Part shown: one piece after another, positions 1 to 64,000 of the stretch | Layout: each line of letters opens with the position of its first letter | Position numbering within the stretch: position 1 is the first letter of the stretch | Source of the DNA: Bradyrhizobium sp. WBOS07 | Lineage (GTDB): Bacteria; Pseudomonadota; Alphaproteobacteria; Rhizobiales; Xanthobacteraceae | Direction: 5' to 3' | Length of the DNA: 64,000 bases | Assembly: GCF_024585165.1 (NCBI RefSeq) | Contig: NZ_CP029008.1 | Location: forward strand, 5,041,501 to 5,105,500 | Notes under the pieces: generated by a model | Database searches by the model: none | What the model saw: only the letters and a program-made list of their open reading frames with translations | What the model was told of the DNA's origin: nothing | Program-made: the position numbers and the translations under genes

Positions 1-359
1 GCGGCTCCGATCAGGAAGCCGATCCCGAGCGCGAGTCCGACGGTCGCAAGCGGCCGCTGCGTGATCGCGTCTTCGAGCGTCTCCTCGATCGATCCATAGG
101 CCTCCTGGGCCGCGCCCATCATCGCACTGCCGCGCTCCGACATGTCGTCCATCGCGGTGTCGACATTCTCGCGCGCCTGGCGGTAGCCGCGGCGGGCCTG
201 CTTGCTGGTGGAATTGGCGAAGGTGTTGAGCGCGTCGGTGATCTGGTCGGTCAGGGCGGCGATATCGCTTTTCACGGCTGCTACATCCTTTTCGAGGCGT
301 TCTCTGGTGGCTTTGTCGGTCCAGTCTTTCATCCCGGCTTCGGCACTGGTCGTGGACAT
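1..359 (-). CDS. DUF883/ElaB-type membrane-anchored protein, C-terminus cut off
   Basis: Reading leftward from an ATG at 357-359 gives a protein of at least 119 residues that runs off the window edge. It begins with a charged helical stretch (MSTTSAEAGMKDWTDKATRE) and continues with alpha-helix-forming sequence rich in Lys, Gln, Ala and Asp. Near the edge comes QRPLATVGLALGIGFLIGA, a glycine-rich membrane segment. This layout is that of the DUF883 (ElaB/YgaM/YqjD) family: an amphipathic helix plus a C-terminal inner-membrane anchor. Family members in enterobacteria associate with ribosomes or stress; no function can be assigned here. The divergence from neighbours and the small size suggest an independent transcript. 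Confidence 0.75.
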   Translation of the reverse strand, partial: MSTTSAEAGMKDWTDKATRERLEKDVAAVKSDIAALTDQITDALNTFANSTSKQARRGYRQARENVDTAMDDMSERGSAMMGAAQEAYGSIEETLEDAITQRPLATVGLALGIGFLIGA

Positions 360-437
360 CGGGAGCTCCGAACTGTTGACGGCTGCGATAGCCGGAAAAC
401 GTTTCGTCACCGGGGAAGTTCCGTTCACGGAAACCGG

Positions 438-1550
438 TCAGTCCCGCGGCAGCTGCGGCGAATCCGCCGGCAACAGGTGCTCCTTGAGGATCAGCGCCAC
501 GATCAGGAGCGGCGACGACAGGAACGCGCCCATCGGACCCCACATCCAGGTCCAGAAGGCCAGCGCAAGCAGGACAGCAAGGGCATTCAGCGCCAGCCGC
601 CTGCCGATGATGGTCGGGGTGATGAAGTGCCCTTCCAGAAAGGTGAGACCGCCGAAGGCCAGGGCCGCCATCAGGCCGCCGCTGATGGTCGGAAAGGCAA
701 CTAACCCGACCACGACCAGCACGACGAACATGGCGACCGGCCCGATGATCGGGATGAAGTTGAGCGTCGCTGCGAGCGCACCGAGCCCGGCCGGATTGGG
801 CATGCCGGTGAGCGCGCAGATGAGACCGGTGGCGACGCCGACGCCGACGTTGATGAGCGTCACTGTCAGGAGATAATTGCCGAGATGCTCCTCGATCTCG
901 TTGAGGATCCGGAGCGTGCGAAGCCGTGCGTCATGGCCGCCGAAGTTCATGATCATGGCGCGCCGCAGGTCGCGCCAGCTGGCGATGAAGAGGATCAGGG
1001 TGACGAAGAACAGCAGGAATTCGGTGAAGGTCGGTGACAGGAATTCCAGCGTCGGCTGCACCCACTCGACCTTCGGCATGTGGATGCTCGGCAATCCTTC
1101 GGAGCCGCCGAGCATGGCTTGCGTCTCCCGCCACAGCGAAAGCGGCCGGTCGAACACGTGCAGCTTGTCCTTCAACCGCGCGCCGAGCTCCGGCAGGCGC
1201 GTGCTCCACTCGATTGCCGGCGAGGCGATCAGCGCCACGACGAAGGCGACCACGGCGGTCCCGGCAGCCACGATCAGAACGGCCCCGACCGCGCGCGGGA
1301 CCTTGTACCGCTCCAGGAAGCCCGCCGCGGGCGACAGCATGGTGCCGGTGACGAAGGCCATCACCACAGGCAGGAAGAAGGCCCTTCCGACGTAGAGCAC
1401 GGTGACGACGGCAATCAGCAACAGGCCGGCGAGAGCAAAGGCGACGAACTCGGTGCGGCGGATCACCGGCGGCAGCTCGACACGGCTGTCGGGAAGCGGG
1501 TCGCCTGCGCTGTTGCCGGGAATCAAACTCTCGCTTGGAAGGACGCGCAC
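438..1550 (-). CDS. AI-2E family transporter (PerM/YdiK-type permease)
   Basis: About 370 residues if translation starts at the GTG at 1548-1550, which has a good ribosome-binding site (GGGAGAGAG) five bases upstream. The same frame is open further upstream to about 1808, but that stretch is not membrane-like and would overlap the next gene. The protein has many hydrophobic helices: a pair near residues 30-70, a cluster in the middle, and a long run at the C-terminus including MPNPAGLGALAATLNFIPII, typical of the AI-2E/UPF0118 family. Members are inner-membrane proteins of roughly 350 residues. Some export autoinducer-2 or act in ion antiport, but most are uncharacterised, so substrate is unknown. 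Confidence 0.85.
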   Translation of the reverse strand: MRVLPSESLIPGNSAGDPLPDSRVELPPVIRRTEFVAFALAGLLLIAVVTVLYVGRAFFLPVVMAFVTGTMLSPAAGFLERYKVPRAVGAVLIVAAGTAVVAFVVALIASPAIEWSTRLPELGARLKDKLHVFDRPLSLWRETQAMLGGSEGLPSIHMPKVEWVQPTLEFLSPTFTEFLLFFVTLILFIASWRDLRRAMIMNFGGHDARLRTLRILNEIEEHLGNYLLTVTLINVGVGVATGLICALTGMPNPAGLGALAATLNFIPIIGPVAMFVVLVVVGLVAFPTISGGLMAALAFGGLTFLEGHFITPTIIGRRLALNALAVLLALAFWTWMWGPMGAFLSSPLLIVALILKEHLLPADSPQLPRD

Positions 1551-1758
1551 AATCTCTCTCCCGCACGGAAGCCTCGCACCGCGCGCCCATTGGTGACGGA
1601 TAATGCGCGAGCCGGACCGCGGTTCCATCGCGGCTTCGTGAAGTGCTGCTCGCTTGACTGTGACAGGGAAGCCGCGCGCCGTGTCGGAACCTGGATCGCC
1701 CCCGCGGAGTTCATGGGACAGCGCATCACCCTGATGCACACATCCCACGGGGCAGCAC

Positions 1759-2538
1759 ATGACAAAGTTCTCTGCAGTCCGTCGCAGCTCGTCGCCGCGC
1801 GTCGTCACCGCATTCGCCTTCGCAACGTTCCTGCTCGGGGTGCCGTTCGGCGGCGCGAGCGCGCAAACGTACGGTTACAGCCCGATGCAGCCGCAATCCT
1901 ACCCGCAGGATCAAGGCTACTCGCAGGGCTACGTGAACGAGGCGCCGCAGGCGGCCGAGGACGAAGATGCTCAGCTGCCCGATCGCCTGCGCAGGCAGAT
2001 CGTCGGCTTCGACCGCAGCGAGCCCGCCGGCACCATCGTGATCGACACCAACAACACCTATCTCTACTACGTGCTCGGCAACGGCCGCGCCATTCGCTAC
2101 GGCGTCGGCGTCGGCCGCGAAGGTTTTACCTGGTCCGGCGTGCAGAGCGTCAGCCGCAAGGCGGAGTGGCCGGACTGGCACCCGCCGGCGGAGATGATCG
2201 CGCGTCAGCCCTATCTGCCGCGCTTCGTCGCCGGCGGCCCAGGCAACCCGCTTGGCGCGCGTGCGATGTATCTCGGCTCCAGCCAATACCGCATCCACGG
2301 CACCAACGATCCCTCCACGATCGGCAAGTTCGTCTCCTCCGGCTGCATCCGCATGACCAACGAGGACGTCGTCGACCTGTTCGGCCGCGTCAATGTCGGC
2401 GCCAAGGTCGTGGTGCTGCCGAAGAATGCGCCGCTGATGGCCAGGGACGGCGACCCCGTGCGCAAGCGCCCGGCCGTGACGACGCTGCCTTCGGGCAGGC
2501 ACGCGCTGAATATCTCGGCGTCGTCGGCCGTGAACTAG
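1759..2538 (+). CDS. L,D-transpeptidase (YkuD/ErfK family), secreted
   Basis: 259 residues. Residues 1-36 form a signal peptide ending ASA-QTYG. A Tyr/Gln/Pro-rich linker follows, then a YkuD catalytic domain from about residue 90. The signature is present: IHGTNDPSTIG followed by SSGCIRM, with the nucleophilic Cys near residue 195 and the upstream His in the HGT motif. These enzymes act in the periplasm, making 3-3 peptidoglycan cross-links or linking outer-membrane proteins to peptidoglycan. Bradyrhizobium genomes carry many paralogues, so the exact role cannot be told. It is followed 17 bases later by a DUF2865 gene in the same direction, suggesting co-transcription. Confidence 0.93.
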   Translation: MTKFSAVRRSSSPRVVTAFAFATFLLGVPFGGASAQTYGYSPMQPQSYPQDQGYSQGYVNEAPQAAEDEDAQLPDRLRRQIVGFDRSEPAGTIVIDTNNTYLYYVLGNGRAIRYGVGVGREGFTWSGVQSVSRKAEWPDWHPPAEMIARQPYLPRFVAGGPGNPLGARAMYLGSSQYRIHGTNDPSTIGKFVSSGCIRMTNEDVVDLFGRVNVGAKVVVLPKNAPLMARDGDPVRKRPAVTTLPSGRHALNISASSAVN

Positions 2539-2555
2539 GGTTTGAGTGAGGCGAC

Positions 2556-3203
2556 ATGAGCAGAGGTATGAACGGCAAGCTCGCTGCCGGTCTGGCAATC
2601 CTGGTGGTTGCTGCCGGCGGCGTGGCGCAAACCCCAGCGGCGCATGCGGAGGATTTCTTCTCGGCCCTGTTCGGTGGCTTCCGACGGCCGCCGCCCGAGA
2701 TCCGGATGCCGTTCCCCAACGACGACATGCGGTATGAAGCCCCGCGCCAGCGCGCCGCCTATGGTGGCGGCACGGCCTATTGCGTGCGCGGTTGCGATGG
2801 CCGCTACTTCCCGGCGCAAGGCAATGATGCCGAGAGCAAGGCGCAATCCTGCAAGAGCTTCTGCCCGGCGTCCGAGACCTCGCTGGTGTATGGCGGCAAC
2901 ATCGACGACGCCACCACCGACAAGGGAAAATCCTATTCCGAATTGCCCAATGCCTACCGCTATCGCAACGAGATCGTCTCGGGCTGCACCTGCAACGGCA
3001 AGGATTCCGTCGGGCTGGCGCAGGTCAAGGTCGAGGACGATCCGACGCTGCGCAAGGGCGACATCGTTGCCGGCGCCGATGGTCTTGTGGTTGCCAGCCG
3101 CAATGCCAACGACCGCCGCGGCGGCGTCGCGATGAACTTCTCGCCGCTGCCGGACTCGGTGCGCGCCAGATTCCGCCAGGTGCCGGTTGTGGCGAAGGAG
3201 TAA
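2556..3203 (+). CDS. DUF2865 domain-containing secreted protein
   Basis: 215 residues. A signal peptide occupies about residues 1-30 (hydrophobic stretch followed by THAEDFFSALFGG-like mature start, cleaved after AHA). The mature part has a Cys-rich core: AYCVRGCDGRYFP, then SCKSFCPAS, then SGCTCNGKDSVGL. These paired cysteines and the GRYFP stretch are what I recognise as the DUF2865 family of alphaproteobacterial periplasmic proteins. Function is unknown. It lies 17 bases after the L,D-transpeptidase gene and probably shares its message, which points to the cell envelope, but that is inference. Confidence 0.85.
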   Translation: MSRGMNGKLAAGLAILVVAAGGVAQTPAAHAEDFFSALFGGFRRPPPEIRMPFPNDDMRYEAPRQRAAYGGGTAYCVRGCDGRYFPAQGNDAESKAQSCKSFCPASETSLVYGGNIDDATTDKGKSYSELPNAYRYRNEIVSGCTCNGKDSVGLAQVKVEDDPTLRKGDIVAGADGLVVASRNANDRRGGVAMNFSPLPDSVRARFRQVPVVAKE

Positions 3204-3309
3204 GCGGAGCGCGTATTTGCTCGAAATGGCAATGGGTTGCAGCACTGGAACCAGCGCAACCGTCAGGCGTTAGGATAGCGGTCGCAATTTGTCTGAAGGG
3301 GGTCCCGCG

Positions 3310-3465
3310 ATGCTGGTGGGCGTGCTCGTCACTTTTCTCGTCGTCATTCTCGTCCTTTATCTCATCAACATGCTGCCGATGGATGGTCGCGCCAAGCAGA
3401 TCGCGCGTGTGATCGTCATCATCATCGGCATCGTGTCCTTGTTGAAATATCTCGCGGTATTCTAG
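3310..3465 (+). CDS. 51-residue membrane protein (Thivi_2564-like)
   Basis: A short frame encodes 51 residues beginning MLVGVLVTFLVVILVLYLIN and ending LLKYLAVF. It has two hydrophobic helices (about residues 3-20 and 32-50) joined by a short loop MLPMDGRAKQIAR. This hairpin pattern, with N-x-LPMDGR between helices, matches small membrane proteins known as the Thivi_2564 family. A purine-rich AAGGGGG ribosome-binding site sits about ten bases upstream, and a strong terminator begins 29 bases after the stop, so it is a self-contained transcription unit. Function is unknown. Confidence 0.7.
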   Translation: MLVGVLVTFLVVILVLYLINMLPMDGRAKQIARVIVIIIGIVSLLKYLAVF

Positions 3466-3493
3466 CCCAGGGTACGGGCTACACCTCAAAGCA

Positions 3494-3523
3494 GAAGCCC
3501 CGGCGTGAGCCGGGGCTTCTTTT
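3494..3523. terminator. Intrinsic terminator, probably bidirectional
   Basis: An 11-bp perfect stem (GAAGCCCCGGC / GCCGGGGCTTC) with a GTGA loop is followed by TTTT on the + strand. It ends the small membrane protein gene. Read leftward it also lies just past the csbD stop and has an A-run on the other side, so it may serve both genes. Confidence 0.88.
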
Positions 3524-3532
3524 GCGTCCGCT

Positions 3533-3733
3533 TCAGTGCAGCGATTTGAGCCAGTCGTCGACGTCCTGCCGAACCTGGTCCTTGGCCTTGCCGTAGCGTT
3601 CCTGGAGCCGGCCCTCGAGCTGCTCGCGACGGCCCTCGATCAAGCTGAGGTCATCGTCAGTGAGCTTGCCCCATTTCTCCTTGGCCGAGCCCTTGAACTG
3701 CTTCCAGTTGCCTTCGATTCGATTCCAATCCAT
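3533..3733 (-). CDS. CsbD family stress protein
   Basis: 66 residues starting MDWNRIEGNWKQFKGSAKEK and ending DVDDWLKSLH. The repeated G-x-x-K-x-x-x-G/W pattern of CsbD-like proteins is clear. The start at 3733 is preceded by GGGAG at a suitable distance; an upstream extension in the same frame looks non-coding. CsbD proteins are small, hydrophilic, probably natively flexible and are usually induced by general stress (sigma-B in Bacillus, EcfG-type responses in alphaproteobacteria). The gene stands alone, bounded on both sides by nearly identical hairpins. Confidence 0.9.
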   Translation of the reverse strand: MDWNRIEGNWKQFKGSAKEKWGKLTDDDLSLIEGRREQLEGRLQERYGKAKDQVRQDVDDWLKSLH

Positions 3734-3816
3734 GACCATCTCCCGTGGGTTGATGGCCTGACAACGCAAGCGCCGCGCGGCCTGTTCCGCCTGCCGCGGC
3801 GTTTCGCCCAACGAAG

Positions 3817-3842
3817 AAGCCCCGGCTCACGCCGGGGCTTTT
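3817..3842. terminator. Hairpin terminator between malate synthase and csbD
   Basis: A perfect 10-bp stem (AAGCCCCGGC / GCCGGGGCTT) with a TCAC loop; four T follow on the + strand and a CTTCTTCG tract on the other. It lies past the malate synthase stop. The stem is the reverse-complement twin of the hairpin at 3494-3519. Confidence 0.75.
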
Positions 3843-3893
3843 GTCATTCAACTGATCGTGCTCAGGCCAGCGCCCCTTTATCCAAGGGCCTCT

Positions 3894-6059
3894 TTATCTA
3901 AGGGCCTTGGCCTCGCGGCGGCGCGCGGTGAGGATGTATTCGGTGTAGCCGTTCGGCTGCTCGCGCCCCTTGAAGATAAGATCGCATGCGGCTTTGAAGG
4001 CGACGCCGTCGAAGGCGGGCGCCATCGGCCTGTAGATCGGATCGCCGGCGTTCTGCTTGTCGACGACGACTGCCATGCGCTTCAGCGATTCCATCACCTG
4101 CGCCTCGGTGATGACGCCCTGGTGCAGCCAATTGGCGAGATGCTGGCTCGAGATGCGCAAGGTGGCGCGGTCCTCCATCAGGCCGACATCGTGGATGTCG
4201 GGGACCTTGGAGCAGCCGACGCCCTGGTCGATCCAGCGCACGACGTAACCGAGAATGCCCTGGCAGTTGTTGTCGATCTCCTGCTTGACGTCGTCAGGCG
4301 CCCAGTTCGACTTCGACACCGGAATGGTGAGGATGTCCGAGAGCTTGGCGCGTGGCCCGCCCTTGGCGAGCTCCTCTTGCCGCGCGGTCACGTTGACCTG
4401 GTGGTAGTGCAGCGCGTGCAGCGTCGCCGCGGTCGGAGAGGGCACCCAGGCGGTGGTGGCGCCGGCCTGCGGATGACCGAGCTTCTGTGCCAGCATGTCC
4501 GCCATCTTGTCGGGGGCGGCCCACATGCCCTTGCCGATCTGGGCGTGGCCGGGCAGGCCGCAGGTCAGGCCCATGTCGACGTTCCAATCCTCATAGGACT
4601 TGATCCAAGCCTGCGCCTTCATCTCGTTCTTGCGGATCATCGGGCCCGCTTCCATCGAGGTGTGGATCTCATCGCCAGTGCGGTCGAGGAAGCCGGTGTT
4701 GATGAACATGATGCGCTTGGAGGCGCGCTGGATGCAGGCCTTGAGGTTGACAGTGGTGCGCCGCTCCTCGTCCATGATGCCGACCTTGATCGTGTTCTCG
4801 GGCAGGCCCAGCATCTTCTCGACGCGGTCGAAGATCTCGCAAGTCAGCGACACCTCGTCCGGGCCGTGCATCTTCGGCTTGACGATATAGGCCGAGCCGG
4901 TGCGGCTGTTCTTGACCTTGGAATTGCCCTTGAGGTCGTGGATGGCGAGCAGGCCGGAGACGGCGGCATCGAGCAGCCCTTCGGGAATCTCCTCGCCCTT
5001 CTCGTCCAGCACCGCGTCGGTGAACATGTGGTGACCGCAATTGCGCATCAACAGCAGGCTGCGGCCGTGCAGCTTGAGCTCACCCTTGCCGTCGGGTGTC
5101 TTGTAGAGGCGGTCGGCGTTGAGCGAGCGCGTCAGCGTCTTGCCGCCCTTCTCGAAGTCGGCCGACAGCGTGCCATTCATCAGGCCCAGCGTGTTGCGGT
5201 AGACCAGCACCTTGTCCTCGGCATCGACCGCGGCAACCGAGTCCTCCATGTCGAGGATGGTTGAGACGGCGGCCTCCATGATCATGTCGGCGACGCCGGC
5301 CGGATCGTCCTTGCCGATCGCGCTGCTGCGGTCGATCTTGACCTCGACATGCAGGCCGTTGTTGACGAGCAGCACCGCGCTCGGGGAAGCCGCATCGCCC
5401 TGGAAGCCGGCGAACTGCGCGGCGTTCTTCAGCGCGGTGGCGTTGCCGCTCTTCAGCTTCACCGCGAGCTGGCCCGCGACGACGCTGTAGGCGGTGACGT
5501 CGGTGTGGCTGCCGGTCGCGAGCGGCACGGCGGCATCGAGGAACGCCTTGGCCTTGGCGATCACCTTGTCGCCGCGCGCCTTGTTGTAGCCCTTGCCGCT
5601 TTCGGACGGATCGTGCGGGATCGCGTCGGTGCCGTAGAAGGCGTCATAGAGCGAGCCCCAGCGCGCGTTTGCCGCGTTCAGCGCGTAGCGCGCATTGGTG
5701 AGCGGCACGACGAGCTGCGGGCCGCAGATCTTGCCGATCTCCTCGTCGACATTGGCGGTCTCAACCTTCTGGGTCGCGGGCTCCGGGACGAGATAGCCGA
5801 TCTCCTTCAGGAAGGCGGTATAGGCGTTGAGGTCGAACGCCTTGCCCTTGTTGGCACGGTGCCAGTCGTCGATCTTGGCCTGCAGCGTGTCGCGGAAAGC
5901 CAGCAGCGCACGGTTCTTCGGCCCCAGGTCCCTGACGATGGCCGCAACCCCGGCCCAGAACGCATCCGGTGCGATCCCCGTTTTCGGGGCCGCTTCCTTG
6001 GCGATGAAATCAAACAGAACAGGGGCGATCTTCAATCCGTGGGCGTCGACGCGTTTCAT
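3894..6059 (-). CDS. glcB: Malate synthase G
   Basis: 721 residues, matching the usual length of about 723 for malate synthase G. It condenses glyoxylate with acetyl-CoA to give malate in the glyoxylate bypass and in glycolate use. The start [20 protein letters not shown] at 6059 matches family N-termini. Landmarks include the [15 protein letters not shown] block, the [10 protein letters not shown] substrate region, [12 protein letters not shown], and the late C-terminal HRAPPR-free tail ending REAKALR. No isocitrate lyase is adjacent. The gene is monocistronic: the 290 bases upstream hold an inverted-repeat element and no gene, and a hairpin lies downstream. Confidence 0.97.
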
Positions 6060-6230
6060 GATGGGCTTTCTTGTTGGAAATGGCTGTTTTTGGCTGCTTT
6101 TGACCCGACAGCAGCAAAATGCGCCCACGAGGGGCGGCTTTCGGGGCCCTATTAGCCCCAAAACCGGGGCGGTGAGAAGACCTCCATAAGTTGTCAAAAT
6201 GTCAAGCAGAGGTGGGGCCCAGGCACCGCT

Positions 6231-6333
6231 GTCATTCCCCGCGAAGGCGGGGAATCCAGTACACCGCGGCTTTTCCGTATCCCAACGCTGTCTCTGGAAT
6301 ACTGGGTCGCCCGGTCAAGCCGGGCGACGACAG
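6231..6333. repeat. Intergenic inverted-repeat element, family A copy 1
   Basis: A roughly 100-bp element whose left end is GTCATTCCCCGCGAAGGCGG and whose right end closes with GCCCGGTCAAGCCGGGCGAC. Each end is a small hairpin; the inside has CCAGTAC and CTGGAATACTGG blocks. Related copies are at 24871-24984, 42813-42913 and 62665-62766. It separates malate synthase from cysNC. Confidence 0.85.
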
Positions 6334-6349
6334 CGGGGGTGGGGCGCCT

Positions 6350-8266
6350 TCAAATATTCGCCGCGAGGTCCACGGCCTCGTCGAACAACACGCCAGTCGT
6401 CTTCAGCATGCGCTCGATCTCGTCGGCGGCCTCGGCGACCGTCCGAGTCGAGGTGTCGATCACGAGCTCGGCCGCTTGCGGCGCTTCGTAGTCGTTGCCG
6501 ATGCCGGTGAACGAGGCCAGCGCGCCGGCGCGCGCCTTCTTGTAATGGCCCTTGGGATCGCGCTCCTCGCATATTTCGGCAGGCGTCGCGACGTGGATCT
6601 CGCGGAACACGGTGTCGGCGATGCGGCGCGCACTCGCGCGGTCCTCGCGGGCCGGCGAGACCGCGGCGACGATGGCGATGTGGCCGTTGCGGGCGAGATG
6701 CGTCGCGACTTCGGCGAGGCGCCGGATGTTCTCGCTGCGGTCCGCGGCGGAGAAGCCGAGATCGCTGTTGAGGCCGGCGCGCAGCGTGTCGCCGTCGAGC
6801 AGGATCGGCGAGCCGCCGTTGCTGAACAGCCGCCGCTCCAATGCCTTGGCGAGCGTCGATTTGCCGGAAGCGGGCAGGCCGGTGAGCCAGACCACGGCAC
6901 CGTTGTGCCGATAGCGCGCGGAGCGTTCGTCCGGACGCAGGGCCGATTCCACCGGTACGATGTCGACAGGCACGGCACGCTGGCCGGCATCGACGGACAG
7001 CACCAGGCCGCCGCCGGCGATGCGTCCGGACACCTCGATCACGAGCCGGCCGGTACGCGGGTTCTCGGTGTAGGGATCGGTGGCAATCGGATTCGAAAGA
7101 GAGATATCGATCTCGCCGACATGGTTGCGGCCGATCGCCTTGTTCTCGCTGCTTTCGAGCTCGCCTGGATCGACCGCCTTCTCGATCGCCACCACGGTGG
7201 CGCGGCTTTCCTTCGGTCCGCAGCGAACCAGCAGCTGGTCGCCCTTGGCGAGCGGCTTGTCATGCAGCCAGAAGATGCGTGCACGCAGGCGCCGCGTCTC
7301 GCGCGGAGCGCTGCCGGCATGCGCGACGATGTCGCCGCGCTCGATGAACAATTCGCGGTCGAGCGTGATGCCGACCGAACGGCCGGCGCCTTGCCGCCCC
7401 GCGACCGGCGTCGCCGGCCAGCTCTCGACCGTCCTGATCCGGGCGATCTTGCCGGCGGGCATGATCACGATCTCGTCGCCGGCCTTGAGGCTGCCGGATT
7501 CGATGCGGCCCGCCACGATGCGGCGGTCGTCGAACTTGTAGATCGCCTGCACCGGCAGCCGCAGCGCCAGCGCTTCCAGCGCCCGCGCCGGCTCGAGCCT
7601 GTCGAGCGCCTCGACCACGGTTGGACCCTTGTACCAGCCGATCCGGCCGGTCCGCTCGGCGACACCGTCGCCGTCGCGGGCGGAAATCGGAATCACGGCC
7701 GTGGGCGTCACGCCGAGGCCGCTCAGATGCGCGGAAATCTCGTCGCTGATCTCCTTGAAGCGATCGGCGGAGAAGTCGACGCGGTCCATCTTGTTGACGA
7801 CGATCGCGACCTGCTTCACGCCGAGCAGATGCAGCAGGTAGCCGTGCCGCCGTGTCTGGTCGCGCACGCCTTCCAGCGCGTCGATGATCAGCACCGCGCC
7901 GTCGGCCTGCGAGGCGCCGGTGATCATGTTGCGCAGGAATTCGGCGTGGCCGGGCGCGTCGATCAGCACGATGTCGCGCGAGTTGGTGCGGAAGCGGATC
8001 TGCGTGGTGTCGATGGTGATGCCCTGGTCGCGCTCGGTCTGCAGCGCATCGAGCAGGAACGACCATTCGAACGGCATGCCGCGCCGCGCGCTGACGGCTT
8101 TCAGCATGTCCAGCTTGCCGTCGGGCAGGCTGCCGGTCTCGTGCAAGAGGCGGCCGACCAGCGTCGACTTGCCGTGGTCGACATGGCCGACGATGACGAT
8201 GCGTACTTGCGGACGGGTGGTGCCGTTCGGGGTCGCAGGCGAAGCGGGGGTGACGAGCATGTTCAT
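6350..8266 (-). CDS. cysNC: Bifunctional sulfate adenylyltransferase large subunit / APS kinase
   Basis: 638 residues. Residues 1-440 are the GTPase subunit of ATP sulfurylase, with GHVDHGKST (27-35), DAPGH and NKMD motifs and EF-Tu-like beta barrels. Residues about 455-625 are APS kinase with its own Walker A (GLPASGKST, about 461) and the [18 protein letters not shown] block. With CysD it turns sulfate and ATP into APS, driven by GTP hydrolysis; the second domain phosphorylates APS to PAPS. This is the same architecture as rhizobial NodQ. The gene begins 21 bases after cysD and is surely co-transcribed with it. Confidence 0.96.
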
Positions 8267-8287
8267 GACCGCGATGCGTCCTTGGGG

Positions 8288-9184
8288 TCAGAGATAGCCG
8301 GCGACACGAAGGCGCTCGAAGGCGTCCTCGGTCTCGTGGTCGAGCGCGCGCCCCGAGCGCTCCGGGACCTTGGTCTGCTCGAGCTCGATCAGGATCTCGT
8401 CGATGGTCGACGCCGTCGAATTCACGGGGTTGGTGATGTCCTGATCGCCCAGCGAGCGGTAGCGCTTGCCGTCTTTCGCCAGATAGAGCGGGATGATCGG
8501 GATGTTCTCACGCTTGGTGTAGGCCCAGATATCGGCCTCGGTCCAATGCAGGATCGGATGGATGCGCAAATGCGCGCCTTGCGGCGGCGAGGCGTTGAAA
8601 TGATCCCAGAACTCCGGCGGCTGGTCGCGCACGTCCCAATTGCCTTCAAGGCCGCGCGGCGAGAACACGCGTTCCTTGGCGCGGGTCGCTTCCTCGTCGC
8701 GGCGGATGCCGGCGATCAGGCCGTCGAAGCCATACTTGGCGAGCGCCATCTTGAGGCCTTCGGTCTTGCGCGCGGCGGAGCGGGCGGCCGGCGGCAATGT
8801 CGGATCGACGGCATCGATGGGCGGGCAGGGCTCGACGCGCAGATCGAGATCCCACTCCTTGCCGTAATGATCGCGGAAGCGATACATCTCCGGAAACTTC
8901 TTGCCGGTGTCGACATGAAGGGCCGGGAACGGCATCTTGCCGAAGAACGCTTTGCGCGCCAGCCAGATCATGACGTTGGAATCCTTGCCGAGCGACCACA
9001 GCAGGGCGATCTTCTTCAGCCGGGCGAAGGCCTCGCGGAAGATGTAGATGCTCTGCGCCTCGAGCTGGTCGAGATGGTCCATGCTCGGCGCAACATCGGC
9101 AGAAAATTCTTGCGAGCCCGGGCGTGCGAGGGGGGCTCTGCTGCTCACTCCGACCGAAGCGGAATTGTCCTTGAGAAGATGCAT
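8288..9184 (-). CDS. cysD: Sulfate adenylyltransferase subunit 2
   Basis: 298 residues from the ATG at 9182-9184 (MHLLKDNSASVGV). The PP-loop pyrophosphatase motif is SLGKDSNVM, and the HVDTGKKFPEMYRFRD and AGIRRDEEATRAKERVFSPR segments are diagnostic of CysD. It is the catalytic subunit of ATP sulfurylase, forming APS with the GTPase half of CysNC. It is the first gene of the leftward cysD-cysNC operon, divergent from cysG. A slightly longer start at 9274 is possible, but it would run into the AT-rich promoter region. Confidence 0.96.
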   Translation of the reverse strand: MHLLKDNSASVGVSSRAPLARPGSQEFSADVAPSMDHLDQLEAQSIYIFREAFARLKKIALLWSLGKDSNVMIWLARKAFFGKMPFPALHVDTGKKFPEMYRFRDHYGKEWDLDLRVEPCPPIDAVDPTLPPAARSAARKTEGLKMALAKYGFDGLIAGIRRDEEATRAKERVFSPRGLEGNWDVRDQPPEFWDHFNASPPQGAHLRIHPILHWTEADIWAYTKRENIPIIPLYLAKDGKRYRSLGDQDITNPVNSTASTIDEILIELEQTKVPERSGRALDHETEDAFERLRVAGYL

Positions 9185-9327
9185 CTCTGCCACTTTGCGT
9201 TTGGAGGCGAAAATTCTATAGTTGCGATGCAGAAGAGAAGAAAAAATTTTCTCTTTGCGCGCTCGAAACGACACATATATAGAAAATAATTCCAGTCAAC
9301 CCCGGAAGTGGGGGAAGCGAGTATCGT
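9185..9327. promoter_or_regulatory. Divergent promoter region of the cysD and cysG operons
   Basis: This is one of the few AT-rich spots in the window. It holds an A6T4 tract inside an imperfect inverted repeat (arms AGAGAA 9234-9239 and TTCTCT 9249-9254). A leftward -10-like TATAGA lies at 9220-9215, and a rightward ATATATAG lies near 9274. Promoters for both operons must lie here, and a shared regulator (a CysB-type LysR protein is usual for sulfur genes) could bind the repeat. The regulator is inference; none is encoded nearby. Confidence 0.55.
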
Positions 9328-10752
9328 ATGCGGTTCTTGCCGGTATTCCTCGATCTCAAGGCCGGTCCGGTGGTTCTCATCGGCGCAGGCGAGCTTTTGC
9401 GCGCCAAGCTGCGCGTGCTCGCTGCGGCCGGCGCGCGCATCCGTGTGCACGCGATCGACGGCAATCAGGATCTCGGCCTCCGCGCGGAAGACGCGGCGCG
9501 TATCGAAGTCCGGACGGGCGATCCGCTCACCGCCGATCTCGCCGGCGTCATCGCCGTCGTCTGCGCAGGCGCGGGCGATGTCGGGGTGGCGATGTCGATT
9601 CGCGCCAAGGCGCTTGGGCTCCCCGTCAACGTCATGGACGATCTCGAGCATTCCAGCTTCATCTTTCCGGCGATCGTCGATCGCGGCAACGTCGTGGTCG
9701 CGGTCGGCACCGGCGGCACATCCCCGGTGGTGGCACGGCGCGTGCGCGAGAAGATCGAGGCGCTGCTTCCGGCGCGCATCGGCGAACTCGCCGAGTTCAT
9801 CGGCAGCTTCCGCAAATCCATCAACGAACGTATCGCCGAGTTTCCGCTGCGCCGCCGCTTCTGGGAGCGGGTGATCGACGGTCCGATCGGTGCCGCCGTG
9901 CTCGCCGGCCGCAAAAGCGAAGCTGACGCGGCGCTCAAGGCCATTTCCGATCCTTCCGAATTCGCGCGCGCGGACCAGCCGCAAGGCTCGGTCGCGCTGG
10001 TCGGCGCCGGTCCCGGCGATCCCGATCTTCTCACCATCAAGGCGCTGCGCGCGTTGCAGGACGCCGACATCGTCTTCCATGACGAACTGGTCTCGGACGA
10101 AATTCTCGACCGCATCCGCCGCGACACCACGCGCGTTGCCGTCGGCCGCCGCGTCGGCAAGCCCGGCATCGGCCAGGACGCCATCAACAAGCGCATGATC
10201 GAGGCCGCGCAGGCCGGCCAGCGGGTGGTGCGGCTGAAGGGCGGCGATCCCTTCGTGTTCGGGCGCGGCGGCGAAGAGATCGAAGCGCTGCGCGCCGCAG
10301 GCGTTCCCTATTCTGTCGTTCCCGGCATCACCGCAGGCCTCGGCGGCGCCGCCGATTTCGAGGTGCCGCTCACCTACCGTCATGAAGCGACCCGCATCAC
10401 CTTCCTCACCGCGCACAAGGCGCGCGATGCGGAAGTGGTGGACTGGTCGGCGCTGATCGACACCAGGATGACCGTCGTCGTCTACATGGGCGTGTCCGCG
10501 GCAGCGACCGTGCGCGCGGGCCTGCTCGCTGCGGGCCGTTCGCCGGAGACGCCGGTCGGCGTGTTCGCCCGCGTCACGCGTCCCGACGCGCAAGGCGCGA
10601 TCGGCACGCTTCGCGAACTTCCCGAGCTCGCGCGGAGAGCCGATGGCGGTCCGGCCATTCTCATCATCGGCGAGGTGGTCCGGCATGCCGGTTCGCTCCG
10701 CCGGCAGACGCCCAACCAAATCATCTCTGACCTATTGGATGCAGCCGAATGA
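9328..10752 (+). CDS. cysG: Siroheme synthase (precorrin-2 dehydrogenase/ferrochelatase + uroporphyrinogen-III methyltransferase)
   Basis: 474 residues. The N-terminal third (MRFLPVFLDLKAGPVVLIGA, GGTSPVVARRVREKIE) is the NAD-dependent precorrin-2 dehydrogenase/ferrochelatase domain. From about residue 222 the SAM-dependent methyltransferase begins (VGAGPGDPDLLTIKALRALQ, then VRLKGGDPFVFGRGGEE and VVPGITAG). The fused enzyme makes siroheme, the cofactor of the sulfite reductase encoded two genes on. It is the first gene of cysG-DUF2849-cysI-DUF934-cysH. Its end overlaps the next start by four bases (ATGA), so the two are translationally coupled. Confidence 0.96.
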   Translation: MRFLPVFLDLKAGPVVLIGAGELLRAKLRVLAAAGARIRVHAIDGNQDLGLRAEDAARIEVRTGDPLTADLAGVIAVVCAGAGDVGVAMSIRAKALGLPVNVMDDLEHSSFIFPAIVDRGNVVVAVGTGGTSPVVARRVREKIEALLPARIGELAEFIGSFRKSINERIAEFPLRRRFWERVIDGPIGAAVLAGRKSEADAALKAISDPSEFARADQPQGSVALVGAGPGDPDLLTIKALRALQDADIVFHDELVSDEILDRIRRDTTRVAVGRRVGKPGIGQDAINKRMIEAAQAGQRVVRLKGGDPFVFGRGGEEIEALRAAGVPYSVVPGITAGLGGAADFEVPLTYRHEATRITFLTAHKARDAEVVDWSALIDTRMTVVVYMGVSAAATVRAGLLAAGRSPETPVGVFARVTRPDAQGAIGTLRELPELARRADGGPAILIIGEVVRHAGSLRRQTPNQIISDLLDAAE

Positions 10753-11066
10753 CCTCTCCGCTCGAACAGAAGAAGATCAAGATCGCCGGCCCCTCGATCG
10801 TGACCGCCAATCGCACCTGGGACGGCATCGTGGTGTACCGCACCACCGCCAAGAGCTGGTCCGCGGACCTCTCGGAAGCCGCGATCGTGCGCAACTCCGA
10901 CGAGGCCAAGGCGTTGCTTGCGGAGTCCATCGCCGATGACGTCGGCGCGATCGGCCCCTATATCGCTCCGGTGCAGGTCGGCGCCGACGGCAAGATCGAA
11001 CCCGGCAATCTGCGCGAACAGATTCGCCGTACCGGTGTGACCATCGGACAATCGGCCCAGGCTTAA
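10749..11066 (+). CDS. DUF2849 protein of the sulfite-reduction operon
   Basis: 105 residues, MTSPLEQKKIKIAGPSIVTA to GVTIGQSAQA, with no signal peptide or membrane segment. I recognise it as the DUF2849 family, nearly always found between cysG and cysI in alphaproteobacteria. It contains the conserved TANRTWDGIVVYRT stretch and a V-G-A-DGKIEPGNLREQIR tail. Its ATG overlaps the cysG stop, and cysI follows 11 bases later. A role in siroheme delivery to, or assembly of, sulfite reductase is suggested by this fixed position, but no activity is known to me. Confidence 0.88.
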   Translation: MTSPLEQKKIKIAGPSIVTANRTWDGIVVYRTTAKSWSADLSEAAIVRNSDEAKALLAESIADDVGAIGPYIAPVQVGADGKIEPGNLREQIRRTGVTIGQSAQA

Positions 11067-11077
11067 GGCATCTTCTT

Positions 11078-12733
11078 ATGTATGCTTACGACGAAATCGA
11101 CCGCACGCTCGTCAACGAGCGCGTCTCGGAGTTCCGCGACCAGGTGAAGCGGCGCCTCTCCGGCGAGCTCACCGAGGACGAGTTCAAGATCCTGCGCCTG
11201 CAGAACGGCGTCTATCTGCAATTGCACGCCTACATGTTCCGCGTGGCGATCCCCTACGGCACGCTGGCGACCAACCAGCTGCGGGCGCTCGCCCATGTCG
11301 CGCGGAAATACGACCGCGGCTACGGCCATTTCACGACGCGGCAGAACATCCAGTTCAACTGGATCAAGCTCGCCGAATTGCCGGACGCGCTGGAAGACCT
11401 CGCCAAGGTCGGCATCCATGCGATGCAGACCTCCGGCAACAACATGCGCAACGTCACCTCGGACCAATGGGCCGGCGTCGCGCCCGGCGAGATCGAGGAC
11501 CCGCGCATCTGGTCGGAGCTGATCCGCCAGCACACCACGCTGCATCCGGAATTCTCATTCCTGCCGCGCAAGTTCAAGATCGCGATCACCGCATCGGACC
11601 ATGACCGCGCCGCGATCAAGATCCACGACATCGGCCTGCGCCTGATCAAGAACGAGAAGGGCGAGACCGGCTTCGAGGTGCTGGTCGGCGGCGGTCTCGG
11701 CCGCACGCCGTTCATCGCCAAGACCATCAAGCATTTCGTGCACGGCCGCGACATCCTCAGCTATATCGAGGCCATCCTGCGCGTCTACAACCAGTACGGC
11801 CGCCGCGACAACATCTACAAGGCGCGCATCAAGATCCTGGTGCACGAGCTCGGCATCGAGAAGTTCTCGCGCGAGGTCGAGGACGAGTGGCAGCACATCC
11901 GCAACTCCTCGCTTGAGATCGACGACGAAGTGATCGAGGACATCCGCTCGCGCTTCACCTATCCGGCTTACGAGAAACTGCCGCACATGCCGGACGAGCT
12001 GCGCCAGGCCGCGGCCGATCCTGATTTCGAGGCGTGGCGCAAGAACTCCGTGGCTCCGCACAAGGTGCAGGGCTATTCCATCGTCACCATCTCTCTGAAG
12101 CCGACCGGCGGGCCTCCGGGCGATGCCACTGCCGAGCAGATGGACGCACTCGCCGATCTCGCCGACAAATATTCCTTCGGCGAGATTCGCGTCGGCCATG
12201 AGCAGAACCTGGCGCTGCCGCATGTCGCCAAGCGCGACCTGCCGGCGCTGTGGAAGGCACTCGACAAGCTCGGGCTCGCGACGCCCAACGTCAACCTGAT
12301 CACCGACATCATCGCCTGCCCCGGGCTCGATTATTGCTCGCTGGCGAATGCGCGCTCGATCCCGATCGCGCAGGAACTGACGCGGCGCTTCGCCAATCAC
12401 GAGCTCGCCAATCTGATCGGCCGGCTCCACATCAACATCTCCGGCTGCATCAATGCCTGCGGCCATCACCATGTCGGCCATATCGGCATTCTCGGTGTCG
12501 AGAAGAACGGCGAGGAGGTCTACCAGATCACCATCGGCGGCCGTGCCGACGAGAGCGCCGCGCTCGGCACTTTGATCGGGCCGGGCGTCAAGTTCGACGA
12601 GGTCGCCGACGTCGTCGAGGACATCGTGGAAGCCTATCTGGCGCTGCGCGAGCGGCCCGAAGAGCTGTTCATGGACACCGTGAAGCGCCTCGGCGTCGAA
12701 CCTTTCAAGGAGCGCGTCTATGCCACTCGTTAA
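11078..12733 (+). CDS. cysI: Nitrite/sulfite reductase, siroheme-[4Fe-4S] type (assimilatory sulfite reductase)
   Basis: 551 residues with the duplicated ferredoxin-like and siroheme-binding halves of the family. The cluster and siroheme ligands are visible as CPGLDYC (Cys at about 414 and 420) and GCINAC (about 457 and 461), followed by GHHHVGHIGILGV. The GQG-free TTRQNIQFNW block near residue 88 is also typical. It reduces sulfite to sulfide with six electrons. No flavoprotein CysJ is adjacent, so a ferredoxin-type donor is likely. The neighbours cysG and cysH argue for sulfite rather than nitrite as the substrate. The 3' end overlaps DUF934 by 14 bases. Confidence 0.94.
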   Translation: MYAYDEIDRTLVNERVSEFRDQVKRRLSGELTEDEFKILRLQNGVYLQLHAYMFRVAIPYGTLATNQLRALAHVARKYDRGYGHFTTRQNIQFNWIKLAELPDALEDLAKVGIHAMQTSGNNMRNVTSDQWAGVAPGEIEDPRIWSELIRQHTTLHPEFSFLPRKFKIAITASDHDRAAIKIHDIGLRLIKNEKGETGFEVLVGGGLGRTPFIAKTIKHFVHGRDILSYIEAILRVYNQYGRRDNIYKARIKILVHELGIEKFSREVEDEWQHIRNSSLEIDDEVIEDIRSRFTYPAYEKLPHMPDELRQAAADPDFEAWRKNSVAPHKVQGYSIVTISLKPTGGPPGDATAEQMDALADLADKYSFGEIRVGHEQNLALPHVAKRDLPALWKALDKLGLATPNVNLITDIIACPGLDYCSLANARSIPIAQELTRRFANHELANLIGRLHINISGCINACGHHHVGHIGILGVEKNGEEVYQITIGGRADESAALGTLIGPGVKFDEVADVVEDIVEAYLALRERPEELFMDTVKRLGVEPFKERVYATR

Positions 12734-13235
12734 AGGCGGAAAGATCACGGCCGACAGCTTCGCCAAGCTCGCCGTCGACACGCCGCTGCCCGAGGGCGGC
12801 GACATCCTGGTGCCGGCCGAGCGCTTCCTGGGCGAGGTCGACACGCTCCTCAACCGTTCGGGCAAGGTCGGCGTGATCTGGCCCAACAGCCGCGACATCA
12901 GCGAGCTCGTGCCCTATCTCGGCAAGGTCGCCGCCGTCGCGCTGGTTTTCCCCACCTTCCGCGACGGCCGCGCCTACAGCCAGGCCCGCCTGCTGCGCGA
13001 GCGCTACGATTATCGCGGCGAGCTGCGTGCGACTGGCCAGGTCTTGCGCGACCAGTTCGTGTTCATGCTGCGCGCCGGCTTCGACGCCTTCGAGGTCAAG
13101 AAGCAGGCCGACGCGGAAGCCTTCATGGAGACCGCCAAGCGCTATTCGGTGTTCTACCAGCCGACCGGCGACGGCCGTATCACCGCGCTGCACCGGCGCA
13201 TGCAGCTGCGTCATTCCGAGGGTGTCGGCACGTGA
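12720..13235 (+). CDS. DUF934 protein of the sulfite-reduction operon
   Basis: 171 residues, MPLVKGGKITADSFAKLAVD to MQLRHSEGVGT, soluble. Recognisable DUF934 landmarks are PAERFL, the FPTFRDGRAYSQARLLRERY block and LRATGQVLRDQFVFMLRAGF. In proteobacteria the family sits beside ferredoxin-type sulfite reductase and CysH, as here. It overlaps cysI by 14 bases and cysH by four, indicating tight coupling. Its biochemical role is not established; assistance to sulfite reductase or an electron-transfer link is inference from context. Confidence 0.9.
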   Translation: MPLVKGGKITADSFAKLAVDTPLPEGGDILVPAERFLGEVDTLLNRSGKVGVIWPNSRDISELVPYLGKVAAVALVFPTFRDGRAYSQARLLRERYDYRGELRATGQVLRDQFVFMLRAGFDAFEVKKQADAEAFMETAKRYSVFYQPTGDGRITALHRRMQLRHSEGVGT

Positions 13236-13963
13236 ACGTCGTTCCCTCTCAGCTCGCCCAGCTCTCCGTTTCTGCGCTGCCTTCCGCGCAGGAGCTCGAT
13301 CGCGCCTTGCGCGATGCCTCGCCCGCGGAGATCGTTGCCGCGGCGCTGAAGACGGTCGGGCGCGAGAAGCTGGCGCTGGTGTCGTCCTTCGGCACCGAAT
13401 CGGCGACGCTGCTGAAGGTCATGGCGGATGTCGACCCGGCGATCCCCGTGATCTTCCTCGACACCGGCTGGCTGTTCGAGGAGACGCTGGCCTATCGCGA
13501 CACGTTGATCGCGACGCTGGGTCTGAAGGATGTCCGCTCGATCAAGCCGGCCGAGGAGACCCTGTCGCGCGAGGATCCCGACCGCGATCTCTGGTTCTCC
13601 GATCCCGACGCCTGCTGCCGCATCCGCAAGGTGGAGCCGCTGGCGCGCGCGCTGAAGCCCTTTGATGCCTGGCTCAACGGCCGCAAGCGTTTCCAGGGCA
13701 ATGCGCGCACCGACATTCCGGTCGTCGAGGACGACGGTGTGCGATTGAAGTTCAATCCGTTCGCCAACGTCTCACGCGAGGACCTCGAGGCGATCTTCGT
13801 CCGCGCCAAATTGCCGCGTCATCCCCTGGTTGCCTCCGGTTTCCGGTCGGTCGGGTGTATGCCTTGCACGAGCAGAACGGCCGAAGGCGAGGATGAACGC
13901 GCCGGTCGCTGGCGCGGCCGAGCCAAGACAGAATGCGGCATCCACACGATGAAGACTTCGTAG
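13232..13963 (+). CDS. cysH: Adenylyl-sulfate (APS) reductase, thioredoxin-dependent
   Basis: 243 residues of PP-loop fold: SSFGTESATLLKVM near residue 48, then FLDTGWLFEET. Two cysteine pairs are present, DACCRIRKVEPL (about 128-129) and GCMPCTSR (about 209-212). These mark the [4Fe-4S] APS-reducing class rather than the cluster-free PAPS reductase. The C-terminal GRAKTECGIH carries the catalytic Cys. It turns APS into sulfite and AMP, feeding CysI. It is the last gene of the cysG operon, starting inside the DUF934 stop. Confidence 0.95.
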   Translation: MNVVPSQLAQLSVSALPSAQELDRALRDASPAEIVAAALKTVGREKLALVSSFGTESATLLKVMADVDPAIPVIFLDTGWLFEETLAYRDTLIATLGLKDVRSIKPAEETLSREDPDRDLWFSDPDACCRIRKVEPLARALKPFDAWLNGRKRFQGNARTDIPVVEDDGVRLKFNPFANVSREDLEAIFVRAKLPRHPLVASGFRSVGCMPCTSRTAEGEDERAGRWRGRAKTECGIHTMKTS

Positions 13964-14083
13964 CACAGCGACATTGCCACGCTGCAAACAAGGAAATCCG
14001 GTTTCGTTGACTTGAGCGCGTTTCGCCGCGAGTTTCGCCTGCCTTCGCCGACACCGATGTCAGTGAAGTGAATGGAGATGGAC

Positions 14084-15085
14084 ATGATGCGCCGTATCGT
14101 TCCGCTCGCTGCAGGTCTCGTCTTGACGGGTTTCTTGGCAAGCGCGGCTCCCGCCGCTGACATCAACCTGTTGAACGTGTCGTACGATCCGACCCGCGAG
14201 CTCTATGCCGAGTTCAACAAGGCATTTGCGAATGCCTATCAAAAGGAGACCGGCAAGAGTGTCGAGATCAAGCAGTCGCATGGCGGCAGCGGCTCGCAGG
14301 CCCGCGCCGTGATCGACGGCTTGCAGGCCGACGTGGTGACGCTCGCGCTCGCATACGACATCGATGCAATCGCAGCCAAGCGCCTTACCGCGGTCGACTG
14401 GCAGAAGCGGCTGCCACAGAATTCATCACCGTACACCTCGACCATCGTATTCCTGGTGCGCAAGGGCAATCCAAAGGCCGTCAAGGACTGGGACGATCTG
14501 GTCAAGCCGGGCGTCGCGGTGATCACGCCGAACCCGAAGACATCGGGCGGTGCGCGCTGGAATTATCTTGCGGCCTGGGGTTTTGCGCAGAAGAAATACG
14601 GGTCGGCTGACAAGGCCAAGGATTTCATCGGAAAGCTCTACCAGCAGGTGCCGGTACTGGATACCGGCGCCCGCGGCGCCACCGTGACCTTCGTCGAGCG
14701 CGGCGTCGGCGACGTGCTGCTCGCCTGGGAGAACGAGGCGTTCCTCGCGCTGAAGGAGTTCGGCGCGAACAAGTTCGAGATCGTGGCGCCGCCGCAGTCG
14801 ATCCTGGCCGAGCCGCCGGTCGCCATCGTCGACAAGGTGGCCGACAGGAAGGGCACGCGCAACGCCGCCGACGCGTACCTGCAATATTGGTACACCAGGG
14901 AGGGTCAGGAGATCGCCGCGCGCAACTTCTACCGCCCGCGCGATGCCGAGATCGCAAAGAAATATGAAAACGCCTTCGCCAAGCTCGAACTATTTACGAT
15001 CGACGACGTTTTCGGTGGTTGGACCAAGGCGCAGAAGGAACATTTCGCCGACGGCGGCATCTTTGACCAGATCTACAAGAACTGA
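14084..15085 (+). CDS. cysP: Sulfate ABC transporter periplasmic binding protein
   Basis: 333 residues from the ATG at 14084, chosen because GGAG lies six bases upstream; an ATG 12 bases earlier is in frame. A signal peptide ends [12 protein letters not shown]. The mature protein shows the family sequences [47 protein letters not shown] and FYRPRD. It binds sulfate (possibly thiosulfate) in the periplasm and hands it to CysT/CysW. It could equally be named sbp. The 120-base gap after cysH probably contains its own promoter. Confidence 0.94.
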
Positions 15086-15123
15086 TCGGCTGCTGTCTTA
15101 AGAGGCTTTTTGCAGGGGGCCTG

Positions 15124-15960
15124 GTGAGCGCAATCGCAGCACGACGCCGGACATTGCCGGGCTTCGGTCTCACGATGGGACTGACGCTGTCCTGGCTGTC
15201 CGTCATCATCCTCATTCCGCTCGCCGGGCTGTTCCTGAAATCGCTCGAGCTCAGTCCCGAACAATTTTGGAATATCCTCTCCAGCCGCCGCACCCTGAAT
15301 GCCCTGCGCGTCTCCTTCGGCCTCGCCTTCGCCGCGGCCTGTGTCAATCTCGTCATGGGCAGCATCATCGTCTGGGCGCTGGTGCGCTACCGCTTTCCCG
15401 GCCGCCGGCTGTTCGATGCCATCGTCGACGTGCCCTTCGCGCTGCCGACGGCGGTGGCGGGCGTCGCGCTGACCGCGCTGTTCGCCGAGCAGGGCTGGCT
15501 GGGGGCGCCGCTTGCAGCGCTCGGCATCAAGGTGGCGTTCACGCCGGTCGGCATCTTCGTCGCCATGATCTTCATCGGTATTCCCTTCGTGGTGCGCACG
15601 GTGCAGCCGGTGCTGCAGGATCTCGATCCCGAGATCGAGGAGGCCGCGGGCAGCCTGGGGGCCAACCGCTGGCAGACCATCACGCGCGTGATCCTGCCCT
15701 CGCTGGCGCCGGCGCTGCTCACCGGGCTCGCGCTCGCCTTCGCCCGCGCGGTCGGCGAATACGGCTCGGTGATCTTCATCGCCGGCAATCTGCCCAACGT
15801 GTCCGAGATCGCGCCGCTCCTGATCGTGATCCGCCTGTCCGAATTCCGCTATGCCGACGCGACCGCCATTGCGGTGGTCATGCTCGTCGTCTCCTTTGTC
15901 GTGATCCTGGCCGTCAACCGGCTCCAGCGCTGGGCGCAGAGCCGGATCCCGGCGCGCTGA
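15124..15960 (+). CDS. cysT: Sulfate ABC transporter permease CysT (CysU)
   Basis: 278 residues, GTG start at 15124. Six hydrophobic helices are visible, with the BPD-type EAA loop (EEAAGSLGANRWQTITRVIL, about residues 176-195), which contacts the ATPase CysA. LPTAVAGVALTALF and the EYGSVIFIAGNLP stretch match CysT. Located in the inner membrane, it forms the heterodimeric channel with CysW. It follows cysP by 38 bases and precedes cysW by nine. Confidence 0.95.
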   Translation: MSAIAARRRTLPGFGLTMGLTLSWLSVIILIPLAGLFLKSLELSPEQFWNILSSRRTLNALRVSFGLAFAAACVNLVMGSIIVWALVRYRFPGRRLFDAIVDVPFALPTAVAGVALTALFAEQGWLGAPLAALGIKVAFTPVGIFVAMIFIGIPFVVRTVQPVLQDLDPEIEEAAGSLGANRWQTITRVILPSLAPALLTGLALAFARAVGEYGSVIFIAGNLPNVSEIAPLLIVIRLSEFRYADATAIAVVMLVVSFVVILAVNRLQRWAQSRIPAR

Positions 15961-15969
15961 GGGCGGACC

Positions 15970-16878
15970 ATGACGATGCAGATCGCCCATTCAGGTCCCG
16001 TCACCTCGTCCGACGAGAAGGCCCGTGCACGTGAAGCCCTCGCGCGGGACAATCTTCGCACCGAGCCGAAGGCAGTGCGCATTGTCATCATCGTTGTCGC
16101 GGTCGCGTTTCTCGGCATCTTCGTCGTGCTGCCGCTGGTGGTGGTGTTCGCGCATGCGTTTTCGAAGGGAATCGCCGCCTATTTTGCAGCGCTGGCCGAT
16201 CCGGAGGCGCTGGCCGCGATCAGGCTGACGTTGCTGGTCGCAGCGATCTCCGTGGGCCTCAATCTGGTGTTCGGCCTCGTCGCCGCCTGGGCCATCGCCA
16301 AATTTGACTTCCCGGGTAAGACGTTCCTGATCACGCTGATCGACCTGCCGTTCTCGGTGAGCCCGGTGATCTCCGGCCTCGTCTTCGTGCTGCTGTTCGG
16401 CGCGCAGGGCTATTTCGGCAGCTGGCTGAGGGATCACGACATCCAGATCCTGTTCGCGGTGCCAGGCATCGCGCTCGCCACTACCTTCGTGACCTTCCCG
16501 TTCGTGGCGCGTGCGCTGATTCCCCTGATGCAGGAGCAGGGCACGCAGGAGGAGGAGGCCGCGATCTCCCTCGGCGCCTCGGGCCTGCAGACCTTCTTCC
16601 GCGTCACGCTGCCCAACATCAAATGGGGCGTGCTCTATGGCGTCCTGCTCTGCAACGCGCGGGCGATGGGCGAGTTCGGCGCGGTCTCGGTCGTCTCCGG
16701 CCATATCCGCGGCGAGACCAACACGATGCCGCTGCTGGTCGAGATCCTCTACAACGAATACCACTTCGTCGCCGCCTTCGCGATTGCCTCCTTGCTCGCG
16801 ATGCTGGCGCTGATTACGCTGATCGCCAAGACGGTACTGGAACGCCATCTGGACCAGGGACAGGCAAGTGACCATTGA
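15970..16878 (+). CDS. cysW: Sulfate ABC transporter permease CysW
   Basis: 302 residues. The N-terminus is cytoplasmic and charged (about 1-35), followed by six helices. The coupling loop [20 protein letters not shown] is the EAA motif for CysA contact. [20 protein letters not shown] and [20 protein letters not shown] are typical of CysW. Partner of CysT in the sulfate channel. Its last 11 bases overlap cysA. Confidence 0.95.
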
Positions 16879-17902
16879 AGTCAGAAATCTCGTCAAGACG
16901 TTCGGCAGCTTCAAGGCCCTCGACGGCGTCGACCTCAAGGTCGACGGCGGCGAGCTGGTGGCGCTGCTCGGACCGTCAGGATCGGGAAAGACCACGCTGC
17001 TCAGGATCGTCGCCGGCCTCGATTGGCCCGATGCCGGTGAAGTCCTCATCAACGGCGAGGACGCGCTGGCGCAGGGCGCGCGCGAGCGGCATGTCGGCTT
17101 CGTGTTCCAGCATTACGCGCTGTTCCGCCACATGACGGTGTTCGAGAATGTCGCCTTCGGCTTGCGCGTGCAGCCGCGCGCGGTCCGCAAGGACGAAGCG
17201 ACCATCCGCGCCCGGGTCAAGGAGCTGCTCGACCTCGTACAGCTTGATTGGCTCGCCGATCGCTACCCGAGCCAGCTTTCCGGCGGCCAGCGCCAGCGCA
17301 TCGCGCTCGCCCGCGCGCTCGCGATCGAGCCGCGCATCCTGCTGCTCGACGAGCCGTTCGGCGCGCTCGACGCCAAGGTGCGCAAGGAGCTGCGCAGGTG
17401 GCTGCGCTCGCTCCACCACGAGATCAACGTCACCTCGATCTTCGTCACCCACGACCAGGAAGAGGCGCTGGAAGTCGCCAACCGCGTCGTGGTCATGGAC
17501 AAGGGCAGGATCGAGCAGATCGGCTCGCCCGACGACGTCTACGACAGCCCGGCAAGCGCCTTCGTCCACGGCTTCATCGGCGAATCCATCGAGTTGCCGG
17601 TGCAGGTCGAGGGCGGCGTCGTCAGGCTCGGCGACCGGCCGCTCGCCCTTGCGGCGGACGGGCTCGCGCCCGGCGCGTCAAGACTGTTCGTGCGCCGACA
17701 TGACATGGTGGTCGGCCCGCCCGGCAGCGGCGCTTTCGAGGGTTCGGTGCAGCATGTCCGCAATTTCGGCCCCGTGCAGCGGGCCGAGGTCGCATTGTCA
17801 GGCGGCAAGACCATCGAGATCGATGCCCCCCGCGACAAGGAACTGCGCGCCGGCGACATGATCGGCCTCGAACCGCGCCGTTACCGGATATTTGCGGGTT
17901 AA
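16868..17902 (+). CDS. cysA: Sulfate/thiosulfate import ATP-binding protein
   Basis: 344 residues, GTG start at 16868 inside the cysW end. Walker A is GPSGSGKTT (about 36-44), signature [15 protein letters not shown] (about 137), Walker [12 protein letters not shown] (about 158), switch His in [13 protein letters not shown]-terminal TOBE-like regulatory domain runs from about residue 240. It powers sulfate import through CysTW. It is the last gene of cysPTWA; a gap of 123 bases follows before the next start. Confidence 0.96.
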
Positions 17903-18025
17903 GGCCCCGTGATTGCGGGTTCGATGCTTCGCATCGCCGGGGAATGACGGCTCAAATTTTCCTCAAAATTCACCTTTCAGCCATTGTTGATATGCAACAA
18001 CGGCCCCTCATTCGGGGGCACCTTC

Positions 18026-18526
18026 ATGCGCGCTGCGGCCGCAATTCTCATCACTTTGCTGCTCGCCGGCTGTGCCGGCAACGAGGCGCCGGTCCAGCAG
18101 CCGTCGATGTATACCGACATGGCGGTGCCGGGCTCCAAGCTCGATGCGCAGGCGGCCGCGATCATGATCTCGCAATACCGCCAGAACAACATGCTCGGCA
18201 CGGTCGTGGTCGACCCCGATCTGATGCGGCTTGCGGAATCCCAGTCCCAGGCCATGGCCGCCGCCAACAAGATGGACCATGACGTCCGCGCGCCCCTGGC
18301 CAAGCGCCTCGCCGCCGGCGGCTATCCTGCCACCGTCGCGGTCGAGAACATCTCGGCCGGCTATCATACGCTGGCGGAAGCCTTTTCGGGCTGGCGCGAC
18401 TCGCCTCCGCACCGCGCCAACATGCTCAAGAACGGTGTCACAAAATTGGGCATCGCGGCGAGCTATGCCCCCGGCACCAAGTACAAGGTGTTCTGGACCA
18501 TGATCCTGGCCTCGACGGAGCGATGA
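18026..18526 (+). CDS. CAP/SCP-domain lipoprotein
   Basis: 166 residues from MRAAAAILITLLLAGCAG, whose LLAGC is a lipobox, so the protein is probably a lipoprotein with Cys14 or so acylated. The rest is a CAP (SCP/PR-1) domain: residues with AAAIMISQYRQNNMLG, then a long helix, VENISAGYHTLAEAFSGWRD and SPPHRANMLKNGVTKLGIAA. The conserved His/Glu positions of CAP proteins appear in ENIS and PPHRANML. The domain's role in bacteria is unclear. The frame opens earlier (17984), but the lipobox spacing favours 18026. Confidence 0.87.
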   Translation: MRAAAAILITLLLAGCAGNEAPVQQPSMYTDMAVPGSKLDAQAAAIMISQYRQNNMLGTVVVDPDLMRLAESQSQAMAAANKMDHDVRAPLAKRLAAGGYPATVAVENISAGYHTLAEAFSGWRDSPPHRANMLKNGVTKLGIAASYAPGTKYKVFWTMILASTER

Positions 18527-18603
18527 GCCAGACTTGATCCCGGCATGCATTGACGCCGTCGCGAAGTGTCGCCACGGTGGCGCGCCATTGCTAATGTTCC
18601 CCG

Positions 18604-19788
18604 ATGACAGATCGTAGCCCGGAATCCGCCCGCATCCCCGCGCATGCGCAACGCGTCCTGGTCCTGCAGGGCGGCGGCGCGCTCGGCTCTTACCAGGCGG
18701 GGGCCTATCAGGCGCTGTGTGGCGCCGGCTTCGAGCCGGAATGGGTCGCCGGCATCTCGATCGGCGCGGTCAACGCCGCCATCATCGCCGGCAACGAGGG
18801 GCCGGCCCGTGTCAAGCGGCTCAAGGAATTCTGGGAGATGGTCTCCGCGCCGGTGCCGTGGAAGCCGATCGGCAAGAGCGATCACAGCCGTGAGCTGTTC
18901 AACTCGACCAGTGCCGCGCTGATCGCCACCTTCGGCGTGCCCGGCTTCTTCGTCCCCCGCGTCCCGCCGGCGCCGCTGTGGCCGCCGGGGCATCCCGAAG
19001 CCCAGAGCTATTACGACACGGCGCCCTTGAAGAAGACGCTGGAGCGCCTGGTCGATTTCGACCGCATCAACGACCTGAAGACCCGCCTGTCGGTCGGCGC
19101 GGTCGGCGTCACCTCCGGCAATTTCAAATATTTCGACAATTACGAGCTCAAGAAGCTTGGCAAGAAAATCGGCCCGGAGCACATCATGGCCTCCGGCGCG
19201 CTGCCGCCCGGCTTTCCCTCGGTGATCATCGACGGCGAGCATTATTGGGACGGCGGCATCGCCTCCAACACCCCGCTCGACTACGTGCTCGATGCCGAGC
19301 TCGATCGCGACATGCTGATCTTCCAGGTCGACCTGTTTTCGGCGCGTGGCGATCTGCCGACCTCGCTGCTGGAGGCCGCCGAGCGCGAGAAGGACATCCG
19401 CTATTCCAGCCGCACGCGGATGAACACCGACAAGAACAAGCAGCTGCACAACGCCCGCAAGGCCGTGCGCGACCTGATCGGCAAATTGCCGGACTACCTG
19501 AAGAACGACCCCTCCGTCGAATTCCTCGCGAAAGTGTCGCGCGAAAGCACCGTCACCGTGGTGCATCTGATCTACCGCAGCAAGAACTACGAATCCTCGT
19601 CGAAGGATTACGATTTCTCTCACGTCGCCATGGTCGAGCATTGGGAGGCCGGCGTGAACGACGTGCACCTGTCGATGCGCCACAAGGACTGGCTCGAGCG
19701 GCCGCAGTCCGGCGAGACCATGGTGACTTACGATCTCACGGGGGACGTCTCCGCGCCCCCGGCAAAAAGGAGCGAACAGAATGGGTAG
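18604..19788 (+). CDS. Patatin-like phospholipase with DUF3734 C-terminal domain
   Basis: 394 residues. The patatin signature is complete: oxyanion loop GGGALGSYQAG (about 23-33), nucleophile motif GISIG (about 50-54, Ser52) and the catalytic Asp in DGGIASNTPL (about 216). The C-terminal third (SRTRMNTDKNKQL, LIYRSKNYESSSKDYDFSH, GWEAGVND-like) is the DUF3734 extension seen in proteobacterial patatins. It is predicted to hydrolyse acyl esters in phospholipids or similar lipids. There is no signal peptide. It overlaps bdhA by eight bases, so lipid or PHB turnover is a reasonable guess. Confidence 0.92.
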   Translation: MTDRSPESARIPAHAQRVLVLQGGGALGSYQAGAYQALCGAGFEPEWVAGISIGAVNAAIIAGNEGPARVKRLKEFWEMVSAPVPWKPIGKSDHSRELFNSTSAALIATFGVPGFFVPRVPPAPLWPPGHPEAQSYYDTAPLKKTLERLVDFDRINDLKTRLSVGAVGVTSGNFKYFDNYELKKLGKKIGPEHIMASGALPPGFPSVIIDGEHYWDGGIASNTPLDYVLDAELDRDMLIFQVDLFSARGDLPTSLLEAAEREKDIRYSSRTRMNTDKNKQLHNARKAVRDLIGKLPDYLKNDPSVEFLAKVSRESTVTVVHLIYRSKNYESSSKDYDFSHVAMVEHWEAGVNDVHLSMRHKDWLERPQSGETMVTYDLTGDVSAPPAKRSEQNG

Positions 19789-20569
19789 TCTGTCAGGCAA
19801 GAACGCCGTCGTGACCGGATCCACCAGCGGCATCGGGCTCGCCTATGCGCGTGCGTTCGCCGGCGCCGGCGCCAACGTCGTCATCAACGGCTTCGGCACG
19901 CCGGAGGACATCGAGAAGGAACGCGCCAGGATCGAGCAGGAGTTCAAGGTGAAGGCGATCTATTCGCCCGCCGATATGACCAAGCCCGCCGAGATCGCCG
20001 GGATGATCGCGCTCGGCGAGACGACCTTCGGCTCGGTCGACATCCTCGTCAACAATGCCGGCATCCAGTTCGTCTCGCCGGTCGAGGAGTTTCCGATCGA
20101 GAAGTGGGACCAGATCATCGCGATCAACCTGTCCTCCGCCTTCCACGGCATCCGCGCCGCGGTGCCCGGCATGAAGAAGAAGGGCTGGGGCCGCATCATC
20201 AACACGGCATCCGCACACTCGCTGGTGGCCTCGCCCTTCAAGTCGGCCTATGTCTCGGCCAAGCACGGCATCGCCGGTCTCACCAAGACCGTGGCGCTGG
20301 AGGTCGCGACCCACAAGATCACCTGCAACTGCATCAGCCCCGGCTATGTCTGGACGCCGCTGGTGGAGAAGCAGATCCCCGACACGATGAAGGCACGCAA
20401 TCTGACGCGCGAGCAGGTCATCAACGACGTGCTGCTCGCGGCGCAGCCGACCAAGGAATTCGTCACCTCCGAGCAGGTCGCAGCGCTGGCACTGTTCCTG
20501 TGCAGCGACGACGCCGCCCAGATCACCGGCACCAATCTCTCGATCGACGGCGGCTGGACCGCCGCGTAA
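19781..20569 (+). CDS. bdhA: 3-hydroxybutyrate dehydrogenase
   Basis: 262 residues of classical SDR: TGSTSGIG cofactor motif (residues about 11-18), NNAGIQ, catalytic Ser in SAHS and YVSAKHG (Tyr near 156, Lys near 160). The sequence FVSPVEEFPIEKWDQIIAIN and the C-terminal TGTNLSIDGGWTAA match NAD-dependent D-3-hydroxybutyrate dehydrogenase. It oxidises 3-hydroxybutyrate from polyhydroxybutyrate breakdown to acetoacetate. The start lies within the patatin gene end, implying coupled translation. Confidence 0.93.
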   Translation: MGSLSGKNAVVTGSTSGIGLAYARAFAGAGANVVINGFGTPEDIEKERARIEQEFKVKAIYSPADMTKPAEIAGMIALGETTFGSVDILVNNAGIQFVSPVEEFPIEKWDQIIAINLSSAFHGIRAAVPGMKKKGWGRIINTASAHSLVASPFKSAYVSAKHGIAGLTKTVALEVATHKITCNCISPGYVWTPLVEKQIPDTMKARNLTREQVINDVLLAAQPTKEFVTSEQVAALALFLCSDDAAQITGTNLSIDGGWTAA

Positions 20570-20582
20570 CGCGCTCAGTATT

Positions 20583-20673
20583 GTAGGGTGGGCAAAGGCG
20601 CGTCAGCGCCGTGCCCACCGTCACTCGATGATTGGAAAAGAACGTGGGCACGCTTCGCTTTGCCCACCCTACG
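20583..20673. repeat. Intergenic inverted-repeat element, family E copy 1
   Basis: A 91-bp inverted repeat: the left end GTAGGGTGGGCAAAGGCGCG is mirrored by CGCTTTGCCCACCCTACG at the right, with internal GTGCCCACC and GTGGGCACG arms. A second copy is at 34749-34829. It lies between the convergent genes bdhA and the TauE-type exporter and could also act as a bidirectional terminator. Confidence 0.88.
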
Positions 20674-20702
20674 AAATTGAGAGCGAGGCGGCAGCTTCCC
20701 GC

Positions 20703-21527
20703 TCAATGCGTCCAGGCCAGGGCGGTGACGAACGCCGAGGACAGGTTCAGCTCGGCAAACATGATCTTGCCGGAGACGACGACCAATACGCTGGCAAGCG
20801 TCAGCCGCAACACCGTCTCGGGCACGCGCGTCGCGCTGTAGCTGCCGACTATGATGCCGGGCAGCGAGCCCATCAGCAGCACGCCCATCAAGGCCCAATC
20901 CACGTCGCCGAGCGCCCAGTGCCCCATGCCGGCGACCAGCGTCAGCGGCACCGCGTGGGCGATGTCGGAGCCGACGATGGTCACCATCGGCAGGCGCGGA
21001 TAAAGCAGCAGCAGCACGGTGACGCCGACCGCACCGGCGCCGACCGACGAGATCGAGACCAGCACGCCGAGCACGATGCCGGTGACGACGGTCGCGATCG
21101 CGGTGGTGCGATCGTCGACGCGCTCCAGCCGGCTGCGATAGCGCTCCATGATCGACTTGCGGAAGATCAGCGAGGTCGCGGTCAGCAGCAGCGCGAAGCA
21201 CAGCACCAGATTGACCAGGCTGCGCTCGGAATCGTTCTTGAGGTCGAGCTTCCACAGCACCAGCAGCGTCAGCGCGCTCGCGGGAATGCTGCCGCAGGCG
21301 AGCCGCAGCACCGCCGGCCAGTGCACGCTGCGCGACCAGCCATGCACCACGCTGCCGCCGGCCTTGGTCGCGGCGGCATAGAGCAGGTCGGTTCCGACCG
21401 CCGTGGAGGGATGAACACCGAACAGCAGGATCAAGAGCGGCGTCATCAACGAGCCGCCGCCCACGCCGGTCATCCCGACAAGGAGGCCGACGCCGAAGCC
21501 AGAGGCGACGTAGAGTGGATCGAGCAT
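20703..21527 (-). CDS. Sulfite exporter TauE/SafE family protein
   Basis: 274 residues with about eight hydrophobic helices arranged as the duplicated DUF81 fold. The N-terminal GVGLLVGMTGVGGGSLMTPL and the mid-protein VSISSVGAGAVGVTVLLLLY are the two conserved glycine-rich repeats. Family members export sulfite, sulfoacetate or other organosulfur anions across the inner membrane. The presence of a full sulfate island a few kilobases away makes sulfite efflux plausible, but substrate cannot be read from sequence. The 190 bases upstream are AT-rich and probably hold its promoter. Confidence 0.9.
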   Translation of the reverse strand: MLDPLYVASGFGVGLLVGMTGVGGGSLMTPLLILLFGVHPSTAVGTDLLYAAATKAGGSVVHGWSRSVHWPAVLRLACGSIPASALTLLVLWKLDLKNDSERSLVNLVLCFALLLTATSLIFRKSIMERYRSRLERVDDRTTAIATVVTGIVLGVLVSISSVGAGAVGVTVLLLLYPRLPMVTIVGSDIAHAVPLTLVAGMGHWALGDVDWALMGVLLMGSLPGIIVGSYSATRVPETVLRLTLASVLVVVSGKIMFAELNLSSAFVTALAWTH

Positions 21528-21724
21528 ATCAGAATAATCTTAGGTTGATCTGGTCGGTTAGGCAATACGACGTAGGATAAGGTTCCCCTGATGCGCAACC
21601 ACCTCGGCAGAATAAGAAAAATATTGCCTCGCGTTGAAAAAGCGGAGGCGTTTTGCCTCGTTCGCGTGCGTGCGCTGACAGTGCCGTTCCCCGACAAAGC
21701 AGCAGGCATCGAGGCGTGCAGCGC

Positions 21725-23092
21725 CTATTTCCCGAACGCCAGCACGTGCAGGCCAAGGCGCTGCCGCACGATCCAGAACAACAGCACCGTCTCGAAGGTG
21801 AGGGAGATCGAGGTCGCAGCGGCAGCGCCGTGGCCGCCATAGCGCGGTACCAGCGCGATGCAGAGCACGAGGTTCATCACGAAGGCCAGCGCGTAAGCGA
21901 GCGCGCAGATCTTCTGCTGACCGAGCATGTTGAGCAGCCGCTCGACCGGCCCGATCGCGGCGCGCACCACGAGCCCGATCGCGGCGACGAACATGATGTC
22001 GTAGCCGACCACGAATTGCGGCCCGAACAACCAGAGCAGCGGCTTGCCGAGCGCGAGCAGCACGATGGTCGCCGCCAGCGACGGCCAGAACGTCCAGTTG
22101 ATCGCATGCGCCACGTAGGCCGACAGCCGGGCCTTGTCGCCGCTTGCGTTGTATTCGGCGAAGCGATGCGCCGTCGTCGCCGACATCGCGTAATGGATGA
22201 AGGAGACCAGCGCCAGCGTCTTCACCACCGCAAAGTAGACGCCGACCTCATCGGAGGGACGGAACTGCTGCAGCACCAGCACGTCGGTGTAGGACAGCAG
22301 CAAATAGAAGCTCTCGACCAGGAGGATCGGCAGCGAGACGGCAAGCCAGCCGCGGATGTCGTAAGCGCTGGGACCGGGCTCGATGTGATCGGCGAGCTTG
22401 CGGTTCAGCGCCACCATCTGCCCGGTCATCGCGATCCACACCGCGCCTGCGCTCGCAACCATCGCGGCGACGGCACCGAGATGATAGCCGAGCAGGAAGG
22501 CCGCGCCCGTAATGCCTATGATCAGCGCCTGGCGGATGATGAATTGCGGCATCAGCCCGAGCTGCATCCAGTCATGCGAGCGCGCGATGCCGTCCTGGGT
22601 GTTGGCGACCACGAAGGCGGGCAGGGTCATGCAGCCGATATAGAGCGGCAGTTGCTCGGCTGGATCGATCCAGGGCGACAGCAGCCTGACGATGCCGGCG
22701 AGGCCGAGCGACACCAGTGTCGACACGGCAAAAGTCAGCCAGCGACTGCCGGAGAGAAAGCCGCGCAGCAGCGCCTGCTCGTTGCTGGCGCGATATTCCG
22801 GAATGATCTTCTGTGCCGAAGCCGAGATGCCGAAATCCATCATGCTGCCGAGCAGCAGCACCCAGGTCCAGACATAGACATAGACGCCGTAATCGGACGT
22901 GCCCATCCAGCGCGCCAGCAGCACCTGCGAGACATAAGCGAGGCCGGCGCTGATGACGCGGATGATGAAGATGGTGCCGGCGAGCCGCCGCGTCAGCGAG
23001 GCCTCGCTGGGCCCGCCCGTCAGCCTGGCCCGCAGCCGCGCGATCAGCCCGGCCGGTCCGGTCGTTGCGGGTTCTGCATCCATCACGGCCAA
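21725..23092 (-). CDS. Oligosaccharide flippase family protein (Wzx/MATE-like)
   Basis: 455 residues with 12-14 predicted hydrophobic helices and the N-terminal pattern of polysaccharide flippases (TRRLAGTIFIIRVISAGLAY, LLARWMGTSDYGVYVYVWTW, DFGISASAQKIIPEY). Helices end with LVLCIALVPRYGGHGAAAAT, typical of the family. It probably moves lipid-linked glycans across the inner membrane for exopolysaccharide or O-antigen. No glycosyltransferase or polymerase is adjacent, so the glycan is unknown. An alternative start three residues in (MDAEP) is equally good. Confidence 0.88.
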   Translation of the reverse strand: MAVMDAEPATTGPAGLIARLRARLTGGPSEASLTRRLAGTIFIIRVISAGLAYVSQVLLARWMGTSDYGVYVYVWTWVLLLGSMMDFGISASAQKIIPEYRASNEQALLRGFLSGSRWLTFAVSTLVSLGLAGIVRLLSPWIDPAEQLPLYIGCMTLPAFVVANTQDGIARSHDWMQLGLMPQFIIRQALIIGITGAAFLLGYHLGAVAAMVASAGAVWIAMTGQMVALNRKLADHIEPGPSAYDIRGWLAVSLPILLVESFYLLLSYTDVLVLQQFRPSDEVGVYFAVVKTLALVSFIHYAMSATTAHRFAEYNASGDKARLSAYVAHAINWTFWPSLAATIVLLALGKPLLWLFGPQFVVGYDIMFVAAIGLVVRAAIGPVERLLNMLGQQKICALAYALAFVMNLVLCIALVPRYGGHGAAAATSISLTFETVLLFWIVRQRLGLHVLAFGK

Positions 23093-23208
23093 TTCGAAGG
23101 TCCCTCAGATCGCCCGGCATGCTGCGGCAGGTGAGGGATTAGCAACCATTCGTTAAGATTGGGTTGGGTGGCGTTCCATCCTCGGTGTCGTCCCGGACAG
23201 CGCGCCAC

Positions 23209-24048
23209 TCATTCCAAGTTCGTATTGAACTCGTAGGCCTTCTCCGGCCCGACCAGCGTGAATTTCAGCGCCGCACCATCCGGCTTGGCGCCCGGCGGCA
23301 GACCGTCGAGCTCGAAGGAAAACCGCATCACACCGGGCGGGCCGTGCTGCACCGGCGCCGGAATCGGCAGCGCCCAATCGGGCGTCGGGCCTTCCACGAA
23401 CAGATTGACGTTGCGGCTGTCGGGCGTGATCACGTCGACGACGACGTTCTTGGGCCCGTCGCGCTTGACGTCGCGGATGGTGAGCGGATTGGGATCGCCG
23501 ATATTGGCGGGCTTGGGCACGGTGTCGAGCGCGGCGCGCAAATTGGCGTCCTCTGTCGAGGCGACGCTGTTGAAGCCGAGCTCGGCCTTGGCCTCGACCG
23601 GAATGCAGAGCTTCTCGCACACGGCGTAATTGATCTCGGCGCGCAAGGTCACGGGCTTGTCGGCCGCCTTGGCGACGATGCGCAAAGGCAGCACGATCTG
23701 GTCACGATAGCCGATCGAATGGCCGCCGGCGCCGTCGGCGAATTTTTGCGGCGCCGGCCACATCACCGTCACCGCCTCGACATTGTCCGACTTCGAGAAG
23801 TCGAACCGCGGCGGAACGCCGGAATCGCCGGGGGTACGCCAGTAGGTCTTCCATCCAGGCTGGAGTTGGAAGGCGATACCGCCGAGCAGGACGGCGCCGC
23901 TGCGCGATCCCGCCAATAGCCGCACCGCGGAATGTCCGTCGCGCTGCCACGGCGAAGCGTCATCGGCGCGGGCTGCGATGGCCAGCGATGACGCAAGCAG
24001 GGTTGTCGCGACGCCAATCGCCGCACGCAGGGGAACTCTCGTCAGCAT
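23209..24048 (-). CDS. Stand-alone DsbD N-terminal (alpha) domain protein, periplasmic
   Basis: 279 residues. Signal peptide at about 1-28 (ends AIAARADDASP). The body resembles the N-terminal immunoglobulin-like domain of DsbD: FQLQPGWKTYWRTPGDSGVP, then INYAVCEKLCIPVEAKAELG. The CEKLC cysteine pair is where DsbD-alpha carries its redox pair. The membrane and thioredoxin domains of DsbD are absent. It may take electrons from a separate CcdA/ScsB-type protein and pass them to cytochrome c maturation or metal-stress partners; that is inference. Confidence 0.8.
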   Translation of the reverse strand: MLTRVPLRAAIGVATTLLASSLAIAARADDASPWQRDGHSAVRLLAGSRSGAVLLGGIAFQLQPGWKTYWRTPGDSGVPPRFDFSKSDNVEAVTVMWPAPQKFADGAGGHSIGYRDQIVLPLRIVAKAADKPVTLRAEINYAVCEKLCIPVEAKAELGFNSVASTEDANLRAALDTVPKPANIGDPNPLTIRDVKRDGPKNVVVDVITPDSRNVNLFVEGPTPDWALPIPAPVQHGPPGVMRFSFELDGLPPGAKPDGAALKFTLVGPEKAYEFNTNLE

Positions 24049-24190
24049 GGCACGTCTTTACAGGGTCGCCCCGGGGCAAACCATTGAATTGCTTGTGATG
24101 GATGCAGCCGAATCGCGTCCCTGCAAGGCTTGATTTGACAGCGGCCCGGGCCGACATCAGGATAGGAATTGAAACCGGAGTGCTTCACCG

Positions 24191-24835
24191 ATGGCTCCCA
24201 CAGGAAAGAGAACGGGCGAAAGCACCCGCCGCGCGGGTCCGGCGCTTCCCAATTCGGCCGGTTATCTCGACGGCCGGCTGCTGATCGCGATGCCCGTGAT
24301 GGGCGATTCCCGTTTCGAGCGCTCGGTGATCTATCTCTGCGCCCATTCCGCGGAAGGGGCGATGGGCATCATCGTGAACCACCCGGCCGGCAGCATCGAC
24401 TTCCCCGAGCTGTTGCAGCAGCTCGGCATCATCAAGAAGGGCGAGCACATCAAGCTGCCGGAGAATGCCGAAAGCATGAAGGTACTGCGCGGCGGCCCGG
24501 TCGATACCGGACGCGGCTTCGTGCTGCATTCCAGCGATTTCTACATCGAGAACGCGACGCTGCGGATCGACGACGGCGTCTGCCTTACGGCGACCGTCGA
24601 CATCCTGCGCGCCATCGCCAGCGGCTCCGGCCCCAAGCACGCCATTCTCGCGCTCGGCTATGCCGGCTGGGCGCCGGGCCAGCTCGAGACCGAGATCCAG
24701 AGCAACGGCTGGCTGCATTGCGATGCGGATGCGGATTTGATCTTCGGCGACGACGTCGACGACAAATACACCCGCGCCTTGCAGAAGATCGGCATCGATC
24801 CCGGCATGCTCTCGAACGAGGCAGGGCACGCGTAG
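24191..24835 (+). CDS. YqgE/AlgH family protein
   Basis: 214 residues. The family core is plain: [55 protein letters not shown] and [20 protein letters not shown]. These are cytoplasmic proteins of about 190 residues; this one has an N-terminal extension of about 25 basic residues. Their molecular function is unknown (AlgH affects alginate production in Pseudomonas). Divergent from the DsbD-N gene with a 142-base gap. Confidence 0.93.
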
Positions 24836-24870
24836 CATCAGGGTCCGCTATATTGGTTCCACTTACCGCA

Positions 24871-24984
24871 GTCGTCGCCCGGCTTGACCGGGCGACCCAG
24901 TACGCCGTAGCGGATGTGGTGAGAACGCTTCCTTCAACGCAGGCCTCTGGAATATTGGATCGCCCGCCTTCGCGGGCGATGACA
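24871..24984. repeat. Intergenic inverted-repeat element, family A copy 2
   Basis: Left end GTCGTCGCCCGGCTTGACCG, right end GATCGCCCGCCTTCGCGGGC followed by GATGACA; internal CCCAGTACGCCG and CTGGAATATTGGAT blocks match the other family A copies. It lies between the convergent yqgE and dioxygenase genes. Confidence 0.87.
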
Positions 24985-25000
24985 CCGGTTGCAGACTATA

Positions 25001-25888
25001 TTACTCCGCCGCCTGCTGCTGCACCGTCGGCTCCGTCCCCGCCACCGTCGCGCGGCGCATGTCGCGGGGCTGCGACTGGTCGTAGCGGCGGACGCGATGC
25101 ATGGTCTGGCGGTTGTCCCACATCACGAGGTCATGCAGCTTCCATTTGTGGACGTAGACGAATTCTGCTTGCGTCGCGTGCTCGTTGAGATCGCGCAGCA
25201 GCAAGCGCCCTTCAGGCACGCTCATGCCGACGATCTTGCCCGCATGCGACGACAGATACAGCGACTTGCGACGGTGCACGGGATGGGTCCGCACCAGCCG
25301 CTGCAGCACCGGCTTGAACATCTCCTTCTCCTCGTCGGTGTATTCGGTGAAGCCGAGCGACCCCCGCGAATACATCAGCGAGTGCTCGCAGACGAGGTCT
25401 TCGATCTCCGCCTTGGTCTCGTCGTCGAGCGCGTCATAGGCGGCGCGCATGTCGGCGAACTCGGTGTTGCCGCCCTTTGGGTTCACCACGCGCGCCGACA
25501 ATAGCGAGAACTTTGCCGGGATCGGGCGGAACGAGCTGTCGGAGTGCCACAGGCAATTGCCGAGATTGAACAGATTGGCGCGGCTGTCCTTCGGCAGCGG
25601 CTTGCCGTCCTTGCCGAGGTTGGAGACGTCGTTGAGGCCCGAGGTGAGGCGGTATTCATCGGCCTTGGTGATGTTGCCGCCGCGGGCGTCCTCGCGCTGG
25701 CCGAAGTTCAGGGCGAAGGCCATCTGCTGCTCGTCGGTGATGTCCTGGTCGTGGAACACCAGCACCGCGTATTTATCCATGGCGGCCTCGACCTCGCGTG
25801 CTTCGGCCTCGGTGAGAGGCTTGCGCAGATCGAGGCCGGACACCTCGCCGACGAAATGTTTTTGCAGCTGCCGGATGGCGATCGTCAT
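25001..25888 (-). CDS. tfdA: TfdA-alpha-like 2-oxoglutarate-dependent dioxygenase
   Basis: 295 residues of TauD/TfdA fold. The iron ligands are visible as H115 and D117 (CLWHSDSSFRP) and H264 (TMHRVRRYD); RRATVAG supplies the 2-oxoglutarate Arg. These are one position off those of canonical TfdA (H114, D116, H263). From memory the whole protein closely resembles TfdA-alpha of Bradyrhizobium strains. Such enzymes hydroxylate phenoxyacetates such as 2,4-D, releasing the phenol; the natural substrate in rhizobia is unknown. It is monocistronic, with a good promoter upstream and two SDR genes beyond. No tfdB, cadABC or chlorocatechol genes are in the window. Confidence 0.9.
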   Translation of the reverse strand: MTIAIRQLQKHFVGEVSGLDLRKPLTEAEAREVEAAMDKYAVLVFHDQDITDEQQMAFALNFGQREDARGGNITKADEYRLTSGLNDVSNLGKDGKPLPKDSRANLFNLGNCLWHSDSSFRPIPAKFSLLSARVVNPKGGNTEFADMRAAYDALDDETKAEIEDLVCEHSLMYSRGSLGFTEYTDEEKEMFKPVLQRLVRTHPVHRRKSLYLSSHAGKIVGMSVPEGRLLLRDLNEHATQAEFVYVHKWKLHDLVMWDNRQTMHRVRRYDQSQPRDMRRATVAGTEPTVQQQAAE

Positions 25889-25939
25889 GACGTTCTCTCC
25901 CGCGTGTCGCGAGCGGTTGGTCCCGCTCTGTCGACGAAA

Positions 25940-25967
25940 AAGCTACTCCCGCGCTCGGACTTGTCAA
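25940..25967 (-). promoter_or_regulatory. Probable sigma-70 promoter of the tfdA-like gene
   Basis: Read leftward there is a perfect -35 TTGACA (25967-25962), a 16-base spacer and TAGCTT (25945-25940) as a -10 element. The start codon is about 50 bases further on. It lies between the SDR stop and the dioxygenase start, so the dioxygenase has its own promoter. Confidence 0.6.
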
Positions 25968-25986
25968 CGCGCGGCGCGCATGCCTC

Positions 25987-26766
25987 TCACGCGTTTCGTG
26001 CCATCAGCCCGCCATCGACCGGGATCACCGCGCCGGTGAGGAAGGACGCCGCCGGCAGGCACAGGCTCAAGGTCATATGCGCGACCTCCTCGGGATCGCC
26101 GTAACGGCCGAGTGCGGTGCGGCGCTTGGCGTAGATGGTCTTGTGCTCCTCGGAGATGCGGTCGGTGATCCCAGTGCGGATCGGCCCAGGGCAGATGCAG
26201 TTGACGGTGATGCCCTCGCGGCCCAGCTCCACGGCGAGCGAGCGGGTCAGGCTGGCAACGCCGCCCTTTGCCGCCGAATAGGGGCTGTGCAACGCGGTGG
26301 CTCCGAGCGCCTCGGTCGAGGCGATGTTGACGATGCGCGGGCACCGCGACTTGCGCAGATGCGGCAGCGCGGCGCGGATGATGCGCGGATGCGCCGTCAG
26401 CATCACGGCGATGCCCCTTGCCCAGGCGTCCTCATAGCTCTCGTCGTCGATCGCGACGCGGACGGAGATGCCGGCGTTGTTGACGATGATGTCGAGCCCG
26501 CCGAAATGTGCCGCGACCTCATTCACCACGCGCTTGATCTCGCCGCCGTCGGCAACGTCGAGCTTCCACGCTTTTCCTGCACCACCGCGCGCGGCGATCT
26601 CCGCGGCCACCGCCTGCGCGCCCTGCGCGTCGTAATCGGTGACGGCGACGTTGGCGCCCTCGGCGGCGAACACGCGCGCGGTGGCACGCCCCATGCCGCT
26701 GGCCGCGCCGGTGACGAGAACGGTCAGGCCCTTGACGGACCGGCTGAGCTCTTTGAATTCGGACAT
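25987..26766 (-). CDS. SDR family NAD(P)-dependent oxidoreductase
   Basis: 259 residues starting MSEFKELSRSVKGLTVLVTG; a possible longer start at 26817 lacks SDR character. Motifs are TGAASGMG (cofactor), DYDAQ at the end of beta-2 (Asp favours NAD), NNAGIS, catalytic Ser in NIASTEA, YSAAKGG (Tyr/Lys) and a C-terminal PVDGGLMARNA. It reduces or oxidises an unidentified alcohol/ketone. It lies upstream of the tfdA-like gene in the same direction but with a separate promoter between, and it is divergent from the next SDR. Confidence 0.9.
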   Translation of the reverse strand: MSEFKELSRSVKGLTVLVTGAASGMGRATARVFAAEGANVAVTDYDAQGAQAVAAEIAARGGAGKAWKLDVADGGEIKRVVNEVAAHFGGLDIIVNNAGISVRVAIDDESYEDAWARGIAVMLTAHPRIIRAALPHLRKSRCPRIVNIASTEALGATALHSPYSAAKGGVASLTRSLAVELGREGITVNCICPGPIRTGITDRISEEHKTIYAKRRTALGRYGDPEEVAHMTLSLCLPAASFLTGAVIPVDGGLMARNA

Positions 26767-26862
26767 GTTGTTTCCTCGGAACGCTGCTTTTCTTGTTATG
26801 ATTGACAAGGCTGGCATCGATCCGCAGACAGGTCAAACAAGCAAGACAAAAGGGAGGCCGCC

Positions 26863-27600
26863 ATGGCGAACGAGCTCGATTTCTCAGGCAAGCAGGTGCT
26901 GGTCGTCGGCGGCTCGAGCGGGATCGGCAACGGCATCGCGCAGGCTTTTCGCACGCGGGGCGCGCAGGTCGCGGTGTGCGGCACGCGGGCTCGCGCAGCG
27001 GAATATTCCGCCGAGGAAGGCTCCGATCTCACGGGCCTTTCCTACGCGCAGCTCGACGTCAGCAATCCCGGTGCGATCGAGGCGTTCAAGCCGTCCTTCG
27101 ACAGGCTCGACGTGCTCGTGCTGGCGCAAGGCGCGGTGCTCTATCGCCGCGGCGAGTTCGAGATGGCCGGCTTCCGCAAGGTGGTCGAGGTCAACCTGAT
27201 GAGCCTGATGGCCTGTGCGACGCGGTTTCATTCCATGTTGCGGGATGGCAAGGGCGCGTTGATCATGGTGTCATCGACCGCGGCCTATCATTCCACCATG
27301 GGCAATCCCGCCTATAACGCCTCGAAGACCGGCGCGGTCGGATTGACGCGAACCCTCGGCGAGGCCTGGGCCGAGGACGGCATCCGCGTCAACGGCATCG
27401 CACCCGGCCTCGTCGACACCAAGATGACGAAGGTGACGACCGACAATCCCAAGCGGCTCGAAGGCGCGCTCGCGCGCATCCCGCTGCGGCGATTGGGCAC
27501 GCCGGCCGACATGGCGGGCGCGGCGCTGTTCCTGGCCTCGCCGTTGTCGTCCTACATCATCGGCCAGACTTTGGTCGTCGATGGCGGGCTGATTTTGTAG
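26863..27600 (+). CDS. SDR family oxidoreductase
   Basis: 245 residues, MANELDFSGKQVLVVGGSSG onward. Cofactor motif GGSSGIG, then VCGTRARAA, catalytic Ser in MVSSTAAY, YNASKTGAV (Tyr/Lys), and VDGGLIL at the end. A strong AGGGAGG-type ribosome-binding site precedes the ATG. The substrate is unknown. Its divergence from the other SDR by 96 bases, with the dioxygenase nearby, suggests but does not prove a shared catabolic theme. Confidence 0.9.
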   Translation: MANELDFSGKQVLVVGGSSGIGNGIAQAFRTRGAQVAVCGTRARAAEYSAEEGSDLTGLSYAQLDVSNPGAIEAFKPSFDRLDVLVLAQGAVLYRRGEFEMAGFRKVVEVNLMSLMACATRFHSMLRDGKGALIMVSSTAAYHSTMGNPAYNASKTGAVGLTRTLGEAWAEDGIRVNGIAPGLVDTKMTKVTTDNPKRLEGALARIPLRRLGTPADMAGAALFLASPLSSYIIGQTLVVDGGLIL

Positions 27601-27683
27601 CCGGCCGGGCAACACTTTCGTCATCGCTTGGAACTGCGCTGCTCCTGATCGGTTACTTGGGCTGACCCCCGAGGAGGAGCATC

Positions 27684-28052
27684 ATGGACACGGATCGGAT
27701 TGTTGGATCGGCCAAGGAATATGCCGGGCGCGCGGAAGGCGCGATTGGAGACCTGGCAGGCGATGCCAAGACGCAGGCATCGGGCAAGGCGCGCGAGGCT
27801 GCGGGCACGGTGCAGAATCTCTACGGCCAGGCCAAGGATGCCGTGCGCGATGCCGCGGACACCGCGACGAGCTACGCCAAGGACGCCTATGAGAACAGCG
27901 GCGACACCTTCCGCGACGGCACGCAGGCGCTGTCGAAGAAGGTGCAGGACAATCCGCTCGGCGCCCTGATGGTGGCCGGCGGCATCGGTTTTGCGCTCGC
28001 GCTGCTGATGTCGCGCCCCGCCCGCCGCCCGCCGCCGCGCTGGCGCTATTAA
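27684..28052 (+). CDS. CsbD-like protein with C-terminal membrane anchor
   Basis: 122 residues. The N-terminus MDTDRIVGSAKEYAGRAEGA carries two CsbD-type repeats (GSAKEYAGRAEGAIGDLAGD, ASGKAREAAGTVQN). The middle is an Ala/Asp-rich helix. The end, NPLGALMVAGGIGFALALLM, is a glycine-zipper-like membrane segment of DUF883 type, followed by a basic tail RPARRPPPRWRY. It thus combines features of the two stress families also found at the left end of the window. GAGGAGG before the ATG is a strong ribosome-binding site. Function unknown; envelope stress is a guess. Confidence 0.85.
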   Translation: MDTDRIVGSAKEYAGRAEGAIGDLAGDAKTQASGKAREAAGTVQNLYGQAKDAVRDAADTATSYAKDAYENSGDTFRDGTQALSKKVQDNPLGALMVAGGIGFALALLMSRPARRPPPRWRY

Positions 28053-28079
28053 CGGCTGGGCCAAGAGCTCACGTTTCTC

Positions 28080-28220
28080 GTGCCCCGGACGCAGCGCATC
28101 ACGCAGTGGTGCGCTGCTGAGCCGGGGCCCATTCTTTTTTTTGAATGTCGTGAGAGGAGCTGGGTCCCGGCTCTGCGCCGCATCACCAAGAGGTGCTGCG
28201 TCGCGTCCGGGACACGAGAC
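28080..28220. repeat. Intergenic inverted-repeat element, family C copy 1
   Basis: About 140 bp. The left arm GTGCCCCGGACGCAGCGCAT is mirrored at the right by GCGTCCGGGACACGAG, and the inner arms GAGCCGGGGCCCAT and TGGGTCCCGGCTC are mirrored too. Copies: 44419-44547, 57851-57985 and a half copy at 39194-39246. It lies between convergent genes. Confidence 0.88.
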
Positions 28221-28226
28221 CTTCGC

Positions 28227-29936
28227 TTACCGGAACATCTCGGCGGAGCGGCCGACGTTGCCCGGCGGACGCGGAATCCCCGGATTGGGAGCTGGATTGC
28301 GCGGGCCGGGTGCCGGCGCCAGTTGACGCGGCGGCCCTGGCTGCGGCGAGCCGAAGCCGAAGAAATCGCGGAACGAGGGCGGCGCTTGCGCCGGCTGCTG
28401 CGGCGGCACCGGCGGCTTCTTCGGCGCAAGTTTCGGCGGCCCGATCGCGGCGGCGGCGCCAGCCGCGGTGGGATTGGCGGCATTGCCCTCAGGCGTCGTC
28501 GCGGCCATCGGCGTATCGCCCTTGGCCTGCTCGCGGCCGACTTCGCGGCGCGGCCAGGCATAATCGTCGGCGCGGCCGGCCGGCGCTGCCAGCGGCTCGC
28601 CCTTCACCATCGTCCGCGCAGCGAGCGCATCGACGGCGGCGGGACGCGAGCCCGGGCCGCCCAGCAATTGATCGGTCGAGATCGAGGCCGCGACCAGCGG
28701 CACGATCGGCCCGGCCAGCGGCCGCGGCGCGGGCTTGCCGGGCTCGGCACTGGTGTCGGGGGTCGCGGGCTCGCTCGGCAGCGCGATCGGGCCGGAGCGT
28801 CCGGCCAGCAGGCGCGTGATCTCGCGCTCGACATAATGCGCGAGCTTGCGCGCGCCGGCCTTGGTGAAATAGACGCCGTCAGAGCTGCGCAGCTGGCGAA
28901 TCTGGCCTTCGAAGTCTGGGCCCTTCTGCAGGAAGCGGCCGGCTTCGTCGACGAAACCGTCCCAGACGTCGACATAGGTGATGCCGGCCTTGGCCGCGCC
29001 TTCGCGATAGAGCGAATCCAGGAACAGCGTATCCGCAGTGCCCTTGGGTCCGCGAACCGCCGGCAGGCCGACCCACAGCACCGGCACGCCCTTGGACTTG
29101 AGGACGGCCGCGAGCTCCTCGATCTTCTTGCTGTAGAGCTCGATCCAGCGCTCGTCGCGGAATTCGTAGAGGCCGTTCGGATTGCGCGCGGTCTTTTCCG
29201 GCGCGGCCGCAGGCGTGTCGGCGTTGTCGGCGTCGTCCTGCGGCAGGTCGGCATCAGCCGGCTTGTCCTCGGGCTTGGCAGCACTGTCGGTGCCGGGCTT
29301 CGTCTCGCCGGGCTTTGCCGGTGGCTTGCCGCGCGCGCCCTTGTCGTTCTTCTTGTCCTTGTCCGCAGCGGGCTTGTCCGTCTTCTCCGCCACAGGCTCG
29401 CGGATCGCGGCGCGGTCGTTGAGGCCGAGCATGACGACGATGACGTCGGGCTTTTCGGTCTCGAGGATGCCCCTTGCCGCCGCCGCCCAGTCCGAGGGCT
29501 CGCCCTTGGGCTGGTACCTGATCAGGCCGGAAACGGTCTTGTGCTTGCGGATCACGCCCATGTCGGGTTGCTCGGCATAGGCGTCTTCCAGGCCGTAAGC
29601 GAGCCAGTCGGCCATGGCATCGCCGAGCACCAGCGCGTTCTTCTCGGGGATGGTGTCGCGCTTGGCCGGCGCCGGGGCGCGCGAAAAATCCTGCCGCGGC
29701 GCCTGCTGCTGTTGCTGCTGGAACGGTGCGAAGAAGTCGCCGCCGAACCAGCCGCCGCCTCCACCACCTCGGGGTGGCGGTGGCGCCGAGCGCTGCGGCG
29801 GGCCGCCGAAGCCGGGGAAGTTGAAGAACTGCGCCGAGGCAGGTCCTGCGATCACCACCAGGATCGCAAGCGCCGTCCCCAGCGCGATCAACGGGCCGGT
29901 CTCGGTCAGTGCCTTGAACAGGGACTTCTTCGACAT
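28227..29936 (-). CDS. DUF459 (SGNH-hydrolase-like) protein lacking catalytic Ser and His
   Basis: 569 residues from MSKKSLFKALTETGPLIALG (29936). A membrane or signal segment spans about 12-33; a Gly/Pro/Gln-rich linker follows. The SGNH core has ALVLGDAMADWLAYGLEDAY where the family has GDS, so the nucleophile is Ala. VVMLGLNDRA keeps the GxND block. The last block reads SDGVYFTKAGARKLAHY, with Tyr where D-x-x-H has His. An Asp/Lys/Pro-rich insert and a long Pro/Ala-rich C-terminus surround the core. It is likely a periplasmic non-catalytic member, perhaps binding acetylated glycans; the loss of activity is my inference. Confidence 0.85.
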   Translation of the reverse strand: MSKKSLFKALTETGPLIALGTALAILVVIAGPASAQFFNFPGFGGPPQRSAPPPPRGGGGGGWFGGDFFAPFQQQQQQAPRQDFSRAPAPAKRDTIPEKNALVLGDAMADWLAYGLEDAYAEQPDMGVIRKHKTVSGLIRYQPKGEPSDWAAAARGILETEKPDVIVVMLGLNDRAAIREPVAEKTDKPAADKDKKNDKGARGKPPAKPGETKPGTDSAAKPEDKPADADLPQDDADNADTPAAAPEKTARNPNGLYEFRDERWIELYSKKIEELAAVLKSKGVPVLWVGLPAVRGPKGTADTLFLDSLYREGAAKAGITYVDVWDGFVDEAGRFLQKGPDFEGQIRQLRSSDGVYFTKAGARKLAHYVEREITRLLAGRSGPIALPSEPATPDTSAEPGKPAPRPLAGPIVPLVAASISTDQLLGGPGSRPAAVDALAARTMVKGEPLAAPAGRADDYAWPRREVGREQAKGDTPMAATTPEGNAANPTAAGAAAAIGPPKLAPKKPPVPPQQPAQAPPSFRDFFGFGSPQPGPPRQLAPAPGPRNPAPNPGIPRPPGNVGRSAEMFR

Positions 29937-30106
29937 GCGATCTCGGGCACGCGCAACGGGGATCGGAAGTGGCTCAATATAGTAACGGAATCGGGCGCGA
30001 AACGGGCAAATTCCGTTGCAGATTCTTGCCCCATACACCGGGGAACAGCCGCCTGCGTCAAGCGCGGCGGGCAAAATCCCTGTTCAGGGTTACTTTCGGG
30101 GCGATT

Positions 30107-31504
30107 CTACCGTCCGCGCAGCCGATCCAGCGCGTCGGAGGAGGCAAATCCGTCGGCGGGCACCCCGATCGAGGCCTGGAAATTGCGCAGCGCCTCCCGC
30201 GTCTGGCCGCCAAACTGGCCGTCCGGGGTGCCCTTGTAGAAGCCGCGCTGGGCCAGCAGCTGCTGCAGCTCCAGCCGCTCCGTGCGCGACAGCTCGCGCT
30301 CCTGGCGCGGCCAGGGCTGCACGAAGGGCTGCCCGCCACGCAGGCGGTCGGCGAAATGGCCGATCGCCAGCGCATAGGCCTCGGCCGGATTGTACTTCAT
30401 GATGACGCGATAGTTCTGCAGCATCAGGAAGCCGGGTCCTTGCGCGCCTGCCGGCGCCAGCAGGTAGGCCTTCTCCGCCGGATGCGGGAATGGCTGGCCC
30501 GTCGCCCGCTTCAGCCCGAGCTTCTCCCATTGCGTGATCGGCATCGCCTTGGCGCGGTCGGCCAGCATGTAGTTGAAGCCTTGCGGCACCACGACCTCAT
30601 AGCCCCAGGTCTGGCCCGGCTGCCAGCCATCCTTCTTCAGATTGTTGGCGGTCGATGCGATCAGATCGGTGGGATTGTCGACGACGTCGCGCCGTCCGTC
30701 ACCGTCGCCATCGACGGCAAAGCGCTTGAACGCGGTCGGCATGAACTGGGTCGGGCCGAAGGCGCCGGCCCAGGAGCCGCGCATCTGCTCCGGCCTGAGG
30801 TCGCCGCGGTTGAGGATCTCCAGCGCCGACAGGAACTCGTCCTTAAAATAGGCCTGGCGGCGGCCGATGCAGGCCAGCGTCGCGGTCGATTGCAGCACGC
30901 TGCGGTCGCCCATCTGCGTCGAGTAATTGGACTCGATGCCCCAGATCGAGGCGATGATGTAGCGATCGACGCCGGTGGCCTTCTCGGTGGCGTCGAACTG
31001 CGCCTTGTATGTGGCGAGAATCTCGCGGCCCTTGGCGAGGCGGTTGTCGTTCACGAGGATGTCGAGATAGGCCCAGATCGATTTGGTGAACTCGGGCTGC
31101 GAATCCATGAGGTCCATGATGCGCAGATCGGGGCTGAGCCCGGCCGTGAAGCGCTGGAAATTTTCCTGGGTGACGCCGCGCCGTGAGGCATCGGGCCACA
31201 TCCCGGCGACGCAATTGTTGAAATTGCCGGCGGCCTCGCGGATCGCTGCCGCCGTCATCAAGGGATGGCCGGAAGCGCCGTCCTCGCCGGTCCAGGGCAA
31301 TGCTCCCGTTTGACCGCCGCCGGGTCCCGGCGCAGGCTGAGAGGGCGCCGCGTTGGAGCCGGAGAAGATGCCGCCGAACAGGTTGGACAGGCCGTTCTGC
31401 GCCTGAGCGTGCGCGCCGGCGGGCAGCAGCAAAGCGGCTGCAACCATCATCGCGCCGGTCGCGGATACCGTCCGTCTTGCCCGTCCTGCCACCGATCGCA
31501 TCAT
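30107..31504 (-). CDS. Lytic murein transglycosylase, MltB type, with peptidoglycan-binding domain
   Basis: 465 residues from MMRSVAGRARRTVSATGA, a signal peptide ending AGAHAQAQN. After a Gly/Pro linker comes the SLT_2 (MltB) catalytic domain from about residue 85, with the catalytic Glu in SIWGIESNYSTQMGD and the family blocks GSWAGAFGPTQFMPTAFKRF and DGDGRRDVVDNP. A PG_binding_1 domain closes the protein (about 400-460: LQQLLAQRGFYKGTPDGQFG). It cleaves glycan strands in the periplasm, forming 1,6-anhydro-MurNAc ends. Divergent from galU. Confidence 0.94.
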   Translation of the reverse strand: MMRSVAGRARRTVSATGAMMVAAALLLPAGAHAQAQNGLSNLFGGIFSGSNAAPSQPAPGPGGGQTGALPWTGEDGASGHPLMTAAAIREAAGNFNNCVAGMWPDASRRGVTQENFQRFTAGLSPDLRIMDLMDSQPEFTKSIWAYLDILVNDNRLAKGREILATYKAQFDATEKATGVDRYIIASIWGIESNYSTQMGDRSVLQSTATLACIGRRQAYFKDEFLSALEILNRGDLRPEQMRGSWAGAFGPTQFMPTAFKRFAVDGDGDGRRDVVDNPTDLIASTANNLKKDGWQPGQTWGYEVVVPQGFNYMLADRAKAMPITQWEKLGLKRATGQPFPHPAEKAYLLAPAGAQGPGFLMLQNYRVIMKYNPAEAYALAIGHFADRLRGGQPFVQPWPRQERELSRTERLELQQLLAQRGFYKGTPDGQFGGQTREALRNFQASIGVPADGFASSDALDRLRGR

Positions 31505-31723
31505 GTCCCACCCATCGGGCATTTCAAAAATCCGCCATCAGGAGGCCTGGTTACGGTTGCCAATAGCTTAACAAAGGTGAAATTTTGGTGGCGGCCTTTT
31601 TCTTAACTCTGCGCGGGTGAGGCCCCACATCCGCCTTTGTTGGCGGCTGCAAACAGGTTAGCAAATGCCATTGTTCCGTTCCCAGCTCCGTTCCCATGGG
31701 CTCTCAGGTATTCGATCAATCAC

Positions 31724-32599
31724 ATGAAAATTCGCAAAGCCGTATTCCCCGTCGCCGGCCTCGGCACCCGTGTCCTGCCCGCCACCAAGGCGATGCCGAA
31801 GGAAATGCTGACCATCGTCGACAAGCCGCTGATCCAGTACGTCTATGACGAGGCGAGGGAGGCCGGCATCGAGCACTTCGTCTTCGTCACCGGCCGCAAC
31901 AAGAACGTCATCGAAGATCATTTCGACCGGATGTACGAGCTCGACGCGACGCTTGCGGCGCGCGGCAAGAAGGCCGAGCAGGACATCCTGGCGCAGAACC
32001 AGCCCGAGGCGGGCGCCGTCAGCTTCACGCGCCAGCAGGCGCCGCTCGGCCTCGGTCACGCGGTCTGGTGTGCGCGCGACATCGTCGGCAACGAGCCGTT
32101 CGCCGTCGTGCTGCCCGACGAGCTCGTGCTCAACACGCCCGGCTGCCTCAAGCAGATGATCGAGATGGCATCATCGCTCGGCGAGAAATCCAATCTGGTC
32201 GCGGTCGAGGCGGTGCCCGACCATCTCACCCATCAATACGGCATCTGCGGCGTCGGCAAGCGCAGCGGCAAGATGTTCGAGGTCGACGGCATGGTCGAGA
32301 AGCCGGCCAAGGGCACCGCGCCCTCGAACCTCTCGATCACCGGCCGCTACATCCTGCAGCCCGAGATCTTCAAGATCCTGGAAACGCAGGAGCGCGGCGC
32401 CGGCGGCGAGATCCAGCTCACCGACGCCATGATCGGCCTTGCCAGATCGCAGAAGTTCTACGGCGTCGAGTTCGAGGGCGAGCGCCACGATTGCGGCTCC
32501 AAGCCCGGCTTCCTGCGCGCCAACATCGCCTACGGCCTGAAGCGCCCCGAGCTGCGTGACGGCCTGATCGCGGAGATGAAGAAGTATCTGGGGCAGTAA
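31724..32599 (+). CDS. galU: UTP-glucose-1-phosphate uridylyltransferase
   Basis: 291 residues from MKIRKAVFPVAGLGTRVLPA (31724); the frame is open upstream but the family begins here. Nucleotide-binding GLGTRVLPATKAMPKEM, LPDELV (metal/UTP), EAVPDHLTHQYGICG, and the GGEIQLTDAM block mark GalU. It makes UDP-glucose for exopolysaccharide, LPS core and cyclic glucans. Monocistronic, followed by an inverted-repeat element. The 219-base gap upstream, shared with the transglycosylase gene, must hold both promoters; I see no clear consensus. Confidence 0.95.
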   Translation: MKIRKAVFPVAGLGTRVLPATKAMPKEMLTIVDKPLIQYVYDEAREAGIEHFVFVTGRNKNVIEDHFDRMYELDATLAARGKKAEQDILAQNQPEAGAVSFTRQQAPLGLGHAVWCARDIVGNEPFAVVLPDELVLNTPGCLKQMIEMASSLGEKSNLVAVEAVPDHLTHQYGICGVGKRSGKMFEVDGMVEKPAKGTAPSNLSITGRYILQPEIFKILETQERGAGGEIQLTDAMIGLARSQKFYGVEFEGERHDCGSKPGFLRANIAYGLKRPELRDGLIAEMKKYLGQ

Positions 32600-32616
32600 C
32601 GCGCCACAAACTCCGG

Positions 32617-32765
32617 TGTCGTCCCTGCGAACGCAGGGACCCATAACCCAGGGAGTCGTTTGGCGAAGATTCGTAGTCCGGTACTGCTACCAGCGACGAT
32701 CGATAGATTCCGCGGTATGGGTCCCCGCGCCCCGTGCGCAATTGCGCACTAGGCGGGGACGACAG
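32617..32765. repeat. Intergenic inverted-repeat element, family D
   Basis: About 149 bp. The left hairpin GTCGTCCCTGCGAACGCAGG and the right end GGCGGGGACGACAG mirror each other, with GGGACCCATA / TATGGGTCCCC inside. It contains the perfect palindrome GTGCGCAATTGCGCAC (32734-32749), shared with two family B copies. It separates the convergent galU and diguanylate cyclase genes. Confidence 0.85.
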
Positions 32766-32810
32766 CTGTGGCGTGGCGGATTGCGTCGTGCCCAGCGACG
32801 ATGGCGAAGC

Positions 32811-34307
32811 TCACGCCACCAGCGACAGCTTCGGCAGGCTCGCGACCACCGACTGGTTGCGGCCGCCGGCTTTCGCGGCGTAGAGCGCCTTGTCGGCGGC
32901 GGCGACCAGGATCGACCAGTCCATGCCGGCGGTGGGAACCAGGCTGGCGACGCCGCAGGACACCGTCAAAATCACCTGCTCATCGGACCAGCCCTGCACT
33001 TTGGTCCGGATCGCCTCGGCGACCTTGAAGGCGTCGGTGGGCGACGTATTCGGCAGCAGCACGGCGAATTCCTCGCCGCCATAGCGCGTGGCACAGTCGC
33101 CGGCCCGGCTCACCGAATCGGAAATGCAAATGGCGATGCCGACCAGCACCTGGTCCCCTGCCTGATGACCGAAGCTATCGTTGTAGGCCTTGAAGTGATC
33201 GGCATCGATCATCACCAGCGCGATCGGCGCCTTCTGGCGCATGGCGCGCCGCCATTCGACGTCGATGACGGAATCAAACTTGCGGCGGTTCTTGAGGCCG
33301 GTGAGCGCGTCGGTCGTCGCCATCTCCTCCAGCTTGCGCTCGGCCTCGGCACGCCGGCCGATCTCGCGCGCCAGCACGAGCGTCGACGCCAGCACGAACA
33401 GCGCGAGCGCCAGCACCACGGCGCCGATGCGGAACGCCTCCTTCTCCCAGAGCGCGAAGACGGCGGTCAGGGGTTTGCCCGCCACCACGAACAGCGGTCC
33501 TTTGTCGCCGCTGCGGACATAGAGCCGCGGCGTCGGGTCGACCGGGCCCTGCCCCGAATAGGCGGCGCCGATTCGGAGGTTGTCGGCGCTCCAGCTGCGG
33601 CGATCGTTCAGGTTGGTGCCGATGATGTCGAGATCGAATGGCCGCCGCATCATGATGGTGCGGTCGCGCTTGAGGACGGTGATGGTGTCTTCAGGATCGA
33701 GCTTCAGCTGCTCGAACAATTCGTGGAAATAGCTGAAGCGGATCGAGCCGGCGACGATGCCGAGGAACCCGCCGTCGGTGTCGCTGATGCGCCGGCTCAG
33801 CACGATCGCGTAAGTGCCGCGAAACAGCATGGGACGGCTGATGAACAGCCCGATGCCGGGATTGTCGCGATGGACCCTGAAGTAATCCTCCTCGCTCCGG
33901 TTCTCGGGCAGGGGATCGAGCGTGGAGGCGTCGATGGTCAGCCGGCCCTCGGCATCGAACACCTGGATGGCGCCGAAATGCCTGGCCGTCGTGGCGTGGT
34001 CGAACAGGATCAGGTGTCGGATCGGCTTCGACACCGTCGCGAGTTCGGGCAGCAGCATGTTGCTGGCGACCGCCTTCAGCGACAAATCATAGATCTCGAC
34101 GTTGCGGCTGACGTCGGACTGGATGGTGGTTGCAAGGTTCTCCAGCGTCTGGCGGGCGAGCGCCTCCTCGCCGCGGCGCATGTCGAGCATCACGTTGACG
34201 CAAACGGCGGAAAAGCCGATCACCGTCACGATGGACGAGATGATCAGCAGTTTCGCCGAAATCCGCCACGGCCGGCGGGCCATGGCGTCGCGCCATCCAG
34301 ACAGCAT
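32811..34307 (-). CDS. Membrane-anchored diguanylate cyclase
   Basis: 498 residues. Helix at about 18-40, periplasmic sensor of about 260 residues (Cache/CHASE-like; contains ISRRISDTDGGFLGIVAGSI-like blocks), second helix at about 310-330, then a GGDEF domain. The active site is GGEEF (about 412), and an RxxD inhibitory site (RAGD) lies exactly five residues upstream, so product feedback is expected. It should make cyclic di-GMP from GTP in response to an unknown external signal. It is monocistronic, next to a repeat element. Confidence 0.93.
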   Translation of the reverse strand: MLSGWRDAMARRPWRISAKLLIISSIVTVIGFSAVCVNVMLDMRRGEEALARQTLENLATTIQSDVSRNVEIYDLSLKAVASNMLLPELATVSKPIRHLILFDHATTARHFGAIQVFDAEGRLTIDASTLDPLPENRSEEDYFRVHRDNPGIGLFISRPMLFRGTYAIVLSRRISDTDGGFLGIVAGSIRFSYFHELFEQLKLDPEDTITVLKRDRTIMMRRPFDLDIIGTNLNDRRSWSADNLRIGAAYSGQGPVDPTPRLYVRSGDKGPLFVVAGKPLTAVFALWEKEAFRIGAVVLALALFVLASTLVLAREIGRRAEAERKLEEMATTDALTGLKNRRKFDSVIDVEWRRAMRQKAPIALVMIDADHFKAYNDSFGHQAGDQVLVGIAICISDSVSRAGDCATRYGGEEFAVLLPNTSPTDAFKVAEAIRTKVQGWSDEQVILTVSCGVASLVPTAGMDWSILVAAADKALYAAKAGGRNQSVVASLPKLSLVA

Positions 34308-34461
34308 CGTTTGCTCCCGACATAAGTGGATGCGCCCGAAAGCTTGCGCGATGTTTAAGGCGGGACGGCGCTGCCGTACTGAGTTAAGAATCGGTTTACG
34401 CAGCTCACGGTTTTGGGCAGATCCGGTGTGAGCAGACCCGCTTTCGGACGAGAGGACGATT

Positions 34462-34725
34462 GTGAACGACTACGACGCGTTGCGCGACTATCTGATGCGG
34501 CAGAAGCAGGACGAGCTGGTGCTGAGCTTCGAACAGATCGAGGAGATCATCGGCGCGGCCCTGCCGCGTGCGGCCAATCGTGCCTCGTGGTGGGACAGCC
34601 TGCGCAGCCCCGACATCCAGATGCCGCAGCGCGAAGCCTGCCTCGCCGCGGGCTTCGTCGCGACACGGATGCCTGACGGTGCGAGCGTGCGGTTCAGGAA
34701 GCAGAAGTCGCAGAGGCGGTGGTAG
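34462..34725 (+). CDS. Small DUF7662-like protein of unknown function
   Basis: 87 residues: MNDYDALRDYLMRQKQDELV, then LSFEQIEEIIGAALPRAANR, SWWDSL and a basic C-terminus. The L-x-x-YL, LSFEQIEEIIG, LP and WW pattern recurs in short bacterial proteins grouped as DUF7662, possibly nucleic-acid or restriction-related in other contexts. Here it is a lone gene between two c-di-GMP genes. GAGAGGACGATT gives a fair ribosome-binding site. Function unknown. Confidence 0.7.
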   Translation: MNDYDALRDYLMRQKQDELVLSFEQIEEIIGAALPRAANRASWWDSLRSPDIQMPQREACLAAGFVATRMPDGASVRFRKQKSQRRW

Positions 34726-34748
34726 TGCAGCGGCATGCCAACAGTATC

Positions 34749-34829
34749 GTAGGGTGGGCAAAGCGAAAGCGTGCCCACCACCTCTGAACGGTGGGCACGG
34801 CGCCAGGGCGCCTTTGCCCACCCTACGAT
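34749..34829. repeat. Intergenic inverted-repeat element, family E copy 2
   Basis: An 81-bp inverted repeat beginning GTAGGGTGGGCAAAGCGAAA and ending GCGCCTTTGCCCACCCTACG, with GTGCCCACC / GGTGGGCAC arms inside. Same family as 20583-20673. It sits between convergent genes. Confidence 0.88.
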
Positions 34830-34852
34830 ACCGGTTTCAGAGGTGCGAGCGA

Positions 34853-37729
34853 TCAGCTCGCCGCTTCCAGCCGCACTTCCGTCAAAAGCCGCATAGCGGC
34901 GTCGGCGTCCATCGGCTCGCCGAAGGCGAAGCCTTGGGCGTATTCGCAGCCCATCTGGTAGAGCTCGACCGCGTCCGAATCGGTCTCGGCGCCCTCGGCC
35001 ACCACGTCCATGCCGAGGTCGTGCGCGAGCGCGATGATCGACTTCAGGATCACCGGTCGGGTGCCGCGGTTGGTGGTGCGCACGAAGGACTGGTCGATCT
35101 TGATGGTGTCGAACGGGAAGCGCTGCAGATAGGCCAGCGAGGAATGGCCGGTGCCGAAATCGTCGAGCGAGAGCCCGGTGCCGAGCTCGCGGATCCGCGT
35201 CAGCATCTGCGCGGCGTGCTCCGGGTTCTCCATCACCAGCGATTCCGTCAATTCGAGCTTGAGCGTGCCGCGCGCCACCGAGGAGCGCGAGAGCACGGTG
35301 CGGATGTCGTGGATCAGGTCGTGGCGCAGCAATTGCCGCGACGAGACGTTGACGGAGGCGAAGATCGGCTCGCGCGAGCGCATCGCGCGCTGCCACACCG
35401 AGAGCTGCTTGGCGGTCTGGTCGAGCACGAACATGCCGAGGTCGACGATCAGGCCGGTCTCTTCCGCGATGCTGATGAATTCCGACGGCGCCATGCGGCC
35501 GAGCTTGGGGTGATCCCAGCGCACCAGCGCTTCGAAGCCGGCGACCGAGCGATCCTCCAGCCGCACGATCGGCTGGTACAGGATCGTCAGCTCCTGGCGC
35601 TCGATGGCGCGGCGCAGCTCACTCTCCAGCGTCAGGCGATCGGTCTTCCGCGCCCGCATCGCCGGCTTGTAGACGTCGATGCGGTCGCCGCCGATGCGCT
35701 TGGAATGATACATCGCCAGCTCGGCGTCCTTGATGATCTCGTCCGTCAGCTGCGTCTGCGGATCGGACAGTGCGAGGCCGATCGAGGCCGTGAGGAAGAT
35801 CTCGCGGTCGTTGAAGGCGATCGGCGCGCGGATGGTCTTGCGGATGGTCTCGGCGAAGGCGGTGATGCGGGCGGGGTCCTGCTCCGACAGCAGGATCAGG
35901 CCGAACTGATCGCCGGCCATGCGGGCCAGCGTGTCCTGCGGCTTCAGGATGCGGGTGAGGCGGCGGGCAAGGGTGAGCAGGATGGAATCGCCGACCGCGA
36001 TGCCGACGGAATCGTTGACCTGCTTGAAGCGGTCGAGGTCGATCACCATCAGCGTCGGCCGCAGCGTCGGCATGGTCTTGGCGAAGTTGGCGACCGCACC
36101 CAGCCGGTCCATGAACAGCTTGCGGTTGGGCAGGCCGGTGAGGTTGTCGTGCACGGAATCGTGCAGCAGGCGCTCCTCGGCGTTGCGCAGCTCGGTGACG
36201 TCGGTGAGCGTGCCGACGACGCGCGAGACCTCGCCGTCCGAGCCGACCACCGGGCGGGCTTTCAGCGCGAACCACATGAAATGGCCGTCCGGGGTGCGCA
36301 GGCGGAAATCCTGCACCAGGCGGCCGCGGCGCTGGTCGAGCACGCTGTCGAGCGCGGCGCGGAAACGGTCCTGGTCGAGCGGATGCAGCACTTCGAGCCA
36401 GGACGCGGCCGGGCCTTCCAGCGTGCCGCGCTTGAGGCCGAGCAGGGCCTCGGTCTCGGGGCTGGTGAAGACCTTGTCGGCGGAGACATCCCAGTCCCAG
36501 ATCAGATCGCCCGAGCCGGCCAGCGCCAGCGCGCGCCGCTCGATGTCGGAGACGACGCCGGTGGTGGCGCCGCCGCCGGCGAAGGCATGCTGCATCACCG
36601 TGAAGCCGATCAGCATCACGATCAGCACGAGGCCGCCGAGCAGGGCCGGGCCGACGATGTCGTTGGTGACGGAGCCCGCGACGGTCATGCCGGCCGCGAC
36701 CACCCAGACGACGAGCAGGAACCAGGTCGGGATCAGCAGCACGGCGCGGTCGAAGCCGTGGGTGGAGAGATAGACGATCAGCGCAAAGCCCGCGAAGGCG
36801 ATCAGCACCAGCGAAATGCGCGCGATGCCGGAGGCCACCGCCGGATCGAACAGCGCGAGCGCCACCAGCGATCCCAGGAAGGCGAGCCAGCCGATCGTGA
36901 TGTGCGAATAGCGCACATGCCAGCGGCTGAGATTGAGGTAGGCGAACAGGAACACCAGGAGCGTGGCCGCCAGGATCGCCTCGCCCGCCGCGCGCCAGAT
37001 GCGCTCGGCGTTGTTCGACATGTCGAGGACCTTGCCCCAGAAGCCGAAATCAACGCCGATATAGACCAACACGGCCCAGGCCAGCGCCGCGGCGGCCGGG
37101 AACATGATGCTGCCCTTGACCACGAACAGAATGGTCAGCACCAGTGCGAGCAAGCCGGAGATGCCGATCACGATGCCCTGGTACAGCGTGAACGAGTTGA
37201 CCTTGTCCTTGTAGGCTTCCGGCTCCCACAGATAGAGCTGCGGCAGCTTGTCGGTGCGTAGCTCCGCGACGAAGGTGACGACGGCGCCGGGATCGAGCGT
37301 GATGCGGAACACGTCCGCGGTCGCGCTTTCCTGCCGCTCCGGCCGGTCGCCAATCGAGGGCGTGATGGTCGCGATGCGCGACAGGCCGAGGTCCGGCCAC
37401 AGCAGCCCCGAGGAGACGATGCGGTAATGCGGGGCGACGATCAGGCGGTCGAGCTGGTCGTCGGTGTTGTTGGCGAGCGCGAACACCACCCAGTTCTGGC
37501 CGCCTTCGCGGGCGCGCACCTCGATGCGGCGGACGATGCCGTCGGTGCCGGGCGCGGTGGAGACCTGGATGCGGTCGGCATCGCTGCGCTGATGCTCGAG
37601 CACGCCGGTGAGGTCGATCGCGGGCGCGTCACTGCGCACGCTGACGGCGTCGAGCGCGCGCGCGGGATACGCGGCGACGAGAATCATGAGGCCCAGCGCG
37701 ATGGGCGCGAGGCACCTGATCAGACGCAA
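34853..37729 (-). CDS. Large membrane PAS-GGDEF-EAL protein, probable c-di-GMP phosphodiesterase
   Basis: 958 residues. Signal peptide (about 1-26), a periplasmic domain of about 140 residues, about seven membrane helices (190-400), a PAS domain (about 410-540), GGDEF (about 545-690) and EAL (about 700-950). The GGDEF site is degenerate (AGDQF near 604), so cyclase activity is unlikely. The EAL domain is intact: FEALVRW near 730, NVSSRQL, ELTES, DDFGTGHSS near 853 and KIDQSFV. It should hydrolyse c-di-GMP, with GGDEF possibly binding GTP as a regulator. The 7TM sensor layout resembles 7TMR-DISM proteins. Confidence 0.93.
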   Translation of the reverse strand: MRLIRCLAPIALGLMILVAAYPARALDAVSVRSDAPAIDLTGVLEHQRSDADRIQVSTAPGTDGIVRRIEVRAREGGQNWVVFALANNTDDQLDRLIVAPHYRIVSSGLLWPDLGLSRIATITPSIGDRPERQESATADVFRITLDPGAVVTFVAELRTDKLPQLYLWEPEAYKDKVNSFTLYQGIVIGISGLLALVLTILFVVKGSIMFPAAAALAWAVLVYIGVDFGFWGKVLDMSNNAERIWRAAGEAILAATLLVFLFAYLNLSRWHVRYSHITIGWLAFLGSLVALALFDPAVASGIARISLVLIAFAGFALIVYLSTHGFDRAVLLIPTWFLLVVWVVAAGMTVAGSVTNDIVGPALLGGLVLIVMLIGFTVMQHAFAGGGATTGVVSDIERRALALAGSGDLIWDWDVSADKVFTSPETEALLGLKRGTLEGPAASWLEVLHPLDQDRFRAALDSVLDQRRGRLVQDFRLRTPDGHFMWFALKARPVVGSDGEVSRVVGTLTDVTELRNAEERLLHDSVHDNLTGLPNRKLFMDRLGAVANFAKTMPTLRPTLMVIDLDRFKQVNDSVGIAVGDSILLTLARRLTRILKPQDTLARMAGDQFGLILLSEQDPARITAFAETIRKTIRAPIAFNDREIFLTASIGLALSDPQTQLTDEIIKDAELAMYHSKRIGGDRIDVYKPAMRARKTDRLTLESELRRAIERQELTILYQPIVRLEDRSVAGFEALVRWDHPKLGRMAPSEFISIAEETGLIVDLGMFVLDQTAKQLSVWQRAMRSREPIFASVNVSSRQLLRHDLIHDIRTVLSRSSVARGTLKLELTESLVMENPEHAAQMLTRIRELGTGLSLDDFGTGHSSLAYLQRFPFDTIKIDQSFVRTTNRGTRPVILKSIIALAHDLGMDVVAEGAETDSDAVELYQMGCEYAQGFAFGEPMDADAAMRLLTEVRLEAAS

Positions 37730-37868
37730 GGTCAGTTCTCCGCGTTCGACGCAAACTCTGAGTAAGAGCTGATTTCAGACCGGACCGAAGTGGTCCGGTG
37801 CGTCGCGATAGATGCCACGAAAGCGAGGAAAATCAAAGGGTTTCCGGCCCGCCCTGTGGGTCAGCGGC

Positions 37869-38867
37869 CTAGACCTCCAACACAATTTTGCCAATATGTG
37901 CGCTGGTTTCCATGCGCCGATGCGCGTCGGCGGCCTTTTCCAGCGGGAAAGTGCTGTCCATCAGCGGTTTGACGCGGCCTTCGCGCAAGAGCGGCATCAC
38001 TTTCTGCTCGATTGCGGCCACCATCGCCGCCTTATCCGCATTCGTACGGGGGCGCAGGGTCGAGCCGGTATGGGTGAGGCGCTTGACCATCACCTTGGCG
38101 ATGTTGACGCTGACCTTGGGCCCGTTGAGGGTTGCGATCTGCACGATCCGGCCATCGACCGCGGCGGCGTCGTAGTTGCGGTCGACATAGTCGCCGGCGA
38201 CCATGTCGAGGATCAGGTTGACGCCTTCCTTGTTGGTCTCTTCCTTGACCACGGCGACGAAGTCTTCGGTCTTGTAGTTGATGGCGCGGTCGGCGCCCAA
38301 TTTGAGGCAGGCATCACACTTGTCCTGCGATCCCACGGTGACGAACACCTTGGCGCCGAACGCCTTCGCCAGCTGGATCGCCATGGTGCCGATGCCGGAG
38401 GAGCCGCCATGGATCAGCAGCGTCTCGCCGGCCTTGAGGCCGCCGCGCTCGAACACGTTGTGCCAGACCGTCATCAGGGTCTCCGGCAGCGCGCCGGCTT
38501 CCTTGATCGACAGCGCCGGCGGCACGCTCATGGCCTGGGCGTCCTGGGCGATGCAGTACTGCGCATAGCCGCCGCCGGCGACCAGCGACATCACCTTGTC
38601 GCCGACCTTGTGCCGCCTGGCGTTGCTGCCGACCGCGACCACCTCACCGGCGATCTCGAGGCCGGGCAGGTCGCTGGCGCCGGGCGGCGGCGGATAGGCG
38701 CCGGAGCGCTGTGCGACGTCGGGCCGGTTGACGCCGGCGGCCATCACCTTGACCAGGATCTCGTCCGGGCCGGGCTGCGGCAGGCTGCGCTGTTCCGGGA
38801 TCAGCACCTCCGGTCCGCCGGGCTTGGAGATGGCGACCACGGTCATTTGCGCGGGCAGCTTGTCCAT
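37869..38867 (-). CDS. NAD(P)H-quinone oxidoreductase, zinc-free MDR family (Qor/PIG3-like)
   Basis: 332 residues. GroES-like N-terminal half (MTVVAISKPGGPEVL, VNRPDVAQRSGAYPPPPGAS) and a Rossmann half with HGGSSGIGTMAIQLAKAFGA. The usual zinc ligands of alcohol dehydrogenases are absent. The sequence resembles PIG3-type quinone oxidoreductases, which reduce quinones with NADPH. Divergent from DUF1192 with a 117-base gap; this quinone reductase / DUF1192 / RcdA-family neighbourhood recurs in Rhizobiales by my recollection. Confidence 0.9.
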   Translation of the reverse strand: MDKLPAQMTVVAISKPGGPEVLIPEQRSLPQPGPDEILVKVMAAGVNRPDVAQRSGAYPPPPGASDLPGLEIAGEVVAVGSNARRHKVGDKVMSLVAGGGYAQYCIAQDAQAMSVPPALSIKEAGALPETLMTVWHNVFERGGLKAGETLLIHGGSSGIGTMAIQLAKAFGAKVFVTVGSQDKCDACLKLGADRAINYKTEDFVAVVKEETNKEGVNLILDMVAGDYVDRNYDAAAVDGRIVQIATLNGPKVSVNIAKVMVKRLTHTGSTLRPRTNADKAAMVAAIEQKVMPLLREGRVKPLMDSTFPLEKAADAHRRMETSAHIGKIVLEV

Positions 38868-38984
38868 GATGTGTCCTTGAGCAAAGGTGCGGGGATGAAC
38901 CAGGCCTTTGATTAGCCAGCGCAGTCCGGACTGGCAACCGCCTCAGCGTTGCGGTCCGGTCCGCGGACGAAAGGAGGAGCGAGA

Positions 38985-39176
38985 ATGGCGACGGAAGACG
39001 ACGACCGCCCGCGCACGAAGATCAGCCACGAGATCGGACAGGATCTCTCACTGTTGTCGGTCGAAGAACTGACCGAGCGCGTGACCTTGCTCAAGACCGA
39101 GATCGCAAGACTGGAGGAAGCCGCCACCAAGAAGCGCGCCTCGCGCGATGCGGCGGATCATTTTTTCAAGAAGTAG
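38985..39176 (+). CDS. DUF1192 family protein
   Basis: 63 residues, MATEDDDRPRTKISHEIGQD to ASRDAADHFFKK. The ATG at 38985 follows AAGGAGGAG, a nearly perfect ribosome-binding site. The LSVEELTERVTLLKTEIARL segment forms a short coiled coil typical of DUF1192, a small alphaproteobacterial family of unknown function. It lies upstream of the rcdA-like gene, separated by repeats and a probable sRNA. Confidence 0.9.
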   Translation: MATEDDDRPRTKISHEIGQDLSLLSVEELTERVTLLKTEIARLEEAATKKRASRDAADHFFKK

Positions 39177-39193
39177 TCGCGGGCCTCTCTTGT

Positions 39194-39246
39194 CGTGTCC
39201 CGGGCGCGGTGCAGCGCGTAGCGCTGCTCCGCAGAGCCGGGACCCA
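39194..39246. repeat. Half copy of inverted-repeat family C
   Basis: Only the left arm is present: GTGTCCCGGGCGCGGTGCAG through CAGAGCCGGGACCCA. Where the right arm should follow there is a complete family B element instead, so this copy is broken or was displaced. Confidence 0.75.
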
Positions 39247-39269
39247 TGCCCTCCGTAGATCTCTCCATT

Positions 39270-39402
39270 GTCATTCCGGGGCGGCGCGTAGCGCCGAGCC
39301 CGGAATCCATAACCCCAAGCCGCTGAAACGGGCAGGCGGGCCACTCCATGTTGCTGTGGCTATGGATTCCGGGCTCACGACTTCGTCGTGCCCCGGAATG
39401 AC
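39270..39402. repeat. Intergenic inverted-repeat element, family B copy 1
   Basis: Left end GTCATTCCGGGGCGGCGCGT, inner arms CCCGGAATCCATAACC and TATGGATTCCGGGCTC, right end TGCCCCGGAATGAC. Other copies: 40299-40417, 51375-51507, 55379-55478. Confidence 0.87.
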
Positions 39403-39454
39403 GGCGGCGAGAGAGACGCCATCGCACCGTACTCGGCCACTGGCCGACATGGCT

Positions 39455-39614
39455 AACGAACCGTCAAAAAAATCGCTCGTTTACTCCAGATTAAGCTTTC
39501 GGGTTTATGACTGGAACTGTCCTCGTTTGGACACCGAGTGGCTCCTGTCCACTCTGTTTGACGCCTCCCTGTTATCAACTTTCAAAGCCGCCGGTCTCCG
39601 GCGGCTCTTTTTTT
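39455..39614 (+). ncRNA. Probable trans-acting small RNA with anti-Shine-Dalgarno loop
   Basis: Within a 591-base gap between DUF1192 and the rcdA-like gene, a strong intrinsic terminator (39587-39614) ends a stretch with no coding frame of its own. Just upstream is a 6-bp hairpin GAGTGG-CTCCTGT-CCACTC (39536-39554) whose loop exposes CUCCU, complementary to ribosome-binding sites. A second CCUCCC lies unpaired at about 39563-39569. This is the design of alphaproteobacterial sRNAs that block translation. The 5' end is my estimate; the tail resembles, from memory, the mmgR/alpha-r8 (Rfam suhB) type, which needs a covariance search to confirm. Confidence 0.6.
39587..39614 (+). terminator. Strong intrinsic terminator of the probable sRNA
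   Basis: Perfect 8-bp stem GCCGCCGG / CCGGCGGC with a three-base TCT loop, followed by TCTTTTTTT. Nothing protein-coding precedes it within about 400 bases on this strand. Confidence 0.92.
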
Positions 39615-39767
39615 GCGTCTATTCCCGGTTGAATTCCTCGGAATGACCCGCGGAAACCATATCCGCGCTTGTCACTGGACTCCGGGTCTCGCCCGCGCAA
39701 TGATTTGTTCATCATAAAGCCGGCGCCGAAGCCGGACAGTCAAACAGTTGCGTAAGAGGCGTTAACC

Positions 39768-40277
39768 ATGGAACGTTTGCAGGCCGACGGCGCTCTCGTT
39801 CAACTGAGCGAGCGGTTCACCAATTCCGCGGCGTTCGGCGTTCTGTTCCGCGAGGGCATGGATCTGGTCGAAGAAACCGCCGCCTATCTCGACGGCGCCG
39901 GACGCACCGAGGCCAAGGCGCTCGACCGTGCCGTCAGCCTCACCTACGCGACCGAGAGCATGCGTCTCACCACCCGCCTGATGCAGCTCGCCTCGTGGCT
40001 GCTGCTGCACCGCGCGGTGAAGGAAGGCGAGATGACGCTTGTTCAGGCCAATCGCGAGAAGACCAAGGTCAAGCTCAGCGCCGCCGATCCCGGCCCCGCC
40101 GACACCATCGAGAAGCTGCCCGCGCAGCTCCAGGACCTGATCCATCGCTCGATGAGCCTGCAGACCCGCGTCCGCCGCCTCGACACCACCATCCACACCC
40201 CGCCGGCCGAGCACGTCGCAATCGGCAATCCGCTGGTGCCGCACCTCAACGCGCTGAAGGCCGCGTTCGAGCGGTAA
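39768..40277 (+). CDS. rcdA: DUF1465 / RcdA-family protein (regulator of CtrA degradation)
   Basis: 169 residues, MERLQADGALVQLSERFTNS to LVPHLNALKAAFER, all-helical. The YATESMRLTTRLMQLASWLL helix and VKEGEM are characteristic of the DUF1465 family, whose best-known member is Caulobacter RcdA. RcdA is an adaptor that helps deliver the master regulator CtrA and other substrates to ClpXP during the cell cycle. The family assignment is firm; orthology of function is likely but inferred. It stands alone, followed by a repeat element. Confidence 0.85.
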   Translation: MERLQADGALVQLSERFTNSAAFGVLFREGMDLVEETAAYLDGAGRTEAKALDRAVSLTYATESMRLTTRLMQLASWLLLHRAVKEGEMTLVQANREKTKVKLSAADPGPADTIEKLPAQLQDLIHRSMSLQTRVRRLDTTIHTPPAEHVAIGNPLVPHLNALKAAFER

Positions 40278-40298
40278 GGTCGATCAACCATCTCGGTC

Positions 40299-40417
40299 GT
40301 CATTCCGGGACGCGCCTCTTGGCGCGGGCCCGGAATCCATACTCCCGATCGTGGTTATGGATTCTCAGATGCGCAATTGCGCATCGTAGCTCGCCCTTCG
40401 GGCGCCCCGGAATGACA
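40299..40417. repeat. Intergenic inverted-repeat element, family B copy 2
   Basis: Begins GTCATTCCGGGACGCGCCTC and ends CGGGCGCCCCGGAATGAC. It carries the 18-bp perfect palindrome GATGCGCAATTGCGCATC at 40368-40385, also found in the copy at 51375-51507. Confidence 0.87.
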
Positions 40418-40430
40418 GCGCGCGATAAAC

Positions 40431-40463
40431 AAAAACGCCCCCGGTTTCCCGGGGGCGTTTTTC
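40431..40463 (-). terminator. Intrinsic terminator of rpmE
   Basis: Stem AAACGCCCCCGG / CCGGGGGCGTTT (12 bp when read either way) followed leftward by a T-run. It begins 24 bases past the rpmE stop. Confidence 0.9.
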
Positions 40464-40486
40464 GTCTCCAGCCCTTTCGGGCCGGA

Positions 40487-40714
40487 TCAGTCCTTCTTGA
40501 GGAAGCCCGAAAACTTCTTCTGGAAGCGCGAGACGCGGCCGCCGCGGTCCATGATCTGGGCGTTGCCGCCGGTCCAGGCCGGGTGCGACTTCGGGTCGAT
40601 GTCGAGGTTCAGCGTGTCGCCTTCCTTGCCCCAGGTGGAGCGGGTCAGGTACTCGGTTCCGTCGGTCATCACGACTTTAATCGTATGATAATCCGGATGA
40701 ATTTCGGCTTTCAT
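40487..40714 (-). CDS. rpmE: 50S ribosomal protein L31
   Basis: 75 residues, [20 protein letters not shown] to KFSGFLKKD. Family landmarks are HPDYHTI, the [17 protein letters not shown] stretch and SHPAWTGG. The zinc-binding cysteine pair of the C+ form is absent, so this is the zinc-independent type, which is usual in Rhizobiales. It is a component of the large ribosomal subunit at the intersubunit bridge. Single gene with a terminator after it. Confidence 0.97.
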
Positions 40715-40911
40715 GACAAATTCCTCGGCGCCCGGCGCCTGTTCTGGTGGCTCGCGAATGACGGATTTGGCCGGCTCTATACCTCACGATATCAGCCAAA
40801 ACAAGCGGGCTTGCGCGGCTGAACCGGGTTTGCCCCTAAGGGACATCCCGGATTTGCCACTACCCTTGCACCGGCCTATTGGGAGCAGACGAATGCAATG
40901 GGCCAGATCTC

Positions 40912-42762
40912 ATGAGCGCAGTGGAACGGCTTGATGACCAATATGTCGATCAGCCCGGAATGAACGCCGCGGACACAACCTCGATCGAAGCCGAGCTGAT
41001 CGAAGCGCCGGCCAAGGGCCGCGCCAAGCTGCGGCCGCTGCTCGCGCTGGCGCCCTATGTCGGCCGCTATCGCGGCCGGGCGGCGCTGGCCTTCGTCGCG
41101 CTCACGGTCGCGGCCCTGACCACGCTGTTGGTGCCCATCGCGGTGCGCCGGATGATCGATTTCGGCCTGACGCCCGAGGGCATCGAGCTGATCAACAGCT
41201 ACTTCTCGGTGATGCTCGCGGTGGTCGGCGTGCTCGCGCTCGCCAGCGCTGCGCGCTACTACCTCGTGATGACGATCGGCGAGCGCATCGTCGCCGACCT
41301 CAGGCGCGACGTCTTCGCTCATCTGCTCTCGCTCTCCCCCGCCTTCTTCGATTCCGCGCGCAGCGGCGAATTGATCTCGCGGCTCACCGCCGACACTACC
41401 CAGCTCAAATCGGCCGTCGGCGCCTCGGTGTCGATCGCGCTGCGCAATCTGATGATGTTCCTGGGCGCCACGGCGATGATGGTGATCACGAGCCCGAAGC
41501 TGTCGGGCTTCGTGCTGCTCGCCATCCCCTTGATCGTGCTGCCGCTGGTTGCCTTCGGGCGCTGGGTGCGGCGGCTGTCGCGCAACGCCCAGGACACGCT
41601 TGCCGAGGCCTCGGCCTATGCGGGCGAGCTGGTCGGCGCGATCCGCACCGTGCAGGCCTATACCAGCGAAGGGTTCGCCGAGAAGCGTTTCGGCGGCGAG
41701 GTCGAGCACGCCTATGAGGCCGCGCGCACCTCGACCCAGGCACGCGCCGTGCTCACGGCCATCATCATCTTCATCGTGTTCGCCAGCGTGGTCGCGATCC
41801 TCTGGATCGGCTCGCATGACGTCCTCACCGGCGCGATTTCGCCGGGCCGGCTCGGTCAGTTCGTGCTGTATGCGGTGTTCGCCGCAGCGGGCCTCGGCCA
41901 GCTCAGCGAGGTCTGGGGCGAGGTCTCTGCGGCATCCGGCGCGGCCGAGCGCCTGTTCGAGATCCTGCACGTGAAGCCCGACATCACCGCGCCCGCCTCA
42001 GTGCGCGCGTTGCCGGTGCCGGCACGCGGCGAGGTCGGGTTCGATCAGGTCAGCTTTGCCTATCCGGCGCGGCGCGACGTCAAGGTGCTCGATGCCGTGT
42101 CGTTCACCGTGCGCCCCGGCGAGAAGGTCGCGATCGTCGGCCCATCCGGCGCCGGCAAGAGCACGATCTTTCACCTCTTGCTGCGCTTCTACGACCCGCG
42201 CAGCGGCACGATCTCGCTCGACGGCGTGCCGGTCAAGTCCGCCGACCCCAGGGATTTCCGCGCGCGCATCGCACTGGTGCCGCAGGAATCCGTGGTGTTC
42301 GCCGCGAGCGCGCGCGAGAACATCCGCTTCGGCCGGCCCGATGCCACCGATGCCGAGGTCGAGCGCGCCGCCGAGCTCGCCCATGCCGCCGAATTCATCC
42401 GCCGCCTGCCCGAAGGTTTCCAGACCCCGCTCGGCGAGCGCGGCGTGACGCTGTCAGGCGGCCAGCGCCAGCGCATCGCGATCGCGCGCGCCATCCTGCG
42501 CGATGCGCCGTTGCTGCTGCTCGACGAGGCCACCTCCGCGCTCGACGCCGAAAGCGAGACGCTGGTGCAGACCGCGCTGGAAGAGCTGATGCGCCACCGC
42601 ACCACACTGGTGATCGCGCACCGCCTCGCCACCGTGCTGTCCTGCGACCGCATCCTGGTGATGGACCAGGGCCGGATCGTCGAGCAGGGCACCCATGCCG
42701 AGCTCGTCGCCGCGAACGGGCTTTACGCCCGGCTGGCGCGGCTGCAGTTCGAGGGGGCGTGA
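40912..42762 (+). CDS. ABC exporter, fused transmembrane and ATP-binding domains (MsbA-like)
   Basis: 616 residues from the ATG at 40912 ([10 protein letters not shown]). Six membrane helices at about 40-330, then the ATPase: Walker [10 protein letters not shown] (about 409), signature [15 protein letters not shown] (about 514), Walker [13 protein letters not shown] (about 534), His-switch IAHRLAT. This half-transporter should homodimerise. Family relatives export lipids, glycans or drugs; the substrate is not clear. It is divergent from rpmE. A TTG start 33 bases upstream is also in frame but lacks a ribosome-binding site. Confidence 0.93.
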
Positions 42763-42812
42763 GGCGCAGCGCGATCGACGTGAAGCGCTGCCATCGCCGC
42801 CTCACCCACAGT

Positions 42813-42913
42813 GTCATCGCCCGCGCAAGCGGGTGATCCAATACTCCGAGACGATCGTGATTGACCGATCAGCCACGGCGTACTGGATTCCCCGCCTTCG
42901 CGGGGAATGACAG
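42813..42913. repeat. Intergenic inverted-repeat element, family A copy 3
   Basis: Starts GTCATCGCCCGCGCAAGCGG and ends CCCCGCCTTCGCGGGGAATGACAG, with ATCCAATACTCC and GCGTACTGGATTC inside. It lies in reverse sense compared with 6231-6333, between convergent genes. Confidence 0.87.
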
Positions 42914-42928
42914 CGGAATTTCAGGCGA

Positions 42929-43375
42929 TCACGCCCGCCACACCATCTTCAGCACCGGCCGCCCCGAGGTCGGGTTCACGTCGTCGCCGGCATGGGCAAA
43001 GCCGTTGCGCTCGTAGAAGCGGATGGCGCGGGCATTGTCCTTGTTGACGAGCAGCGTCACGCCCGAGGGTGACAAGCGCTTGGCTTCGTCGACGAGCAGC
43101 CGCGCGGCATCAGAGCCCCAATGCGCGGGATCGACCACGAGCTGGTCGAGATAGCCCTCGCCGTCGATGGTGACGAACCCGGTCAGCGCGCCGTCTCGTT
43201 CCGCCACCACGATCGAGGCCTTGGGCACCAGATCCTTGCGCCAGCGCCCGCGCCACCATTCCAGCCGGGCCGAAAAGTCGATCTGCGGATAGGCCGCTTG
43301 CCAGGTGCGATGCCAGAGCTCGATCGCGGCGGCTTCGTCGGAGGCCGCGTAGGGGCGGAGGTGAAGCGCGCTCAC
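42929..43375 (-). CDS. GNAT family N-acetyltransferase
   Basis: 148 residues, GTG start at 43375 overlapping the preceding gene's stop by one base. GNAT landmarks: YAASDEAAAIELWHRTWQAA at the start, IDGEGYLDQLVVDPAHWGSD (beta-4 and the loop before the acetyl-CoA site), LLVNKDNARAIRFYERNGFA near the end. The substrate is unknown. Overlap implies co-translation with the OmpA-like gene. Confidence 0.9.
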   Translation of the reverse strand: MSALHLRPYAASDEAAAIELWHRTWQAAYPQIDFSARLEWWRGRWRKDLVPKASIVVAERDGALTGFVTIDGEGYLDQLVVDPAHWGSDAARLLVDEAKRLSPSGVTLLVNKDNARAIRFYERNGFAHAGDDVNPTSGRPVLKMVWRA

Positions 43376-44403
43376 TACCGCTCCGTCAGCTTCAGCTCGA
43401 TGCGGCGGTTGCGCTTGTAGGCTTCCTCGGTGTTGCCGGGATCGAGCGGCTGGAATTCGCCGAAGCCGGCCGCGACGAGCCGCTGCGCGGGCACGCCGAG
43501 CGAGACCAGATATTGCACCACCGAGATCGAGCGTGCCGCCGACAGGTCCCAGTTCGATTTGAAGTTCGCGCCGCTCACCGGCCGCACGTCGGTATGGCCG
43601 TCGACACGCAGCACCCAGGGGATCTCGCTTGGGATCTTCTTGTCGAGCTCGATCAGCGCGGTCGCTAGCGTGTCGAGCTCGGCGCGGCCCTCGGGCAGCA
43701 GCATCGCCTGTCCGGTGTCGAAGAACACTTCGGACTGGAACACGAACCGGTCGCCGACGATGCGAATGTCGGGCCGGTTGCCGAGGATGGCGCGCAGGCG
43801 GCCGAAGAATTCGGAGCGGTAGCGCGACAATTCCTGCACCCGCTGCGCCAGGGCGACGTTCAGGCGCGACCCCAGATCCGCAATGCGGTTCTGCGATTCC
43901 TTGTCGCGCTTCTCGCTCGCGTCGAGCGCCTCTTCCAGCGCCGCCAATTGCCGCCGGAGCGCGCTGATCTGCTGGTTCAGCACCTCGATCTGCGCCAGCG
44001 CCCGCGCCGAGACCGCCTTCTCCGAATCCAGCGCCTTGCCGAGCTCGGAGGTCTTGCCTTGCGCGTCGTTGCCGGCGGCCGCGAGGCCGTCATAGAGGCC
44101 CTTGATGCGGTCGCGCTCGCTCTCGGCCGAGGCGAGCCCGGCTTTCAACGACGAGACTTGGTCGTCGAGCGTGAGCTTGCCGAGCTTCTCCAGCGACAAT
44201 AGCTCGTTGAGCTGCGCGATCTTGGCGTTGAGCTGCTCCAGCGCCTTGTCCTTGCCGGTGACCTCCTGCGACAGGAAGAACTGCACCACCAGGAACACCG
44301 ACAGCAGGAATACGATCGACAGCACCAGCGTCGACAGCGCGTCGACGAAGCCGGGCCAGTAATTGAGGCCGCCTTCGCTGCGGCGGGCGCGGGCAAGAGC
44401 CAT
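43375..44403 (-). CDS. OmpA/MotB-like peptidoglycan-binding inner-membrane protein
   Basis: 342 residues. One membrane helix (about 22-45, after LNYWPGFVDALSTLVLS), a coiled coil of about 130 residues (60-190; EQLNAKIAQLNELLSLEKLG), then an OmpA-like domain: DTGQAMLLPEGRAELDTLAT, VDGHTDVRPV, AARSISVVQYLVSLGVPAQR and RNRRIEL. TM-coil-OmpA is the layout of MotB-like stator partners. The MotA/ExbB-like gene lies just upstream in the same direction. It is probably an ion-driven membrane pair anchored to peptidoglycan; its task is unknown. It is not a flagellar-cluster motB. Confidence 0.88.
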   Translation of the reverse strand: MALARARRSEGGLNYWPGFVDALSTLVLSIVFLLSVFLVVQFFLSQEVTGKDKALEQLNAKIAQLNELLSLEKLGKLTLDDQVSSLKAGLASAESERDRIKGLYDGLAAAGNDAQGKTSELGKALDSEKAVSARALAQIEVLNQQISALRRQLAALEEALDASEKRDKESQNRIADLGSRLNVALAQRVQELSRYRSEFFGRLRAILGNRPDIRIVGDRFVFQSEVFFDTGQAMLLPEGRAELDTLATALIELDKKIPSEIPWVLRVDGHTDVRPVSGANFKSNWDLSAARSISVVQYLVSLGVPAQRLVAAGFGEFQPLDPGNTEEAYKRNRRIELKLTER

Positions 44404-44418
44404 TTACGTCTCCACTTC

Positions 44419-44547
44419 CGTGTCCCGGACAAGCTGCAACGCGTCAGCGTTGCGGTGCAGAGCCGGGACCCATTCTGTAACGCTGAAGGTGCTGGGCCCC
44501 GGCTCAGCAACGCATCACTGCGTGCTGCGTCGCGTCCGGGGCACGAA
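44419..44547. repeat. Intergenic inverted-repeat element, family C copy 3
   Basis: Left arm CGTGTCCCGGACAAGCTGCA, inner arms GCCGGGACCCATTC and GGGCCCCGGCTCAG, right arm GTCCGGGGCACG. It sits between the MotA/ExbB-like gene and its OmpA-like partner, so it would be part of their shared transcript. Confidence 0.86.
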
Positions 44548-44562
44548 CCTTTCGTCCTGTCC

Positions 44563-45594
44563 TCAACTCTTCTCCGGCTGGCGCGCGAGGCGCTCCAGCA
44601 GGCGCCGGATCTCGCGGTTCTGCTCGCCCTGGCCGTCGGCCCATTCGCGGATCATCTGCTGCTCGGTGCGCATGTGCGAGACCAGCGCCTGAATCGCTTC
44701 GGCAAGGCTCGCCATCGCCGCCGTGGTGCCGCGGCTGCCACTGCCTTCCTCGAGCACGGAGCGCAAGCGTTCGACCGCGGCCTGCAGCTCGCCGCTGGCG
44801 ACCCCGCCGCCGCCGGAGGCGACCGCAACCTCGCCGCTGCCATATTCGCGCACGGTGGTGGCCAGCCAGTCCTCCAGGTCGGTGTAGAAGCGGTTCTGGG
44901 CCTGGCTCGATTGCAGGTCGAGGAAGCCGAGGACCAGCGAGCCGGCGAGGCCGAACAGGGAGCTCGAGAACGAGATGCCCATGCCGCCGAGGGGGGCGGC
45001 GAGGCCTTCCTTCAGCGTGTCGAACAGCGCCCCCGAATCGCTCCCGACCTTGAGCCCGTCGATCACCTTGCCAACCGAGCCGACCGTCTCGATCAGGCCC
45101 CAGAAGGTGCCGAGCAGGCCGAGGAAGACCAGAAGGCCGGTCATGTAGCGCGAGATGTCGCGGGCTTCATCCAGGCGGGTCGCGATCGAATCGAGCAGGT
45201 GCCGCATGGTGGTCTGGGTGATGGTCATCCGCCCGGAGCGCTCGCCGCCGAGGATCGCCGCCATCGGCGCCAGCAGCTTCGGGTGCCGGGCCGGCGCCAG
45301 GCCGGGATCGGCGATGCGGAAATTGTTGACCCAGGAGACCTCGGGGTAGAGCCGGATGACCTGGCGGAACGCCAGGATGATGCCGATGAACAGCACCCCG
45401 CCGATCAGGGCATTGAGGCCGGGATTGGCGAAGAAGGCCTGGATGATCTGCTTGTAGAGCACGACGCCGACCAGCGTGCACAGCACCAGGAAGACCAGCA
45501 TCCGCACCAGGAAGACGCTGGGCGAGGACAGTTTGGTGTACTCGATATCCATGGTGGAGCGGGACGAAGTGCCTGACGGCATGGCCATTATCAT
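44563..45594 (-). CDS. MotA/TolQ/ExbB proton-channel family protein
   Basis: 343 residues. Helices at about 30-52, 62-80, 150-172 and 205-230. The central RYMTGLLVFLGLLGTFWGLI and FSSSLFGLAGSLVLGFLDLQ match the channel-forming helices of the MotA/TolQ/ExbB fold. The C-terminus is helical and charged. Family proteins conduct protons to drive a MotB/TolR/ExbD partner. The OmpA-like protein encoded 160 bases downstream is the likely partner. Start uncertain: Met codons at 45594, 45585 and 45552 are all possible. Confidence 0.86.
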   Translation of the reverse strand: MIMAMPSGTSSRSTMDIEYTKLSSPSVFLVRMLVFLVLCTLVGVVLYKQIIQAFFANPGLNALIGGVLFIGIILAFRQVIRLYPEVSWVNNFRIADPGLAPARHPKLLAPMAAILGGERSGRMTITQTTMRHLLDSIATRLDEARDISRYMTGLLVFLGLLGTFWGLIETVGSVGKVIDGLKVGSDSGALFDTLKEGLAAPLGGMGISFSSSLFGLAGSLVLGFLDLQSSQAQNRFYTDLEDWLATTVREYGSGEVAVASGGGGVASGELQAAVERLRSVLEEGSGSRGTTAAMASLAEAIQALVSHMRTEQQMIREWADGQGEQNREIRRLLERLARQPEKS

Positions 45595-45749
45595 CCATTA
45601 CGAAGCTTGCTTGCGGGGCGCACTATGGCACAGCGCCGGCCCAAAAAAAGCGCCGGATACGCCGATTTCGGGGACGGCTCGGGGAACCCGCGCCGGAAGC
45701 GGCGCTTTGATAGCCAGGTATCTGCAGAAGTTCGCTATTCGGGGGGCGC

Positions 45750-46769
45750 ATGAGCGTCGTTTCCGCGATCATCGGGACTGCCGAACGCGTGCCGCTGCCG
45801 GACGTCGTGGTCCGCGCCGCGATCCAGCGCCTGTGCTCCCGCACCGCAACGCGCCTCGCCGGCCATGATGCGGCCACTGACGCCGCCTTCGCCGGTCGGA
45901 TGATGCTGCGGCCGATCGCCGAGGGTGCCGCGGCCGGGCGCGACGAGGTGCCCGCGGCGTTCTTCGCGGACGTGCTCGGCCCGAGCCGCAAATATTCCTG
46001 CTGTTTCTACAAGACCGACGCGACCACCTTGCAGGAGGCGGAGGAGGAGGCGCTGCGCCAGACCGTCGAGCATGCCGGCCTTGCCGATGGCCAGACCATC
46101 CTCGAGCTCGGCTGCGGCTGGGGCTCGCTGTCGCTGTGGATGGCGCGGCAATTTCCGCACGCCAAGGTGACGGCGGTGTCGACCTCGCAGGCGGAGCGCG
46201 CCCATGTCGAGGAGCAGGCGCGGCAGCGCGGCCTGCTGAACCTGCGCGTGGTCACCGCGGACATGAACGTGTTCGCGCCCGACGGCCAGTTCGACCGCAT
46301 CGTCTCGGTCGAGATGTTCGAGCAGATGATGAACTGGCGCAAGCTGATGACTCGTCTGCGGTCATGGCTCGCCCCCGAGGGGCGGTTCTTCATGCAAATC
46401 GTCACCCATCGCTCGGGCTCGCAGCTGTTCGACCGGCTCGATCGTGACGAAGGGATTGCGCAGCATGTCTTCACGGGCGGGCTGATGCCAAGCCATCACC
46501 TCGTCAGGCAGTTCGACGACATCTTCACGGTGGAGAAGGAATGGTGCTGGAGCGGCACGCATTATCAGCGCACCGCGAACGACTGGCTCGCCAATTTCGA
46601 CGCGCATCGCGACGCGATCGAGGCGTCGTTGCGCAAGGTCTATGGCGAGGAGACCATACTCTGGCTGCGGCGCTGGCGCTGGTTCCTGCTCGCGACGTCG
46701 GGCCTGTTCGGCTACGCCGATGGAACCGAGTGGGGCGTTAGCCAATACCGGATGAAAGCCGCCGGGTAA
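45750..46769 (+). CDS. CFAS-family SAM-dependent methyltransferase, coclaurine N-methyltransferase-like
   Basis: 339 residues. SAM site ILELGCGWGSLSLWMA (about 114-130), preceded by KYSCCFYKTDATTLQEAEE and followed by VSVEMFEQM. The C-terminal blocks YQRTANDWLANFDAHRD and FGYADGTEWGVSQYRMK resemble plant coclaurine N-methyltransferase more than E. coli Cfa. It lacks the N-terminal domain of Cfa (339 versus 382 residues). Substrate may be a lipid or an amine. It stands alone between a MotA-like gene and an efflux pump. Confidence 0.85.
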   Translation: MSVVSAIIGTAERVPLPDVVVRAAIQRLCSRTATRLAGHDAATDAAFAGRMMLRPIAEGAAAGRDEVPAAFFADVLGPSRKYSCCFYKTDATTLQEAEEEALRQTVEHAGLADGQTILELGCGWGSLSLWMARQFPHAKVTAVSTSQAERAHVEEQARQRGLLNLRVVTADMNVFAPDGQFDRIVSVEMFEQMMNWRKLMTRLRSWLAPEGRFFMQIVTHRSGSQLFDRLDRDEGIAQHVFTGGLMPSHHLVRQFDDIFTVEKEWCWSGTHYQRTANDWLANFDAHRDAIEASLRKVYGEETILWLRRWRWFLLATSGLFGYADGTEWGVSQYRMKAAG

Positions 46770-47001
46770 TTGCGCCGTTCCGTCGCAGCACGCGCTGATG
46801 GGCTACGATTCACAATCAGGTGACACGTAAAAAGCCTTCTTAAATCAATATCTTGCGCTGTGTGACAATGAGCCGCCCGCTCTGTGCGTTGCATCGCAGC
46901 AGGGGCCTTCTATTTTGTCGACATCACCCGCACGCGAAACGGTCCAGAACGGGCTCCGCGCGGAAGTGACCAGTTTCAACAATATCGGGGCACCCCACTT
47001 C

Positions 47002-48195
47002 ATGTCAGGACTTCGTGCGCGATCGGCATGCGTTGCAATGATGCTCGCGGCCTTAGCGCCGCTGTTGGGCGCTTGCGAGGAATCCAGCTCGGCCGTCTCC
47101 ACCGCTCCGTCGACCCACCCTGATGTCAGCGTCGTCATCGTCAAGCCGCAGCCGCGCGCCGTGGTCCGCGAGCTGCCGGGCCGCATCGCGCCGACACGTG
47201 TCTCCGACGTGCGGCCGCGCGTGTCCGGCATCGTGGTCGAGCGCCTGTTCCGCCAGGGCAGCGAGGTCAAGGCGGGCGATGCGCTCTACCGCATCGATCC
47301 GCGTCCGTTCGAGGTCGAGGTGATGGCCAACGAAGCTGCGCTTGCCAAGGCCGAGGCCGCGTTGATGCAGGCGAAGCAGCAGGCGCACCGTATCGCCACC
47401 CTCACCAAGGATCGCGCCGCGCCGGAAGCCGAGAACGAGAAGGCGATTGCGGCTGAACGGCAGGCCCATGCCGAGGTCGAAGGCCGCAAGGCCGACCTCG
47501 CACGGGCCAAACTCAATCTCGACTACGCGACCGTGCGCGCGCCGATCGACGGCGTGGTCGGAGCGGCCCTCGTCAGCGAGGGCGCCCTCGCGGTGCAGAA
47601 CGAGACCAATCTCGCCACCATCCAGCAGCTCGACCCGATCTATGCCGACTTCACCCAGTCGGTGAACGAACTCAACCAGCTTCGCCGCGCCTTCGAAACC
47701 GGTGATCTCGAGCGTATTGCGTCCGACACCGCCAAGGTCCGCCTCGTGCTCGACGACAACACCATCTATTCGCTCGAGGGCAAGCTGCTGTTCTCCGACG
47801 CCAAGGTCGACGCCCACACCGGGCAGGTGACGTTGCGCGGCGAGTTCCGCAATCCTAAGCGCGAATTGCTGCCGGGCATGTACGTCCGGGTCCGCATCGA
47901 CCAGGGTCTCGATTCCGATGCGATCGCGGTGCCGCAGCAGGCGGTCCAGCGCAACGGCGGCGGCGGCAGCGAGGTGTTCGTCGTCAAGGACGACAACCAC
48001 ATCGCGGTGCAGGCGGTGCGCACCGGATCGGTGCAGGACGGACTCTGGTTTGTCACCGAAGGCCTGAAGGCCGGCGACAAGGTCGTGGTCGAAGGGTTCC
48101 AGAAGTTCGCGGCCGGCGACAAGGTCAAGCCGCAATCCTGGTCGGAAGCGGACGCGACCGCGGACAATCGGCACGCCCAGCAGCTCACGCGGTAG
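47002..48195 (+). CDS. RND efflux periplasmic adaptor (membrane-fusion lipoprotein)
   Basis: 397 residues from MSGLRARSACVAMMLAALAP; LLGAC at the end of the signal is a lipobox. Mature protein has the lipoyl/hairpin/beta-barrel layout of AcrA: LPGRIAPTRVSDVRPRVSGI, GDALYRIDPRPFEVEVMANE, a coiled-coil hairpin (about 100-170), YATVRAPIDGVVG and PGMYVRVRIDQG. It links the inner-membrane pump to an outer-membrane channel. It is followed six bases later by the pump gene. No regulator or TolC gene is adjacent. The 230 bases upstream hold no gene; I see no clear operator. Confidence 0.94.
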   Translation: MSGLRARSACVAMMLAALAPLLGACEESSSAVSTAPSTHPDVSVVIVKPQPRAVVRELPGRIAPTRVSDVRPRVSGIVVERLFRQGSEVKAGDALYRIDPRPFEVEVMANEAALAKAEAALMQAKQQAHRIATLTKDRAAPEAENEKAIAAERQAHAEVEGRKADLARAKLNLDYATVRAPIDGVVGAALVSEGALAVQNETNLATIQQLDPIYADFTQSVNELNQLRRAFETGDLERIASDTAKVRLVLDDNTIYSLEGKLLFSDAKVDAHTGQVTLRGEFRNPKRELLPGMYVRVRIDQGLDSDAIAVPQQAVQRNGGGGSEVFVVKDDNHIAVQAVRTGSVQDGLWFVTEGLKAGDKVVVEGFQKFAAGDKVKPQSWSEADATADNRHAQQLTR

Positions 48196-48201
48196 CGCGC
48201 T

Positions 48202-51200
48202 ATGGCGAGTTTCTTCATCGACAGGCCCATCTTCGCCTGGGTGGTCGCGCTATTCATCTGCTTGATCGGTGCGATCGCCGTGCCGCTGCTGCCGATCGCG
48301 CAATATCCGATCATCGCGCCGCCCTCGATCTCCGTCTCGACCAGCTATCCCGGCGCCTCGCCTGAGAACCTCTACAACAGCGTCACGCGGCTGATCGAGG
48401 AGGAGCTCAACGGCGCCGCCAACATCCTCAATTTCGAATCGACCAGCGATTCGCTCGGCCAGGTCGAGATCATCGCCAACTTCCAGCCGGGCACCGATAC
48501 CAGCGCCGCCTCGGTCGAGGTGCAGAACCGCATCAAGCGCGTCGAGGCGCGCCTGCCGCGCGCGGTGATGCAGCAGGGCATCCTGATCGAGGAAGCCTCC
48601 AGCGCAGTGCTCCAGATCATCACGCTGAACTCGACCGACGGCAGCCTCGACGAGGTCGGACTCGGCGACTTCATGATCCGCAACGTGCTGGGCGAGATCC
48701 GCCGCATTCCCGGCGTCGGCCGCGCCACGCTGTACTCCACCGAGCGAAGTCTGCGCGTCTGGGTCGATCCGGCCAAGCTGGTCGGCTACGGGCTCACCGC
48801 CGACGACGTCAACAAGGCCATTGCCGCGCAGAATGCGCAGGTCGCCTCGGGCAGCATCGGCGCCGAGCCCTCGACCTCGAACCAGCGCACCTCCGCGCTG
48901 GTGCTGGTCAAGGGCCAGCTCTCCTCGCCGGACGAGTTCGGCACCATCATCCTGCGCGCCAATGCCGACGGCTCGACCGTGCGCCTGCGCGACGTCGCGC
49001 GCGTCGAGGTCGGCGGTCTCAGCTATCAGTTCAACACCCGCCTCGACGGCAAGCCGACCGCCGGCCTGTCCGTGCTGATGTCGCCGACCGGCAATGCGCT
49101 GGCGACCGCGAGTGCGGTCGAAGCCAAGATGAAGGAGCTGTCGCGCTTCTTCCCGGCCAATATCACCTACGAGATCCCCTACAACATCACGCCCGTGGTC
49201 GAAGCCTCGATCAAGAAGGTTTTGACGACGCTGGTCGAGGCCGTGGTGCTGGTGTTCGTCGTGATGTTCCTGTTCCTCCAGAACATCCGCTACACCATCA
49301 TTCCGACCATCGTGGTGCCGGTGGCGCTGCTCGGCGCCTGTTCCGCGCTGCTGCTCGCCGGCTATTCCATCAACATGCTCTCGATGTTCGCCATGGTGCT
49401 CGCGGTCGGCATCCTCGTCGACGACGCCATCGTCGTGGTCGAGAACGTCGAGCGCATCATGGCCGAGGAAGGCCTGCCGCCGAAGGAAGCGACGCGCAAG
49501 GCCATGTCGCAGATCACCGGCGCCATCATCGGCATCACGCTGGTGCTGATGGCAGTGTTCGTGCCGATGGCGTTCTTCCCGGGCTCGGTCGGCATCATCT
49601 ACCGCCAGTTCTCCGTCACCATGGTCGCGGCGATCGGCTTCTCCGCGTTCCTGGCGCTGTCGCTGACGCCGGCGCTTTGCGCGACGCTGCTCAAGCCGAT
49701 CGCCAAGGGGCACGGCCATTCGACCAACTTCGTGTTCAGCCGGTTCAACCACATGCTGGAGGCCGCGCGATTCCGCTACGGGCGCACCGTCGGCTTTTCG
49801 CTGAAGCGCACCGGCCGGCTGATGCTGGTCTATGCCGCGCTGCTGGTTGGTCTGTCCTGGGCCTTCATCAATCTGCCCGGCGGCTTCCTGCCCGTCGACG
49901 ACCAGGGCTTCATCACCACCGACGTGCAGACGCCGTCGGATTCGTCCTATGCCCGCACCGAGGCCGTGATCGAGAAGGTCGAGAAATATCTGGCCGCGCG
50001 GCCGGGCGTCGACAACGTCACCTTCCTCACCGGCTTCAGCTTCTCCGGCCAGGGCATGAATACCGCGCAGGCCTTCATCACCTTGAAGGACTGGTCGGAA
50101 CGCGGCCCGAAGGATTCCGCCGCCGCGATCGTCAACGACGTCAATCGCGACCTCGGCTCGTCGATCCGCGATGCGAAGATCTCGGCGCTGCAGCCGCCGC
50201 CGATCGACAATCTCGGCAACTCCTCCGGTTTCTCGTTCCGTCTCCAGGACCGCGGCCAGAAGGGCTATCCGGCCCTAATGCGCGCGGCCGACCAGCTGAT
50301 CGCGGCGGCCAATGCGAGCCCGGTGCTCCAGAAGGTCTATATCGAAGGCCTGCCCGAGGCAGGCGTGGTCAATCTCATGATCGACCGCGAGAAGGCCGGC
50401 GCGTTCGGCGTCACCTTCGAGGACATCAACAACACGATCTCGACCAATCTCGGCTCGAACTACATCAACGACTTCCCGAACCGCGGCCGCATGCAGCGCG
50501 TCGTGGTGCAGGCGGACGCCCGCGACCGCATGCGGACCGAGGACATCCTCAACTACAACGTCAAGAACAGCCGCGGCCAGCTGGTGCCGTTCTCGTCCTT
50601 CGCCACGGTCGAATGGGCGCGTGGGCCGACGCAGATCGCCGGCTTCAACTATTATCCGGCGGTGCGCATCTCCGGCGAAGCCAAGCCCGGCTTCACCTCG
50701 GGCGACGCCATCGCCGAGATGGAGCAGCTTGCCGACAGATTGCCGCGCGGCTTCGGCTATGAATGGACCGGGCAGTCGCTGCAGGAGAAGCTGTCCGGCT
50801 CGCAGGCGCCTTTCCTGCTGGCGCTGTCGGTGTTCGTGGTGTTCCTGTGTCTCGCCGCGCTCTACGAGAGCTGGACCATTCCGCTCGCGGTGCTGCTGAC
50901 CGTGCCGCTCGGCATCGTCGGCGCCGTGACCGCGGCGATGCTGCGCGGCCTGCCCAACGACGTCTATTTCACCGTCGGCCTGATCACCATCATCGGCCTT
51001 GCCGCCAAGGACGCGATCCTGATCATCGAGTTCGCCAAGGATCTGCGGAAAGAAGGCAAGCCGCTGGTGGAAGCCACCATCGAAGCCTGCCGCCTCCGCT
51101 TCCGCCCGATCCTGATGACCGGCCTCGCCTTCATCTGCGGCGTGCTGCCGATGGCGATCGCCCACGGCGCCGGCGGCGCCAGCCAGCAGGCGCTCGGCTC

Positions 51201-51363
51201 GGTCGTGATGGGCGGCATGATCGCGGTGGTGATCCTGGCGCTGTTGATGGTGCCGGTGTTCTTCGTCTCGGTGCAGCGCGTGCTGGGCGGGGACCGGGAA
51301 CCGACGGCGGCGCGGGAGCGCGAGCACCACGGTCCGCCGGCGCGGGCGCGCACGAGCCATTGA
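48202..51363 (+). CDS. RND multidrug efflux permease (AcrB/HAE1 type)
   Basis: 1053 residues, the usual length for AcrB-like pumps. It starts MASFFIDRPIFAWVVALFIC. The proton-relay Asp pair is in GILVDDAIVVVENVERIM (TM4). Other landmarks: LPIAQYPIIAPP, FPGSVGIIYRQFSVTM, PVDDQGFITTDVQ, and a second TM block LVEATIEACRLRFRPILMTG (TM10 region). It exports hydrophobic compounds from the inner membrane or periplasm using the proton gradient, working with the adaptor encoded just upstream. Inducers and substrates are not evident. Confidence 0.97.
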   Translation: MASFFIDRPIFAWVVALFICLIGAIAVPLLPIAQYPIIAPPSISVSTSYPGASPENLYNSVTRLIEEELNGAANILNFESTSDSLGQVEIIANFQPGTDTSAASVEVQNRIKRVEARLPRAVMQQGILIEEASSAVLQIITLNSTDGSLDEVGLGDFMIRNVLGEIRRIPGVGRATLYSTERSLRVWVDPAKLVGYGLTADDVNKAIAAQNAQVASGSIGAEPSTSNQRTSALVLVKGQLSSPDEFGTIILRANADGSTVRLRDVARVEVGGLSYQFNTRLDGKPTAGLSVLMSPTGNALATASAVEAKMKELSRFFPANITYEIPYNITPVVEASIKKVLTTLVEAVVLVFVVMFLFLQNIRYTIIPTIVVPVALLGACSALLLAGYSINMLSMFAMVLAVGILVDDAIVVVENVERIMAEEGLPPKEATRKAMSQITGAIIGITLVLMAVFVPMAFFPGSVGIIYRQFSVTMVAAIGFSAFLALSLTPALCATLLKPIAKGHGHSTNFVFSRFNHMLEAARFRYGRTVGFSLKRTGRLMLVYAALLVGLSWAFINLPGGFLPVDDQGFITTDVQTPSDSSYARTEAVIEKVEKYLAARPGVDNVTFLTGFSFSGQGMNTAQAFITLKDWSERGPKDSAAAIVNDVNRDLGSSIRDAKISALQPPPIDNLGNSSGFSFRLQDRGQKGYPALMRAADQLIAAANASPVLQKVYIEGLPEAGVVNLMIDREKAGAFGVTFEDINNTISTNLGSNYINDFPNRGRMQRVVVQADARDRMRTEDILNYNVKNSRGQLVPFSSFATVEWARGPTQIAGFNYYPAVRISGEAKPGFTSGDAIAEMEQLADRLPRGFGYEWTGQSLQEKLSGSQAPFLLALSVFVVFLCLAALYESWTIPLAVLLTVPLGIVGAVTAAMLRGLPNDVYFTVGLITIIGLAAKDAILIIEFAKDLRKEGKPLVEATIEACRLRFRPILMTGLAFICGVLPMAIAHGAGGASQQALGSVVMGGMIAVVILALLMVPVFFVSVQRVLGGDREPTAAREREHHGPPARARTSH

Positions 51364-51374
51364 GGCGTTCTTCC

Positions 51375-51507
51375 GTCATTCCTGGACGCGCGTAGCGCGC
51401 GCCGCGCGAGCTACGATGCGCAATTGCGCATCTGGGAATCCATCGGGCTACAATGATGCGGCTGAATGGATTCCGGGCCCGCGCCAAGCGGCGCGCCCCG
51501 GAATGAC
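51375..51507. repeat. Intergenic inverted-repeat element, family B copy 3
   Basis: Starts GTCATTCCTGGACGCGCGTA and ends GCGCGCCCCGGAATGAC, with GGGAATCCAT / ATGGATTCCGGGC arms. Contains the 18-bp palindrome GATGCGCAATTGCGCATC at 51415-51432. Confidence 0.87.
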
Positions 51508-51535
51508 AGCTGAATGTGAAGCGCGGGCTTCCGCC

Positions 51536-52327
51536 TTACGCCGCCTTCCGCAAGATCTTCACCAATTCGCCGTGCACGAACTCGTTGCCGCACACGACGT
51601 CCCCGGTCACCAGCGCATCGCCCGGCGTGCTGATGTCGCTGACCGTCCCGCCGGCTTCGCGCACCATCAGCATGCCGGCGGCGATGTCCCAGGATTGCAG
51701 ATTGCGCTCCCAATAGCCGTCGAGGCGGCCGGCGGCGACGAAGGCGAGGTCGAGCGAGGCGGCGCCGAAGCGGCGTAGCCCTGCGACGCGGTCCTGGATC
51801 GCCGTCATCTCGCGGCGGAATTCCTCGTGATCGCCGCGGCCGATATGGGGCAGGCCGCAGGCCACCACGCATTCGTTGAGCTGGCGGCGGCCGGCCACCC
51901 GCAGGCGCTGGTCGTTGAGGAAGGCGCCCTTGCCACGCTCGGCGATGTAGAGCTCGTCATTGGCGGGGTTGTAGATCACGCCCGCGATGATGGTGCCCTC
52001 GCGCGACAGCCCGATCGAGATCGCAAATTGCGGGATGCCGTGCAGGAAGTTGGTGGTGCCGTCGAGCGGATCGACGATCCAGGTATGGCTCTTGTCGCTG
52101 CCTTCCCGCGTGCCGCCTTCCTCGCCGATGAAGCCGTAGCCGGGGCGGGCCTTGGCGAGGTCCTGGTACAGCATCTCCTCGGCGCGCTTGTCGGCAAGCG
52201 AGACGAAATTCGCCGGCCCCTTCAGCGAGACCTGGAGATGCTCGATCTCGCCGAGATCGCGCTTGAGGCTGCGGCCGGCACGGCGCGCAGCCTTGACCAT
52301 GACGTTGATAGTGGCGGAATACAGCAT
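51536..52327 (-). CDS. suhB: Inositol-1-monophosphatase family protein (SuhB)
   Basis: 263 residues. Metal-binding blocks are EEGG (about 70), WIVDPLDGTTNFLHGIPQFA (DPLDGT, Asp pair) and SWDIAAGMLMVREAGG (WD). These mark the lithium-sensitive Mg-dependent phosphatase family; SuhB hydrolyses inositol phosphates and in enterobacteria also joins rRNA antitermination complexes. It is the last of the leftward genes running from tkt, but 129 bases separate it from the Sel1 gene. Confidence 0.93.
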   Translation of the reverse strand: MLYSATINVMVKAARRAGRSLKRDLGEIEHLQVSLKGPANFVSLADKRAEEMLYQDLAKARPGYGFIGEEGGTREGSDKSHTWIVDPLDGTTNFLHGIPQFAISIGLSREGTIIAGVIYNPANDELYIAERGKGAFLNDQRLRVAGRRQLNECVVACGLPHIGRGDHEEFRREMTAIQDRVAGLRRFGAASLDLAFVAAGRLDGYWERNLQSWDIAAGMLMVREAGGTVSDISTPGDALVTGDVVCGNEFVHGELVKILRKAA

Positions 52328-52409
52328 GAGCTTTCGGTCTTGATCGGGGGAGAAGGGCGGGACATCGCGCCTGTTTGACGCCTTGGGTGCCCTGCAGGGG
52401 CGCTGGCGT

Positions 52410-52466
52410 CAAGTCATTGGATCAGGTCATTTGGGGTCGGGTTATTTGGGGTCAAGTCATTTGTTG
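52410..52466. repeat. Short degenerate tandem repeat
   Basis: Four imperfect units of roughly 14 bases built on TCATTTGGGGTC (AAGTCATTGGATCAGG, TCATTTGGGGTCGGG, TTATTTGGGGTCAAG, TCATTTG). It straddles the stop codon of the Sel1-repeat gene. No function seen. Confidence 0.7.
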
Positions 52467-53530
52467 CCAAGCCACTTCTTGGCGGCGGCCTCCGCCTTGG
52501 CCCGCTCCTCGGCGGGTAGGTCGGACAATTGCTTGTCGAGCTCGGGGTCGCCCTTGCCGGCGGTCTTGGCCACCAGGTGCCATTTGAAGCCCTCGACCTT
52601 GTCCATGGTGGTGCCGACGCCGTTGATCAGCACCCACGCCAGCCGGTTCTGCGCGATCGCGCTGCCCTGGCGGGAGGCCTTGCGGAGCAGGGCGACGGCG
52701 GCCGGCTGGTTCTTCGGCGTGCCGGTGCCGTTGAACATGGCGATGGCATATTCGACCTCGGCGTCGACATTGTCGGCGAGCGAGGCGGCCTGCAGCAGCC
52801 GCACCGCGCGTTCCGGATCCTTCGGAACGCCGGTGCCTTCCTTGTAGAACGTCGCGAGCGCGTATTGCGCCTCGGGCAGGCCGGCATCGGCGGCCTGGCG
52901 CAGCAGCTCGGCCGAGCGCTTGACGTCCTGCGGCAGGGTCTGACCATCGAGATAGAGCAGAGCGAGGTTATAGGCCGCCCTGGGCTCGCCGAGCTTGGCG
53001 GCTGACGCCATTAGCTTGACCGCCTCGCCCTTGTCGACCGGGCCGCCGCGGCCGGAAATGCGCAGCATGGCGAGCGCGAACATCGCCTCGCGATCGCCGG
53101 CGTCCGCCGCGCGCTTGTACCATTCGGCCGCCTTGGCATAGTCGCGGCGAATGCCCATGGCGTTGGAATAGAGCTCGCCCAGCATGGTCATCGCCTTGGG
53201 ATCGCCGGCTTGCGCGCGGGCGGTGGCGAGCTCGAACGCCGTCTTGTACTGGCCGCGCTGATAGGCGCCGTACACCAGATCGGCGTTGGAATTGTCGGTC
53301 GGCGGCGCCGGGATCACGGTCGGGGCCGGCGTCGGCTTGGCGGAGGGGGCGGGCTTAGGCGAGGCCAAAGGCTTCGGCGCAGCCTCCTTCTTGGCCGGCG
53401 CGGGGGGCTTGGGCTTCTGCTTCTCTGGCGTCGTGCTCGGTATGGTGGCCGGCGGGGTGATCTGAAGCTGCGCGGCCGCCGGTGCCGTGAGCAGCAGCGT
53501 AGCCAGCATGGTGATGCAGGGGAGCTTCAT
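52457..53530 (-). CDS. Secreted Sel1/TPR-repeat protein
   Basis: 357 residues from MKLPCITMLATLLLTAPAAA (signal peptide, cleaved near AAAQ). Residues about 25-85 are a Lys/Pro/Ala-rich linker, then five to six Sel1 repeats from about 90 onward: YAKAAEWYKRAADAGDREAM, KGEAVKLMASAAKLGEPRAA, VKRSAELLRQAADAGLPEAQ, PERAVRLLQAASLADNVDAE. Sel1 repeats form protein-binding solenoids, often in the periplasm. Partner unknown. Its ATG lies nine bases after the ThiE-like gene's stop, so the two are probably co-transcribed. Confidence 0.9.
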   Translation of the reverse strand: MKLPCITMLATLLLTAPAAAQLQITPPATIPSTTPEKQKPKPPAPAKKEAAPKPLASPKPAPSAKPTPAPTVIPAPPTDNSNADLVYGAYQRGQYKTAFELATARAQAGDPKAMTMLGELYSNAMGIRRDYAKAAEWYKRAADAGDREAMFALAMLRISGRGGPVDKGEAVKLMASAAKLGEPRAAYNLALLYLDGQTLPQDVKRSAELLRQAADAGLPEAQYALATFYKEGTGVPKDPERAVRLLQAASLADNVDAEVEYAIAMFNGTGTPKNQPAAVALLRKASRQGSAIAQNRLAWVLINGVGTTMDKVEGFKWHLVAKTAGKGDPELDKQLSDLPAEERAKAEAAAKKWLGNK

Positions 53531-53538
53531 GTCGGGCG

Positions 53539-54228
53539 CTAGCCGTGCTCGTCGCCGGCAGCATTCTGGCTCGCCGTCGCCGTCGCGTGCGCCTTCTTGA
53601 TCGCGGCATCCGCCTCGACCAGCGCGGCCTTGGGACCGCGCGGATCGGACCAGATGAAGTCGCCGACCAGCACGAAATCGGCGCCGCTGAGGGCGAAGTC
53701 GTGGGCTTCCTCGAGCGAGGTGGCAAGGCCGACGCAGGGCGGCTCGAACAGCTCGGCCCACCAGTCCAGCCGCTCGGCGATCGCCTGCGCCTGGGGACGC
53801 TGGCCTTTCGCATCGGGCTCGCCGAACAGCACGTAGTCGGCGCCCATCTCGCCCGCATCCATGGAATGGTGCCGCGTCGTCAGCCCGCCGACGCCGGCGA
53901 TGCGATCGGGCTTGAGCGACGGCAGCGCCTCCTTCAGCGCGGCGATGCCGGGCAGGTGCGCGCCGTCAGCGCCGCCGCGCGCAACCAGCTCGGCATGGCC
54001 CTCGACCAGCAGCGCTGCGCCCGCCTTCTGCACCGGCGGCGCTAAGGCCTTGATGCGCGAGATCATGGTGCGGTGGTCGGTCTCCTTCAGCCGCAGCAGC
54101 ACGGCCGCGATGTCGGCGACCGCGAGCAGGCCCGGGAGCTCGGCGACAAGCGCAGCGGGATCATCGACCACAGGCGTCGCGAGATAAAGGCGCGGCGCCG
54201 GGCGCGGCGGAGGCGGTTTGTTCGACAA
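53539..54228 (-). CDS. ThiE-like (thiamine phosphate synthase fold) protein, degenerate
   Basis: 229 residues of TIM-barrel thiamine-phosphate-synthase type: PRLYLATPVVDDPAALVAEL, LLRLKETDHRTM, ALLVEGHAELVARGGADGAH and GADYVLFGEPDAKGQ. The NDD metal-binding motif of ThiE is replaced by VEG. The pyrophosphate block GPxFPTxTK is replaced by FGEPDAKGQRP, and the GIGGI loop by GLATSL. Thiamine phosphate synthase activity is therefore doubtful. It starts three bases before the class I aldolase stop. An unrecognised role linked to sugar metabolism is possible. Confidence 0.8.
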   Translation of the reverse strand: MSNKPPPPRPAPRLYLATPVVDDPAALVAELPGLLAVADIAAVLLRLKETDHRTMISRIKALAPPVQKAGAALLVEGHAELVARGGADGAHLPGIAALKEALPSLKPDRIAGVGGLTTRHHSMDAGEMGADYVLFGEPDAKGQRPQAQAIAERLDWWAELFEPPCVGLATSLEEAHDFALSGADFVLVGDFIWSDPRGPKAALVEADAAIKKAHATATASQNAAGDEHG

Positions 54229-54231
54229 GAT

Positions 54232-55257
54232 CTAGGCTGCCTTCTGTTCCAGGCTGCTTTGCCACTCACCCTTGGCGGCAAGGCCGTTCATTCGCGCGCG
54301 ATGGCTGAAGGCGCGCTGGCCGGCCGCGACATTCTCAGGCCTCCCGGACCAGGCCTTTTGCGGCGCGGCCTGCAGCGCGCGGCCATAGGAGAAGGTCAGG
54401 CCCCAGGGTAGCGGACCGAGCTTGTGCATGGCGTTGAGATGCGCGGTTGCCTCCTCGTCCGACTGGCCGCCGGAGAGGAAGGCGATGCCGGGCACGGCCG
54501 CCGGCACGCAGGCCTTCAGCAGCCGGATCGTCTTCTCCGCGACCTCCTCGACGGAGGCCTGCTTCGCGCATTTCTTGCCTGAGATCGCCATGTTGGGCTT
54601 CAGCACCATGCCTTCGAGCGCGACGCGCTGGACGCGCAATTCCTGGAACGTCTTGTTGAGCACCCGTCCCGTCACCTCATAGCAGCGGTCGATGTCGTGG
54701 TCGCCATCCATCAGCACCTCCGGCTCGACGATCGGCACGATCTGTGCGGCCTGGCACAGCGCGGCATAGCGCGCCAGCGCGTGGGCGTTGACGCTGATCG
54801 CGGTCATGGAGGGGATGCCGCTGCCGATGTCGATCACCGCGCGCCATTTGGCGAAGCGCGCGCCGCGCTCGTAATATTTCTTCAGCCGCTCGGCGAGCTT
54901 GTCGAGCCCGACGGTGACGAGCTCGCCCGGACACATCGGCAGGGCCTGCGTGCCCTCGTCGACCTTGATGCCGGGAATGGCGCCGCTGCTCTCGATCAGC
55001 TTGATCAGCGGCGTGCCGTCCGCAGCATTCTGCCAGATCGTCTCGTCATAGAGGATCACGCCGGAGATGTACTGGCTCATGGCGTCCTTGGCGCGGAACA
55101 GCATCTCGCGATAGTCGCGGCGGTTCTCTTCGGTCGAGGCGACGCCGATCGCGTCAAAGCGTTTCTTGATGGTGCCGGAGGATTCGTCGGCGGCGAGGAT
55201 ACCCTTGCCGGGTGCCACCATGGCGGTCGCGATCCTGTTGAGCTCAGTCAGATTCAT
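54232..55257 (-). CDS. fbaB: Fructose-bisphosphate aldolase class I
   Basis: 341 residues from MNLTELNRIATAMVAPGKGI (55257). Landmarks are ILAADESSGTIKKRFD, ENRRDYREMLF, the EPEVLMDGDHDI block and the Schiff-base region LEGMVLKPNMAISGK, with FLSGGQSDEEA near the phosphate site. It is the eukaryote-like class I aldolase, cleaving or forming fructose-1,6-bisphosphate without metal. It follows the class II enzyme gene after 260 bases that contain a repeat element. The two genes give redundant aldolases. The ThiE-like gene begins three bases after its stop. Confidence 0.96.
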   Translation of the reverse strand: MNLTELNRIATAMVAPGKGILAADESSGTIKKRFDAIGVASTEENRRDYREMLFRAKDAMSQYISGVILYDETIWQNAADGTPLIKLIESSGAIPGIKVDEGTQALPMCPGELVTVGLDKLAERLKKYYERGARFAKWRAVIDIGSGIPSMTAISVNAHALARYAALCQAAQIVPIVEPEVLMDGDHDIDRCYEVTGRVLNKTFQELRVQRVALEGMVLKPNMAISGKKCAKQASVEEVAEKTIRLLKACVPAAVPGIAFLSGGQSDEEATAHLNAMHKLGPLPWGLTFSYGRALQAAPQKAWSGRPENVAAGQRAFSHRARMNGLAAKGEWQSSLEQKAA

Positions 55258-55378
55258 CGAGAGGTCCTCCCAAAACGATTCTGCCCTTGCCCGTGAAAAT
55301 AGACCGTTCTCGGGCAATTGCCGAGTTAACGTTCGTCGCAGGGGTAGGGGGGAGGAAGTACCGTGCCACAACAAAACT

Positions 55379-55478
55379 GTCATTCCGGGATGCGCCGAAA
55401 GGCGCAGGCCCGGAATCCATAACCCCAGGCCGTGGTTATGGATTCCGGGCTCGCCGCTTTGCGGCGCCCCGGAATGAC
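55379..55478. repeat. Intergenic inverted-repeat element, family B copy 4
   Basis: Starts GTCATTCCGGGATGCGCCGA, inner arms GCCCGGAATCCATAACC and TATGGATTCCGGGCTCG, ends GCGGCGCCCCGGAATGAC. It sits between the two aldolase genes, inside a possible shared transcript. Confidence 0.88.
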
Positions 55479-55517
55479 GGAGAGAGTATCTCGGACTTAC
55501 GCCACGTTCGCCGTCGC

Positions 55518-56585
55518 TTACGCGACCTTGGGATCCAGCTCGCCCTTGGCGTAGCGCTTGGCCATTTCGGCGGTGGTCAGGACGCGCTTGATCTTGGCGG
55601 CCTGGCCTGCGGTGTTGAACTCCTGCAGGCGCTGCTTGCACAGCTTGGTCATGGCTTCCATCGCCGGCTTCAGGTACTTGCGCGGATCGAACTCTTCCGG
55701 GCTGTCCTTCAGCACCTTGCGGATCTGGCCGGTCATCGCCATGCGGTTGTCGGTGTCGATGTTGATCTTGCGCACGCCGTTCTTGATACCGCGCTGGATC
55801 TCGCTCACGGGCACGCCCCAGGTCGGCTTCATCTTGCCGCCATAGGCGTTGATGATGTCCTGGAGATCCTGCGGCACCGAGGACGAACCGTGCATGACGA
55901 GGTGCGTGTTCGGCAGCTTGCGGTGGATCTCCTCGATCACGTTCATGGCGAGGATGTCGCCGTCGGGCTTGCGGGTAAACTTGTAGGCGCCGTGGGACGT
56001 CCCCATCGCGATCGCGAGCGCGTCGACCTTGGTCTCCTTGACGAACTTCACAGCCTCGTCCGGGTTGGTCAGGAGCTGGTCGTGGCTGAGCTTGCCTTCG
56101 GCGCCGTGGCCGTCTTCCTTGTCGCCCATGCCGGTCTCGAGCGAGCCGAGCACCCCGAGCTCGCCCTCGACCGAGATGCCGCCGAGATGGGCCATGTCGG
56201 TCACGGTCTTGGTGACGTCGACATTGTAGGCCCAGTCGCCGGGGGTCTTGCCGTCGGCCTTGAGCGAGCCGTCCATCATGACGGAGGTGAAGCCGGCCTG
56301 GATCGCGGTCATGCAGGTCGCCGGCTCGTTGCCGTGGTCGAGATGCACGCAGACCGGAATGTGCGGATAGATCTCGGTCACCGCGTCCATCATGTGCTTG
56401 AGCATGACGTCGTTGGCGTAGGAGCGCGCGCCGCGCGAGGCCTGGATGATGACGGGCGCGTCGACCTGGTTGGCCGCGTCCATGATCGCCAGCGCCTGCT
56501 CCATGTTGTTGATGTTGAAGGCCGGTACGCCGTAATCGTTCTCCGCCGCGTGGTCGAGCAGTTGACGTAACGTGATCCGAGCCAT
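55518..56585 (-). CDS. fbaA: Fructose-bisphosphate aldolase class II (Calvin-cycle subtype)
   Basis: 355 residues. Zinc ligands and active-site blocks are visible: [63 protein letters not shown] and [10 protein letters not shown]. The length and the [10 protein letters not shown] insert mark the subtype used in Calvin-cycle and glycolytic operons. It makes or splits fructose-1,6-bisphosphate (and sedoheptulose-1,7-bisphosphate). It starts 54 bases after pgk; a GGGAG ribosome-binding site precedes the ATG. Confidence 0.96.
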
Positions 56586-56639
56586 CTGTCTTTTTCTCCC
56601 GTTGGGGCCTTTCGAGGCCGCGATGTTTGCCGACTTGAG

Positions 56640-57836
56640 TTACTTGACGCGCAGCACCTCGACGCCGGGCAGGGGCTTGCCTTCCATCCACTCGAGGAAC
56701 GCGCCACCGGCGGTCGAGACATAGGTGAAGTCACCGGCCACATGGGCCTGGTTGAGCGCCGCGACGGTGTCGCCGCCGCCCGCGATCGAGATCAGCTTCT
56801 TGGCCTTGGTGCGCTCGGCAGCGTGCTTGGCGGCCGCGACCGTGCCGCGGTCGAACGGCTGCATCTCGAACGCGCCCAGGGGGCCGTTCCAGACCAGCGT
56901 CGCGGCGTCGTCGATCGCGGCGTGGACGCGGGCGATCGATTGCGGGCCGACGTCGAGGATCATGCCGTCGGCCGGGATCGCGTCGAGCCCATAGGCGTGC
57001 GAGGGCGCGTTGGCGGCGAAGTGATAGGCAACGGTGGCGTCCACGGGGAGGATGATGGCGCAATTGGCGGCGTCCGCCTTCTCCATGATGCGCAGCGCGG
57101 TGGCGGCCAGATCCTTCTCGGCCAGCGACTTGCCGACCGCAACGCCCTGGGCGTGCAGGAAGGTGTTGGCCATGCCGCCGCCGATCACCAGCGCATCGAC
57201 CTTGGTCACGAGGTTTTCGAGCAGGTCGATCTTGGTCGAGACCTTGGCGCCGCCGATGATGGCGATGACGGGCTTGGTCGGCGAGCCCAGCGCCTTCTCC
57301 AGCGCGTTGAGCTCGGCCTGCATGGTGCGGCCGGCATAGGCCGGCAGCTTGTGGCCGAGGCCTTCGGTCGAGGCGTGGGCGCGGTGCGCGGCCGAGAACG
57401 CGTCGTTGACCCAGATGTCGCCGAGCTTGGCCAGCTCCGCGACGAAGGCTGGATCGTTCTTTTCCTCTTCCTTGTGGAAGCGTGTGTTCTCGAGACAGAG
57501 AATGTCGCCGTCCTTCAGGGCGGCGACGGCCTTGGCCGCGGGCTCGCCGATGCAATCGTCGGCGAAGGCGACCGGCTTCTTCACCACCTTCGACAGCGCC
57601 TCGGCGACCGGCTTGAGCGAGTCCTTGGCATCGCGCCCCTTCGGCCGGCCGAAATGCGCGAGCAGGATGACCTTGCCGCCCTTGTCCGAGATTTCGGCGA
57701 TGGTCGGCGCGACGCGCTCGAGCCGGGTCGCGTCGCTGACGCGGCCATTGTCCATGGGCACGTTGAGATCGACGCGCAGCAGCACGCGCTTGCCCTTCAC
57801 GTCGACGTCGTCGAGGGTGCGGAATTTATTGGTCAT
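56640..57836 (-). CDS. pgk: Phosphoglycerate kinase
   Basis: 398 residues. N-terminal [31 protein letters not shown], the hinge/ATP region [29 protein letters not shown] and the C-terminal [13 protein letters not shown] are all standard. It transfers phosphate from 1,3-bisphosphoglycerate to ADP, reversible for gluconeogenesis. It lies between gap and fbaA in the leftward series. Confidence 0.98.
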
Positions 57837-57850
57837 CGGACGCTCTCTCT

Positions 57851-57985
57851 TGTCCCGGGCGCTGCGCTAGCCGCGGAGCGGTGCGCTGCAGAACCGGGAC
57901 CCGCATCACAAGCGAGTCCCGCGGTTGAATGGGTCCCGGCTCTGCGGAGCAGCGCTATGCGCTGCACCGCGTCCGGGACACGAGA
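57851..57985. repeat. Intergenic inverted-repeat element, family C copy 4
   Basis: Left arm TGTCCCGGGCGCTGCGCTAG, inner AACCGGGACCCGC and TGGGTCCCGGCTC, right arm GCGTCCGGGACACGAG. It fills the gap between gap and pgk. Confidence 0.87.
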
Positions 57986-57992
57986 CCGTGGC

Positions 57993-59000
57993 TCAGATCA
58001 CCTTCGCCATCGCGGCGGCGGTGTCCGCCATGCGGTTCGAGAAGCCCCACTCGTTGTCGTACCAGGACATCACGCGCACCAGCGTGCCGTTCTGCACCTT
58101 GGTCTGGTCCTCGTGGAAGGTTGAGGAATGCGGGTCGTGGTTGAAGTCGATCGAGACGTTCGGCGCATTGGTGTAGCCGAGGATGCCCTTGAGCTGCTGC
58201 TCGCTGGCGCGCTTCATCGCCGCGTTGATCTCCTTGGCGTCGGTGGCGCGCTTGGCGACGATCTTGAGGTCGACCACCGAGACGTTCGGGGTCGGCACGC
58301 GGATCGCGACGCCGTCGAGCTTGCCCTTCAGCTCGGGCAGCACGAGGCCGATCGCCTTGGCCGCACCGGTCGAGGTCGGGATCATCGACATCGCGGCCGC
58401 GCGGCCGCGGTAGAGATCCTTGTGCATCGTATCGAGCGTCGGCTGGTCGCCGGTATAGGCGTGGATCGTGGTCATGAAGCCGGTCTCGATGCCGACGAGG
58501 TCGTTCAGCACCTTGGCGACCGGCGCGAGGCAGTTGGTGGTGCAGCTTCCGTTGGAGACGACGAGGTGATCCCGGGTCAGCGTTTCGTGGTTGACGCCGT
58601 AGACGATGGTGGCGTCGGCGCCGTCGGCGGGCGCGGAGACCAGCACGCGCTTGGCGCCGGCGGTCAGATGCGCGGATGCCTTGTCCTTCGAGGTGAAGAT
58701 GCCGGTGCATTCCATCGCGATGTCGACGCCGAGATCCTTCCAGGGCAGCTTCGAGGGATCGCGCTCGGCGGTCACCTTGATCTTGCCGCCTCCGAGGTTG
58801 ATCGAGTCGCCGTCGACGGTGACGGTGCCGGGGAAGCGGCCATGGACGCTGTCGAAACGGAGCAGATGGGCGTTGGTCTCGACCGGACCGAGGTCGTTGA
58901 TGCCGACGACCTCGATGTCCTTGCGGCCTGACTCGGCGATAGCCCGCAGGATGTTGCGGCCGATGCGGCCAAAGCCGTTAATTCCGACGCGGACTGCCAT
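57993..59000 (-). CDS. gap: Glyceraldehyde-3-phosphate dehydrogenase, type I
   Basis: 335 residues. NAD site [17 protein letters not shown] (about 4-20), catalytic [12 protein letters not shown] (Cys about 153), [11 protein letters not shown] and [13 protein letters not shown] at the end. It oxidises glyceraldehyde-3-phosphate to 1,3-bisphosphoglycerate, or the reverse. Lies between tkt and pgk; the 148 bases upstream contain no gene and a GC-rich hairpin without a T-run. Confidence 0.98.
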
Positions 59001-59148
59001 GTTTCGTCTCCTTCAATGACCGTTGTCATCCCGCACAACGCGCTGTGCGCGCCTGCGAGGGTTTTTTAGGGGCGGGCGCCCGGTTCGGCCGGGCGGTGCT
59101 TGATCATATGAGAGATTACGTAGTCCTTTTTTGCGGCAAGCTCAACTC

Positions 59149-61134
59149 TCAGGTAACGCGCTTCAGCACAGCGTTAACCGCAGCCTCGGCGGTAATACCG
59201 AAGTGCTTGTAAAGCTCCTTTGCAGGGCCGCTTTCGCCGAAGGAATGCATGCCGATGAATTCACCATCCTGGCCGATCACGGCATCCCAGCCCCAGCGCA
59301 CGGCAGCCTCGATCGCCACCTTCACCGGCGCATTGCCGATGATGGCGGCGCGCTTGGCCTCTGGTTGCGCTAACAACAGCTCCAGTGACGGAACGGAGAC
59401 AACGCGCGACGCGATGCCGCGTTCCGCGAGCTGCTTCTGGGCAGCGACCGCGATCTCGACTTCGGAGCCGGAGGCGAACAGCGTCGCCTTGGCTTCGCCT
59501 TGGGCGGCGACCAGCTCGTAGGCACCGGCCGCACAGGGATTGTCATTCGGTGCGGTGGTCCGCAGCTGCGGCAGGTTCTGCCGCGTCAGCGCCAGCACGG
59601 TCGGACCGTCCACGCGGTTGAGCGCGAGCTCCCAGCACTCGGCGACCTCCATGGCATCGCAGGGACGGAACACGCGCATGTTGGGAATGGCGCGCAGCGC
59701 GGCGAGGTGCTCGACCGGCTGATGGGTCGGACCGTCTTCGCCGAGGCCGATGGAATCGTGCGTCATCACATAGACCACCCCGGCGCCCATCAGCGCTGCG
59801 AGGCGCATCGCGGGACGGGCGTAGTCGGTGAACACCAGAAAGGTCGCCCCGTTCGGCGCGAAGCCGCCATGCAGGAAAATGCCGTTCATCGCGGCGGCCA
59901 TGCCGTGCTCGCGGATGCCGTAATGGATGAAGCGGCCCTTCGGCGTCTTGGCCGAGAACGCGGTCGCCGACTTCGCCTTGTTGTTGTTCGAGCCGGTGAG
60001 GTCGGCCGAGCCTGCCAGGAATTCCATCGGCATCGCGCCGGCAATCACTTCGATGACGGCTTCCGAGGATTTCCGGGTGGCCGCCGTCATCGGCTTTTCC
60101 AGCAGCTCCTTCTTGTAGGCGCGCACGGCCTTGGCGAGAGAAGCGGGACGCTCATGGCGTAGACGGCGCTCGAACTCGGCGCGCTTGCGGCTGCCGAGCT
60201 CGCCGAGCCGCGTTTCCCATTCCTGCCGTGCCGCTGCGCCACGGCTGCCGGCCGCGCGCCACGCCTTCAGCACGTCCTCGGCGATTGCGAACGGCTCGAG
60301 CGAGAGGCCGAGCTTCTCCTTGGCGGCCTTGAGCTCGTCGGCGCCCAGCGCCTCGCCATGCACCTTCGAGGTGCCAGCCTTGGTCGGTGCGCCGAAGCCG
60401 ATGGTGGTGCGGCAGGCGATCAGCGTCGGCTTGTTCGATTTCTTCGCGCGCGTGATCGCGTCGGCAATCGCCGCCTGGTCATGGCCGTCGATCTTCTCGG
60501 CGGCCCAGCCCGCCGACTTGAAGCGCTTCACCTGGTCGACGGAATCGGCGATCGAGGTCGGACCGTCGATCGAGATGCCGTTGTCGTCGTAGAGCACGAT
60601 CAGCTTGTTGAGCTTCCAGTGCCCGGCCATCGCGATCGCTTCCTGCGACACGCCTTCCATCAGGTCGCCGTCGGAGGCGAGGACGTAGGTGTGGTGATCG
60701 ACGATCTTCTTGCCGAACTCGGCGGCGAGCATCTTCTCGGCCAGCGCCATGCCGACCGCGGTCGAGATGCCCTGGCCGAGCGGACCGGTCGTGGTCTCGA
60801 TGCCCTTGGTGCGGAAATTCTCCGGGTGCCCGGGGGTGAGCGAGTCGACCTGGCGGAACTGCTTGATCTGGTCCAGCGTCATCTCGGCATTGCCGGTCAA
60901 GTACAGCAGTGAATAGAGCAGCATCGAGCCGTGGCCGGCCGACAGCACGAAGCGGTCGCGGTCCGGCCAGGCCGGCGCCGTGGCGTCGAATTTCAGGAAT
61001 TGCGTGAACAGCACCGTGGCGATGTCGGCGGCACCCATCGGCAGGCCGGGATGACCCGATTTCGCCTTCTCGACAGCGTCCATCGAAAGGCCGCGGATCG
61101 CGTTGGCCATACGGGTGTGATCGACCTGCGTCAT
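59149..61134 (-). CDS. tkt: Transketolase
   Basis: 661 residues from [20 protein letters not shown] (61134). Thiamine pyrophosphate motif GDGDLMEG-type region appears as [20 protein letters not shown], with [14 protein letters not shown] after it. The pyrimidine-binding half has [20 protein letters not shown] and [20 protein letters not shown]. It moves two-carbon units in the pentose phosphate pathway and Calvin cycle. It is the first gene of the leftward central-carbon series. It is divergent from the DUF4164-zapA operon across about 370 bases. Confidence 0.98.
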
Positions 61135-61508
61135 GTCTGAAATCCGTCTGAAATGAGGCGCTTGGAGGCGATGTACGCCCGCGCGGGAGGAGCCTGGCGG
61201 CCACTGAAGGTCGGGGCTGGGATAGCACCTCGGTTCCGGGAGTCCAAGGCAGTCAAACGCCGATTTGGCCGCAAAAGTTGCCTCTGTGGAGATCGGTTTT
61301 CCGCTGGATGCGTTCGCGGCGGAACTCACGGATCGGGATGACGTCCGTCCCCCATTGATCGGTGCATAGTTTCGCGGCGGCGTTGCGCTTGGCTAGCTTG
61401 CCACGTAAATTTCTGCTTCTAACCGCTTGCCGAACCGAGTCTTTTGCCGGGCGGCAAGCCCCAGGAAAAGGCCACTGGGCAAAGGCCGCAGGTTCCGCCG
61501 CTAACTAC

Positions 61509-61829
61509 ATGAACGATCGCGTGTCCAACAGTGCCGCCATGACGGAATCCTCCGCGGTCGAGATCGAGATCGCGACCCGCAGGCTGACGGCGGCGCTCGA
61601 CGCGCTCGAAAGCGCGGTGGAGCGGCGGCGCGATGCCGATCGCGACGAGAACGAGCTCGCGGCGCGCATTCAGGCGCTGGGTACGGACCGTTCGCGGCTT
61701 GCCGACGAGCTCGATGGCGCGCTGGTGAAGGCGCGCAAGCTCGAGCGCACCAACCGCGAGATCTCCGACCGGCTGGATTCGGCCATCGTCACGATACGCT
61801 CGGTGCTCGATACCGGAGAGGATGGATGA
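61509..61829 (+). CDS. DUF4164 coiled-coil protein upstream of zapA
   Basis: 106 residues from MNDRVSNSAAMTESS (61509); a start at 61539 (MTESS) is also possible, and the frame is open from 61362. It is almost entirely one coiled coil: AVEIEIATRRLTAALDALES, then VERRRDADRDENELAARIQ and DELDGALVKARKLERTNREI. This matches DUF4164, which sits immediately before zapA in Rhizobiales. Its stop overlaps the zapA start (ATGA). A cell-division role alongside ZapA is plausible but inferred. Confidence 0.85.
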   Translation: MNDRVSNSAAMTESSAVEIEIATRRLTAALDALESAVERRRDADRDENELAARIQALGTDRSRLADELDGALVKARKLERTNREISDRLDSAIVTIRSVLDTGEDG

Positions 61830-62209
61830 GCCACATCAACGTCACCATCAATGGCCGGCAATACCGCATGGCCTGCGAGGAGGGCCAGGAGGTGCGGCTG
61901 CTCAAGCTCGCCGAGAGCCTGGAGACACGCATCCAGTCGCTGCGCGGAAAGTTCGGCGAGATCGGCGATGCGCGCCTCACCGTGATGGCGGCGCTGACCG
62001 TCTGCGACGAGCTGGTCGACGCCGGCAACCGTGTTCGCACCATGGAGCAGGAGCTGACCGAGCTCAGGGATTTCCGCAACGCCGCCGTCGAGCGCGCCCG
62101 GCTGACGCAGACCGCCGTGGTCAACGCGCTGAACGCCGCCGCCGAGCGCATCGAGAAGTCGACCCAGGTGCTGAACCGCACCGTCGGGAATGGGATTGCG
62201 ATCGGGTGA
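61826..62209 (+). CDS. zapA: Cell division protein ZapA
   Basis: 127 residues. The N-terminal globular part MSHINVTINGRQYRMACEEG and EVRLLKLAESLETRIQSLRG are ZapA signatures; the C-terminal half is a coiled coil of about 60 residues. It binds FtsZ and bundles filaments at the division ring. It begins inside the DUF4164 stop and is followed, as in many proteobacteria, by the 6S RNA and the folate cyclo-ligase gene. Confidence 0.94.
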   Translation: MSHINVTINGRQYRMACEEGQEVRLLKLAESLETRIQSLRGKFGEIGDARLTVMAALTVCDELVDAGNRVRTMEQELTELRDFRNAAVERARLTQTAVVNALNAAAERIEKSTQVLNRTVGNGIAIG

Positions 62210-62238
62210 AGCTCGATAGTAGCCATGCGGCCAGTGCG

Positions 62239-62350
62239 CTCCCTCCCCCGCTTGCGGGGGAGGGTTGGGGAGAGGGTGTCTCCGCTGGGCGAGAACCCCC
62301 GAGAGGTGAGAGCCCTCTCCCCAACCCTCTCCCGCAGGCAGGAGAGGGAG
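62239..62350. repeat. Intergenic inverted-repeat element, family F
   Basis: A 112-bp inverted repeat with long purine/pyrimidine arms: CTCCCTCCCCCGCTTGCGGG, then GGGTTGGGGAGAGGGTG, mirrored by CCCTCTCCCCAACCCTCTCC and GGCAGGAGAGGGAG. It follows zapA and could form a very stable hairpin. Only one copy is in the window. Confidence 0.82.
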
Positions 62351-62439
62351 TTCACCTCCGTCGTGGCTCGCCGCCCGCTCCACTACACCGAAGCCCGACA
62401 CTTTCGCCGCACTGGCGATTCGTCAGTATCGTTGTTACA

Positions 62440-62608
62440 TTGCCCCGGCGAGGCTGCGACGTGCGTCAGGAGCCATATATCCCCGGGGCCTTATCGATCC
62501 TTTAGGGAACTGTCCCTGGCCGGGCCCGTGGGCCCGGACATATGGTGCCCACCTACTTTCGTAGGGAACTCCGGGATCGAGTGCTTCAACGGCGTACGCG
62601 GCTTCGCA
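62440..62608 (+). ncRNA. ssrS: 6S RNA (RNA polymerase regulator)
   Basis: Lies between zapA and the folate cyclo-ligase gene, the fixed site of 6S RNA in proteobacteria. The ends pair as an 11-bp closing stem GCGAGGCTGCG (62448-62458) with CGCGGCTTCGC (62597-62607), including two G-U pairs. Further in, CGATCC pairs with GGATCG, and CCGGGCCCGTGGGCCCGG forms an apical hairpin; a large open bubble is left between. Size (about 160-170) fits rhizobial 6S RNAs. It mimics an open promoter and holds sigma-70 RNA polymerase in stationary phase. Exact ends are estimated. Confidence 0.8.
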
Positions 62609-62664
62609 CTTTCGTTTGCTTGCAGTGCGTTCTTGTCGGGTGGGGTCTACGACGAACCGGCAGT

Positions 62665-62766
62665 GTCATGCCCCGGCTTGACCGGGGCATCCAGTACGCC
62701 GCGGCGTCGATGTTAGATCACTTGCGTCTCTGGAATACTGGATCGTCCGCCTTCGCGGACGATGAC
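62665..62766. repeat. Intergenic inverted-repeat element, family A copy 4
   Basis: Begins GTCATGCCCCGGCTTGACCG and ends GATCGTCCGCCTTCGCGGAC followed by GATGAC, with CCAGTACGCCG and CTGGAATACTGG within. It lies between the 6S RNA and the folate cyclo-ligase gene. Confidence 0.88.
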
Positions 62767-62798
62767 GGCAGCTAGCTTTGCCTTCGGAGAAAACGCGC

Positions 62799-63395
62799 AT
62801 GCCCAACACCAAAGCCGAGCTCCGCGCCAAAGCCCTGGCGGCGCGCGACGCGCTGAGCGAGAAGAAGCGCAGCGCCGCCGCCGCAAAGCTCGCCAAGCGC
62901 GGGCTGCCGTTCGAGCTGCTGCCCGGCAGCATCGTCTCGGGCTATTCGCCGATCCGCAGCGAGATCGATCCGATGCCGCTGATGAAGGCGCTTGCGGAGC
63001 AGGGCGTAAAGCTGGCGCTGCCTTGCGTCACCGCACGCGGCCAGGCGCTGATCTTCCGCATTTTCCATCCGAACGATCGTCTGATGCTCGGCCCGCTCGG
63101 CATTCCCGAGCCGTCGCCGGCGGCCGCCGAAGTCATTCCGGACGTCATGCTGACGCCGCTGGCGGCGTTCGATCGTCTCGGCCATCGCATCGGCTACGGT
63201 GCCGGGCATTACGATTTCACCTTCGCGCATTTGCGCAAAGCCAAACAGATCGTCGCCATCGGGCTTGCTTTCGCAGCGCAGGAGATCAAGGCGGTTCCGG
63301 CACTATCGCACGACGTGGCGCTGGATTATGTGCTAACGGAATCGGACGTGTTCGATTTCCGGAGTTCTGAAGTTGCGCATTCTGTTCGTGGGTGA
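62799..63395 (+). CDS. fau: 5-formyltetrahydrofolate cyclo-ligase
   Basis: 198 residues from MPNTKAELRAKALAARDALS (62799), with GGAG nine bases before. Landmarks: the KAELR/AARDALS N-terminus, SGYSPIRSEIDPMPLMKALA and the ATP site FDRLGHRIGYGAGHYDFTFA. It converts 5-formyl-THF to 5,10-methenyl-THF, recycling a dead-end folate. Downstream of 6S RNA as in E. coli (ygfA), where the two are co-transcribed. Its last 23 bases overlap ymdB. Confidence 0.95.
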   Translation: MPNTKAELRAKALAARDALSEKKRSAAAAKLAKRGLPFELLPGSIVSGYSPIRSEIDPMPLMKALAEQGVKLALPCVTARGQALIFRIFHPNDRLMLGPLGIPEPSPAAAEVIPDVMLTPLAAFDRLGHRIGYGAGHYDFTFAHLRKAKQIVAIGLAFAAQEIKAVPALSHDVALDYVLTESDVFDFRSSEVAHSVRG

Positions 63396-64000
63396 TGTGG
63401 TCGGCCGCAGCGGGCGCGAGGCCGTCGCCGAATATCTGCCCGGCATGGTCAAGGACTGGTCGCTCGATCTCGTCGTCGTCAACGGCGAGAATTCCGCCGG
63501 CGGCTTCGGCATCACGGAAGCGATCTACCAGGAGTTTCTCGAGGCCGGCGCCGACGCGGTGACGCTCGGCAACCATTCCTGGGACCAGCGCGAGGCGCTG
63601 GTGTTCATCGAGCGCGCCGACCGCCTGGTGCGCCCGGCGAACTATCCGCGCGGCACGCCGGGCCGCGGCGCCGCGCTGGTCGAGACCAAGAACGGCAAGC
63701 ACGCGCTCGTCGTCAACGCGCTCGGCCGCGTCTTCATGACTCCGTTCGACGATCCCTTCGCCGCGCTGGAGCGCGAACTCGGCGCCTGCCCGCTCGGCGT
63801 TGCCGCCGACGCCATCGTCGTCGATTTCCATTGCGAGGCCTCGAGCGAGAAGCAGGGCATCGGCTTCTTCTGCGACGGCCGCGCCAGCCTCGTCGTCGGC
63901 ACCCACACCCACGTGCCGACCGCCGACCACCAGATCCTGTCCGGCGGCACCGCCTACATGACCGATGCCGGCATGACCGGCGACTACGATTCCATCATCG
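63373..64000 (+). CDS. ymdB: YmdB-type metallophosphoesterase, C-terminus cut off
   Basis: At least 209 residues; runs off the window. The start is a TTG at 63373-63375, with GGAG ten bases upstream, inside the fau gene. It begins MRILFVGDVVGRSGREAVAE. Metal-binding and family motifs follow in order: GDVVG, VVNGENSAGGFGIT, TLGNHSWDQRE, VVDFHCEASSEKQGIGFF and VGTHTHVPTADHQIL, then GMTGDYDSII. This is the TIGR00282 family; Bacillus YmdB is a 2',3'-cyclic-nucleotide phosphodiesterase that shapes biofilm and sporulation. The overlap suggests coupling with fau. Confidence 0.93.
   Translation, partial: MRILFVGDVVGRSGREAVAEYLPGMVKDWSLDLVVVNGENSAGGFGITEAIYQEFLEAGADAVTLGNHSWDQREALVFIERADRLVRPANYPRGTPGRGAALVETKNGKHALVVNALGRVFMTPFDDPFAALERELGACPLGVAADAIVVDFHCEASSEKQGIGFFCDGRASLVVGTHTHVPTADHQILSGGTAYMTDAGMTGDYDSII

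Follow-up and report, generated by a model that had tools for sequence, protein, structure and literature searches.

The window analysed here is a stretch of 64,000 nt from Bradyrhizobium sp. WBOS07. Within it, a non-coding region lies between a DUF1192 gene and an rcdA-family gene (Table 1). The Pfam matches of the two flanking genes agree with the position given by an earlier sequence-only reading. The start codon of the DUF1192 gene was picked inside a longer open reading frame (38949–39176). Genes of the rcdA family encode an adaptor of CtrA proteolysis, which helps destroy CtrA. GC content reaches a local minimum of 0.50 at 39450–39599, versus 0.62–0.69 in windows within the two flanking genes, in line with the description of the stretch as relatively AT-rich.

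Table 1. Features of the DUF1192-rcdA locus, with positions counted in the window
Feature	Position	Strand	Basis
DUF1192 gene, upstream	38985..39176	+	PF06698, E 3e-25
CtrA-type site TTTA-CTCCAGA-TTAA (TTTACTCCAGATTAA)	39480..39494	+	7/8 versus TTAA-N7-TTAA, one mismatch
Weak -10-like element TATGAC	39506..39511	+	+26..+31 from the box, weak base preference in 75 loci
Predicted sRNA, ~97 nt, BjrC1505 family	39518..39614	+	start predicted from box position; Rfam match 39473-39614
Hairpin 1 (UGUCC...GGACA)	39518..39533	+	computed fold; covarying helix 1 (76.9% of cells paired)
Hairpin 2 GAGTGG-CTCCTGT-CCACTC, CUCCU loop	39536..39554	+	fold, covarying stem; loop lineage-specific
Linear anti-Shine-Dalgarno core UUUGACGCCUCCCUGUU	39557..39573	+	conserved in alignment; contains CCTCCC
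Intrinsic terminator AGCCGCCGG-TCT-CCGGCGGCT plus CTTTTTTT	39586..39614	+	helix 3, 97.8% of cells paired
rcdA-family gene (DUF1465), downstream	39768..40277	+	PF07323, E 2e-58; PDB 3ctw RcdA, E 5e-35

The region matches the Rfam model RF02356 (BjrC1505) over the whole model with 133.4 bits (E 6.5e-26; gathering cut-off 50 bits), and this is the one BjrC1505 match in the genome. Because of this match, the sRNA belongs to an already catalogued family, and the RNA itself is not new, although it had been called so from the sequence. The source paper of BjrC1505 is reportedly Madhugiri 2012. The descriptions of the BjrC1505/sm84 RNA in the published text consulted give no regulator and no function.

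The hairpin, the unpaired CCUCCC and the strong terminator pointed out by the sequence-only reading are all present. The computed fold of the stretch has an energy of -45.5 kcal/mol versus a mean of -33.3 for shuffled sequences (z -3.1), and 3 of the 200 shuffles were as good. In 59 diverse sequences, the three stems form 90.4% standard pairs, which dropped to 35–53% in slid controls. Stems neither conserved nor compensated among relatives would have spoken against the RNA; the stems are conserved, and 15 of the 20 pairs were changed on both sides, which was reached by 0 of 500 shuffles. Of the five measures of stem covariation, four were reached by none of the 500 shuffles and the fifth by two. 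The structure string was set by hand on a MAFFT alignment that is imperfect at hairpin 1. The RF02356 alignment keeps 57 of 99 loci, after the removal first of 17 loci and then of the near-identical ones; the 17 are mostly weak or aberrant matches, yet two of them (L033 and L122) score well. The RF02356 match and the stem covariation bear out an sRNA with an anti-Shine-Dalgarno sequence and a terminator that is kept in relatives.

The hairpin 2 loop and the linear core differ in their conservation. Within the window's family, 64 of 70 RF02356 loci carry the CUCCU loop, compared with 3 of the 29 loci outside it; the loop also occurs in 27 of 117 named loci among the matches listed of the core scan, a scan whose pattern misses most of the window's own family. 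At the same RF02356-model loci, GCCTCCCTGTT is exact in 64/70 of the window's family and 22/29 of the others. The loop is lineage-specific and the linear core GCCUCCCUGUU is shared by both sets. The CUCCU loop, proposed as an anti-Shine-Dalgarno element, is kept within the window's family and hardly outside it, and it was rejected as a general seed.

Within the window's family, 85 of 100 genomes carry RF02356. In the class, it was found in 30 of 289 genomes at E <= 0.001, with 14 above the cut-off. R1, an RNA-only model built from the RNA part of the family without the promoter, matched 65 of the 289 genomes at E <= 0.001 and 15 of the 17 genomes of the distant family f39. Members of the S. 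meliloti type and those of Shinella and f39 fall below the cut-off of the Rfam model or receive no score from it. A scan with the bare core gave at least 118 named stretches, and the carriers among the matches listed include Mesorhizobium, Phyllobacterium, Devosia, Bosea, Roseibium, Hyphomicrobium, Brucella/Ochrobactrum, Microvirga and Sneathiella. None of the 14 control genomes, including Caulobacter vibrioides, matched RF02356; C. vibrioides matched PF07323. Some genomes (G309, G100 and some others) have more than one R1 match, and these could be paralogues.

The consensus of CtrA is TTAA-N7-TTAA. In PMC3616915, it is given as TAA-N7-TTAAC. A scan of the window locus with the sigma-70 consensus found no promoter, and the CtrA-type site and the weak -10-like element were derived by comparing loci. 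A TTAA-N7-TTAA site with at most one mismatch is present in 96 of 99 RF02356 loci (43 exact), when the Rfam match plus 30 nt was taken as the zone. Among the matches listed of the core scan, 115 of the 118 named loci have enough upstream sequence, and 112 of the 115 carry a box of at least 7/8 (74 exact) in a 34-nt zone, at a near-fixed distance. Random zones of the same loci reached 0.57% at 7/8 or better and 0.27% exact. Also among the matches listed, spacings other than 7 gave 0–2 exact boxes, and spacings 3 and 6 gave 46 and 29 near matches, respectively. In 75 aligned loci from 80 of the 118 named ones, among the matches listed, the half-sites hold 1.3–2.0 bits, a value inflated because only loci with a box of at least 7/8 were taken, the spacer holds 0.06–0.91 bits, and a weak TATNAY follows at +26..+31. 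When suhB loci were used as the negative control, such a box was found in 1 of 30 (random 120-nt zones, 1.2%). Loci matched weakly or distantly by R1 have a box of at least 7/8 close upstream in 37 of the 48 examined, including 15/15 of f39, and random 80-nt zones reached this in 2.5–2.9%. Seven of the 11 box-less R1 loci (L314, L315, L316, L317, L320, L324 and L303) share GACGUGAAGCCUCCCUGU and a terminator, with a box of 4–5/8; they seem to be a different sRNA-like group that is weakly matched by R1.

Judged from the position of the box, the RNA probably starts at ~39518, which would place the centre of the CtrA-type site at ~-31. A start near 39455, as had been suggested, lies upstream of the promoter. 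Window RNA and BjrC1505 are the same RNA family, but the Rfam model begins ~45 nt before the predicted start and so includes the promoter site; its first ~45 nt look like promoter. We propose a corrected 5' end for RF02356 and would join the family with the SmelC671-type and more distant members. A CtrA-type site at the promoter, the feature sought for a CtrA-activated sRNA working like CcnA, is present in the window with 7 of 8 positions. This site appears to be the new element here, and the promoter is probably CtrA-driven.

In Sinorhizobium meliloti Ak57 (CP090106.1), the gap between DUF1192 and rcdA contains an exact box, an R1 match of 34.3 bits and a terminator, and the predicted RNA is 100 nt long (box + 38 through the end of the T-run). 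This box is ~310 nt upstream of the rcdA start, and a second CtrA-type box lies nearer rcdA, ~140 nt upstream of the start. Shinella and a second Sinorhizobium have an exact box too. SmelC671 (= Sm84) was found to be 100 nt by deep sequencing (PMC2873474), and sm84 was placed between SMc03988 and SMc03989 with lengths of ~110 and ~80 nt and a sigma-70 promoter (PMC2573895). According to PMC3927594, it has a conserved CUCCCUGU motif and is related to RNAs in Bradyrhizobiaceae; as defined there, this motif lies between hairpin and terminator, and it is found so in the core of the window RNA. The 6S RNA is ~13 kb from the sRNA homologue on the opposite strand in Ak57, the coordinates of strain 1021 put 6S and SmelC671 ~14.3 kb apart on opposite strands (PMC2873474), and the window has a 6S RNA at 62448–62608 on the forward strand (RF00013, 91.6 bits), ~23 kb from the sRNA. 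By length, motif and place, the window RNA is very probably a homologue of sm84/SmelC671, which shares the single-stranded CUCCCUGU, the variable hairpins, the terminator and a Rhizobiales-wide distribution (PMC3927594, PMC2873474). The available parts of the sm84/SmelC671 descriptions, however, name neither a CtrA site nor rcdA. The record CP090106.1 (3.7 Mb) is labelled pSymB and contains rcdA, rpmE and 6S; it looks like a chromosome filed as a plasmid.

The best explanation, in which we have reasonable though not high confidence, is a CtrA-activated trans-acting sRNA that would block ribosome-binding sites through its core. An RNA of ~97 nt would start from a sigma-70-type promoter of its own and stop at its own terminator, ahead of rcdA. 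We infer that CtrA binds at ~-31 and activates this transcription, so the sRNA would act when CtrA is active. The linear core GCCUCCCUGUU would pair with a Shine-Dalgarno sequence of the type ACAGGGAGG and translation would be blocked, while the hairpins would mainly protect and present the core. The likeliest targets would be the mRNAs of periplasmic solute-binding proteins.

RcdA was beside the RNA in all of the 30 fetched loci of the window's family, and DUF1192 in 29. Among the matches listed of the core scan, 107 of 118 loci have rcdA directly downstream and in the same orientation, and DUF1192 is upstream in 57 of 118 (two queries each); of the 11 loci where rcdA was not matched, six offer less than 1.2 kb downstream. 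The window's own terminator-rcdA gap contains no further CtrA-type box (best 5/8). This arrangement could also be read as a cis-acting one, in which the RNA would serve rcdA as an attenuated 5' leader, CtrA-driven readthrough of the terminator would set RcdA levels and the sRNA would be a by-product. We consider that unlikely. The RNA persists although rcdA was not matched nearby in L034–L036, where the box is exact, and in L175, L219 and L270, where more than 5 kb of downstream sequence is present, and rcdA is ~41 kb from the RNA in G140. The single-stranded core and the strong terminator are conserved, which also argues against a leader. Furthermore, a second CtrA-type box was observed in the terminator-rcdA gap in 59 of the 107 loci among the matches listed (43 exact), ~100–270 nt before the RcdA match, and in S. 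meliloti CtrA depletion left rcdA unchanged (PMC4433202). RcdA positions at loci of the R1 model were relied on only for G136 and G156 (PF07323). A tie of the RNA to every rcdA was rejected, as only 7 of 30 PF07323 loci show the core with the box within ~1.5 kb upstream. In an eighth genome (G156), the RNA lies slightly further out than the ~1.5 kb fetched upstream of its PF07323 locus. At the remaining 22 loci, R1 had no match better than E 5, though some of those genomes have R1 elsewhere. R1 did not match the Sphingomonas rcdA record.

CtrA can also act as a repressor. The CtrA-type site might accordingly serve rcdA alone or repress, with the sRNA constitutive or stress-controlled, and the promoter of sm84 was described solely as sigma-70 (PMC2573895). 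This is slightly less probable than the leader, because the box keeps a near-fixed distance from the RNA, a terminator stands between the box and rcdA, and the box is exact at the three loci L034–L036. A suhB/mmgR-type sRNA, as had been proposed from the tail of the RNA, is highly improbable: CCUCCCU-ACUU-terminator is a 3' plan that both share and R1 weakly matches some suhB loci, but the Rfam covariance check gave RF00519 only 23.9 bits versus its gathering cut-off of 41, two suhB matches above this cut-off are found at other places in the genome, and 29 of the 30 suhB loci have no CtrA-type box. BjrC1505 and suhB may have a remote common ancestor.

A CtrA-driven sRNA promoter at rcdA would fit two published observations. 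In S. meliloti, a CtrA ChIP signal was detected in the rcdA promoter region and rcdA was unresponsive to CtrA depletion (PMC4433202). In agrobacteria, rcdA has several starts, and the CtrA sites of the studied genes are further upstream than in Caulobacter (PMC10469942). The sRNA promoter may explain CtrA at the S. meliloti rcdA promoter region without a change of rcdA. The second box, in S. meliloti and in many of the listed loci, means that the ChIP signal need not be that of the sRNA.

The complement of the core was searched as ACAGGGAGG-N3-11-ATG. In six genomes of the window's genus, 5–14 sites per genome were found (reversed pattern, 0–1), and in three genomes outside the genus there were 0–1, no better than the reversed-pattern control. 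In the relatives set, ~17 of the 48 encoded proteins are solute-binding proteins (summed over families that should not overlap), a count that is not independent because the set holds orthologues (10 clusters). In f39, 19 of the 28 proteins examined, out of 49 matches, are solute-binding proteins; two of the 49 matches (G388 and G398) correspond to the sRNA's own antisense strand and were excluded from the protein count. As controls, other GGGAGG sites of the own genome gave 1/20 among the matches listed (25/33 families), and the near-miss ribosome site ACAAGGAGG in f39 gave 5/16. In this control, 14 of 30 loci were dropped for an ORF below 90 aa; the test set lost 1/30 in this way, besides one duplicate. 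The Fisher test gave p = 0.007 for the relatives set versus the own-genome control, inflated by the orthologues, and p = 0.02 for f39 versus its control, or 0.09 when only Pfam-matching proteins were counted. Since the ACAAGGAGG control is also rich, the solute-binding signal is partly a trait of those genes, and the target claim was lowered. ACA precedes GGGAGG at 4 of 242 sites in the own genome, with ~5 expected if the 48 HNN triplets are equal, so a seed-specific enrichment there was rejected. Duplex energies of five own-genome sites (-20.6 to -30.8) overlap those of 29 control sites (-17.0 to -30.3). The mRNAs of solute-binding proteins are modestly supported candidate targets; the core could plausibly block ribosome sites and the regulon is hypothetical.

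Similar modes of action have been described for other sRNAs. CcnA of Caulobacter crescentus acts on ribosome-binding regions by a C-rich loop (PMC8959179); it differs from the window RNA in its length (182 nt), its place at the replication origin and its CCCC loop, so the likeness is one of description and no homology is claimed. AbcR1/2 and NfeR1 inhibit the translation of ABC-transporter mRNAs, and NfeR1 acts through anti-Shine-Dalgarno motifs on solute-binding-protein mRNAs (PMC8844928). In contrast to the window RNA, they belong to other families with other promoters, and the available text describes no CtrA link for them. EcpR1, GspR and PmaR were set apart as relatives because their published descriptions, in the parts available, give different loop motifs, places or distribution.

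The conserved CtrA-type promoter site would put BjrC1505 in the cell-cycle circuit, beside the gene for an adaptor of CtrA proteolysis. The hunch of cell-cycle control, drawn earlier from the neighbouring rcdA gene, gains from this predicted site. In a literature search covering few subscription journals, no published link of BjrC1505/sm84 to CtrA was found. More tentatively, and with rather more doubt than belief, the family may be an ancient CtrA-driven sRNA of much of the Alphaproteobacteria that lies within the "rcdA promoter", shuts down the translation of solute-binding proteins when CtrA is active and so couples the cell cycle to nutrient uptake; the sRNA would then account for part of the CtrA binding and of the transcription starts that have been ascribed to rcdA in rhizobia and agrobacteria.

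Palindromic repeats (GTCATTCCGGG...CCCGGAATCCAT) were also observed at 39260–39412 and 40291–40420 of the window, where they flank the sRNA-rcdA unit.
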